DNA from: Gemmatimonadota bacterium | GTDB taxonomy: Bacteria; Gemmatimonadota; Gemmatimonadetes; Gemmatimonadales; Gemmatimonadaceae | Length of the DNA: 39,688 nt | Direction of reading: 5' to 3' | NCBI GenBank assembly: GCA_016874035.1 | Contig: VGVM01000021.1 | Span: 1 to 39,688 of the forward strand | Part shown: positions 1 through 39,688 of the stretch, one piece after another | How positions within the stretch are numbered: the first letter of the stretch is position 1 | How the letters are laid out: each line of letters starts with the position of its first letter | Position numbers and translations under genes: made by a program | The notes under the pieces: generated by a model | Databases searched by the model: none | Seen by the model: the letters and a program-made list of their open reading frames with translations, nothing else | Told to the model about the DNA's origin: nothing

Positions 1-662
1 GGTGGAGCCGCCGGTGCCACCGGCGCCGGCGGCGCTGCCGCCGCGCCGGCAGCCGACCCTTCAGCTGCCGCAACCGGCGCTGTCGGGAGCGCGGGCGTCA
101 CGCTGACCGATTGCTGCGCCGGGGCTTCGACTGTGACGGGCGGTTCCGGCTCCGGCGACGCCGGAGCCGGAACGATGTCCGCCGCCTTACGGCGCCGTGT
201 TGTCGGAGCGGCCTTCGCCGCCGCCTCAGCAGCCGCTTCGGCTTCCTTGGCTGCCTTGGCGGCTGCCTCGGCTTTCGCGGCCGCCGCCTTGGTCGGCGGG
301 GACTTCGTCGCGGCCGACTTCGTCGCGGCCGACTTCGTCGCCTTCGCGGCAGGGGCCTTCGTTTCGGCGGACTTCGTTGCCTTTGGTGCTTTCGCCGCGG
401 GCTCGGCTTTGGCTGGCGCGCTCTCCGACGCACCGGTCGTGCGGCGCCGACGTGCCGGCGCGGCCGCCGGCGCGGTCGCTGCCGCCGCGCGCGTTCGCTT
501 CTCGCGCTCCCACCGGGTCCGGGCGCGTGCGACCTGATCGTCAGTCAGTGGCGTCACATGGGTGCGCACGACGATCGCGAGTTCCTTCAGCATCGAGGCG
601 ACTTCTTCCGCCGAAATGCCGAACTCTGTGGCCAGGTCCGTTACGCGAAGCTTTGTTGCCAC
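1..662 (-). CDS. infB: Translation initiation factor IF-2, N-terminal part (cut by window edge)
   Basis: The first 220 codons of a gene that runs off the left edge. The product would be the GTPase that brings initiator tRNA to the 30S subunit, but the GTPase and tRNA-binding domains lie outside the window. Residues 1 to about 55 match the IF2_N domain (start MATKLRVTDLATEFGIS). The rest is a low-complexity linker rich in Ala, Lys, Pro and Glu with Lys-Ser/Thr repeats, typical of IF-2 in high-GC bacteria. The start is GTG at 660-662, preceded by a GGAGGCAGGA ribosome-binding site. It lies 19 nt after ylxQ, in the usual rimP-nusA-(ylxQ)-infB order. Identity rests on the N-terminal domain plus gene order, which together are strong. 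Confidence 0.93.
   Translation of the reverse strand, partial: MATKLRVTDLATEFGISAEEVASMLKELAIVVRTHVTPLTDDQVARARTRWEREKRTRAAAATAPAAAPARRRRTTGASESAPAKAEPAAKAPKATKSAETKAPAAKATKSAATKSAATKSPPTKAAAAKAEAAAKAAKEAEAAAEAAAKAAPTTRRRKAADIVPAPASPEPEPPVTVEAPAQQSVSVTPALPTAPVAAAEGSAAGAAAAPPAPVAPAAP
301..345 (-). repeat. Three 15-bp tandem units inside the infB linker
   Basis: Three adjacent 15-bp units (301-315, 316-330, 331-345; the third diverges in its last bases) encode repeated A-T-K-S-A-type pentapeptides in the IF-2 linker. The repeat is in frame, so a gain or loss of units would change only the linker length. Confidence 0.8.
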
Positions 663-681
663 TCCTGCCTCCGTTAGGCCG

Positions 682-1020
682 TCACGCGGTCGTTGAGGCC
701 ATCGCCTCACCGATGCCACGCGCCAGCGCCTCATCCACGACAGCGATTGCCGCCGTGCCTTCCCGCCCCACCGCGTCGCCAAGCGCCGCTGCGGTCACTC
801 CTCCCATCACCCGCACCCGCCGCGCCGTCAGGAGCGGCAGCACCTTGTCCCTGCTGTTCGGCGACGCATCGTCCGCGACAATCGCAAGTCGCACACCCCC
901 CGCGCGTACCGCCGCCTTCACCTGCTGCACGCCCACCACCACCGTTCGCGTCCGAAGTCCAAGCCCAATCAGCCGGCTCGCGCGCGCCCAGGCGGCCGCC
1001 CCGTCATCAGGCACCGTCAC
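682..1020 (-). CDS. ylxQ: L7Ae/L30e-family ribosomal-associated protein (YlxQ-like)
   Basis: A 112-residue protein resembling the small L7Ae/L30e/YlxQ RNA-binding fold: an N-terminal helix (ASRLIGLGLRTRTVVVG), a central VRLAIVADDAS strand-turn, and a VMGGVTAAALGDAVGRE segment. Family members bind kink-turn-like RNA; the precise role of bacterial YlxQ is unsettled. The start is GTG at 1018-1020, so the gene overlaps the end of nusA by 14 bp and is probably translationally coupled to it. The usual companion ylxR (DUF448), which often lies between nusA and ylxQ, is absent. The family call is fairly secure from sequence and even more so from its place between nusA and infB. Confidence 0.85.
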   Translation of the reverse strand: MTVPDDGAAAWARASRLIGLGLRTRTVVVGVQQVKAAVRAGGVRLAIVADDASPNSRDKVLPLLTARRVRVMGGVTAAALGDAVGREGTAAIAVVDEALARGIGEAMASTTA

Positions 1021-2359
1021 CGGCGCCGCCCGCCGCCGCTTCCTCGCCTGCCGATGCGACGCCGTCTTCCGTCAACTCGTTCAGGAGCTTCATGATCCGA
1101 TCCGCTTCCTCCGGCGCAATACCGGGGAGCTTGAGGAAGTCCTCCTTCTCGAGATCGAGGATGTCGTTGAGCGTGCGGTAGCCCCCGGCTTCGAGTACCG
1201 CCACGGTCGCCGGCGGCAGGCCCTCGAGGTCGCTGAGCTTCACGTCGCCTCCGCCGTCGGCTTCGCCTTCTCCCGGCAGCGGCTGGAAGAGCTGCACATC
1301 GCCGCCACGCTCGATCCACTCACGGCTCGAGTAGAGGTCGATCTTCCACTCAGTGAGCTCGGACGCGAGCCGGACGTTCTGTCCATTCCGCCCGATCGCC
1401 AGCGACAGCTGATCCTCGTCCACGATCGCCTGGATGGTCTTGGTTGCCGCGTCGCTGTGCACGCGCGCGACCTTCGCCGGCGCGAGCGCGAGGCGCGCGA
1501 ACCGTTCAGGATCCGTGGACCACGGCACGATATCAATGCGCTCGCCGCCGAGTTCCTGCACCACGGCCTGCACGCGAGCGCCCTTCATGCCGACGCACGC
1601 GCCGACCGGGTCAATGGCTTCGTCGCGCGAGAATACGGCGATCTTCGTCCGGCTGCCGACTTCCCGCGCCGCGGCGCGGATCTCGACGATGCCCTGCTGC
1701 AGCTCCGGCACCTCGAGCTTGAAGAGCGCCTTCACGAAGAGCGCGTCGGCGCGCGAGAGCACGAGGCGCGGCCCCTTGGGAGTCTCCTCGATCTTCTTCA
1801 GTACCGCCCGGATCGGCTCGCCCTGCTTGTACGACTCGCGGTGGTTCTGCTCGCGATACGGGATGATCGCCTCGGCCTCACGGAACTTGTTCAGCATGAC
1901 GACGATCTTGCCGCGCTCGATCTGCTGGATCTCGCCCGAAAGCAGGTCACCGACGCGACTCGTGAACTCGTCGCGAATCTTCGAGCGCTCGCCTTCGCGG
2001 ACGCGCTGGATGATGCGCTGCTTCGCGGCCTGGACGGCGGAGCGCCCGAACTCGGCGAAGTCCACGGGGATTTCCATGACGTCGCCGACCTGGTACTCCC
2101 CGTCCTCGTAGCGCGCTTCCTCGAGTGAGATCTGCGCGGCGGGATCTTCCACGACCTCGACGACATTCTTGAGGAGGATGATGCGGATCTCGCCGCGGTC
2201 CTCGTCCACCGTGACCTCGGCCTGTACGGTCAGGCCATGCTTCTTCGCCAACGCGGCATGAATGCCGTCCCGAAGCAGGTCGGTGAGTTCCGACCGCCCG
2301 ATCTGCTTCATGTTCGCGAGATCGCGAAGCGCCGACAGGATTTCCGTTGAACCAGCCAT
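1007..2359 (-). CDS. nusA: Transcription termination/antitermination factor NusA
   Basis: A 450-residue NusA. The N-terminal RNA-polymerase-binding domain begins with ILSALRDLANMKQIGRSEL and continues through LLRDGIHAALAKKHG. An S1 domain follows (about 135-200, VGDLLSGEIQQIERGKIVVML), then two KH domains (about 230-345, including GACVGMKGARVQAVVQELGG and LAIGRNGQNVRLASELT). The C-terminus holds one helix-hairpin-helix-like segment (about 380-430, FLKLPGIAPEEADRIMKLL) rather than the two long acidic repeats of enterobacterial NusA. NusA modulates pausing, intrinsic termination and antitermination. The ATG start lies 12 nt after the rimP stop, with GAGGG upstream. Because the operon leader contains a terminator-like hairpin, NusA may regulate its own synthesis; this is inferred from known autoregulation of the operon in other bacteria. 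Confidence 0.97.
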   Translation of the reverse strand: MAGSTEILSALRDLANMKQIGRSELTDLLRDGIHAALAKKHGLTVQAEVTVDEDRGEIRIILLKNVVEVVEDPAAQISLEEARYEDGEYQVGDVMEIPVDFAEFGRSAVQAAKQRIIQRVREGERSKIRDEFTSRVGDLLSGEIQQIERGKIVVMLNKFREAEAIIPYREQNHRESYKQGEPIRAVLKKIEETPKGPRLVLSRADALFVKALFKLEVPELQQGIVEIRAAAREVGSRTKIAVFSRDEAIDPVGACVGMKGARVQAVVQELGGERIDIVPWSTDPERFARLALAPAKVARVHSDAATKTIQAIVDEDQLSLAIGRNGQNVRLASELTEWKIDLYSSREWIERGGDVQLFQPLPGEGEADGGGDVKLSDLEGLPPATVAVLEAGGYRTLNDILDLEKEDFLKLPGIAPEEADRIMKLLNELTEDGVASAGEEAAAGGAGDGA

Positions 2360-2371
2360 CAGGAGCGTCCC

Positions 2372-2854
2372 TCAGGTTTTCCATTGTACGGCGAGGCGGG
2401 CCTGCTCGATCTCCGCCAGCGCCAACTCGTGTTCCATTCCTTTCTGGTCCTTCACGACGGCGACACCGCCATTCGCCGCCTCCCGCACACCAACCACCTC
2501 GACTTCCACGTGCCCGCCGATCGCGGCGAACCGCGCGCTCTTCACCGTCGCGCGCCGCCCCGCGAACCGCGCCCAGTCCGCCAGCGTTCGAAGCGGCCGG
2601 TCCAACCCCGGCGACGACACCTCGAGCACATACCGACCCTGCTGCGCGATTACATCCGGCGAAGCATCCAACCGCGCCTCGATTGCCCGAGACGCGCGTT
2701 CACAATCGCCCACCTGCACCTTCTGTCCGTCCCGCCTGTCAATCCGGATGTCGTAAACCGGACGGCCGCGGCTCCCGGTCACCCGGAAGTCAACAAGATC
2801 AAGTTCAAGCGCGTCAAGTTCTTGCACAACAACATCTTGCACTGCGCCGTTCAT
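2372..2854 (-). CDS. rimP: Ribosome maturation factor RimP
   Basis: A 160-residue RimP, needed for maturation of the 30S subunit. The N-terminal domain contains ELDALELDLVDFRVTG and YDIRIDRRDGQKVQVGDCE, followed by the family signature YVLEVSSPGLDRPLRT and a C-terminal SH3-like domain ending in EIEQARLAVQW. I chose the ATG at 2852-2854. The frame is open up to 2908, but that longer version would translate through the leader hairpin and its U-tract and lacks family similarity in the extra 18 residues. It heads the rimP-nusA-ylxQ-infB operon. The ribosome-binding site is weak (GGTGGCAGAG about 7 nt upstream). Confidence 0.95.
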   Translation of the reverse strand: MNGAVQDVVVQELDALELDLVDFRVTGSRGRPVYDIRIDRRDGQKVQVGDCERASRAIEARLDASPDVIAQQGRYVLEVSSPGLDRPLRTLADWARFAGRRATVKSARFAAIGGHVEVEVVGVREAANGGVAVVKDQKGMEHELALAEIEQARLAVQWKT

Positions 2855-2880
2855 GCTATTTCTCTGCCACCGATGAGGAC

Positions 2881-2910
2881 AAAAAAACGTGGGGACAACT
2901 TCCCCCACGT
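2881..2910 (-). terminator. Intrinsic terminator / probable attenuator in the rimP leader
   Basis: A perfect 8-bp GC-rich stem (2887-2894 with 2903-2910, ACGTGGGG / CCCCACGT) with an 8-nt loop. On the minus strand it is followed by a run of seven T (2881-2887, sharing its first base with the stem). This is the classic intrinsic-terminator shape. It lies between the rimP promoter (2943-2971) and the rimP start codon (2854). It would therefore stop the operon's own transcripts as well as read-through from the dehydrogenase gene upstream. Confidence 0.85.
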
Positions 2911-2915
2911 CTCAG

Positions 2916-2937
2916 CAGCCGGTGTAACGACCGGCTG
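2916..2937 (-). promoter_or_regulatory. First leader hairpin upstream of the rimP terminator
   Basis: A perfect 8-bp stem (2916-2923 with 2930-2937, CAGCCGGT / ACCGGCTG) and a 6-nt loop. It starts only a few bases after the predicted transcription start, just before the terminator hairpin. It has no U-tract of its own, so it could be a pause hairpin, a stabilising 5' hairpin or a protein-binding site. Confidence 0.6.
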
Positions 2938-2942
2938 AACAC

Positions 2943-2971
2943 ATTCTACCGGTTGTTCAACAAGGCGTCAA
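2943..2971 (-). promoter_or_regulatory. Promoter of the rimP-nusA-ylxQ-infB operon
   Basis: Reading the minus strand, TTGACG (2966-2971) and TAGAAT (2943-2948) are separated by 17 bp, close to the sigma-70 consensus at both boxes. The -35 box overlaps the stop codon of the upstream dehydrogenase gene. The predicted start is near 2936, giving a leader of roughly 80 nt with two hairpins. Confidence 0.75.
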
Positions 2972-4263
2972 GGTGAAGACGCCGTGACTCGCCAAATCTC
3001 CCCTGCATCGGTGGAGACGTAGAGACTGCCGTCCGGCCCCAGTGTCAGCCCGCGGTACCTCACGGCCGGGAGCGACGCATTCTCGGCGGCGGTGGCGATC
3101 CCCGCACTGTTCAACGTGAGGATCACGAGCCGTGAACCGCCCATGATGCCGACGGCCAGGCGCCCGTTCCACGCGCGCCACTGCGTGCCCTCGAGGAAGA
3201 CGGCCGGCCCCATCCCCTGCGATGCGCCGTTGTTGGTCCAGCTCGCCGGCATCGCGTTGGGAAAGCGCGCGACGTCCGTCATCGGCATAGTCGTCGCGTT
3301 ACCCGCGTAGCCGCAGTAGCTGCTCGGGCAGCTGAGCGCAGGGCGGTTCTGCGGATCCCAACCGGCGTTGCCGCCGTTGACCAGGCGCGTGACTTCGTCG
3401 CTGTGGTTCGGGCCATGCTCGGACGTAAACGGCTCGCCGGTTCCCGGGCGGAACGTGATGCCCTGCACGTTGCGGTGGCCGTAGGTGAAGATCCGCGCAT
3501 CGAAGCCTGAAGGCGGCGCGTTGCCGGGAGCGGCTGCACCGCTCGTGGTGACGCGCAGCACCTTGCCGCCAAGCCGCTGTGGATCCTGCGGCAGCGAGGG
3601 GTTGTGGTTGTCGCCGGTGGTGACGTAGAGGAATCCGTCAGGGCCGAACCTCAAACGTCCACCGCTGTGGGCGCCCGAACCGCCGACCCCGTTCGCCACA
3701 TCCTTGAACGCGATATCCGTGATGATGTCCGTTCGATTGGTCGCGGCGGTGTAGCCGCTGTTGACCACCAGTCGCACGACCCGGTTGGTACGCGGCGACG
3801 TGGCCAAGTTCGACAGCATGTACACGTAGAGCGTGCGGTTGCTCGCAAACGCCGGGTCGAGGGCGACCCCGTGCACACCGCTTTGCCCTTCGCACTGCAA
3901 GTCCGGCGCAACCAATGCGGAGCCGCTGGTGCCGAACAACCGGCTCGTTGTCCCGTCCGGGCGTCGTACGGAGAGCCCGCGGCAACGCTCCGTGTAGAAC
4001 ATCGCACCGTCGGTCGCGATCGCGATGTCCCACGGGCCGGTAAGCCCGGACATGACGACGGTACGCGTGAGCACTGGCGTGTCCGTCGGGTTCTGCGTGG
4101 GCGGTGTCGTACTCGGCGGCTGGGTGGTAGGCGCCTCCACCGGCGCACTGGGTGCGCTACCCGAACCGCAGGCGGCGAGGAGCAATGCCGCGCCAAGCAC
4201 GCGAGCAAAGGCCATCGACGCTGAGCGCGCGAACTGGAGGGACGACATGTGCGGGAAGGTCAT
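2968..4263 (-). CDS. PQQ-dependent sugar dehydrogenase family lipoprotein
   Basis: A 431-residue exported protein of the soluble glucose/sorbosone dehydrogenase family, a six-bladed propeller that oxidises aldoses with PQQ. A signal peptide ends in the lipobox LLAAC (Cys32), followed by a Pro/Thr-rich tether to about residue 65. Family motifs in order are TGPWDIAIATDG, a His-containing GVHGVALDPAF, FGPDGFLYVTTGDNHNP, YGHRNVQGITF and EHGPNHSDEVTRL. I chose the ATG at 4261-4263 because GTGAGGAGCACC places a ribosome-binding site 7 nt upstream; an ATG four codons earlier lacks one. The true substrate is unknown, since many family members do not oxidise glucose. It stands alone and is divergent from xth. 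Confidence 0.9.
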   Translation of the reverse strand: MTFPHMSSLQFARSASMAFARVLGAALLLAACGSGSAPSAPVEAPTTQPPSTTPPTQNPTDTPVLTRTVVMSGLTGPWDIAIATDGAMFYTERCRGLSVRRPDGTTSRLFGTSGSALVAPDLQCEGQSGVHGVALDPAFASNRTLYVYMLSNLATSPRTNRVVRLVVNSGYTAATNRTDIITDIAFKDVANGVGGSGAHSGGRLRFGPDGFLYVTTGDNHNPSLPQDPQRLGGKVLRVTTSGAAAPGNAPPSGFDARIFTYGHRNVQGITFRPGTGEPFTSEHGPNHSDEVTRLVNGGNAGWDPQNRPALSCPSSYCGYAGNATTMPMTDVARFPNAMPASWTNNGASQGMGPAVFLEGTQWRAWNGRLAVGIMGGSRLVILTLNSAGIATAAENASLPAVRYRGLTLGPDGSLYVSTDAGEIWRVTASSP

Positions 4264-4331
4264 GGTGCTCCTCACGATTGAAACATACCCCGGTCAGGCC
4301 GATTCCCGCCCCGCGCTGGATCACAACTGCT

Positions 4332-4360
4332 CAATGCGTGGTGATCCGGGTCACGCAATG
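4332..4360. promoter_or_regulatory. Imperfect inverted repeat in a divergent intergenic region
   Basis: CAATGCGTG (4332-4340) and CACGCAATG (4352-4360) pair at 8 of 9 positions around an 11-nt centre that is itself nearly palindromic. It lies between the divergent dehydrogenase and xth genes, a typical operator position. I could not assign convincing -10/-35 boxes here. Apart from this repeat, the 132-bp gap shows nothing recognisable. Confidence 0.35.
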
Positions 4361-4395
4361 CCCGGCTAACTTGAGCGCATTACCCGGCGAGCCCC

Positions 4396-5193
4396 ATGAA
4401 GATTTACTCCTGGAACGTCAACGGACTCCGGTCCGTCATCAAGAAGGGAGATTTTCACAAGTTCATCCGCGCGCACAAACCGGACGTGCTCTGCCTGCAG
4501 GAGACGAAGGCCGAGCAAGGTGAGGCGGCGGTGGACCTGCCCGCATATGACGAGTATTGGAACTCCGCAGCCACCAAGGGCTACTCGGGCACCGCGATCT
4601 TCTCACGCGTAAAGCCGCTCTCCGTGCTCTACGGCTTCCACAAGCCCGCGACGAAGAAATACAAGCTCGTCGATTCGGAGGGACGGGACAGCGCCAGCGA
4701 AGGGCGGGTCATCACTGCGGAGTTCCCGACGTTCTTCGTCGTCACCGTGTACACGCCGAATGCGAAGGACGACCTCAGCCGACTACCACTCCGGCACAAG
4801 CACTGGGATCCGGCATTCCTTGCGCACTGCAAGACGCTCGAGAAGAGGAAACCGGTGATCTTCTGCGGCGACCTGAACGTCGCGCACACGGAACTCGACT
4901 TGGCCAACCCGAAGCCCAACGTCGGGAACAAGGGATTCACCGACGAGGAGCGCGCGGGCTTCCAGGCGTTCCTCGACGCGGGGTTCGTGGACAGCTTCCG
5001 CCTCTTCACGAAGGGCAACGGGCACTACTCGTGGTGGAGCCAGCGGTCGAACTGCCGGGCGCGGAACATCGGCTGGCGGATTGACTACGTGCTCGCCTCG
5101 AAGGCGCTCGCCGGGCGCATCGCGCGTGCGCAGATCCACACCAAGGTCATGGGCAGCGATCACTGCCCGGTGAGCGTGACGCTGAAGCCCTGA
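4396..5193 (+). CDS. xth: Exodeoxyribonuclease III / AP endonuclease
   Basis: A 265-residue enzyme of the exonuclease III/APE1 family, which cleaves at abasic sites and trims 3' ends in base-excision repair. All expected catalytic residues are visible: N7 (WNVNG), E36 (LQETK), Y119 (VYTPN), D159 and N161 (FCGDLNVAH), D230 (WRIDYVL), and D255/H256 (GSDHCPV). The length equals that of the bacterial enzyme. The start is ATG. It is a single gene between the divergent dehydrogenase and the convergent pgeF, whose stop codons are only 17 nt apart, and no strong terminator lies between them. Confidence 0.96.
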   Translation: MKIYSWNVNGLRSVIKKGDFHKFIRAHKPDVLCLQETKAEQGEAAVDLPAYDEYWNSAATKGYSGTAIFSRVKPLSVLYGFHKPATKKYKLVDSEGRDSASEGRVITAEFPTFFVVTVYTPNAKDDLSRLPLRHKHWDPAFLAHCKTLEKRKPVIFCGDLNVAHTELDLANPKPNVGNKGFTDEERAGFQAFLDAGFVDSFRLFTKGNGHYSWWSQRSNCRARNIGWRIDYVLASKALAGRIARAQIHTKVMGSDHCPVSVTLKP

Positions 5194-5210
5194 GACGCGC
5201 GTGACGGTGG

Positions 5211-5924
5211 TTAGCGCGGCGTCGCCGCAATCACCGCGATCTGCCGCTCCGCATCGCCTGCCCGGTGGCTGAAGAAACGATCGTTGTCGCACTTCGTACA
5301 GAACGCGCTCGCGGACACGTGCAGCACCCCTGATTCCTTGGCTTGCTCCGCGAGCAGCGCCCGCAGGTCCACGTGCCGGTTCCGCACGGTGTCGTAGCCG
5401 GTGAGTTGGCGGTACACGTCCGGGCCAACCTCGTAGCAACGCCCGCAGATCGCCGGGCCGAGGTGCACATGGATCTCGTGGGCGGGCGCTCCATACTGTG
5501 CCATTCGCTCGATCATCGCGGGGACCAGCTGCGCGGCCGTACCCCGCCACCCCGCGTGCACGATCGCCACCATACCATCGGGCTTCGCGAGGAAGACCGG
5601 CACGCAGTCAGCGATCGTGACGGCCGCGGCCCCGCGAGGCGCGGTGACGAGGTGGCCGTCCACGCCCTCGATCCGGAGCCATCCGCTCCACTCCGCGCGA
5701 TGCTCGGCGATCGCCGCGCCATGCACCTGCCTGGCGCAGACCAGGCCCGGCGCATAGGACTCCAGCCCCGCGTGGATTCCGAGCCATCGCCTCGTGTTCG
5801 CGCCAGCCGTCCCAGGATCGGCGAGGTTGAAGTCGCCTCCGGCGCGCGTGGTCGTGAACGCGGTCACGCCGATGTCCTCGAACTCGCGGACGAGCTCGCC
5901 CGGCACAGGCGCCTGCGGTACCAT
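5211..5924 (-). CDS. pgeF: Peptidoglycan editing factor PgeF (YfiH/laccase-domain family)
   Basis: A 237-residue protein of the YfiH family, once annotated as polyphenol oxidase. The metal-site motifs are present: QVHG (His), ADCVPVFLA (Cys) and IVHAGWRGTA (His), followed by the family block HLGPAICGRCYEVGPDV. In E. coli the family corrects mis-incorporation of serine for L-alanine at position 1 of peptidoglycan stem peptides; purine-nucleoside activities have also been reported for homologues. The gene follows murA by 13 nt with AGGG before its ATG and is probably co-transcribed with it, which supports the cell-wall role. It is the last gene of the 15.8 to 5.2 kb array. Confidence 0.9.
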   Translation of the reverse strand: MVPQAPVPGELVREFEDIGVTAFTTTRAGGDFNLADPGTAGANTRRWLGIHAGLESYAPGLVCARQVHGAAIAEHRAEWSGWLRIEGVDGHLVTAPRGAAAVTIADCVPVFLAKPDGMVAIVHAGWRGTAAQLVPAMIERMAQYGAPAHEIHVHLGPAICGRCYEVGPDVYRQLTGYDTVRNRHVDLRALLAEQAKESGVLHVSASAFCTKCDNDRFFSHRAGDAERQIAVIAATPR

Positions 5925-5937
5925 CGGCCCTACCCGC

Positions 5938-7224
5938 TCACGCCTCGACGCGCTTGATGCCCGCGCCCAGCGCGTTCAGGCGCTCGTGAATCCGCTCGTA
6001 CCCGCGCTCAATCTGGCCGATGTTGTTAATCGTGCTCGTCCCGTTCGCGCACAGCGCCGCGATGAGCATGGCCATGCCGGCGCGAATATCCGGCGATTCG
6101 ACCGTCGCACCGCGCAATGGCGACGGGCCGGCCACGAGGGCACGATGGGGATCGCACAGCACGATGCGCGCGCCCATTGAGATCAGCTTGTCCACGAAGA
6201 ACATCCGCGACTCGAACATCTTCTCGTGCATCAGGATGATCCCGCTGCACTGCGTTGCCGTCACGATCGCGATGGACATCACATCGGCGGGAAATGCCGG
6301 CCACGGCTGGTCTTCGAGCTTGGGCACGTGCCCGCCGAGGTCGGTCTGGATGGTCATGGACTGATTCGCAGGCACCACGAGCGCGGCACCGTCGATTTCC
6401 GTGCGCACACCCAACCGGTCGAACCCCATGCGCACCGCACGCAGGTGCTCGACGCCGGCGTCCTCGATCCTCAGGGCCGACTTGGTAACCGCAGCGAGCC
6501 CGATGAACGACCCGACTTCAATATGATCCGCCCCGATCCGATGGCGCGTGCCACGCAGCGCCGTACCGCCGTGGATCGTGAGCATGTTCGTCCCGATCCC
6601 CTGGATCCGCCCACCGAGCGCGACGAGGAAGTGGCAGAGATCCTGCACGTGCGGTTCGCACGCGGCGTTCCTGATGACCGTCGTTCCCTTGGCGCCGACC
6701 GCAGCCATGACGGCGTTCTCGGTGCCGGTGACGCTCGGCTCATCCAGGAAGACGTCCGCGCCCACGAGCCCACGGGTGGTGAAGCGGATCCGGTCGGTGA
6801 GGTCGTGCGCCGCCCCCAATGCCTCGAGCGCCAGGAAATGGGTATCGAGCCGCCGCCGGCCGATGACGTCGCCTCCGGGCGGCGTGAGCTCGACCGACCC
6901 GCAACGCACCAGCATCGGAGCCGCCAGCAGGATCGATGCACGAATCCGCGCGCACATGGCCGGGTCCAGCGTGCCGGACTTCAACCGTGCCGCGTGAATG
7001 TGCAGGGTGTTCCGCCCTTCCCACTCGGCGGACGCCCCGGTCGTCCTCACCAGCTCCACCAACGTCTCGATGTCCCGGATTCGCGGCACGTTGTCGAGCG
7101 TGACCGGTTGGTCGGTCATGAGCGCAGCGGCGACGATCGGCAACGCGGCATTCTTGTTGCCGGACGGGCGAATCGAGCCGCTCAGCGGGCGGCCGCCCTC
7201 TACTATGAATTGGAGACTAGCCAC
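5938..7224 (-). CDS. murA: UDP-N-acetylglucosamine 1-carboxyvinyltransferase MurA
   Basis: A 428-residue MurA, the cytosolic enzyme that adds enolpyruvate from PEP to UDP-GlcNAc as the first committed step of peptidoglycan synthesis. Motifs seen are [10 protein letters not shown] with the PEP-site lysine K24, [13 protein letters not shown], and [11 protein letters not shown] carrying the catalytic aspartate. The residue equivalent to E. coli Cys115, the fosfomycin target, is aspartate (D119, in [11 protein letters not shown]). The start is GTG at 7222-7224 with no clear Shine-Dalgarno sequence. The gene follows gatB by 52 nt, the widest gap in this array, so a local promoter is possible, though I see no clear boxes. 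Confidence 0.96.
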
Positions 7225-7276
7225 GATTGTTGGACGAACGAGGTTCGAACACGGTTACACGCCTCTGCCCGCAGGC

Positions 7277-8719
7277 TCAGCCGAGCCCCGCGCGCTCGGA
7301 AATCATCTGATTCACCTTCTTGGGATCGGCCTTCCCACCCGACCGCTTCATCACCTGCCCGACCAGTACGCCCACGAGCTTCCGCTCGCCGGCCTTCAGT
7401 CGCGCCAGCTCGTCCGGATGGGCCGCGAAGACCTCGTCGACCCACCTCGCCAGCGCGTCGGCATCACCGACCTGGATCAGTCCATCCCGCTCCGCGATCG
7501 CCTTCGGTACCCCACCCTCGCGCCACATCGTCGCGAAGACCTGCTTCCCCGCCGTATTGCTGACCGTGCCCGCGGCAACCAGAGCGATGAGCGCGGCCAG
7601 GTTCGCGGCCGGCACGGGCACAGCGGCGCCCGGGTGCTCGTTACGGCGCGCCTGCACCTCGCCAAGGGTCCAGTTCGCCGCGGTGCGACCGTCGGCTCCG
7701 GCGCGGACAACCGCCTCGAAGTACTCGGCCAGCGCGCGATCGGTGGTCAGCGCGTCGGCATCGGGGGCCGGCACGCCGAGCGTGTTGGTGTAGCGCATGC
7801 GCCGCGCCGTCGGCGACTCCGGCATCGAGGCCCGCACCGCGGCGATGAATGCCGCGGTGAGGTCGATCGGCGGTAAGTCCGGATCCGGGAAGTACCGGTA
7901 GTCGTGGCTCTCTTCCTTCGACCGCGCAGGGCGCACTTCGTCGTTCGCCTGGTCGTAGAGCATCGTCTGCTGCACAACGGGCTCGCCGCGATCGTGCATC
8001 GCGCAGTGCCGCTTGAACTCAAGCGCGATCGCGCGCTCGGCGAACGCGAACGAGTTGAGGTTCTTGATTTCGGTACGCGTCCTGAACGCCGTCTCGCCGC
8101 GCAGCCGCGCGCTGACGTTCGCGTCAACGCGGAGGCTGCCTTCTTCCATCGAGCATTCGGACACGCCCGCAAACACCAGCGATTCGCGCAGCCACTTGAG
8201 GTAGGCGACCGCGTCTGCGCCGCTCCTAAGGTCGGGTTCGCTGACGATCTCAGCGAGCGGCACACCGGCGCGGTTCAGGTCGATCGCCGTCTTTCCCGGC
8301 ACCTTGTCGTGTACCGACTTCCCCGCATCCTCTTCCATATGGATGCGCGTAATGCCGACGCTCGCCCCGCTTGCCAGCGTCACACGCCCCCGGAGGGCCA
8401 ACGGCAGCTCGAACTGCGAGATCTGGTACCCCTTGGGGAGATCCGGATAGAAGTAATTCTTACGGGCGAACACTGACCGTTCCTGCACCTCACACCCAAG
8501 GGCCAGCGCCGCGCGGGTTGCGAGCAGCACGGCCTCCGGGTTCGGCACCGGGAGCGCTCCCGGCATGCCGAGGCAGACCGGACACGTATGCGCGTTCGGA
8601 GCCGCGCCGAATGCGGTCGAGCAGCGGCAGAACAACTTCGTTCGCGTGCTGAGCTGGACATGCACCTCGAGCCCGATGACGAGCTCGTACCGTTCGGTGA
8701 CCGCGCCGGTGCCCGTCAT
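7277..8719 (-). CDS. gatB: Asp-tRNA(Asn)/Glu-tRNA(Gln) amidotransferase subunit B
   Basis: A 480-residue GatB, the kinase-like subunit that activates misacylated Glu-tRNA(Gln) or Asp-tRNA(Asn) for amidation. The signature YELVIGLEVHVQL is at the N-terminus, followed by the zinc-knuckle-like LFCRCS and HTCPVCLGMPGALP. Further family blocks are HMEEDAGKS, DLNRAGVPLAEIVSEPD and YRYFPDPDLPP. The C-terminus carries the tRNA-binding YqeY-like tail (about 410-480). The ATG overlaps the gatA stop (ATGA). Its presence with gatC and gatA shows that this organism makes Gln-tRNA and/or Asn-tRNA by the indirect route; which tRNA is used cannot be told here. Confidence 0.97.
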   Translation of the reverse strand: MTGTGAVTERYELVIGLEVHVQLSTRTKLFCRCSTAFGAAPNAHTCPVCLGMPGALPVPNPEAVLLATRAALALGCEVQERSVFARKNYFYPDLPKGYQISQFELPLALRGRVTLASGASVGITRIHMEEDAGKSVHDKVPGKTAIDLNRAGVPLAEIVSEPDLRSGADAVAYLKWLRESLVFAGVSECSMEEGSLRVDANVSARLRGETAFRTRTEIKNLNSFAFAERAIALEFKRHCAMHDRGEPVVQQTMLYDQANDEVRPARSKEESHDYRYFPDPDLPPIDLTAAFIAAVRASMPESPTARRMRYTNTLGVPAPDADALTTDRALAEYFEAVVRAGADGRTAANWTLGEVQARRNEHPGAAVPVPAANLAALIALVAAGTVSNTAGKQVFATMWREGGVPKAIAERDGLIQVGDADALARWVDEVFAAHPDELARLKAGERKLVGVLVGQVMKRSGGKADPKKVNQMISERAGLG

Positions 8720-10182
8720 CCGGTGTGCGCCTCGCCGCCCAATTCGGCCTCCAGGGCGTACGCCACGCGGAACATCGCGCGTTCAGCGAAGCGCGGCGCG
8801 ATGATCTGCGCGCCGACGGGCAATCCGCTGATTCGGCCGGTCGGCACCGACATCGCCGGGAGCTCAGCCAGGTTCGCCGTGACCGTGAACACATCGGTCA
8901 TGTACATCTCGTACGGGTCGCTTATGGCGCCGAACTTGAAGGCCGGTGTCGGCGTCGTAGGCGTCAGCAACGCATGCACGCCGCTCGCGAACACCGATGC
9001 GAAGTCCGCACGAATCCGGTCACGAACCGCCATCGCCCGTCGGTAGTAGGCGTCGTAGTACCCGGCACTGAGGACGTAGGTGCCTAGCAGGATGCGCCGC
9101 GTCACCTCGGGGCCGAAGCCTTCGGAACGCGTGGCTTCGTACATCGCGCGCAGCGGATCCCGGGCCGACGCCTCCTTGACTCGCCTGCCGAACCGCACGC
9201 CGTCGTAGCGCGACAGGTTCGCGGATGCCTCGGCCGGCGCGATCACGTAGTACGCCGGCACCGCCAGCGCCGTGTGCGGGAGCGAGACTTGGCGAATCTC
9301 CGCGCCCCTCGCGCGCGCGGCAACGGACGCACGCATGACACGATCGCGCACGGCGGGGTCCAGCGAGTCCGGGAAGTACTCGGCCGGGAGCCCGAGCACG
9401 ACGCCATCGAGCCGCCCCGGTTCCTGTTGCACCGTTTCCGGCTCAACCGCTGCCGACGTTGCATCGTGCTCGGCGTCCGGTCCCGACACGACGTCGAACA
9501 CGCGCGCAGCATCGTCCACCGCACGCCCGAACACGCCGATGTTGTCGAGCGATGAGGCGAAGGCGACCAACCCGTAACGACTGATGCGCCCGTACGACGG
9601 CTTGACACCGACGATGCCGCAGAACGCCGCGGGCTGGCGCACGGACCCGCCGGTCTCGGAGCCCAGCGCCACTTGGCAGATCCCGGCGGCAACCGCTGCC
9701 GCCGAACCGCCGGAACTTCCGCCGGGCACTCGGTCGCGATCATGCGGGTTCCGCGCGGGTCCGAACGCACTGTGCTCGGTACTCGAGCCCATGGCGAACT
9801 CATCGAGCGTAGTCTTCCCGATGATCGTCGCGCCGGCCGCGCGAAGCTTGCCGACCACAGTGGCCTCGAACGGGCTCACGTGATCCTCAAGAATCCGTGA
9901 CCCGCAGGTCGTGCGCAGCCGGAGGGTAGCGATGTTGTCCTTTAGCGCGATCGGCACACCGGCGAGTGCGCGCGCCGCGCTGCCTCCCGAAGACGCCGCC
10001 ACTGCGGATTGGACGTCGTCATCAACAGAGACGAAGGCGTTGAGCGGCGCATCGCCGGCGGTGCCTGAATCGGATGCGCGAATGCGCGCGATGCTCTCGG
10101 TCGCAACATCCAGCGCCGACGCCGCGCCGGATTGCACTGCGTCCACCAGCGCGCCAACACTTCCGTCGAGCCGGCTGCTCAC
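8716..10182 (-). CDS. gatA: Asp-tRNA(Asn)/Glu-tRNA(Gln) amidotransferase subunit A
   Basis: A 488-residue amidase-signature enzyme, the glutaminase subunit of GatCAB. The catalytic Lys / cis-Ser / Ser triad is visible: K81 in GVPIALKDNI, S156 in VPGGSSGGSAAAVAAG, and S180 in SETGGSVRQPAAFCG. The spacing equals that of characterised GatA enzymes (offset of two residues from K79/S154/S178). The start is GTG, overlapping the gatC stop (GTGA). The downstream gatB overlaps by 4 bp. The order gatC-gatA-gatB with coupled translation fits equal production of the three subunits. Confidence 0.97.
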   Translation of the reverse strand: MSSRLDGSVGALVDAVQSGAASALDVATESIARIRASDSGTAGDAPLNAFVSVDDDVQSAVAASSGGSAARALAGVPIALKDNIATLRLRTTCGSRILEDHVSPFEATVVGKLRAAGATIIGKTTLDEFAMGSSTEHSAFGPARNPHDRDRVPGGSSGGSAAAVAAGICQVALGSETGGSVRQPAAFCGIVGVKPSYGRISRYGLVAFASSLDNIGVFGRAVDDAARVFDVVSGPDAEHDATSAAVEPETVQQEPGRLDGVVLGLPAEYFPDSLDPAVRDRVMRASVAARARGAEIRQVSLPHTALAVPAYYVIAPAEASANLSRYDGVRFGRRVKEASARDPLRAMYEATRSEGFGPEVTRRILLGTYVLSAGYYDAYYRRAMAVRDRIRADFASVFASGVHALLTPTTPTPAFKFGAISDPYEMYMTDVFTVTANLAELPAMSVPTGRISGLPVGAQIIAPRFAERAMFRVAYALEAELGGEAHTG

Positions 10183-10457
10183 GAGGAGCCCAGTCCTTCG
10201 ACCCTTGGTACGACGAAATACGGATCCTGTGGCTCACGCGGCGGTGCGGGTTCAGGCGGAGACTCCGGGATCGTCTCAAACACGAGCGGCGCGACCGCGG
10301 GAGCCGCCTGTGCCTCGGTGAGTTCAACGCCCTGGAGACCACGCATGTGCCCGAGGATGCCTTCGAGTTCGCCGACCAGGGCGTCCACGCGGTCGTCCGC
10401 GACGCGAATGCGTGCGAGCGCCGCGACCCGCTTCACATCTTCGCGCGTCACCGCCAT
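10179..10457 (-). CDS. gatC: Asp-tRNA(Asn)/Glu-tRNA(Gln) amidotransferase subunit C
   Basis: A 92-residue GatC, the belt-like subunit that holds GatA and GatB together. The N-terminal helix pair (VTREDVKRVAALARIRV and VGELEGILGHMRGLQGVE) is typical, followed by a Pro-rich tail ending DPYFVVPRVEG. The ATG at 10455-10457 shares one base with the stop of the helicase gene (TGATG), so it is probably translated by re-initiation. An in-frame TTG one codon earlier is a less likely start. Confidence 0.94.
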   Translation of the reverse strand: MAVTREDVKRVAALARIRVADDRVDALVGELEGILGHMRGLQGVELTEAQAAPAVAPLVFETIPESPPEPAPPREPQDPYFVVPRVEGLGSS

Positions 10458-12742
10458 CAATCGTCGCCCCGCTGGAGATTCGCGAACCTCGCGACGAGCT
10501 TCTTGCGCCCGACCGCCTCATCGTCGAAGGTCACCGTCACCTTGGCGTCCCGGCCGCTGCCGCTGACTTCGTTGATCACGCCGCTGCCGAACCCGGAATG
10601 CTTGACCCGAGCGCCGACCCGAAGCTCCGCGCTGTCCTGCGACTCGTCTTCGATCTCGACCGCATGTTCCCGCCTCGGGTTCGGCCGCCACCGTGGGGTA
10701 TCGGAAGCCGGGGACGGATCCCAGTCACCGAAGTCGTCGTCGCGCCCAGGCCGTCCCCCGCCCCACGCACCCGCTCCGAATCCGAGGCCGATGCCACTCG
10801 ACGCCGAGCGAAGGCGCGCGGTCTGGCGCACCGCGAGATGCTCCTCCGCCTCGCGGGTGATGAAGCTGGAGAGCTTCGAGGCCATCAGCTCACCGTTTCG
10901 CCTGCGCGACCGCGCCCAGGTCAGGATCAGCGTCTGCTCCGCACGCGTGATCCCCACGTAGAACAGCCGGCGTTCCTCCTCGAGTTGTTCGGGGTTGTCG
11001 AACGCGCGACCCAGCGGGAACAGTCCATCCTCCATCCCGGCGATCACGACCATCGGGTACTCCAGTCCCTTGGCGGTGTGGATCGTCATGATCGTCACGG
11101 CGTCGCCGTCGGCCGACAACTGGTCGGCGGCCGCCACGAGCGTCGCCTTCTGGAGGAAGTGATCGAGCGGACGAAGGCCGACTTCGCCGCCATCGTCCAC
11201 CACGACATCGGTCGCGCCGCGGATCATCTCCTCGAGGTTCTCGAGCCGCTCGGCGCCATCCGGCTCGGCGCGGACCGCCTCGGCCATGCCGCTCGCCGAC
11301 ACCACTTCGGCGATCACGCGATCCACGGTCGCGTCGGAGGCCAGCTCGCGCAAGCGTCCGATCAGCGCGACGAACTCCGCCAGTGCCTTCCGGGTGGCGG
11401 GTCGCGCACCCGCGAGCACGGCGTCGTCCACGGCCGCGTCGAGCAGCGGCTTGTTCGCCTCGCGCGCACCGGCGAGCAGCATCTCAACCGTCGCGTCGCC
11501 CACGCCGCGCCGTGGCGCGCCGATCGCGCGGACAAATGCCTCGGCATCGGACGGATTCGCAATCAGGCGCAACCACGCCAGCACGTCCTTCACCTCGCGC
11601 CGATCGTAGAATCGCGTCGCGCCGATCAGCCGGTACGGGATCCCGTGGCGCCGGAACGCCTCCTCGAACGGCCGCGACTGCGCGTTGGTGCGGTACAGCA
11701 CGGCCACGTCGTTCAACTGTACCTCACCGCGGCCGCGCCGCGACGTGATCTCCTGCACCACGACTTCGGTCTCGTCGCGATCATCGAGCGCGCCGACCAG
11801 CGCCACCCGCTCACCAGCCGGCCGCGTGGCGCGCAGCGTCTTGCCGAGCCGATCGCGGTTCCGGCGGATCACCGCATTCGCAAGGTGCAGCACCTCGGGG
11901 ACCGAGCGATAGTTCTCCTCGAGCCGCACCGTGAGCGCGGACGGAAAGTCGCGGGTGAAATCGAGGATGTTCCGGATATCCGCGCCCCGCCAGCCGTAGA
12001 TCGCCTGGTCGTCGTCACCGACGGCACAGACATTCCCGGTGGGCGACGCCAGCAGCCGAATCAGTTCGTACTGCGTGCGGTTCGTGTCCTGGTACTCGTC
12101 CACCAGCAGGTGGCTGAAGCGCCGCTGATATCGCTCGCGCACGTCGGCGTTTGCCCGCAGCAGCGCCACCGGAAGCCAGAGCAGGTCATCGAACGTCACG
12201 GCGTTCGACGCCGCGAAGGCCGCGTCCCAGTCGTTGTAGATCGGGCCGACGGCCTTTTGCAGCGGCGTCAGCGCGAGCGACGCGTACTCGGACGGCGTCG
12301 TCATCGCATTCCGCGCGCGCGACACCTCGGAGAGGATGAGCCGGGGCGTGTACACCTTGGACGACACGCGATGCCGCTCCATCAGGCGCTTCACCACGGC
12401 GGTGGTGTCATCCTCGTCGTAGATCGTGAACTCCGGCGTCCGGCGCGCGAGCGCCGCGTTGGCCCGGAGTATGCGCGCGCAGATCGCGTGAAACGTGCCG
12501 ATCCACATGCCCCGCGGGTCTGCGCCGAGCGACGCGGCCACGCGTGCGCGCATCTCGCCGGCGGCCTTGTTCGTAAACGTGACCGCGAGGACCTGGTCCG
12601 CGCGGACTCCGCCGCGTTCGATCAGGCGGGCGATCCGCGCCGTCAGCACCCGTGTCTTGCCGGACCCCGCGCCAGCGAGCACGAGCAGCGGGCCGGTGCC
12701 GTGCTCCACCGCCTCACGTTGGGCGGGGTTGAGCGTCGTCAT
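10457..12742 (-). CDS. pcrA: UvrD/PcrA-type 3'-5' DNA helicase
   Basis: A 761-residue superfamily 1A helicase. Motifs in order are: Q motif LNPAQREAV; Walker A AGAGSGKT (residues 23-30); VTFTNKAAGEMRARV; DEYQDTNRTQ (Walker B); GDDDQAIYGWRGADI; the RLEENYRS motif; TIHTAKGLEYPMV; and VGITRAEQ. The C-terminus carries the Tudor-like RNA-polymerase-binding domain typical of PcrA/UvrD (VGARVKHSGFGSGVINEV). It probably acts in nucleotide-excision and mismatch repair and in removing stalled polymerase. I chose the ATG at 12740-12742, which overlaps the kinase stop (ATGA). The frame is open further upstream, but those residues only mirror the kinase gene. Confidence 0.94.
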   Translation of the reverse strand: MTTLNPAQREAVEHGTGPLLVLAGAGSGKTRVLTARIARLIERGGVRADQVLAVTFTNKAAGEMRARVAASLGADPRGMWIGTFHAICARILRANAALARRTPEFTIYDEDDTTAVVKRLMERHRVSSKVYTPRLILSEVSRARNAMTTPSEYASLALTPLQKAVGPIYNDWDAAFAASNAVTFDDLLWLPVALLRANADVRERYQRRFSHLLVDEYQDTNRTQYELIRLLASPTGNVCAVGDDDQAIYGWRGADIRNILDFTRDFPSALTVRLEENYRSVPEVLHLANAVIRRNRDRLGKTLRATRPAGERVALVGALDDRDETEVVVQEITSRRGRGEVQLNDVAVLYRTNAQSRPFEEAFRRHGIPYRLIGATRFYDRREVKDVLAWLRLIANPSDAEAFVRAIGAPRRGVGDATVEMLLAGAREANKPLLDAAVDDAVLAGARPATRKALAEFVALIGRLRELASDATVDRVIAEVVSASGMAEAVRAEPDGAERLENLEEMIRGATDVVVDDGGEVGLRPLDHFLQKATLVAAADQLSADGDAVTIMTIHTAKGLEYPMVVIAGMEDGLFPLGRAFDNPEQLEEERRLFYVGITRAEQTLILTWARSRRRNGELMASKLSSFITREAEEHLAVRQTARLRSASSGIGLGFGAGAWGGGRPGRDDDFGDWDPSPASDTPRWRPNPRREHAVEIEDESQDSAELRVGARVKHSGFGSGVINEVSGSGRDAKVTVTFDDEAVGRKKLVARFANLQRGDD

Positions 12743-13899
12743 CCGGGCAAAATAAGCTCGAACACGGCGCCCTTCTCGCTTGGCGCGAGCGCGAGGCGCC
12801 CGCCGTGCGACTCGGTCACGATCCTGCGCGCCAAGGGCAACCCGATCCCCCACCCGCGCTCCTTGGTCGAGAACCCGGCGGCGAATATCCGCTTGCGCAG
12901 GTCCTTGGGAATACCCGGCCCATTGTCCGCGATACGGATCATCGCGCCGCTCCCGGCCGCAGGGGCCACGGTCAGCTCGATCTGCCCGCCGCCGGCCGCC
13001 AAGGCATCCACCGCGTTCTTTACCAGCGACTCGATCGCCCACTCGAGCAGCACCCGGTCGCCCGGTACCGGCAGCGCGGTCTCCGGCCTGTTGACGCGGA
13101 TCGTGATCGCATTCGCCAGCGATGGCAGCCGCGCGCGGTAGTAGGCTGCGACCTGGTCCACGACGTCTGCGACATCGATCGCATCACGCTTCGCCGGCCG
13201 GCCAATGCGCTCGAACCTGTGCGCCACCCGTTCGAGGCGCTCGACGTCGCCCGCGATGTGCGGCACCGCGGTCTGGACCGTCTCGGCGGACGGGGCTTCA
13301 TTGAGCAGTTCCACCCAACCATGCAGGCTCGAGAGCGGTGTGCCCAGCTGATGCGCCGCTTCACGCGCCATCCCCGCCCAGACGCGCTCGCGTTCCGCGC
13401 GGCTCCGGACGCGGAGTGCCGCCGCCCCCGCGATAATCAGCGTGACCACCAGGGCAACCTGCAGCAGCGGGATCACCTGCAGCCCGCGCACCAGCGGCGT
13501 CTCGCCGAAGTGCACGAGCTGGAAGGTGGAGTCCCCGACGGGTGCGTTGTCTCGGTCCAATGTCGCCACATACGCGGCGACGCGCGGGTCGCCGACACCA
13601 TCGTGTTCGAACGGGAGGTTCGAAGCCGCCGTCGGCCGCCCCGCGGAATCCGTGACGATGATCGGAACGCCGAGGTCCTGTAGCGCGCCCAGGACGTCGA
13701 GGAGGACGTCCGCATCGGCCGGTGCGGGGCCGGCGCGGTCGGGCCGGCTCGCGGCCTGGTACACGCGCGAGAACACCTGGGCCGTGACGCGCGCCTCGCG
13801 ACTCAGCTCCGCGACCACGCGCTGGGTGTACCAGACGTACGAACCGAGGAGCGCGAGGAGCGCGGCGGCGACGAGTACGACGGGAGCGCTCCGCCGCAT
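12739..13899 (-). CDS. Membrane sensor histidine kinase
   Basis: A 386-residue kinase. The N-terminal transmembrane helix (about 5-25) and a second one (about 140-163) enclose a sensory domain of about 115 residues, probably periplasmic and of no recognised type. The H-box is EAAHQLGTPLSSLHGW with H183 as phospho-acceptor. The ATPase has an N-box around N295 (SLVKNAVDAL), G1 box DNGPG (325-329), the segment FSTKERGWGIGL and G2 around 349-353. There is no HAMP domain and no adjacent response regulator on this strand. It is followed by pcrA with a 4-bp overlap and starts 8 nt after serS, an odd place for a sensor. The signal is unknown. Confidence 0.9.
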   Translation of the reverse strand: MRRSAPVVLVAAALLALLGSYVWYTQRVVAELSREARVTAQVFSRVYQAASRPDRAGPAPADADVLLDVLGALQDLGVPIIVTDSAGRPTAASNLPFEHDGVGDPRVAAYVATLDRDNAPVGDSTFQLVHFGETPLVRGLQVIPLLQVALVVTLIIAGAAALRVRSRAERERVWAGMAREAAHQLGTPLSSLHGWVELLNEAPSAETVQTAVPHIAGDVERLERVAHRFERIGRPAKRDAIDVADVVDQVAAYYRARLPSLANAITIRVNRPETALPVPGDRVLLEWAIESLVKNAVDALAAGGGQIELTVAPAAGSGAMIRIADNGPGIPKDLRKRIFAAGFSTKERGWGIGLPLARRIVTESHGGRLALAPSEKGAVFELILPG

Positions 13900-13907
13900 G
13901 CTCGCCC

Positions 13908-15194
13908 CTATCCCGCTGACGCGGCGATGCGATCAGCGCCGAGGTACGATGCGAGCGCCGCCGGGACCTTCACGGAGCCGTCGGGCTGCTGGTGGTGTTC
14001 GAGGATTCCTGCGACGATACGCGGGAGTGCCAGGCCGGAGCCGTTCAACGTGTGCACGAACCGAGGCTTCTCTCCACTCGCCGGACGATACCGGATATTG
14101 GCGCGCCGCGCCTGGAAGTCCGTGAAGTTCGAGCACGACGACACCTCGAGCCATTTCCCCACACCCGGAGCGAAGACTTCGAGATCGTAGGTCTTGGCGC
14201 TGGAGAACCCGGTGTCACCGGCGGCCAGCAGCAGGACGCGGTACGGCAGGTCCAGCAGCTTCAACACGCGCTCGGCGTGCCCCGTCAGGAGCTCGTGCTG
14301 GGCAGCGGAGTCTTCCGGCGCGCACCACCGGACGAGTTCCACCTTGTCGAACTGGTGCACGCGGAGCAATCCACGCGTGTCCTTACCGGCGGAACCCGCT
14401 TCGCGTCGGAAGCACGCGGAATAGGCCGTCATCGCCATCGGCAGCCGCGCGCCGTCGAGGATCTCGTCGCGGAGCAGGTTGGTGACTGGTACCTCAGCGG
14501 TCGGGATCGCAAAAAGCGCATCGTCCCGGAGGGCGTACATGTCCTCCTCGAACTTGGGGAGCTGCCCCGTCCCGGTCATGGACTCGCGGTTCACGAAGAG
14601 CGGAACCCATGCCTCCTCGTAGCCGTGCTCCTTCGTGTGCAGGTCGAGCATCATCGAGACCAGCGCGCGCTGGAGCCGGGCGCCGACGCCGCGGTACACG
14701 ATGAACCCCGAGCCGGAGATCTTCGCACCGCGCTCGAGGTCGAGCATGCCCGCGGCTGCGCCGACTTCCCAGTGTGGCTTTACCGAGTTGGCTGCCCGCG
14801 GCGTGCCCCAGGATCGCACCACCGTGTTCGCCGTTTCATCGCCCTCCGGGACATCCGCGAGCGTGATGTTCGGGAGGCCGACCAGGATCTCATCGAGTTC
14901 CGACTGGGCCGCCACCTGACGCGCCTCGAGTTGGGCAATCTCTTCCCCGATCGCCCGCCCCTTTGCGAGGAGGTCGTCCGTCGGCTCCCCGGCCTTCTTT
15001 CGCTTGGCGACCTCCTGGCTGGTCGCGTTGCGGGCAGCCTTCTTCTCTTCGGTCGCCTGGATCGCCGCCCGACGCTCACCTTCCAGCGCCACGGCGCGCT
15101 CGACCAGCGGGCCAAGCGAATCCCACTTGCCGCGCCGCCGCATGCCTTCACGCAGCGAATCCGGCGCCTCACGGACTACACGGATGTCATGCAT
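13908..15194 (-). CDS. serS: Serine--tRNA ligase
   Basis: A 428-residue class II seryl-tRNA synthetase. Residues 1 to about 110 form the tRNA-binding antiparallel coiled coil (including EGERRAAIQATEEKKAARNA and IAQLEARQVAAQSELDEI). The catalytic domain shows the TAEVPVTNL block, motif 2 (FRREAGSAGKDTRGLLRVHQ) and motif 3 (LNGSGLALPRIVAGILE, near the end). The length is normal. The start is ATG. It is the second gene of the array headed by the promoter at 15812-15840. No T-box or other leader element is seen in the 17-nt gap before it. Confidence 0.97.
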   Translation of the reverse strand: MHDIRVVREAPDSLREGMRRRGKWDSLGPLVERAVALEGERRAAIQATEEKKAARNATSQEVAKRKKAGEPTDDLLAKGRAIGEEIAQLEARQVAAQSELDEILVGLPNITLADVPEGDETANTVVRSWGTPRAANSVKPHWEVGAAAGMLDLERGAKISGSGFIVYRGVGARLQRALVSMMLDLHTKEHGYEEAWVPLFVNRESMTGTGQLPKFEEDMYALRDDALFAIPTAEVPVTNLLRDEILDGARLPMAMTAYSACFRREAGSAGKDTRGLLRVHQFDKVELVRWCAPEDSAAQHELLTGHAERVLKLLDLPYRVLLLAAGDTGFSSAKTYDLEVFAPGVGKWLEVSSCSNFTDFQARRANIRYRPASGEKPRFVHTLNGSGLALPRIVAGILEHHQQPDGSVKVPAALASYLGADRIAASAG

Positions 15195-15211
15195 GGCGGG
15201 GTTCCTGCGCC

Positions 15212-15796
15212 CTAGAACTTCGGCGTGCCGGGCGAGAGCGAGCGGAGACCGCAGTTGAGGTTGATCAACGTGCGCCCATACAGCTGCCGGCTCGAAAGAA
15301 CCACCGAATCAATCACGATCTTCGCGAACGTGTAGGGCGCGATCGAGAACCCGCAGATGCTCTGTTGCGATTGGACCACCACCACCTGCCCCGGCGTGAC
15401 GACCATCATCGAGTCAAGCGCGTAGCCCGATTTCGGCGCCTCGGTGGTGTTCTCATACGTGGACGACTGCCGCTGGAGCCCAATCTGCCTCGCGCCGCTG
15501 ATCGGCGTGCCGACTGTCGCAAGCGGCATCAGCACCGGCAGCCCAGCCTTGTTAATGTCGAACGCAATGTCGAAGTCGAATGAGCCATCAATGCGCGTGA
15601 TGCCCTTGTTGAGCAGGTTCAGCGCAGCAGGCGCATTCGTTGCCGTGCCGGAGATCGCGAACGCGGAAAACGACTGGCTCACGTTCGGCTGGTCGGCGCG
15701 CGGCGCAAAGGGATCGTCGCCGCAACCGCCCAGAGCCAACAGCCCCGCTGCCGCGGACACGAAAACCACCCCGAAAATCGGCCGATTCTTACGCAT
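15212..15796 (-). CDS. Predicted lipoprotein of unknown function
   Basis: A 194-residue exported protein with no recognised domain. The N-terminus is MRKNRPIF, a hydrophobic stretch and the lipobox ALGGC (Cys25), followed by GDDPFAPRADQP. The mature part is rich in small and beta-forming residues, and its last 50 residues include two cysteines (QQSICGF and NLNCGL) that might form a disulfide. I chose the ATG at 15794-15796; an earlier in-frame start at 15850 would precede the predicted promoter and add 18 unrelated residues. The ribosome-binding site is poor, and the predicted 5' leader is only about 9 nt. It is the first gene before serS. Confidence 0.75.
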   Translation of the reverse strand: MRKNRPIFGVVFVSAAAGLLALGGCGDDPFAPRADQPNVSQSFSAFAISGTATNAPAALNLLNKGITRIDGSFDFDIAFDINKAGLPVLMPLATVGTPISGARQIGLQRQSSTYENTTEAPKSGYALDSMMVVTPGQVVVVQSQQSICGFSIAPYTFAKIVIDSVVLSSRQLYGRTLINLNCGLRSLSPGTPKF

Positions 15797-15811
15797 AATG
15801 TTGAGTGGCGT

Positions 15812-15840
15812 AGGATACCCGCCGCGTGAGCCAAGTTCAA
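15812..15840 (-). promoter_or_regulatory. Promoter of the lipoprotein-serS-kinase-pcrA-gatCAB-murA-pgeF array
   Basis: Reading the minus strand, TTGAAC (15835-15840) and TATCCT (15812-15817) are separated by 17 bp. The predicted start is about 15805, leaving a leader of about 9 nt before the lipoprotein ATG. It is back to back with the plus-strand promoter at 15854, only 13 bp away between their -35 boxes. Confidence 0.65.
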
Positions 15841-15853
15841 GCGAATCCATAGC

Positions 15854-15881
15854 TTGACTTCACTCGGAGGGTGCGTACACT
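15854..15881 (+). promoter_or_regulatory. Promoter of the Roadblock-CheY-manC operon
   Basis: TTGACT (15854-15859) and TACACT (15876-15881) are separated by 16 bp. The predicted start is near 15888, about 18 nt before the Roadblock ATG, whose ribosome-binding site is CGGAG at 15896-15900. The close divergent arrangement with the promoter at 15812-15840 would allow shared control from the 15841-15853 segment, though no operator is evident there. Confidence 0.6.
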
Positions 15882-15905
15882 TCGGCAACTTCTGCCGGAG
15901 TTCGC

Positions 15906-16259
15906 ATGCCAACGATTCGCGACCTCGCGGGCGCCATTCGACAGCGTGAAGGCGTTGAGGCCGCGGTCGTGCTTGGACGCGACGGGCTGCTCATTGACAG
16001 CCAGACCAGCGACACCGTGGACGCCGAGCACATCGCCGCCCATGTGCCGTCCATCATCCAGTTCGCCGACGAGTTCGGCAACGCGGCGCAGCGCGGGACG
16101 CTGCAGACGGCGATCCTGGAAATGGAGCGCGGACTCGCGGTCGTGTGCGCGCTGTCGTCGGATGCAGTGCTCCTCGTGCTCGTACAGCCGTCCGCAAACC
16201 TCGGCCAGTTGTTGTACGAGATTCGGCGCAACCGCGCGAACATCGCGGCGCTGGTGTAA
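15906..16259 (+). CDS. Roadblock/LC7 domain protein (MglB-like)
   Basis: A 117-residue single-domain protein resembling the Roadblock/LC7 fold: a first helix (IRDLAGAIRQREGVEAAVV), a GRDGLLIDSQ hairpin, the central helix HVPSIIQFADEFGNAA, the strand block LQTAILEMERGLAVVCALS, and the final helix LGQLLYEIRRNRANI. In bacteria such proteins, for example MglB, dimerise and act as regulators of small Ras-like GTPases that control polarity and motility. No GTPase gene is found in this window, so the partner is unknown or encoded elsewhere. It leads a plus-strand operon with a CheY-like receiver and sugar-nucleotide genes. Confidence 0.85.
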   Translation: MPTIRDLAGAIRQREGVEAAVVLGRDGLLIDSQTSDTVDAEHIAAHVPSIIQFADEFGNAAQRGTLQTAILEMERGLAVVCALSSDAVLLVLVQPSANLGQLLYEIRRNRANIAALV

Positions 16260-16309
16260 CTCCCGCCGGCCTGTCGCTTTCGCTCACGAATCACCCGCGA
16301 ACCGCCACC

Positions 16310-16681
16310 ATGAGCGCGCACGTGCTGGTCGCCGATGACGAGCCGCACATTGCGCGGATCATCCAGACAAAGCTGGAGCAAGGACCCTTCCGGGTGACGT
16401 TGGTGCATGATGGGACGGCGGCGCTCGCCGCGTTGGAGTCCTACCCCGATATCAAGCTCGTGCTCCTCGACGTCATGATGCCCGGGCTGAGCGGGCTCGA
16501 GGTGCTGGAGCGCATGCGCGCCGACTCCCGCTGGGCAAACGTCCCGGCGGTCATCCTCACGGCCGCCGGACACGATGAGCAACGCGACACGGCTGCTCGA
16601 CTCGGCGTGCAGGACTTCCTCACGAAGCCCTTCAGCCCCAAGCGCCTGTTCGCGCGTGTGCAGGAGCTGACCGGCGCGTGA
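16310..16681 (+). CDS. Stand-alone CheY-like response regulator receiver
   Basis: A 123-residue receiver domain with no output domain. The acidic pair D9/D10 (VADDEPH), phospho-acceptor D54 (VLLDVMMPG), T84 (VILTAAG) and K106 (FLTKPF) are all present, so it should be phosphorylatable. I chose the ATG at 16310-16312. The frame is open from 16145, but the earlier part is only a shadow of the Roadblock gene. The 50-nt gap before it lacks a strong ribosome-binding site. Its end overlaps the manC start (GTGA). It presumably acts by protein contact; the cognate kinase is unknown. The orphan kinase at 12739-13899 is the nearest candidate, but nothing shows that they pair. Confidence 0.93.
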   Translation: MSAHVLVADDEPHIARIIQTKLEQGPFRVTLVHDGTAALAALESYPDIKLVLLDVMMPGLSGLEVLERMRADSRWANVPAVILTAAGHDEQRDTAARLGVQDFLTKPFSPKRLFARVQELTGA

Positions 16682-17784
16682 GTGCACCGCGCGATCGGTG
16701 GGCGGTCGTACTCGCAGGCGGCGTCGGATCGCGGTTCTGGCCGCTGAGCACACCGGAACGGCCGAAGCAACTACTGCCGCTGATCTCGGCGAAGCCCATG
16801 CTCGAGGATACGCTCGAACGGCTGGCGCCGGTGGCGCCACTGGAGCGCACCCTCGTGCTCACGAACGCATCGCTGGCCGATGCCGTACGCAAGCTGGTGC
16901 CCACGCTGCCGGCCGGGAACGTCATTGCCGAGCCGCGCCCCGCGGGCACCGCCGCGGCGCTCACGTGGGCGGCCAACTTGATCGCCAAGCGCAGCGGCGG
17001 CGAGTCCCCGATGGTCTGCGTGCACGCCGATTGGGCGATCGGCGACGTTGACCTATTCCGCGCCACCCTGATCGCCGCTGCTGACGCCGCCGCGGCGAAC
17101 GAGGCGCTGATCACGGTCGGCATCGTGCCAAGCTGGCCCGACCCTGGGCTCGGATACATCGAACCCGGCGAGCCTGTACGCGACGTGTCGATCGGCACGT
17201 CGCCGGCTCCCCTTCGCCGTGTCGCCCGTTTCATCGAGAAACCGGACCGCGTGCGTGCGGAGGCGCTCGTGAACGGCGGTTGCCTGTGGAACTCCGGCAT
17301 TTTTGCGTGGCGCGCCGCCGATCTCTTGACCGAGATTCGCGCACACTGCCCGGAAGTCGCGCCAGCGCTCGATAAGCACGGCGACAACGCGGAGGGATTT
17401 TTCGCCGCCGCCCGTTCGATTGCGATTGATCACGGCGTGCTCGAGCGGAGCAAGCGCGTGATGGTCCTGCCCGGCCGTTTCCCGTGGAGTGACGTGGGCA
17501 CGTGGGCGGCGTTGCGCACGGTTCGTGTGCAGGATGCGTCTGGCAACGCGCCCGCCGGTGCCGTGGTGCTTCGCGATTCGTCGGCGAACGTCGTGCACGC
17601 CGAGGGGACCACGGTGGTGGGCTACGGCATTGAAGGCCTCGTGATCGTCTCACTGCCTGGAGTAACGCTGGTGACAACCGCCGAACGAGCTGCCGACCTC
17701 AAGAGCCTCCTCGAAGCGCTGCCGCCTGATGTGCGCGAGAAGATCGCGCGCGCCGTCGAGAGCGGGCCGGGACGCGCCGCATGA
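16678..17784 (+). CDS. manC: Mannose-1-phosphate guanylyltransferase
   Basis: A 368-residue nucleotidyltransferase that would make GDP-mannose from mannose-1-phosphate and GTP for glycan synthesis. The signature is LAGGVGSRFWPLSTPERPKQ (residues 12-31). Further family blocks are EPRPAGTAAALTWAA, GYIEPGEP, FIEKPDR, LWNSGIFAW and PWSDVGTWAAL. It is the single-domain type, with no C-terminal phosphomannose isomerase domain. The start is GTG, overlapping the receiver gene by 4 bp; the stop overlaps the next ATG (ATGA). Such enzymes supply polysaccharide, O-antigen or glycoprotein synthesis. No mannose-6-phosphate isomerase or phosphomannomutase is nearby. Confidence 0.93.
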   Translation: MSAPRDRWAVVLAGGVGSRFWPLSTPERPKQLLPLISAKPMLEDTLERLAPVAPLERTLVLTNASLADAVRKLVPTLPAGNVIAEPRPAGTAAALTWAANLIAKRSGGESPMVCVHADWAIGDVDLFRATLIAAADAAAANEALITVGIVPSWPDPGLGYIEPGEPVRDVSIGTSPAPLRRVARFIEKPDRVRAEALVNGGCLWNSGIFAWRAADLLTEIRAHCPEVAPALDKHGDNAEGFFAAARSIAIDHGVLERSKRVMVLPGRFPWSDVGTWAALRTVRVQDASGNAPAGAVVLRDSSANVVHAEGTTVVGYGIEGLVIVSLPGVTLVTTAERAADLKSLLEALPPDVREKIARAVESGPGRAA

Positions 17785-18986
17785 GTGAGCCGAACCGCGG
17801 GCTCGTCTGCTACGACGACGCGATTGCGCGTGCCATGGAACCGTTCGCGCACACGCGCCCGGTGTCGGAGCTGCGGGTGGGGGCGCTGCTTGTGCGTGAG
17901 CGATGGGCGCGCTTGCTCGCCCAGCAGGCGACCGGGTTCGTCGCTGCGCCGCACCTCGCCACGTTCGACGAGTTCGGCGCGCCGCCTGGCGTGCGTGGCG
18001 TGCTGAAAGCGGGCACCGTGCTGGCGAACTCGAGATGTGCACCGTGGCTGATGCCGGAAGTCGTGACCCTCGACCCGGGCGGCTGGGCGGAGGTTGACGG
18101 TCGCGTCGCGGCAGTGGCCCTCGCGCGCGACGTAGCAGTTCAAGAACTCGCTGACGGCCACCTTGCACTCGAATCGCTTGGAACCCGCAAGCACGCGATG
18201 TTCAAGGGCTGGTGGCTCGACCACGCGTGGGACATTGTGCGCCACTTGCCGGAAATGCTGCGGTCCGATGCCATGAGCCTTGCTGACGGCATCAAGGACG
18301 CTCCGCCGCCGCACCTGACCGTGCTCGGGGAGCACCGCGCCGCCGTGGCGCGCGGCGCGTATGTCGAGCCACACGTGGTGTTCGACACGACCGGCGGCGA
18401 TATCGTCGTGCTGCCGGGTGCCCGCATCAACGCGTTCACCCGGATCGCGGGCCCGGCCGTGATCGGTGATTCCACGATCGTCGCCGGCGGGCGTTTCGCC
18501 GCCGTCGCAATCGGCGAGCACTCGCGCGTCTGCGGCGAGATGAGCGTCACGGCGGTGCAAGGCTACGCGAACAAGGGGCACGACGGGTTCGTCGGCCATT
18601 CGGTGATCGGTCGGTGGGCCAACCTCGGCGCGCTCACGACGACCAGCAACCTCAAGAACAGCTACGGCAGCGTGCGGGTGGAGACGGCGACCGGCGAACA
18701 CGACACGGGCATGCAGTTCCTCGGGTCGTTGATCGGGGATCACGCAAAGACGGCGATCGGCACGCGCCTCATGACCGGGACGATTGTCGGCGCCGGCGCG
18801 AACGTCTTTGGCGACCGCTCGCCGGCGAAGCGCGTCCCGCCGTTCGCTTGGGGCGATCAGCCGCCATTCGCGCGATACGAGCGGGCCAAGTTCACCGAAG
18901 TCGCGCGGCACGTGATGAAGCGACGGGAAGTCACGTTGTCGCCGGGTAACCAGGCGACGCTCGAAGCTGCTTGGGACCTCGGCTGA
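17781..18986 (+). CDS. GlmU-family sugar-nucleotidyltransferase/acetyltransferase-like protein
   Basis: A 401-residue protein of the alternative GlmU-type family best known from Bacteroidota. The N-terminal part (about 1-180) has the family block RPVSELRVGALLVRERWARL and a conserved NSR (83-85), but not the canonical GxGTRM loop of GlmU. Residues about 185-350 form hexapeptide repeats of a left-handed beta helix, with the strongly conserved stretch from NKGHDGFVGHS through NLGALTTTSNLKN (264-293). By family it may make UDP-GlcNAc, but activity on another sugar is possible given its coupling to manC (ATGA overlap). It shares one base with the next gene (TGATG). Confidence 0.8.
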   Translation: MSEPNRGLVCYDDAIARAMEPFAHTRPVSELRVGALLVRERWARLLAQQATGFVAAPHLATFDEFGAPPGVRGVLKAGTVLANSRCAPWLMPEVVTLDPGGWAEVDGRVAAVALARDVAVQELADGHLALESLGTRKHAMFKGWWLDHAWDIVRHLPEMLRSDAMSLADGIKDAPPPHLTVLGEHRAAVARGAYVEPHVVFDTTGGDIVVLPGARINAFTRIAGPAVIGDSTIVAGGRFAAVAIGEHSRVCGEMSVTAVQGYANKGHDGFVGHSVIGRWANLGALTTTSNLKNSYGSVRVETATGEHDTGMQFLGSLIGDHAKTAIGTRLMTGTIVGAGANVFGDRSPAKRVPPFAWGDQPPFARYERAKFTEVARHVMKRREVTLSPGNQATLEAAWDLG

Positions 18987-19780
18987 TGCGCATCGTCGCG
19001 CTCGCAAGCGGCAGCAGCGGCAACGCCATCCTTGTTGACGACGGCACGACGCGCGTCCTAGTGGACTGCGGCATCGGCCCGCGCACGCTCGCCAAGGGGC
19101 TCAAGGCGGCCGGCGTCGCGCCGGAAAGCGTGCAGGCCATCCTCGTCACGCACGAGCACATTGACCATGTGCGCGGAATCCCGCAGGCGGTGGCCAAGTG
19201 GGGATGGACCGTGATCGGGACCGCCGGAACGGTCCGGCGGCTGCCGACCGAGGTTCGACCAGCGGCGAAGACGGTGCGTGAACACGTTCGCATCGGCGAC
19301 CTCGACATCGCGCTCGTGCCGGTTTCGCACGACGCCGCCGAACCGGCGGCATATGCCTTCACCTCCCGCACCAGTGGGCAGCGTGCGGGCGTGGCCCACG
19401 ACCTGGGCGAACCGTCGGACAAGCTCATCCGCGCCTTCCGCGGTGTGGAACTGCTCTGCATCGAGGCGAATCACGACGCGGACATGTTGCGCGACGGACC
19501 CTACCCCGCCTTCCTGAAAGACCGTGTGGCCAGCGCAACCGGCCACTTGAGTAATGCACAATCGGCGGCCTTCATTGACGCCGTCGGGACTGCCGAACTC
19601 CGCGCGGTGCTGCTCCTTCACCTAAGCGAGACGAACAACACGCCGGAGATCGCGTGCTCCGCGACGAAGCGAGGCGTTACGCGCCTGGCGCGACGCGCGA
19701 CGCTCGCCGCGGCGGTCCGGCGGGCGCCGAGCGCGCCGATCGGGCGAACCGCATCCGGTCAGCTCGCGCTGTCCCTCTGA
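18986..19780 (+). CDS. Metallo-beta-lactamase-fold hydrolase (YycJ/WalJ-like)
   Basis: A 264-residue MBL-fold protein. The metal-site signature is THEHIDH (55-61), followed by further likely ligands in VSHDAAEP, GVAHDLGEPS and EANHD, and HLSETNN near the end. The opening VALASGSSGNAILVDDG is characteristic of the YycJ/WalJ group, whose members are implicated in nuclease or phosphodiesterase activity and in cell-wall or mismatch-repair-linked phenotypes in Firmicutes; the role here is not known. I chose the ATG at 18986-18988, which shares its A with the previous stop; an upstream start at 18971 would only mirror the preceding gene. Confidence 0.88.
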   Translation: MRIVALASGSSGNAILVDDGTTRVLVDCGIGPRTLAKGLKAAGVAPESVQAILVTHEHIDHVRGIPQAVAKWGWTVIGTAGTVRRLPTEVRPAAKTVREHVRIGDLDIALVPVSHDAAEPAAYAFTSRTSGQRAGVAHDLGEPSDKLIRAFRGVELLCIEANHDADMLRDGPYPAFLKDRVASATGHLSNAQSAAFIDAVGTAELRAVLLLHLSETNNTPEIACSATKRGVTRLARRATLAAAVRRAPSAPIGRTASGQLALSL

Positions 19781-19799
19781 CGGGGCGCCGTCAGCGCCC
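19777..19799. terminator. Hairpin between convergent genes
   Basis: CTGACGG (19777-19783) pairs with CCGTCAG (19788-19794). An alternative stem uses GGGCGC (19783-19788) with GCGCCC (19794-19799). The hairpin overlaps the hydrolase stop codon and sits before the convergent yjbH-like stop at 19809. There is no U-tract on either side, so it is only a possible factor-assisted or bidirectional terminator. Confidence 0.4.
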
Positions 19800-19808
19800 G
19801 GACGTTCC

Positions 19809-21836
19809 CTACCGCAGCGCCTGCGCCCGCATCAGCTCCACTTGGGCTCGGAGCTGGCCCGCCGAGAGCCGGTCGCGTTGCCACACAGCCGAAAACAGCT
19901 CGTTCCCGGTCCGCAGCGGGATCGCGATATCCGAGCGAAGGGCGTTGATGTCCTCGAGGATGACGGACTGCTGCGAGACCTCAATCGCCTCGGGAGCGTT
20001 GACGCGTACGGTGCGCGGCCGCATGGTACGCGACGGGCTCAGCGGGAGCCGGACGCGCGCGCCAGCCGCTTGCGAGAACTCGCTCGCGCGGACGAAGAAG
20101 CCGACCTCCATCGGCCCGAACCAGCGCGCGACCTCGCCCAGCGCCCCGATGTCGCCGTGCATGAAATGGCCGGCGGTGAGCGAGACGGTCGTGCCCATCC
20201 GTGGCGTGCGAACGCGGATATTCCCGAGCGCGACGGAGCGGTTGATCTTGCCGAAGGCCCGACCGAAGGCCGCGCCCATGAAGCCGACATTGATCCTGCC
20301 GTTCGGCAGCGCGAAGTCGGCTTCCACTGAGCCGCCGACCTCGCCATGACCGAACCGGCCCAGGCTGGCTTGGGCGAATCCGCTGGTCCCGGCGGGAAAC
20401 ACGCCCAGGTCGAGCGGCCGCGCAAGCTGCACGAGCAGTCGGTCCGCATTCGCAACGCGAATACTGTCGGGGAACCCGACGCTGCGGTACAGCTTGATGC
20501 TTCGCCGCCCGGTCAGCATGAGACCGCGTCCCAGGCGCAGCGTCGCTTCCGGGAGCGCCGCGACGCGAGAGTCCGCTATCCCGACTTCCGTAAGCAGGGT
20601 GGACTCCAGGCGCGGCACCACCGTGACATCGAGGCGCGCGCGGGCACGATTCAACCAGCGCGCGGGCGGAATCGGCGACCGCGCCGCCGCATCGCGGCCT
20701 CCCTCGATCCGCAGCGACTCGGCGAATGCGCCTCCTTCGCGCTGCCCGGCCGTGAACGCAGCCCAATCGGCCAGCCGGACGCCGAGCGCGAGCACCGTGG
20801 CCTCATGCCGCCGCACGAGGAGTCGCACTTCGGTGACTGCTGCGGGTGCGTGCTGCTGCACCGCGGCGAGCACAGCGCCGATCGCCGACGCTTCCTCATA
20901 CACCCACACCCAGTTCTCGTAGCCGACCTCCAGCAAGCCGCCGCTCACGACCGCGACCGAGACGTTCTCGAGGCCGAGGTCCACCAGGCTCCGCGCAAGT
21001 GACTCGACCGAGCGCGTGGCCGACGGTGAGCGACGGGCGGCGTTGCCCGGACGCACTGCGGGTGTCGTTGCCGTCGTCCTCGGGGTCGCGGGCAAGCCGA
21101 AGCGCAGCGTGAAGTTCGTCACCGTCCCGGTTTCCCCGCGCGAGACGATGTCTACGGCGGGCATTACTCCGTACCTCGCGGCGGTCGCCGCGAACGGCGT
21201 CAGTCGCACGCCGAACGACGACTGTCGCGCATCGTTCTCACCGATCACCGTCAGCCAATCGCAGATGCCCACCGATGCGCCGCCGAACGCCCCGCTCAAC
21301 AGGTGTCCGTCCGCGCCGTAGCCCCCCGTGAGGCGCACGCGGTCGGCGAACGTCTTCGTTGCGACGATGTAGCGCGACTCGAAGTTCGGCGCCGCTCCGC
21401 CCATGTCGGTCGCGCCAAGCGCGATCGCAGGGCGCGTACCGGTCTCGCGCAAGGCAAGGAACTGTGCGCCCGCCGAGATATCGCGAAGGATCGACTCCGT
21501 ATCCGACAGGTATCGCGGCGGGCCGGCGGCCGAGCCGCGCGCCGTCAGCGTAAGCCGGGGAAGAAACTCGAACGCCACGAAGCCGTTCCCCTGCGGCCGC
21601 ATGTCGCGATTGGTGAGGTCGCGCCTGGCGTTGTTGTAGCTCAGCGCCACGGACCTCTGCCTCGGTTCGACCGCCGCAGGAACCTCGAAGAGCCCGGGCG
21701 TTCCGTTGAGTGAGAGCGTGGCGTCGGCTGGCGCCGTGACGTTCCTGGCAATCGGCGCTCGGCAGGCATCCGGGGCGCTCGTGAGCAGTCCGGCGGAGAC
21801 CGCGACGGCTGCTGACAACGTGCTGGCGAGGATCAT
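19809..21836 (-). CDS. YjbH-like outer-membrane exopolysaccharide-associated protein
   Basis: A 675-residue exported protein; residues 1 to about 24 form a signal peptide. It resembles the YjbH/WbfB group of outer-membrane proteins linked to exopolysaccharide production: GTPGLFEVPAA near the start, then FLPRLTLTARG, RDISAGAQFLALRE, AIALGATDMGG, SRYIVATKTFADRVRLTGGYG and SVGICDWLTVIGE. The rest alternates short amphipathic strands, as expected of a large beta barrel, with a central Ala/Thr/Arg-rich linker (about 260-290). The TAGAAT box is only 6 nt before the ATG, so the mRNA may be leaderless. It lies beside the manC/GlmU-like operon (convergent), which supports a role in surface glycan. Confidence 0.7.
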   Translation of the reverse strand: MILASTLSAAVAVSAGLLTSAPDACRAPIARNVTAPADATLSLNGTPGLFEVPAAVEPRQRSVALSYNNARRDLTNRDMRPQGNGFVAFEFLPRLTLTARGSAAGPPRYLSDTESILRDISAGAQFLALRETGTRPAIALGATDMGGAAPNFESRYIVATKTFADRVRLTGGYGADGHLLSGAFGGASVGICDWLTVIGENDARQSSFGVRLTPFAATAARYGVMPAVDIVSRGETGTVTNFTLRFGLPATPRTTATTPAVRPGNAARRSPSATRSVESLARSLVDLGLENVSVAVVSGGLLEVGYENWVWVYEEASAIGAVLAAVQQHAPAAVTEVRLLVRRHEATVLALGVRLADWAAFTAGQREGGAFAESLRIEGGRDAAARSPIPPARWLNRARARLDVTVVPRLESTLLTEVGIADSRVAALPEATLRLGRGLMLTGRRSIKLYRSVGFPDSIRVANADRLLVQLARPLDLGVFPAGTSGFAQASLGRFGHGEVGGSVEADFALPNGRINVGFMGAAFGRAFGKINRSVALGNIRVRTPRMGTTVSLTAGHFMHGDIGALGEVARWFGPMEVGFFVRASEFSQAAGARVRLPLSPSRTMRPRTVRVNAPEAIEVSQQSVILEDINALRSDIAIPLRTGNELFSAVWQRDRLSAGQLRAQVELMRAQALR

Positions 21837-21842
21837 GGCAAC

Positions 21843-21848
21843 ATTCTA
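21843..21848 (-). promoter_or_regulatory. -10 box placing the yjbH-like gene as leaderless
   Basis: TAGAAT on the minus strand is separated by exactly 6 nt (GTTGCC) from the ATG at 21834-21836. A start at or next to the A of ATG is therefore expected. No ribosome-binding site fits, and no good -35 box is seen. Confidence 0.5.
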
Positions 21849-21900
21849 GCCGGGCGTCGGCGTGTCCGGCGCTCCCGTGGACGAACCTCCTGCAGCCGTG

Positions 21901-21906
21901 TAGATA
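21901..21906 (+). promoter_or_regulatory. -10 box placing the Asp-box lipoprotein gene as leaderless
   Basis: TAGATA is separated by exactly 6 nt (GTCGCA) from the ATG at 21913. A weak -35 (TGGACG at 21878-21883) lies 17 bp upstream. No Shine-Dalgarno sequence is present. The spacing matches that of the divergent yjbH-like gene. Confidence 0.4.
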
Positions 21907-21912
21907 GTCGCA

Positions 21913-22839
21913 ATGGTGCCCAGGCCGTTGGCTCACGCGCGGGCGATCACGACGCCAGCCTTGGCGATCGTCACCGCCGCGCTGGCGGCCGTGTCGTGCC
22001 GGGGAGCCGTCACGGCGGAACAGGACATGTACGATGGACCCCTGCTCCGGATGGCAATGGAAACGGGGGTCGTCGGGCGCTTCGCGACGGCCGTGCGTGA
22101 CGATCACCTCGCTGTGGCATGGTTCGGCGTCGAGCGCGCCGACACGGCCGTGTTCGTGTCGCGCAGCCTCGACGGCGGCAACTCGTTCTCGGCAGCGCTG
22201 CGGGTGAGCCCGGTCGGTGAGCCGACGCCCGCCGACCTCGAGAACGGACCGCGAGTCGAGCTGATCCTCGACCCGGACGGATTCGCGCAGCCGTTCCTCG
22301 CGTGGACGCGCGCCCGGGGCGACGCAGCAGCCATCGTGTGGTCCTATACCATCGACGGGACCACGTACTCGGCGCCCGCGGCTGTTCGCGGAAGCAGCGG
22401 GCGCGGAAGACCAACGCTCCACGTGATTGCACGCGACACCGGCGAGCGCGTGGTGGCCATGTGGAGCATCCCGGGCAACGGAGCGGAACAGCCGAGGGAG
22501 TACTGGCTCGGTTCGACCGCAGGGCAGATCGCCGCCAAGGCGTTCGGCGATTCAATGGCGGCGGCGCTTGCGATCGCACAACTCGCCTCGCAAGCGGCGG
22601 CACCGCCGGCCGTAAGTGACGTGCCCGTCCTCGTCTGGACGGACTCCACGCACTCCCCTCCGTCGGTCATGATGCAGCCGGACCGAACTGGCGGCGGAGT
22701 GGGGAGTGAGCGCACGAGCGCCGTCTCGCTCGGGCCCGGCGCGTATCCCGTTGTTGCGAGGCCGTCACCGGGCCCGGTAATCGTGTGGGTGAGCGGCCGC
22801 AGTCCCGCGGGAGAGATCAACGTCATTCGCGTTCGCTGA
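21913..22839 (+). CDS. Predicted lipoprotein with Asp-box (sialidase-like) motif
   Basis: A 308-residue exported protein. The signal peptide ends at the lipobox LAAVSC (Cys29). One clear Asp-box, SxDxGxxF, is seen at S85-F92 (SLDGGNSF) within a strand pattern LAVAWFGV...AVFVSRSL that resembles sialidase-type propeller blades. Later segments (FLAWTRARGDAAAIVWSY, VVAMWSIPG, PVLVWTDS, PVIVWVSGRSP) repeat the same strand style, so a propeller of four to six blades is plausible. No sialidase catalytic residues can be identified, so an enzyme activity is not claimed. It is divergent from the yjbH-like gene and convergent with groEL. Confidence 0.72.
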   Translation: MVPRPLAHARAITTPALAIVTAALAAVSCRGAVTAEQDMYDGPLLRMAMETGVVGRFATAVRDDHLAVAWFGVERADTAVFVSRSLDGGNSFSAALRVSPVGEPTPADLENGPRVELILDPDGFAQPFLAWTRARGDAAAIVWSYTIDGTTYSAPAAVRGSSGRGRPTLHVIARDTGERVVAMWSIPGNGAEQPREYWLGSTAGQIAAKAFGDSMAAALAIAQLASQAAAPPAVSDVPVLVWTDSTHSPPSVMMQPDRTGGGVGSERTSAVSLGPGAYPVVARPSPGPVIVWVSGRSPAGEINVIRVR

Positions 22840-22861
22840 CGACCGGCTCTGTTCAAAGACA

Positions 22862-22892
22862 AGCGGGGGCACCGTCTCCCGGCACCCCCGCT
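22862..22892 (-). terminator. Transcription terminator after groEL
   Basis: AGCGGGGG (22862-22869) pairs with CCCCCGCT (22885-22892). On the minus strand the stem extends to 12 bp through two G-U pairs, whereas on the plus strand those positions are C/A mismatches, so it favours the groEL transcript. A T-rich stretch (TTGTCTTTG) follows on the minus strand. Confidence 0.75.
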
Positions 22893-22897
22893 CAATC

Positions 22898-22939
22898 ACC
22901 TGCCACCTACTATCTACTATCTGCTATCTACTACCTGCC
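22898..22939. repeat. Six 7-bp tandem repeats downstream of groEL
   Basis: Six contiguous heptamers on the plus strand: ACCTGCC, ACCTACT, ATCTACT, ATCTGCT, ATCTACT, ACCTGCC. The consensus is A-Y-C-T-R-C-Y. The tract ends 2 bp before the groEL stop codon, so it forms the start of the groEL 3' untranslated region. It is followed by the terminator at 22862-22892. Confidence 0.85.
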
Positions 22940-22941
22940 CT

Positions 22942-24612
<1,671 letters not shown>

Positions 24613-24616
24613 ATGG

Positions 24617-24925
24617 TTAGCCCACGACCGCGAGGATGTCGCTCTCGCGGAGGATCAGCATCTGCACGTTCTCGACGGTGACTTCCGTGCCGGAGTACTT
24701 CCCGTAGAGAACCTTGTCGCCGACCTTCACTTCCATCGCGACACGCTTGCCGTCTTCGGTGCGGCCGGGGCCGACCGCGACGACTTCGCCCTGCTGCGGC
24801 TTTTCCTTCGCGGTGTCCGGGATGTACAGGCCACCCCGCATCTGCTCGGTCTCCTCGAGCGGCTTGACGACCACCCGATCAGAGAGCGGCGACACCTTAC
24901 CCGACGATGCGCTCTTTGCTGCCAT
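24617..24925 (-). CDS. groES: 10-kDa co-chaperonin GroES
   Basis: A 102-residue GroES, the heptameric lid of GroEL. Family features are [15 protein letters not shown], the mobile loop around [20 protein letters not shown], the [34 protein letters not shown] block (from about residue 50) and a typical end ([12 protein letters not shown]). A short extra N-terminal segment ([10 protein letters not shown]) precedes the usual start. The ATG at 24923-24925 has GGAG 8 nt upstream. It is the first gene of the operon, under a CIRCE operator at 24999-25025. Confidence 0.98.
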
Positions 24926-24960
24926 GACGCGTGCTCCGTGTGTGTTGAGTTAGTGAATGG

Positions 24961-24983
24961 AGGTTTGGGGAACGCACAAACCT
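24961..24983 (-). promoter_or_regulatory. Hairpin in the groES 5' leader
   Basis: AGGTTTG (24961-24967) pairs perfectly with CAAACCT (24977-24983) over a 9-nt loop. It lies between the CIRCE element and the groES ribosome-binding site, which it does not sequester. It could stabilise the mRNA. Confidence 0.45.
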
Positions 24984-24998
24984 GACAACACACAAAAA

Positions 24999-25025
24999 CT
25001 AGCACTCGGAGTCTAGGAGTGCCAG
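24999..25025 (-). promoter_or_regulatory. CIRCE operator (HrcA-binding site) of groESL
   Basis: CTGGCACTC-N9-GAGTGCTAG on the minus strand matches the CIRCE consensus TTAGCACTC-N9-GAGTGCTAA at 15 of 18 arm positions, with the exact 9-bp spacing. It lies 74 bp upstream of the groES ATG. Repression by HrcA is expected from this element; the hrcA gene is not in the window. I could not place a confident -10/-35 pair around it. Confidence 0.92.
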
Positions 25026-25053
25026 CAGACAACGGAGCAAACTGCGAGGCTTG

Positions 25054-25119
25054 GGTGGTCGGTCGTCGGTCACCGGTAGGGGTTAGCCACAACCGAACAC
25101 CGACCACCGATGACCCATC
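25054..25119. repeat. Heptamer-built inverted repeat between coaX and groES
   Basis: The left side reads as heptamers GGTGGTC, GGTCGTC, GGTCACC, GGTAGGG (25054-25081). The right side reads ACCGAAC, ACCGACC, ACCGATG, ACCCATC (25092-25119) and runs into the coaX stop codon. The arms 25054-25063 and 25099-25108 pair perfectly (10 bp), with 5 more pairs after two mismatches, so a long hairpin can form after coaX. It may end the coaX transcript, but no U-tract follows. Confidence 0.7.
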
Positions 25120-25891
25120 ACTTCTTCAGTAGTTGGTATGCCATGGCCAGGCCCACCAACGTCAGGTCGGGCTCGACTTCATCTATTTCCTCACATAGAT
25201 CGCCGAAACGCGTTGCCAGACCGCCAGTTGCGACGACGCGCGGCGCGGTTTTTGTCGGCCATTCGGCCTTGATCCGGCGCACCAGACCGTCAATCGCATC
25301 GGCCGCCCCGAGGACCACACCGGACCGGATACACTCGTCCGTGCGCCTGCCGATCGCCCGTTTCGGCGGTACCAGCTCGGTCGCGGCCAGCTTCGACGTC
25401 CGGCGGAACAACGACTCGGCCGCAATCTGAACGCCTGGGGCAATCACGCCCCCGATGAACCGCCCGTCCCCGGTGATGCAGTCGTAGGTCGTGGCCGTGC
25501 CGAGGTCCACGACGATGCAATCCCGCTTGTGAAGCCGGCTGGCGGCCAGCGTGTTGATGATGCGGTCGGCCCCGACGGTCTTGGGCTCGTCCACATCGAG
25601 CCGAATGGGCAGGTCCGAGTTCGAGTCCACCACAACGGTGGGTTTCCCGGTGATTCGCTCGCAGGCCTCGGCGAGCGCAGCGGTCAGCGCGGGCACGACG
25701 GAACCGATCGCCGCGCCCTTGGGTTTGAGCCGCACCTTCCCGCCGTGCGCCAGCAGCGACACGAGGGTCAGGTACACCTCGTCCGGCGTCCGGCTGTGAT
25801 CGGTCGCCACGCGCCAGCGCTCGCGGACCTTGAGTCCGTCGCAGACGCCAACGGTGGTCTCGGAGTTCCCCGCGTCAATCACCAGGATCAT
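25118..25891 (-). CDS. coaX: Type III pantothenate kinase
   Basis: A 257-residue CoaX, which phosphorylates pantothenate in the first step of coenzyme A synthesis and uses the ASKHA fold. Motifs are the phosphate loop DAGNSETTVGV (residues 6-16), the pantothenate-site block VDEPKTVGADRIINTLAA, VVDLGTATTYDCI with the catalytic-site aspartate, FIGGVIAPGV, and GGLATRF near the end. It is the last gene of the long minus-strand array, 9 nt after birA; the pairing of birA and coaX is common in many bacteria. The hairpin at 25054-25108 follows its stop. Confidence 0.95.
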   Translation of the reverse strand: MILVIDAGNSETTVGVCDGLKVRERWRVATDHSRTPDEVYLTLVSLLAHGGKVRLKPKGAAIGSVVPALTAALAEACERITGKPTVVVDSNSDLPIRLDVDEPKTVGADRIINTLAASRLHKRDCIVVDLGTATTYDCITGDGRFIGGVIAPGVQIAAESLFRRTSKLAATELVPPKRAIGRRTDECIRSGVVLGAADAIDGLVRRIKAEWPTKTAPRVVATGGLATRFGDLCEEIDEVEPDLTLVGLAMAYQLLKK

Positions 25892-25900
25892 GTGTACGCC

Positions 25901-26644
25901 TCAGTCAGTGCCGGTGGACTCGGCGACGATCGGCGAACCGCGCCGGAAAAACTCTTCGCCGTGTTCGGTGACGATCCGGAGCGCGCCGGTGGCCGAGATG
26001 CCGTTTGCCCGTCCGCGCGCCGGTGCCTCCAAGATCGCGTCGTGCAGCGCGTCGCGCTCGGCGAATCGGTCGAGTTCCTCGGCGGTCAGCGGACCGGTGC
26101 GTTCAATGGCAGCCCGCAACGACGGGACGACGGCGCGCAGCACTTCGCTCCGCGAAGTCGCCGCGCCCAGCCCGAAGGCGGCATGACCAACCGGCACCGC
26201 CATGTTGATACCGACGCCGACGGCGACCCAGTCAGGTGACGCACCGTGCCAGCGCGCCTCGACGAGAATCCCCGCGAGCTTGCTGCCATTGACCAGCAGG
26301 TCGTTCGGCCACTTGATCGCCACGAGCGAACCGGCGAACTGGTCGAGTGGCGCCGCGATGGCAATGCCCACGCGCAGGCTCAGCACATCGAGCACGTCCG
26401 CCGACTGCGGGCGGCCAAGCATCGTCATCCAGAGACCGGCGCCCGCGCGCGACGCCCACTCGCGACCCATGCGTCCGCGCCCCCGGCGCTGGCTATCGGC
26501 GATGACGACGGTGCCCGACGGAGCAAGGTCGGCCGCAAGCCGGTGCGCCTCGTCCATGGTGGACTCGACCTCATCAAACAGCCGCACGGTGGGCGAACCC
26601 GTGATGGCGGCGATCCCTTCGCCGTCAAACCCGTCAATTCGCAC
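25901..26644 (-). CDS. birA: Biotin--[acetyl-CoA-carboxylase] ligase (monofunctional BirA)
   Basis: A 247-residue biotin protein ligase that would attach biotin to carboxyl-carrier proteins. Motifs are the family opening FDEVESTMDEAHRLA, the biotinyl-AMP loop GRGRMGR (55-61), the KWPNDLLVNGSKLAGILVE block (from 111) and VAVGVGINM. The N-terminal winged-helix repressor domain of E. coli BirA is absent, so it should not act as a transcription repressor. I chose the GTG at 26642-26644, inside the end of uppP (11-nt overlap). A longer frame to 26707 adds only residues that mirror uppP. The ribosome-binding site is weak. Confidence 0.92.
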   Translation of the reverse strand: MRIDGFDGEGIAAITGSPTVRLFDEVESTMDEAHRLAADLAPSGTVVIADSQRRGRGRMGREWASRAGAGLWMTMLGRPQSADVLDVLSLRVGIAIAAPLDQFAGSLVAIKWPNDLLVNGSKLAGILVEARWHGASPDWVAVGVGINMAVPVGHAAFGLGAATSRSEVLRAVVPSLRAAIERTGPLTAEELDRFAERDALHDAILEAPARGRANGISATGALRIVTEHGEEFFRRGSPIVAESTGTD

Positions 26645-27446
26645 GCTGCCAGACGAGCAGGAGGATCGCCAGGCCAAGCACCAGGCGGTACGCGGCGAAC
26701 ACACCAAACCCGCGGCGCTGCACGTACCGGATCAGTACGGCGATCGCGAGCCAACCGGTGATCGCGGCGGTGACCATCCCCGTGAGCACGGTCGCCAGGT
26801 GCACGGTCGCGAGCGCTTCGGGCGCCTTGAGCGCGGCAGCCGCCGCGGTGATGGGCATGGACATCAGGAAGCTGAACGTCGCGGCACCGCCGCGATCGAA
26901 CCCGAGCGCGCGTCCAGCCGTGATGGTCGCACCCGACCTGGACACGCCGGGCACGATTGCGCAGGCCTGCGCGAGCCCGATCAGCACCGCGTCGCGCCAT
27001 GACATTGTGGTGACGGGCCTCCCCTCGCCCGCCCGGCGGTCCACGACCCAGAGCACCGCGCCCATCGCGATGAGTGCGACGGCGGTCAATGCCGGCGTCC
27101 GGAAGACCGTCTCTGCCTGGTCCTGGAGCAGGTAGCCGATTGCGGCGCCCGGAACGGTGCCGGCCACCAGCAGCGCGAGTTGGCGCGCATCGGCGGAGGC
27201 GAGCCGCCTCGTCGCGAGGATGTCAAGACCCGCGCGTGCAAGTCGCACCCACTCGACGCGGAAGTACACGAGCACGGCTGCCAATGTCCCGATGTGCAGC
27301 GCCACGTCGAAGGCCAAGCCCGGCTGCTGCCAACGGAACGCCCACGGCGCCAGCGACAAGTGGGCCGAGCTGCTGATGGGCAGGAACTCGGCAAGCCCCT
27401 GCAGCGCCCCGAGCACGGCGGCCTGCCACACGGTGAGTTCGTTCAC
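26634..27446 (-). CDS. uppP: Undecaprenyl-diphosphatase (BacA/UppP family)
   Basis: A 270-residue integral membrane protein with about eight hydrophobic segments. It removes a phosphate from undecaprenyl pyrophosphate to recycle the lipid carrier for peptidoglycan and surface polysaccharides. Both family signatures are present: EFLPISSSAHL (20-30) and the PGVSRSGATI loop (166-175), with catalytic Glu, His and Arg-Ser residues conserved. The start is GTG, overlapping the bshA stop by 4 bp. Over-expression of this family gives bacitracin resistance in other bacteria. Confidence 0.95.
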   Translation of the reverse strand: MNELTVWQAAVLGALQGLAEFLPISSSAHLSLAPWAFRWQQPGLAFDVALHIGTLAAVLVYFRVEWVRLARAGLDILATRRLASADARQLALLVAGTVPGAAIGYLLQDQAETVFRTPALTAVALIAMGAVLWVVDRRAGEGRPVTTMSWRDAVLIGLAQACAIVPGVSRSGATITAGRALGFDRGGAATFSFLMSMPITAAAAALKAPEALATVHLATVLTGMVTAAITGWLAIAVLIRYVQRRGFGVFAAYRLVLGLAILLLVWQRAN

Positions 27447-28567
27447 GCCAGGTCGCGATAGAGTGATTCATACCGCGAGACAACGTCATCGAGCGCAAAC
27501 TGCGCGCGGGCCCGCTTCGCGCCTGCCGCGCTTGCTGCGGCCCAGCGCGCGCGGTCCGTGAGGTAGCGCGCGATGGCGTCGCCCATGGCATTGATGTCGC
27601 CGACATCGCAGAGCTCGCCGGTCACCCCATGCTCCACCACTTCGACGAGTCCGCCCACCCGGGCGCCCAACACGGGCACGCCGCAGGCCATCGCCTCGAG
27701 CGCGCTCAGGCCGAAGCTCTCACGATCGGTGGGCAGCACATAAACGTCAGCCACCGCGAGCAGCGGCGCCACGGCTTCGATGCGGCCCAGGCAGCGAGTG
27801 TCCGCGATCACGCCCAGGCGCCTTGCTTCGTCCTCAGCGGCGGCGCGCTCCGGACCGTCACCGACGAGGACCAGCACGGCATCAGAGGATTTCCGGGCGC
27901 GCGCAAACGCACCGACGACGTCGCGCACCCGCTTGACGGGCCGGAAGTTCGAGATGTGCATCACGATCGGCCGGCCGCCGGAGAGATCCTGCTTGATCGC
28001 GGGGTCCGCTTTCGCGCGATCATAGACTGTCGGATCCACGAAGTTCGGGACCACATCCACGCGGCAGTTCCCGCAGCCGAAGGCGCGCACGGTTTCGTCG
28101 CGCAGGAACTCGGACACGGCCGTTACCCGGTCGGATTCCTCGATCGAGAACTTGGTGATCGCGTGATAGGAATGATCCTGGCCAACGATCGTGATGTCCG
28201 TGCCGTGCAGCGTCGTCACCACTGGAAGGTTCGCGCCGGCCTTCGCCAGCATCTGCTTGGCGAGGTACGCGCTCGTCGCATGGGGGATCGCATAGTGCAC
28301 GTGCAGGAGGTCGAGCGCGTGCTGCTGCGCGATCTCATGCATCTTCACCGCGAGCGCCAGGTCGTACGGCGGATACTGGAAGAGCGGGTACTGCCCCATC
28401 GACACTTCGTGGAACGACACACGCGGCACGAAACTCGGCAGGCGGAACGGGTGCTCGTACGCAATGAAGTGCACGTCGTGCCCACGCGCCGCGAGCGCGA
28501 CGCCGAGTTCGGTCGCGACCGCGCCGGAGCCACCGTACGTCGGGTAACACGTGATGCCGACCTTCAC
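27443..28567 (-). CDS. bshA: N-acetyl-alpha-D-glucosaminyl L-malate synthase (bacillithiol pathway)
   Basis: A 374-residue GT4 glycosyltransferase that closely resembles BshA, which joins GlcNAc from UDP-GlcNAc to L-malate as the first step of bacillithiol synthesis. It starts VGITCYPTYGGSGAVATELG and contains LHVHYAIPHATSAYLA, VTTLHGTDITIVGQD, AVSEFLRDET, the VPNFVDPTVY loop, HISNFRPVKRVRDVV and the GT4 C-terminal block PTDRESFGLSALEAMACGVPVLG. The GTG at 28565-28567 overlaps the miaA stop (GTGA) and has GGAGG upstream; extra upstream residues in the frame mirror miaA. The later genes bshB and bshC are not in this window. Confidence 0.93.
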   Translation of the reverse strand: MKVGITCYPTYGGSGAVATELGVALAARGHDVHFIAYEHPFRLPSFVPRVSFHEVSMGQYPLFQYPPYDLALAVKMHEIAQQHALDLLHVHYAIPHATSAYLAKQMLAKAGANLPVVTTLHGTDITIVGQDHSYHAITKFSIEESDRVTAVSEFLRDETVRAFGCGNCRVDVVPNFVDPTVYDRAKADPAIKQDLSGGRPIVMHISNFRPVKRVRDVVGAFARARKSSDAVLVLVGDGPERAAAEDEARRLGVIADTRCLGRIEAVAPLLAVADVYVLPTDRESFGLSALEAMACGVPVLGARVGGLVEVVEHGVTGELCDVGDINAMGDAIARYLTDRARWAAASAAGAKRARAQFALDDVVSRYESLYRDLA

Positions 28568-29484
28568 GAATCCTCCGGCCCGTTCGCTGGACGGGCCTCC
28601 CACCAGTGAGTCACAAGCGCATCGGCGTTCGCCGCGCGGGGGTCCACCTGCGTTACCCCGCGCTCCGGCAGCTGGTGCCTGAACCAGGTGCGCTGGCGCT
28701 TTGCGTACTGCCGCGTGTCTATCAAAATACCCTCGCGGATGGTGGCATCGCCCGTGGCGCCCGCAACGTCCAGCGCGTCGCGCAGCCGCCGGTACCCGCA
28801 CGCCTTCCACGCCGGTGCCCCGTCCGGCACTGTGCGCATCAGCGAGCGGATCTCATCCTGCCAGCCGGCCGCAAGCATCGCGTCCAGGCGCCGGCCGATC
28901 TGCGCTTGCAGCGCCTCGCCGGGGTCAACCACAAGCCAATCCGCACGGTACCGCGGCGGCCGCCGTTCGCTCTCGTGCAGATCGCTCAGCCGGCGTCCGG
29001 TGAGCAGCGCCACCTCGATCGCGCGAAGCAGCTGGGTGCGCCCGAGGTGCGCGCGCGCCGGGTCGAGCCGCTGGGTCCACGAACGCAGTTTCTCCAGCGG
29101 CCAGCGCTCGATCTCGCCGGCGAGTTCCGCGCGCCGCACCGGGTCGAGCGGTATTTCATTGAAGAGAGGCTCGACCAAGGCCCGCAGGTACAGCCCGGTA
29201 CCGCCGACGACGAGGACATTGGCAACGCCGAGCCGCTCGATCGCGCCAGCCGCATCATCAGCCCAGCGCGCGGCAGACCAGCGCTCAGTCGGGTCCGCGA
29301 CGTCAATGCCGACGTGCGGCACTTGCCTCCGGTCGGCCTTCGAAGGCTTCGCCGTGCCGATGTCGAACCCGCGGTAGATCTGCCGCGAATCGGCGCTGAT
29401 GATCGTGAGTCCGCGCGCAGCCGCGAGCTTCGTGGCCAGCCCGGACTTCCCCGCCCCTGTCGGTCCGCAGATGATCCGCAGCAT
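28564..29484 (-). CDS. miaA: tRNA dimethylallyltransferase
   Basis: A 306-residue MiaA, which adds a dimethylallyl group to A37 of tRNAs that read UNN codons. Motifs are the P-loop GPTGAGKS (7-14), ISADSRQIYRGFDIGTAKP, VPHVGIDVADP, VVGGTGLYLRALVEPLF and the late block QYAKRQRTWFRHQ. The length is normal. The gene lies 11 nt after mutL, the same mutL-miaA neighbourhood seen in many bacteria, and overlaps bshA by 4 bp. The start is ATG. Confidence 0.97.
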   Translation of the reverse strand: MLRIICGPTGAGKSGLATKLAAARGLTIISADSRQIYRGFDIGTAKPSKADRRQVPHVGIDVADPTERWSAARWADDAAGAIERLGVANVLVVGGTGLYLRALVEPLFNEIPLDPVRRAELAGEIERWPLEKLRSWTQRLDPARAHLGRTQLLRAIEVALLTGRRLSDLHESERRPPRYRADWLVVDPGEALQAQIGRRLDAMLAAGWQDEIRSLMRTVPDGAPAWKACGYRRLRDALDVAGATGDATIREGILIDTRQYAKRQRTWFRHQLPERGVTQVDPRAANADALVTHWWEARPANGPEDS

Positions 29485-29495
29485 GGACAGCCCGG

Positions 29496-31292
29496 CTACG
29501 TCCGGCCGAATCGCCGTTCCAGTTCGTCCCAGCCGAGGCGCACGATCGCGCTGCGCCCGTGCACGTCGTACACGGGCAGCGTCGTACGGGCGAGCTGGAC
29601 AAACAGCGCGCGCATCTCGTCGGCCGACAGCAGGTCACCCGCCTTGATCGCGGCCTTGCAGGCGACTGTCGCAGCCAAGCGTTCGTGCCGCGCGAGCGTG
29701 GACGTCGCGCGGTCGCCTGCGAGCTGCGCCAGCGTGTCGCGCAGGCAGCGCTCGGCGTCGAACCGCGGGTGCGGCGCCGGCACCGCGTGAACCGCGATCG
29801 AGTTGCCCCCGAACGGCTGCGCGTCGAAGCCAAGCGCGCGCAGGACGTCGGCGCTCGCCTCAAACGCGTTCCACTCGTCCGGGGACAAGTGGAGCGTCAA
29901 CGGGAACAGGAGGGCCTGCGCGCCATGATCCCCGCGTGCAAGCGCATGCATGAACCGTTCGTACAACACGCGCTCGTGCGCGGAGTGCTGGTCAATGAGG
30001 ACCAGCCCGGTGTCGTCCTCGAACGCCAACCACGTACGGCGCAGTTGCTTGAGCGGCGGGACCTGGATGACCGAGTCAGCGGCAGCATCGGCGGGTCGCT
30101 CGTCCGCGTGCGCATCGCCCTGCAGCTTCGGGCTCTCTCCGCGTGCAGCGAGCGCGCCAGGCGCAGCGTCGGCGGACGCCGCGAACAACGGTTCGACCGC
30201 GCGGGCCGCCGGCCGCAGCACTTCGATGTCCACGGGCACAGCAGACGGCGCCGCGCCCGGACCGGCCACGAAGGACGTGAACCGCGCGGTCACACCATCG
30301 CCGGTGCCGAGGGCATGCCGCACCGCCCGCTCGACCGCACGTTCCGTGGTCCAGCGGTCGCGAAACCGCACCTCGGCTTTTGCCGGATGCACGTTCACGT
30401 CAACATCCTGCGCCGGCATCGTGATGTCGAGCAGCAGTGTTGGCCTGAGCCCGGCGGGAATGGTCGAGCGGTACGCGGCTTCCGCGGCGCGCACCATGCC
30501 CGCATCGCGCACCGCGCGTCCGTTGACGGCGAGGAACACGCGGCGGCTCGCGAGCCCAACTTCATCCGGACGCTCGACGAGCCCGGCGACGCGGATCGGG
30601 CCGCTGACATCGTCCACCGCGACCAGCGCCTGTGCGCGCTCAGCGCCCCACAGCGCCGACACACGGTCGCGCAGCGTTGCGCCGGGCGGGATCGCGAGCA
30701 CCTCCTTCCCGTCGTGCGTCACGTGCAGGCGCACGTCACGGCGCACGAGCGCCAGGCTGGTCAGGGCATCGCTGATGGCCCGCCACTCGCTCCGCGCGCC
30801 CTTCATGAACTTCAGGCGCGCCGGCGTATTGAAGAACAGCGCCTCGACCGTCACCGTGGTTCCGCGGCGCCGCGCGCCGGCCGGCAACCGCTCGCGGGTG
30901 CCACCGACGACGCGGACGCGAGTGGCCGCACCATCCGCAGTCGCCGTTTCGATCTCCATGCGGGACACGGACCCGATAGACGGCAGCGCCTCGCCGCGGA
31001 AGCCGAAACTCGTTACGCCAACCAAGTCCTGGGCGCTCCGGATCTTCGAAGTCGCGTGGCGCTCCACGGCAAGCCACGCGTCGTCCGACGACATGCCCTG
31101 CCCGTCGTCGGCAATCCGGATCAGCGCGCGCCCGCCCTCGCCGATGGCGATGTCGAGCGCCGTGGCCCCCGCATCGAGTGCATTCTCGACCAGCTCCTTC
31201 ACTACGGACGCCGGGCGCTCCACCACCTCGCCGGCCGCGATCTGGTCGGCCACCGCCGACGGCAGGACGGCGATCCGCCGTTCAGTGCTCAT
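29496..31292 (-). CDS. mutL: DNA mismatch repair protein MutL
   Basis: A 598-residue MutL. The N-terminal GHKL ATPase has the catalytic Glu in KELVENALDAGA (E36), ADDGQGM (61-67), TSKIRSAQDL and GFRGEALPSI (97-106). The C-terminal dimerisation domain carries a nicking-endonuclease motif, DQHSAHERVLYE (434-445), with Ser in place of the usual Ala. ACKAAIKAGD (544-553) matches the second site. The third site, usually CPHGRP, reads DVHGRS (576-581). A Pro/Ala-rich linker separates the two halves (about 335-410). The start is ATG, and the gene begins 3 nt after the BatD/E gene. No mutS is in the window. Confidence 0.96.
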   Translation of the reverse strand: MSTERRIAVLPSAVADQIAAGEVVERPASVVKELVENALDAGATALDIAIGEGGRALIRIADDGQGMSSDDAWLAVERHATSKIRSAQDLVGVTSFGFRGEALPSIGSVSRMEIETATADGAATRVRVVGGTRERLPAGARRRGTTVTVEALFFNTPARLKFMKGARSEWRAISDALTSLALVRRDVRLHVTHDGKEVLAIPPGATLRDRVSALWGAERAQALVAVDDVSGPIRVAGLVERPDEVGLASRRVFLAVNGRAVRDAGMVRAAEAAYRSTIPAGLRPTLLLDITMPAQDVDVNVHPAKAEVRFRDRWTTERAVERAVRHALGTGDGVTARFTSFVAGPGAAPSAVPVDIEVLRPAARAVEPLFAASADAAPGALAARGESPKLQGDAHADERPADAAADSVIQVPPLKQLRRTWLAFEDDTGLVLIDQHSAHERVLYERFMHALARGDHGAQALLFPLTLHLSPDEWNAFEASADVLRALGFDAQPFGGNSIAVHAVPAPHPRFDAERCLRDTLAQLAGDRATSTLARHERLAATVACKAAIKAGDLLSADEMRALFVQLARTTLPVYDVHGRSAIVRLGWDELERRFGRT

Positions 31293-31295
31293 CGG

Positions 31296-33554
31296 CTACC
31301 GCACCGACTCGTCGCTGAGCAGCGCGACGCGATCGCGGGGAATCCATCCGGACCGATCCGCCCGCAAGCGCAAGTGAACCCATGCGCCTTGCCTTTGTGT
31401 CACCCGAGCCACTTCACCGAGAAGCGGCGTGGCGCGCGTCTCCGACGCGAGCGCTGGCAGCTGCCGCAGTGACACCGGTGACGTCACGACGACAAAGCCG
31501 GCACCGGCGTGGCGGCGATCAACCTGCCAGGCACCGGCAAGCACACCGGCGCCCACGACCAGGACCACCGAAGCCACGCGTAGCACCGGACGTCGCTGCC
31601 ACGCGCGCCGCGCAATCCACGTCCAGGCAGACAGCCAGAACACCACCGCGAGAATCGGCAGCGCCCGCGGCGGCGCCGGCGGAACCCAGGCATCCTCACC
31701 GGCGCGCACCGCGCGGATGCGGGCGATGCGCGCACGAAGGTCCGCGTCGAGCGGTTCGAGCCGGAGCGCGCGCTGCCAGCCGACAATCGCGTTCGCGGTG
31801 TCGCCCGCCATGAAGGCGGCAGTCCCGAAGTTTGCCCATGCGTCCGGCGCGCGTGGAGCGGCGTGGGCCGCATCGCCGAAGTACCGCTCCGCCCGCACGA
31901 AGTCGCCGCCGCTATACGCGGTGACCCCGAGCGCAAACGCCTTTTCCGCGTCCTGCGATGTCGTTTGCGCAGCCCCGCGGCTCGCGGCGATGCCGTTCGC
32001 GCCAGCCAGCGCGGTCGCCATGAGCACCGCACGCACCTGGGCGCTGGACCGCCAGCGCCGCGCCCCTCCGCTCCGTACGGGTCGCCGCGAGCGATCGCGG
32101 CACTCCCGCTCGATCTCGCCAAGCAGTTTGCGCGCTGTCTCGGCGACAGCGGCCGCGCTCGCCGCCGTGCCGACGGTGGGGTGTCGGCCTGCCTCCGCCC
32201 GGTCGCCGGATGGATCGCCGAACCCAGCCGTATCGAGTTCATCGAGAAACGCCTCGACTTCCCGCGCGCGATCGGGAGTCAGCCCCGCCCGGCCCAGTGC
32301 CGAGGTCCAGTCACCGTGGGCGGTCAGGTCAACCGCCGCGAGCCCAGTCACGGCGGCAAGTCCATCCATGAACGCGCGACGCGCGTCGAGCAGGCCCGGC
32401 ACACCGCCTGTCCCCGTCGTCGCCGCCGTCGGCGTCATCGCGGTTCCGCCGCGCGAGAGCGCATCGAGGCGCTCCAGCGGCGTCAGCGGTCGCGGAGCCC
32501 GCCGCGGCCGCCGCACCAACCAGGCAGCGAGCGAAGCGAGTGGGCCCGCGGCAACAAGCAGCAGCAGCCAGTAGATGTCGCGCCCGAACGCGCCCGCTCC
32601 AGCCGGGCCGAGCGACTGGACGACCGTCAGCGGAACCAACGGCGCAGCGAGCGGTACTCCGGCAGAGTCGCCGACTGCGTCGGCTCGGCCGCCTTCGGAG
32701 ACCCCCGCGTCGGCCGCAGCCGCAACTCGCAACTCCAACGGAGCGGATTCCGCGAACTCGTAGCGACGCTCTGCGGGATCGAAGTACGCGTAGCGAATCG
32801 ACGGGATACGAAGCGTACCCTCGGCTGTCGGCGACACGAGCCAATCAAACTCCTTGACGCCTCCAAGCAGGGATGGCGTCGAGTCCATTCGCACGCGCTC
32901 GTCGGCGGTCACGACGCTTGCGCCACTGATCGCCAGCGGCGGCCGCGGCAGCAACGTGACGTTGCCCCGCCCCTCTACGCGCAGCGTCAGCACGACCGCG
33001 TCGCGCGCTCGCACGCGGGAGGTGTCCACGCGAGCGCTGGCCCGCCAGCTTCCGACCGCGCCGGCCCAGTCGGCGGGCCGGCCCGCCGTCGGCGGCTCGA
33101 TCGCGACGAATGCAACGGGCTCCGAGCGGAGCGTGAAGCTCTCCTCACGACTGAAGAAGCTGGACGACTGCGGCAGGGCGTACGTGAGCCGCGCCGCCGC
33201 GATCTCGTAGCGCCCAGAGGTCAGCGGGAACACGGCGCGACGGAACACGTGGACTTCGTACGGCCGGCCGCCGACCGACGTGGTGAGCGGGCCCGTCGGG
33301 CGCTCGCGCAGGTCATAGGCGAGCAGGGAGCGCGTTTCCGGCGGCTGGAACTCCGGGTTTCGCCGGATCCGCTGCCGCGTGTCGGAATCGAGGAAGACGC
33401 CGAGCTGGTACGTCGCCTGCTGGCCGACATACACGGTCTCCGGGACGACGAGCGCCCGGAATTCGACGGGGCGCGAACGATCCACGCGCGCGCGCGTCAC
33501 GACTTCGGGCAGCTGTGCGCCCTGCAGGAGCAACGCGAGGGAAAGCGAGATCAC
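31296..33554 (-). CDS. BatD-BatE fusion: aerotolerance-type protein with TPR and SH3 domains
   Basis: A 752-residue membrane protein that joins two parts usually encoded separately. Residues 1-16 are a signal sequence. The N-terminal half (about 20-280) is BatD-like (ETVYVGQQATYQLGVFLDS, RSEPVAFVAI, VEGRGNVTLLPRPPL, FDWLVSPTAEGTLRIPSIRY). A transmembrane helix (IYWLLLLVAAGPLASLAAWL) and an inner segment follow. From about 545 comes a BatE-like TPR block (AEKAFALGVTAYSGGDFVRAE, WQRALRLEPLDADL), two more helices, and a C-terminal bacterial SH3 domain ending RSGWIPRDRVALL. The start is GTG, overlapping the previous stop (GTGA). The family is linked to envelope stress and survival; its biochemistry is poorly known. 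Confidence 0.85.
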   Translation of the reverse strand: MISLSLALLLQGAQLPEVVTRARVDRSRPVEFRALVVPETVYVGQQATYQLGVFLDSDTRQRIRRNPEFQPPETRSLLAYDLRERPTGPLTTSVGGRPYEVHVFRRAVFPLTSGRYEIAAARLTYALPQSSSFFSREESFTLRSEPVAFVAIEPPTAGRPADWAGAVGSWRASARVDTSRVRARDAVVLTLRVEGRGNVTLLPRPPLAISGASVVTADERVRMDSTPSLLGGVKEFDWLVSPTAEGTLRIPSIRYAYFDPAERRYEFAESAPLELRVAAAADAGVSEGGRADAVGDSAGVPLAAPLVPLTVVQSLGPAGAGAFGRDIYWLLLLVAAGPLASLAAWLVRRPRRAPRPLTPLERLDALSRGGTAMTPTAATTGTGGVPGLLDARRAFMDGLAAVTGLAAVDLTAHGDWTSALGRAGLTPDRAREVEAFLDELDTAGFGDPSGDRAEAGRHPTVGTAASAAAVAETARKLLGEIERECRDRSRRPVRSGGARRWRSSAQVRAVLMATALAGANGIAASRGAAQTTSQDAEKAFALGVTAYSGGDFVRAERYFGDAAHAAPRAPDAWANFGTAAFMAGDTANAIVGWQRALRLEPLDADLRARIARIRAVRAGEDAWVPPAPPRALPILAVVFWLSAWTWIARRAWQRRPVLRVASVVLVVGAGVLAGAWQVDRRHAGAGFVVVTSPVSLRQLPALASETRATPLLGEVARVTQRQGAWVHLRLRADRSGWIPRDRVALLSDESVR

Positions 33555-35260
33555 CAGGCCTTCCCGCCCGGCGGGCGCTGCATGCGCGTGTTCGCCTGCT
33601 TCCTCGCCTGCGTGTCGCGTTCGTCGCGCGACGCCGCCGCCAGGAGCTGCTCGGCCTGCTGCCGCGACATCGGCTGGTTCTCCTGCGGGCTCGCCTGCTG
33701 CGATTCCTGTGGCTGCTGGCGCGGCTGCTCACGACTGCCGCCGCCGCTGCCACTCTGCTTGATCTTGAGCGCGATCTCGTAGTTCCAGCGCGCGTCATCG
33801 TCGCCGGGCGTTTCCATCAGGAGCTGCCGATACGCGGCCAGCGCCCCCTCGGCGGCCCTCGCGCGTTCGGGATTGTCCGGCCGCATCGCACGCTTGAGTC
33901 GCGTGAGTCCGAGGTTGAACAGGGCCCGCCGTCGCACGGCGGTTTCCGGCGTCGCCTGCGCGCGGTCGAGCGCGTCCTCCGCCGTGTTCAATGAATCCGC
34001 ATTCAGCAGCGCGGTGCCGAGGTCGTACAACGTCACCATCCGCTTGTCGCCCTGCTCGATCGCCCGACGCCACTTGGCCGCCGCTTCCGTGTACCGGCCC
34101 TGCTCATGGAGCTTCACGGGCGACTGCGCCGCTGCAGCGCGCGGGACCAGCAGCACAGGCGCGGCGACGGCGGCAACGGCACCGGGCGTCGTCGGCAGGA
34201 TTGTCAGTGCGAAGACGGGAACCGCCCAGCGAAGCCAGCGGCGCAACCGGGCCGCCTCACCGCCGTCCGCGCGCCACGCATCCACGAGCAACAGGAGGAT
34301 CGCGGGGATCAGGAACCACCCAAGCCGGAGCGGCCGCGAGAGATTCTCCTCGACGTTCCGCTGCTCCGCATCGAGGCGCGAGAGCGCGCGTTGGATGCGC
34401 CCGGCCCGATCACTCTCGCCGGCGCCGATGAACTCGCCCCCCGCCGCATCCGCCACGCGCTTGAGCAGCGTCGGGTCGTACCGCGTCGTCACCACTTCGC
34501 CGGCGTCGTCGCGCAACTCGCGCATCTCGCCGTTCTCGAACACGGGAATCGTTCCGCCGTCCTCAGTACCGAACCCCACGGCCACAATGCTGATTCCCGC
34601 CGCTTTCGCTTCCTGCGCCGCGGCGATGGCGGCGTCGTGATCGTCGAACGCCTCACCGTCGCTCAAGATCAGCAGCACGCGACTGGCTGAACCCGAGGCG
34701 GCCTTGAGCAGCTCGGTCCCCTGCGTGATGGTCGGGGCGAGCGCCGTCCCGGCGAATCCGACGATGGACGGATCGAAGTTGTCCAGGAACAGTTCGATCG
34801 CGCCGTTGTCGAGTGTCAGCGGCGCCAGCACGTAGCTTCGCCCGGCAAACGCGATGAGCGCGTTCCGGTCGCCCGGCGCGGCGGCGCGGTACCGTCGCAC
34901 CTCCTGCCGCATGCGCTCGAGGCGGCTGGGTCGTTCATCCTCCGCCTGCATGGACACCGAGGCGTCCATCGCGATCACGACATCCACGCCGCGCTGCCGG
35001 CCGACAACCGTGCCGTCGCCCCAGCGGGGTCCCGCGAGCGCAATGACCGCCAGTGACGCTGCCGCGCCCACCCGCGTGAGCGTGCGAACCGGGCGCTGGC
35101 GTGCAACGGCAGGCGTGAGCCGCTCAATCGCCGCGTCGCCGCCGAGCTCGCCCAGCCGGCGCAGGCGCCTCCGGTGGTGCCACAGGTACAGCCCGCCGAT
35201 CGCGGGACCGGTCAGGACCGCGAGCAGCGCGAGCCACGGAAAGTCGATCGCCGCGTTCAT
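33551..35260 (-). CDS. BatB-BatC fusion: VWA domain and TPR membrane protein
   Basis: A 569-residue protein. It has an N-terminal transmembrane helix pair (about 8-27 and 62-78) and a von Willebrand A domain with the MIDAS DASVSM (99-104), GFAGTALAPTI and ILSDGEAFDD. Two hydrophobic segments follow (about 320-385) and then a TPR region (about 400-500, EQGRYTEAAAKWRRAI and LFNLGLTRLKRAM). It ends in a Gln/Ser-rich tail (PRQQPQESQQASPQENQP). BatB (VWA) and BatC (TPR) are separate genes in several bacteria, so this is a natural fusion. The gene starts 7 nt after batA. Confidence 0.88.
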   Translation of the reverse strand: MNAAIDFPWLALLAVLTGPAIGGLYLWHHRRRLRRLGELGGDAAIERLTPAVARQRPVRTLTRVGAAASLAVIALAGPRWGDGTVVGRQRGVDVVIAMDASVSMQAEDERPSRLERMRQEVRRYRAAAPGDRNALIAFAGRSYVLAPLTLDNGAIELFLDNFDPSIVGFAGTALAPTITQGTELLKAASGSASRVLLILSDGEAFDDHDAAIAAAQEAKAAGISIVAVGFGTEDGGTIPVFENGEMRELRDDAGEVVTTRYDPTLLKRVADAAGGEFIGAGESDRAGRIQRALSRLDAEQRNVEENLSRPLRLGWFLIPAILLLLVDAWRADGGEAARLRRWLRWAVPVFALTILPTTPGAVAAVAAPVLLVPRAAAAQSPVKLHEQGRYTEAAAKWRRAIEQGDKRMVTLYDLGTALLNADSLNTAEDALDRAQATPETAVRRRALFNLGLTRLKRAMRPDNPERARAAEGALAAYRQLLMETPGDDDARWNYEIALKIKQSGSGGGSREQPRQQPQESQQASPQENQPMSRQQAEQLLAAASRDERDTQARKQANTRMQRPPGGKAW

Positions 35261-35267
35261 CGCGAAC

Positions 35268-36260
35268 TCACGGCAACGGTCCCCGCCACGCGAGCAACAG
35301 GAGTTCGGCCATCAGCGCGAACAGGCCGATCGCCAGCGGCCAGCGGTACAGTTCCTGGAAGCGCACGTATCGCTTGGCACGAATCGGCGCACGCTCCAGC
35401 TGGTCGATCTGCTGGTAGATGCGTTGGAGCGCCTCGCCGTCGCGGGCGCGGAAGTACCGGCCGCCACTGACGTCCGCCACGTACTTGAGCAGCGGTTCGT
35501 CGATTTCCACGGGGCGATTCTCGTACCGCAGGCCGAACACGCCCCGCCCCACCGGCACGGGCGCCGTGCCCTCGCTCCCCACGCCAATCGTGTACACGCG
35601 GATCCCGAGCGCCGCCGCGGCGCTTGCCGCGGTGCGTGGGTCGATGGTCCCGCGATTGTTCACGCCATCGGTGAGGAGCACAAGCACGCGCGAGCGACCG
35701 GGTGCATCGCGCAACCGATTCGCGGACGTCGCGATGGCGGTCCCGATCGCGGTGCCGTCCTCGAGCTGGCCCGGCTGGAGGTTGTCCACCGCGGCCAGCA
35801 GAACCGGATAATCCACGGTGAGCGGAACCTGCGTCAGCGCCTCACCGGAGAACGCCACGATGCCGACCTGGTCCACGCTCCGCGCGCGGATGAACTCCTT
35901 CACGCGCTCCTTCGCGACTTCGAGCCGGTTGAGCGGTTGGAAGTCCTCGGCGAGCATCGAAGTCGACAGGTCCACGGCCAGCACGATGCTGATGCCGTCG
36001 GAGTGCACATCCTCGGCGCGCGCGCCTGCGCGCGGCCGCGCCGCCGCGACGCAGAGCGCCACGATCGCAAGCGCACGGGCGCCCGCCAACACGCGAGCGA
36101 CCCAACGCCCTCCGCCGCGCCCGCCCAGCAGGACATCCACCCGTGAAAACAGGATCGCCGGTGGACGGCGACGACGGCGCCACCAGAGCCAGGCCGCGAC
36201 TCCGACAATGCCGAGCAACCACCACGGCTCACCGAAACTGATGCGCGAGAGCAGGTTCAT
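35268..36260 (-). CDS. batA: BatA-like VWA-domain membrane protein
   Basis: A 330-residue protein. It has an N-terminal membrane helix (about 12-27), a second helix (about 60-75), then a VWA domain with an intact MIDAS: DLSTSM (97-102), DGTAIGTAIATSANRL carrying the conserved Thr, and VLLTDGVNNRG. A final transmembrane helix lies near the C-terminus (LAIGLFALMAELLLLAW). I chose the ATG at 36258-36260, which overlaps the preceding stop (ATGA). The VWA domain is expected to bind a divalent metal and protein partners at the periplasmic or cytoplasmic face. Confidence 0.92.
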   Translation of the reverse strand: MNLLSRISFGEPWWLLGIVGVAAWLWWRRRRRPPAILFSRVDVLLGGRGGGRWVARVLAGARALAIVALCVAAARPRAGARAEDVHSDGISIVLAVDLSTSMLAEDFQPLNRLEVAKERVKEFIRARSVDQVGIVAFSGEALTQVPLTVDYPVLLAAVDNLQPGQLEDGTAIGTAIATSANRLRDAPGRSRVLVLLTDGVNNRGTIDPRTAASAAAALGIRVYTIGVGSEGTAPVPVGRGVFGLRYENRPVEIDEPLLKYVADVSGGRYFRARDGEALQRIYQQIDQLERAPIRAKRYVRFQELYRWPLAIGLFALMAELLLLAWRGPLP

Positions 36261-37219
36261 CGGCGCTTCGGACGCTCGGGGCGCGCCGCAGCGCGCTGTT
36301 GCGCTTCCCACGCCAGCTGGATCTTCGCGGCAAAGTCACGCACCGCACTCGCCGTGCTCGTCGCCTCGTCGGCGGTCACGGGGCGAGCGGCAAACCGCAC
36401 CGCCGCGTCACGGGAGAACAGGTCGGCGACCTGCGCGACCGGCACCGGGAACGGCGTGGCTCCGATCGCAGCCACGAACCCGTCGGCGTCGGTCGGCATG
36501 CCCGGGAAACGACGCGCGAGATACTCGCGGAACGCATCCACGTACCCAAGCATGTGACGGCCCCGCTCCCCGGACGCCGCGAGCGCGAGCCGGTCCAGGG
36601 CGTCAAAGCTGCCGAGCGCGTCCGCCCACGCATCAATCGCGGCCGGAGCGGCCGCGCGCCGCAGCTGCCGACGCTGTCGCACGTACCACCACGCACTGAC
36701 CAGGGCGATCAGCCCCACAAGCCCGTACTGCCACCCGCGACCCGGAATCGGCAGCGGCTCGCGCGCGCCACGCGGCGTCTGGCTCGCGCTGTCCGCCGGC
36801 AACGCCGACGTCACCTCGACCTGTCCGGAACTCGTCGTGTATTCGCGTACACGCGCGGCGATGCGCACGCTGACCGGCGCGATCAAGGGTGTGTGCGTGC
36901 CCGGCTCCCACGCGACGAACCGGTACACGGCAGTCTGATCGAGCACATCACCCGGCGGCCCGTCCTCGATCACGCGCGGATCGAGCGGCTCGATGATGCC
37001 GCCGGCGGCCGGGGTCTCCGGGAAGCGCAGTGCCGCGGCCTTGGGAACCCGGGCGCGCACACGAACCTCGAACGGCTCGCCAATCGCCACGCGAGCCGGC
37101 GTAACGGTCACCGTGACGAGCCCGTACGACGGATCCGGCGACTGCGCGCCACCCGGCACTGCCAGGGTGAGGCCCGCAGCGATGACCAAACCCGAAACGC
37201 AGAGGCCGAGGACGCGCAT
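36257..37219 (-). CDS. Bat-operon membrane protein with N-terminal exported domain
   Basis: A 320-residue protein with a signal sequence (MRVLGLCVSGLVIAAGLTLA) and an exported beta-sandwich-like domain (VTPARVAIGEPFEVRVRARV, AVYRFVAWEPGTHTP) similar in style to BatD. One transmembrane helix follows (about 183-202, WQYGLVGLIALVSAWWYVRQ) and then a helical cytoplasmic tail (about 205-320, FDALDRLALAASGERGRHML). It occupies the slot between DUF58 and batA, where many Bat operons encode a small membrane protein. I chose the ATG at 37217-37219 with GGAGG upstream; the frame is open to 37873, but the extra part is antisense-like and mirrors the DUF58 gene. Confidence 0.8.
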   Translation of the reverse strand: MRVLGLCVSGLVIAAGLTLAVPGGAQSPDPSYGLVTVTVTPARVAIGEPFEVRVRARVPKAAALRFPETPAAGGIIEPLDPRVIEDGPPGDVLDQTAVYRFVAWEPGTHTPLIAPVSVRIAARVREYTTSSGQVEVTSALPADSASQTPRGAREPLPIPGRGWQYGLVGLIALVSAWWYVRQRRQLRRAAAPAAIDAWADALGSFDALDRLALAASGERGRHMLGYVDAFREYLARRFPGMPTDADGFVAAIGATPFPVPVAQVADLFSRDAAVRFAARPVTADEATSTASAVRDFAAKIQLAWEAQQRAAARPERPKRR

Positions 37220-37223
37220 GCGC

Positions 37224-38119
37224 CTACCTCCGCCTGAGCCGGCGCCCACGAATCTCCCTCGTGTGAAAGAACCGCAGCATGGGCTCGGCCCATCCCGTCT
37301 CGGTCGGCACGACGACTTCGTCAATAGCGAGGCGCCGAAGGAGTTGCTGCCGCGACGCGCGTTCGCCGGCGAGCGCGGCCGCATAGTGCGTGCGCACGCC
37401 CGGATCGCTGGTGTCAATCTCGACGAGCCGCCCCGTCTCGGCGTCCACAAGCCGACTGACGCCCACGTTGGGCAACGTCCGCTCACCCGGATCGTCGAGC
37501 ACGACCGCGACGATGTCATGCCGCTGCGCGAGGATACGCAGCGGCCGCTCGATCGGCGGCGTGACGAAATCCGAGATGACGAAGACGATCGCGTGGTGAG
37601 AGAGGATCCGCGCGGCGTACTCCAGCCCGACTCCGAGGTCCGTGGCGCGCGCCGAGGTGGGCCAGGCGAGCACATCGCGCACCAACCGCAGCGCGTGGCG
37701 CCGGCCCTTGCGCGGCGGGACCACGTGCTCCGTCCGGTCACTGCACAACACGAGTCCGACGCGGTCGTTGTTCCGCGTCGCCGTGAGTGCGAGCACCGCC
37801 GCGAGTTCGGCGGCCATCGCCTGCTTGTCGCGCACGCCCGTGCCGAACCGGCTCGACCCGGAGCAATCCACAAGGAGGAGCACGGTCAGCTCACGCTCCT
37901 CGACATAGCGCTTGACGAAGAGCCGACGCATGCGCGCGCTCACGTTCCAATCGATCGTGCGCACCTCGTCGCCGGGCTGGTACTCGCGCACCTCGGAGAA
38001 CTCCATGCCCTGCCCCTTGAACACGGAGTGGTACTCCCCGACAAAGCGCGAGTTCACGAGCCCACGCGTGCGTAACTCGATGCGCTTGACCTGCCGGAGA
38101 ATGTCCGGTGCGATCGCCG

Positions 38120-38123
<4 letters not shown>
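37224..38123 (-). CDS. DUF58 protein (VWA-like, MoxR partner)
   Basis: A 299-residue DUF58 protein without membrane helices. The family core is clear: FVGEYHSVFKGQGMEFSEVREYQPGD, RTIDWNVSARM and the metal-site-like DCSGS (DxSxS), with FVISDF further on. DUF58 proteins almost always sit beside MoxR ATPases and are thought to be MoxR clients or partners. The start is GTG, overlapping the moxR stop (GTGA). The stop lies within the ribosome-binding region of the next gene. Confidence 0.92.
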
Positions 38124-39097
<974 letters not shown>

Positions 39098-39119
39098 CGG
39101 CCGACTCTCGTGGATGGGG

Positions 39120-39153
39120 AAGGCGCGAACCGCCGCGCCCGACGAAGCGCCTT
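39120..39153 (-). terminator. Weak hairpin after the rluB-like gene
   Basis: AAGGCGC (39120-39126) can pair with GCGCCTT (39147-39153) around a 20-nt loop, overlapping the rluB-like stop codon. No U-tract follows. It may only attenuate transcription into moxR, which begins 54 nt after the stop. Confidence 0.3.
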
Positions 39154-39688
39154 AAGATAAGGCCGACAGCAGCGCCAGTTCGCGTGCGGAGAGCGGTCGA
39201 AATGCCCCCTTGGGCAGTCGCCCCAGTTCGATCGGACCGAACCTCACCCGGACCAGCCGGTCCACCTCGAGGCCCAGCGCTTCGCAAATGCGTCGCACTT
39301 CGCGGTTGCGACCTTCGGTCAGCGTGACATCGAGGCGCGACAGTCCCCGCGAAATGCGCTCATGGGCAACCTCCGCGACATGCACCGGCCCGTCCTCGAG
39401 CATCAGCCCGCGACGCAACGCCTGCGCCGCGCCGATCACGTCCCCGCGCACGTACGCCGAGTACGTGCGTGGCACCTCGTGGCTCGGGTGCGTCAGGCGA
39501 TGCGCCGCCGTACCATCGGTCGTGAGGAGCAGTGCGCCTTCCGTCAGGTAGTCGAGCCGACCCACGTACGTCAGGCCCGGCGCATCCGGCACCAGCGCGA
39601 ACACCGTCGGGCGGCCGCGCGGATCTCGGCGCGACGTCAGTACGCCGGCCGGCTTGTGCAGCAGGTACCACGTGGTCTGCGCGGACGG
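39152..39688 (-). CDS. rluB: RluB/RsuA-family pseudouridine synthase, C-terminal part (cut by window edge)
   Basis: The last 178 residues of a gene whose start lies beyond the right edge. The family core is visible: YLLHKPAGVLTSRRDPRGRPT at the beginning, GRLDYLTEGALLLTTDG with the catalytic Asp, HEVPRTYSAYV, and RNREVRRICEALGLEVDRLVRVRFGPIEL. The RluB/E/F and RsuA subgroups modify single uridines in ribosomal RNA (RluB acts on 23S), so the subgroup choice and symbol are tentative. The N-terminal S4 domain is expected upstream. It is the first visible gene of the minus-strand array that continues with moxR. Confidence 0.88.
   Translation of the reverse strand, partial: PSAQTTWYLLHKPAGVLTSRRDPRGRPTVFALVPDAPGLTYVGRLDYLTEGALLLTTDGTAAHRLTHPSHEVPRTYSAYVRGDVIGAAQALRRGLMLEDGPVHVAEVAHERISRGLSRLDVTLTEGRNREVRRICEALGLEVDRLVRVRFGPIELGRLPKGAFRPLSARELALLSALS

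What the first reader, a model, noticed from the sequence alone, without database searches (positions are those of the whole stretch)
15854..19780. Roadblock/LC7 and CheY-like receiver translationally tied to manC, a GlmU-family gene and an MBL-fold hydrolase
Seen: one promoter, then five plus-strand genes, the last four joined by GTGA, ATGA and TGATG overlaps. Known: bacterial Roadblock proteins regulate Ras-like GTPases, and CheY-like receivers act by protein contact. Here both precede sugar-nucleotide enzymes, and neither an MglA-type GTPase nor an output domain is present. Inference: a phosphorylation- or GTPase-linked switch that controls the location or rate of surface glycan synthesis, with the YjbH-like protein next door as the export end. 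I know of no described system with this order.
Basis: partly seen in the sequence, partly recalled or inferred. Interest (0 to 1): 0.62.

Follow-up and report, generated by a model that had tools for sequence, protein, structure and literature searches.

The report
Roadblock–receiver sugar operon in Gemmatimonadota
A conserved gene cluster that makes cell-envelope sugar building blocks also carries two small signalling proteins; one of them evolves in step with a polarity GTPase encoded elsewhere in the genome rather than with the sugar enzymes beside it, so the two are probably not a single sugar-making switch.

Summary
One promoter and five plus-strand genes are there (Roadblock ROB, receiver REC, ManC-type GDP-mannose pyrophosphorylase, "alternative" GlmU, MBL-fold hydrolase). 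The order is conserved across ~30 genera of Gemmatimonadaceae, and partly across the class. (1) The genome does encode an MglA GTPase, beside its MglB, on another contig. (2) ROB and REC come and go independently: all four combinations occur upstream of ManC, and changes are uncorrelated on a 109-genome tree, so they are not an obligate two-part switch. (3) ROB distances correlate with MglA (partial r 0.48-0.69) and MglB (0.49-0.52), as well as or better than MglB with MglA, but not with ManC or GlmU. (4) A same-genus genome that lost MglA keeps the promoter and all four downstream genes but only a ROB remnant. (5) YjbH is beside the operon in none of 90 relatives. Best reading: an ordinary envelope-precursor operon carrying an accessory Roadblock subunit of the cell's MglB-MglA system (works like Myxococcus MglC, not an MglC by its defining surfaces), plus a separate phosphorylation-competent receiver of unknown target. 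New variant of a known kind; no direct contact is shown.

The parts
15854..15881 (+). operon promoter TTGACT-N16-TACACT
   Evidence: conserved cTTGACT element at similar position in most of 41 relatives, above shuffles; also kept in three ROB-less loci
15906..16259 (+). ROB: stand-alone Roadblock/LC7 protein, 117 aa
   Evidence: PF03259 47.7 bits; model pLDDT 92.5, Roadblock fold, Z 18.4 to 9jue; 46-82% identical orthologs
16310..16681 (+). REC: single-domain CheY/PhoB-like receiver, 123 aa, no output domain
   Evidence: PF00072 89.7 bits; D10, E11, D54, T84, K106 invariant in 32 orthologs
16678..17784 (+). ManC-type mannose-1-phosphate guanylyltransferase, no isomerase domain
   Evidence: PF00483; TIGR01479 224 bits over its first 352 of 467 positions only; PDB 2x5s E 1.6e-51
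17781..18986 (+). alternative bacterial GlmU (UDP-GlcNAc synthesis)
   Evidence: TIGR03991 309 bits, cut-off 225.3; no canonical GlmU over cut-off in the genome; one copy in each of 10 genomes tested
18986..19780 (+). MBL-fold hydrolase, subfamily unresolved
   Evidence: PF12706 66.4 bits; only generic MBL hits in NCBIfam and PDB

Best explanation
This is the envelope-precursor operon of class Gemmatimonadetes (GDP-mannose and UDP-GlcNAc synthesis plus an MBL hydrolase), transcribed from one conserved promoter, with two separable signalling genes at its front. ROB most likely acts as an extra Roadblock subunit of the cell's MglB-MglA Ras-like GTPase system, which is encoded elsewhere: a homodimer that contacts MglB and/or MglA and tunes or places the GTPase, much as MglC does in Myxococcus. 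REC is an independent, phosphorylation-competent single-domain receiver made together with ManC; its kinase and target are unknown. Shown: operon layout, promoter, conservation, independent loss, a separate MglB-MglA pair, and rate co-variation of ROB with MglA and MglB. Inferred: physical contact of ROB with MglA/MglB, and that sharing the operon ties ROB dosage to envelope growth.
For: Conserved block SerS-lipoprotein divergent from ROB-(REC)-ManC-GlmU-MBL in the family loci and in other families, while the neighbour after MBL is not conserved. MglB-MglA pair in the same genome (L073:9888-11063): MglA E 3e-84 to Myxococcus MglA, MglB by NF052242 (below its cut-off) and PF03259. Mirror-tree: ROB-MglA partial r 0.69 (33 genomes), 0.68 (38), 0.67 (26, one per genus), 0.48 (22, fast lineages out); ROB-MglB 0.49-0.52; known pair MglB-MglA 0.34-0.42; ROB-ManC -0.15 to 0.14. 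In a 32-genome control set ROB against lipoprotein, HK, MBL, ManC, GlmU and UvrD runs -0.15 to 0.12. The signal is in both the GTPase core and the C-terminal part of MglA. MglA1 was found in all 71 ROB+ genomes on the tree. G219 (same genus) has lost MglA and keeps a ROB remnant with start, internal deletion and early stop behind an intact promoter, followed by REC, ManC, GlmU and MBL. The ROB profile scores MglC (E 3e-5) far above MglB (0.4-0.5).
Against: No complex could be modelled and nothing was tested at the bench. Independent pairs for ROB and MglA1 are few: 2.7 same way, 0 opposite, 3.3 no difference, p 0.25. Genus g7 and families f4/f5 keep MglA without ROB, and three ROB+ draft genomes show no MglA1. 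ROB also co-varies with RecR (r 0.20-0.45), the gene next to mglBA, and with SerS in one set (0.32). Permutation p-values are floored at 0.002 and the control genes are an imperfect stand-in for a species tree. In the family, genomes lacking both ROB and MglA1 are small (1.8-2.4 Mb), so joint loss may be streamlining. REC shows a weak link to ROB (partial r 0.31, p 0.02), leaving some room for a ROB-REC unit.
Confidence: 0.5

Rival explanations
1. One reading: ROB and REC act together, by phosphorylation or a GTPase, on ManC/GlmU to control where or how fast surface glycan is made.
For: Same operon; REC and ManC overlap in 30 of 35 loci; order old and widespread; weak REC-ROB co-variation, partial r 0.31, p 0.022.
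Against: All four ROB/REC combinations exist (49, 22, 21, 17 of 109) and changes are uncorrelated on the tree. ROB-ManC and REC-ManC partial r about 0.1 and 0.04, not significant. Sugar genes persist where either or both are missing.
Confidence: 0.15
2. Co-transcribed passengers: ROB and REC share the operon only for growth-linked expression and have no functional tie to the sugar enzymes or to each other; ROB need not act on MglA.
For: Repeated independent loss of each; the wider block with SerS, lipoprotein, HK and UvrD is also syntenic without an obvious common pathway.
Against: Specific co-variation of ROB with MglA and MglB; 4-nt overlap of REC with ManC kept in most genomes.
Confidence: 0.25
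3. MglC-RomR analogue: ROB bridges MglB and REC, so that phosphorylated REC steers the MglA GTPase.
For: In Myxococcus the Roadblock protein MglC bridges MglB and the receiver-containing RomR (PMC10329633, PMC12719032). ROB scores closer to MglC than to MglB. ROB-REC partial r 0.31 and REC-MglA 0.26.
Against: RomR binds MglC through its C-terminal helix (PMC12719032), which REC lacks. Of the MglC RomR-binding residues K104/R106/R110 only R110 has an equivalent (R107), and FDI reads R-D-L. ROB is kept in 22 genomes without REC beside it, and REC in 21 without ROB.
Confidence: 0.1

Closest known systems
Myxococcus xanthus MglC (Roadblock adaptor of the MglA polarity module)
   Same: Small stand-alone Roadblock protein in a genome with a separate MglB-MglA pair; profile match to 7ct3 at E 3e-5 while MglB is 0.4-0.5; co-varies with MglA and MglB.
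   Different: FDI and most of the KRR surface not kept; sits in a sugar-nucleotide operon; no RomR-type partner with a C-terminal helix.
Orphan MglB-family proteins (PMC4316618)
   Same: That survey counted 328 MglB homologs not encoded near an MglA, none characterised at that date; ROB fits that class.
   Different: Here a conserved genomic setting and a co-evolutionary link to one MglA are shown.
Streptomyces conservons (CvnA-D)
   Same: CvnB5 (3leq) is among the nearest solved relatives, E 6e-13.
   Different: Conservons join a histidine kinase, a Roadblock protein, a protein of unknown function and a GTPase in one operon (PMC4316618); kinase and GTPase are not in this operon.
Alternative GlmU (TIGR03991) and GDP-mannose pyrophosphorylase ManC
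   Same: Ordinary members by score.
   Different: Nothing unusual except the neighbours.

Membership tests
Roadblock/LC7 | PF03259 over gathering score and Roadblock fold | tested here: met
   47.7 bits against 23; Z 18.4, 2.0 A over 117 residues to 9jue
MglC | F25-D26-I28 surface that binds MglB | tested here: not met
   aligned residues R25, D26, L28; only D26 is identical, and it is invariant in 37 orthologs
MglC | K104-R106-R110 surface that binds RomR | tested here: not met
   aligned Q101, L103, R107; only R107 kept
MglC | binds MglB and couples it to a receiver protein | not testable with these tools
   no complex prediction or binding assay available
MglB (GTPase-activating partner of MglA) | encoded next to its MglA | tested here: not met
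   MglA lies on another contig beside a different Roadblock protein; ROB and that MglB are not alignable by BLASTP
MglB (GTPase-activating partner of MglA) | stimulates GTP hydrolysis by MglA | not testable with these tools
   needs a biochemical assay
Single-domain response regulator | receiver domain with intact phosphorylation site and no output domain | tested here: met
   PF00072 over nearly all of 123 aa; acceptor and active-site residues invariant
RomR | C-terminal helix that binds MglC | tested here: not met
   REC ends at the receiver; orthologs have only short unconserved tails
alt_bact_glmU TIGR03991 | score over curated cut-off | tested here: met
   309 against 225.3 bits
GMP_PMI TIGR01479 | score over cut-off, including isomerase domain | tested here: not met
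   224 against 373 bits; only the pyrophosphorylase part matched

The most novel reading that the evidence does not exclude
A third Roadblock subunit places or times envelope-precursor synthesis through the MglA GTPase, so that a bacterial Ras-like polarity system directly controls cell-wall and glycan precursor supply.
Probability: 0.12. Interest if true: 0.75.

Novelty: new variant of a known kind. Interest (0 to 1): 0.45.

Why it matters
Hundreds of orphan Roadblock proteins have no assigned partner. This one has a conserved address in an essential-looking operon and a candidate partner, MglA, named by co-evolution against control genes. That makes a simple binding test possible in a phylum for which no studied polarity system was found in the literature searched.

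Tried and rejected
Orphan histidine kinase upstream (12739-13899) as the cognate kinase of REC: it is missing in several REC+ loci and kept in REC- loci, so not obligate. YjbH as export end: no hit in 90 loci with room. Type IV pili as the reason for joint ROB/MglA loss: PilT is present in the family genomes that lost both. Co-presence of ROB and MglA1 as statistical proof: too few independent pairs. First tabulation of REC absences was wrong because frames were read stop to stop; corrected. Literature: no paper held joins Roadblock with mannose-1-phosphate guanylyltransferase; the papers found on MglA and Gemmatimonadota do no more than list its presence.

Full report
What is there. The window lies in a genome of family Gemmatimonadaceae: nearly all named relatives of ROB are Gemmatimonadota assembled from metagenomes (the taxon is inferred from them). 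Domain assignments are firm. The promoter is not a chance match: nearly the same element precedes ROB in most of 41 genomes, and it also precedes REC in three loci where ROB is gone.

Conservation. In 40 loci from about 30 genera of the family, ROB is always followed by ManC; 35 have REC between them; GlmU and MBL follow in nearly all. The divergent neighbours (lipoprotein-like gene, SerS, usually a histidine kinase, UvrD) are also kept, so synteny is wider than the five genes; but it stops after MBL, where YjbH occurs in none of 90 loci. In other families of the order and class the same block recurs with pieces missing. ManC-GlmU-MBL is the constant core there. In family f10, outside the class, ManC lies without GlmU in the flank read.

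ROB and REC are separable. Among 109 genomes the upstream state is ROB+REC+ in 49, ROB only in 22, REC only in 21, neither in 17. On a ManC+GlmU tree ROB needs at least 7 changes and REC 11; in six independent contrasts they practically never change together. This tells against an obligate ROB-REC unit.

The GTPase exists. The same genome has an MglB-like protein and an MglA of 225 aa next to recR (L073:9287-11063). ROB is a different, unalignable Roadblock protein whose profile lies nearer archaeal Roadblock proteins, CvnB5 and MglC than MglB. Its predicted fold is a complete Roadblock domain.

ROB evolves with MglA and MglB. Over 33-38 genomes, after removing what SerS, GlmU, UvrD, RecR and ManC explain, ROB distances correlate with MglA at 0.68-0.69 and with MglB at 0.51-0.52, against 0.40-0.42 for the known MglB-MglA pair; one genome per genus gives 0.67 and 0.49; dropping the fastest lineages gives 0.48 and 0.50. 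Controls: lipoprotein, HK, MBL, ManC, GlmU and UvrD run between -0.15 and 0.12. Exceptions to note are RecR (0.20-0.45) and SerS (0.32 in one set). The signal is present in both the GTPase core (0.57) and the C-terminal part of MglA (0.59). ML distances in a first run gave the same picture.

Co-loss. All 71 ROB+ genomes on the tree have MglA1; of 38 without ROB, 22 lack it and 16 keep it. In the wider family three ROB+ drafts show no MglA1. The contrast test is not significant. The clearest single case is G219, of the same genus: no MglA, and behind an intact promoter a ROB remnant that keeps the start, lacks an internal stretch, matches residues 44-69 and then stops, followed by REC, ManC, GlmU and MBL. 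Thus the sugar genes do not need ROB.

The sugar part is ordinary. GlmU belongs to the alternative bacterial GlmU family, and no canonical GlmU reaches its cut-off in this genome, so this gene is probably the cell's UDP-GlcNAc source and likely essential (inference). ManC is the pyrophosphorylase without the isomerase domain.

Mechanism. Established: in Myxococcus MglC is a Roadblock dimer that bridges MglB and RomR (PMC7949163, PMC10329633, PMC12719032). Inference: ROB plays a comparable adaptor part for MglB-MglA here, without being an MglC by its defining surfaces. REC has an intact phosphorylation site, usually overlaps ManC by 4 nt, and outlasts ROB in several lineages; its target is open, and no co-variation with ManC was found.

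Noticed in passing
L073:10386-11063: MglA of this family and its order is about 225-229 aa and matches canonical MglA only to residue 159-160; other families of the class have about 196 aa. This may be a lineage-specific C-terminal part of a Ras-like GTPase.
   Followed up: partly
window 12739-13899 (-): Orphan histidine kinase in a conserved UvrD-HK-SerS-lipoprotein block divergent from the operon; its distances correlate with MglA (partial r 0.33) but not with MglB or ROB.
   Followed up: no
L043: In G040 ManC is followed directly by MBL; GlmU is missing from the operon, although a relative of the same genus (L069) has it.
   Followed up: no
other genomes, e.g. G025:C6:64562-65849: A second Roadblock-MglA pair (MglA about 60% identical) occurs in many genomes of the class; no second MglA was found in the window's genome.
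   Followed up: partly
L215 and G232:C2:160687-160950: ROB variants with an insertion (G031) or an internal deletion (G232), perhaps decaying copies.
   Followed up: partly
window 19809-22839: The YjbH-like protein and the sialidase-like gene downstream are nearly private to this genome at this place; the second occurs at 48% identity in one close relative only.
   Followed up: partly
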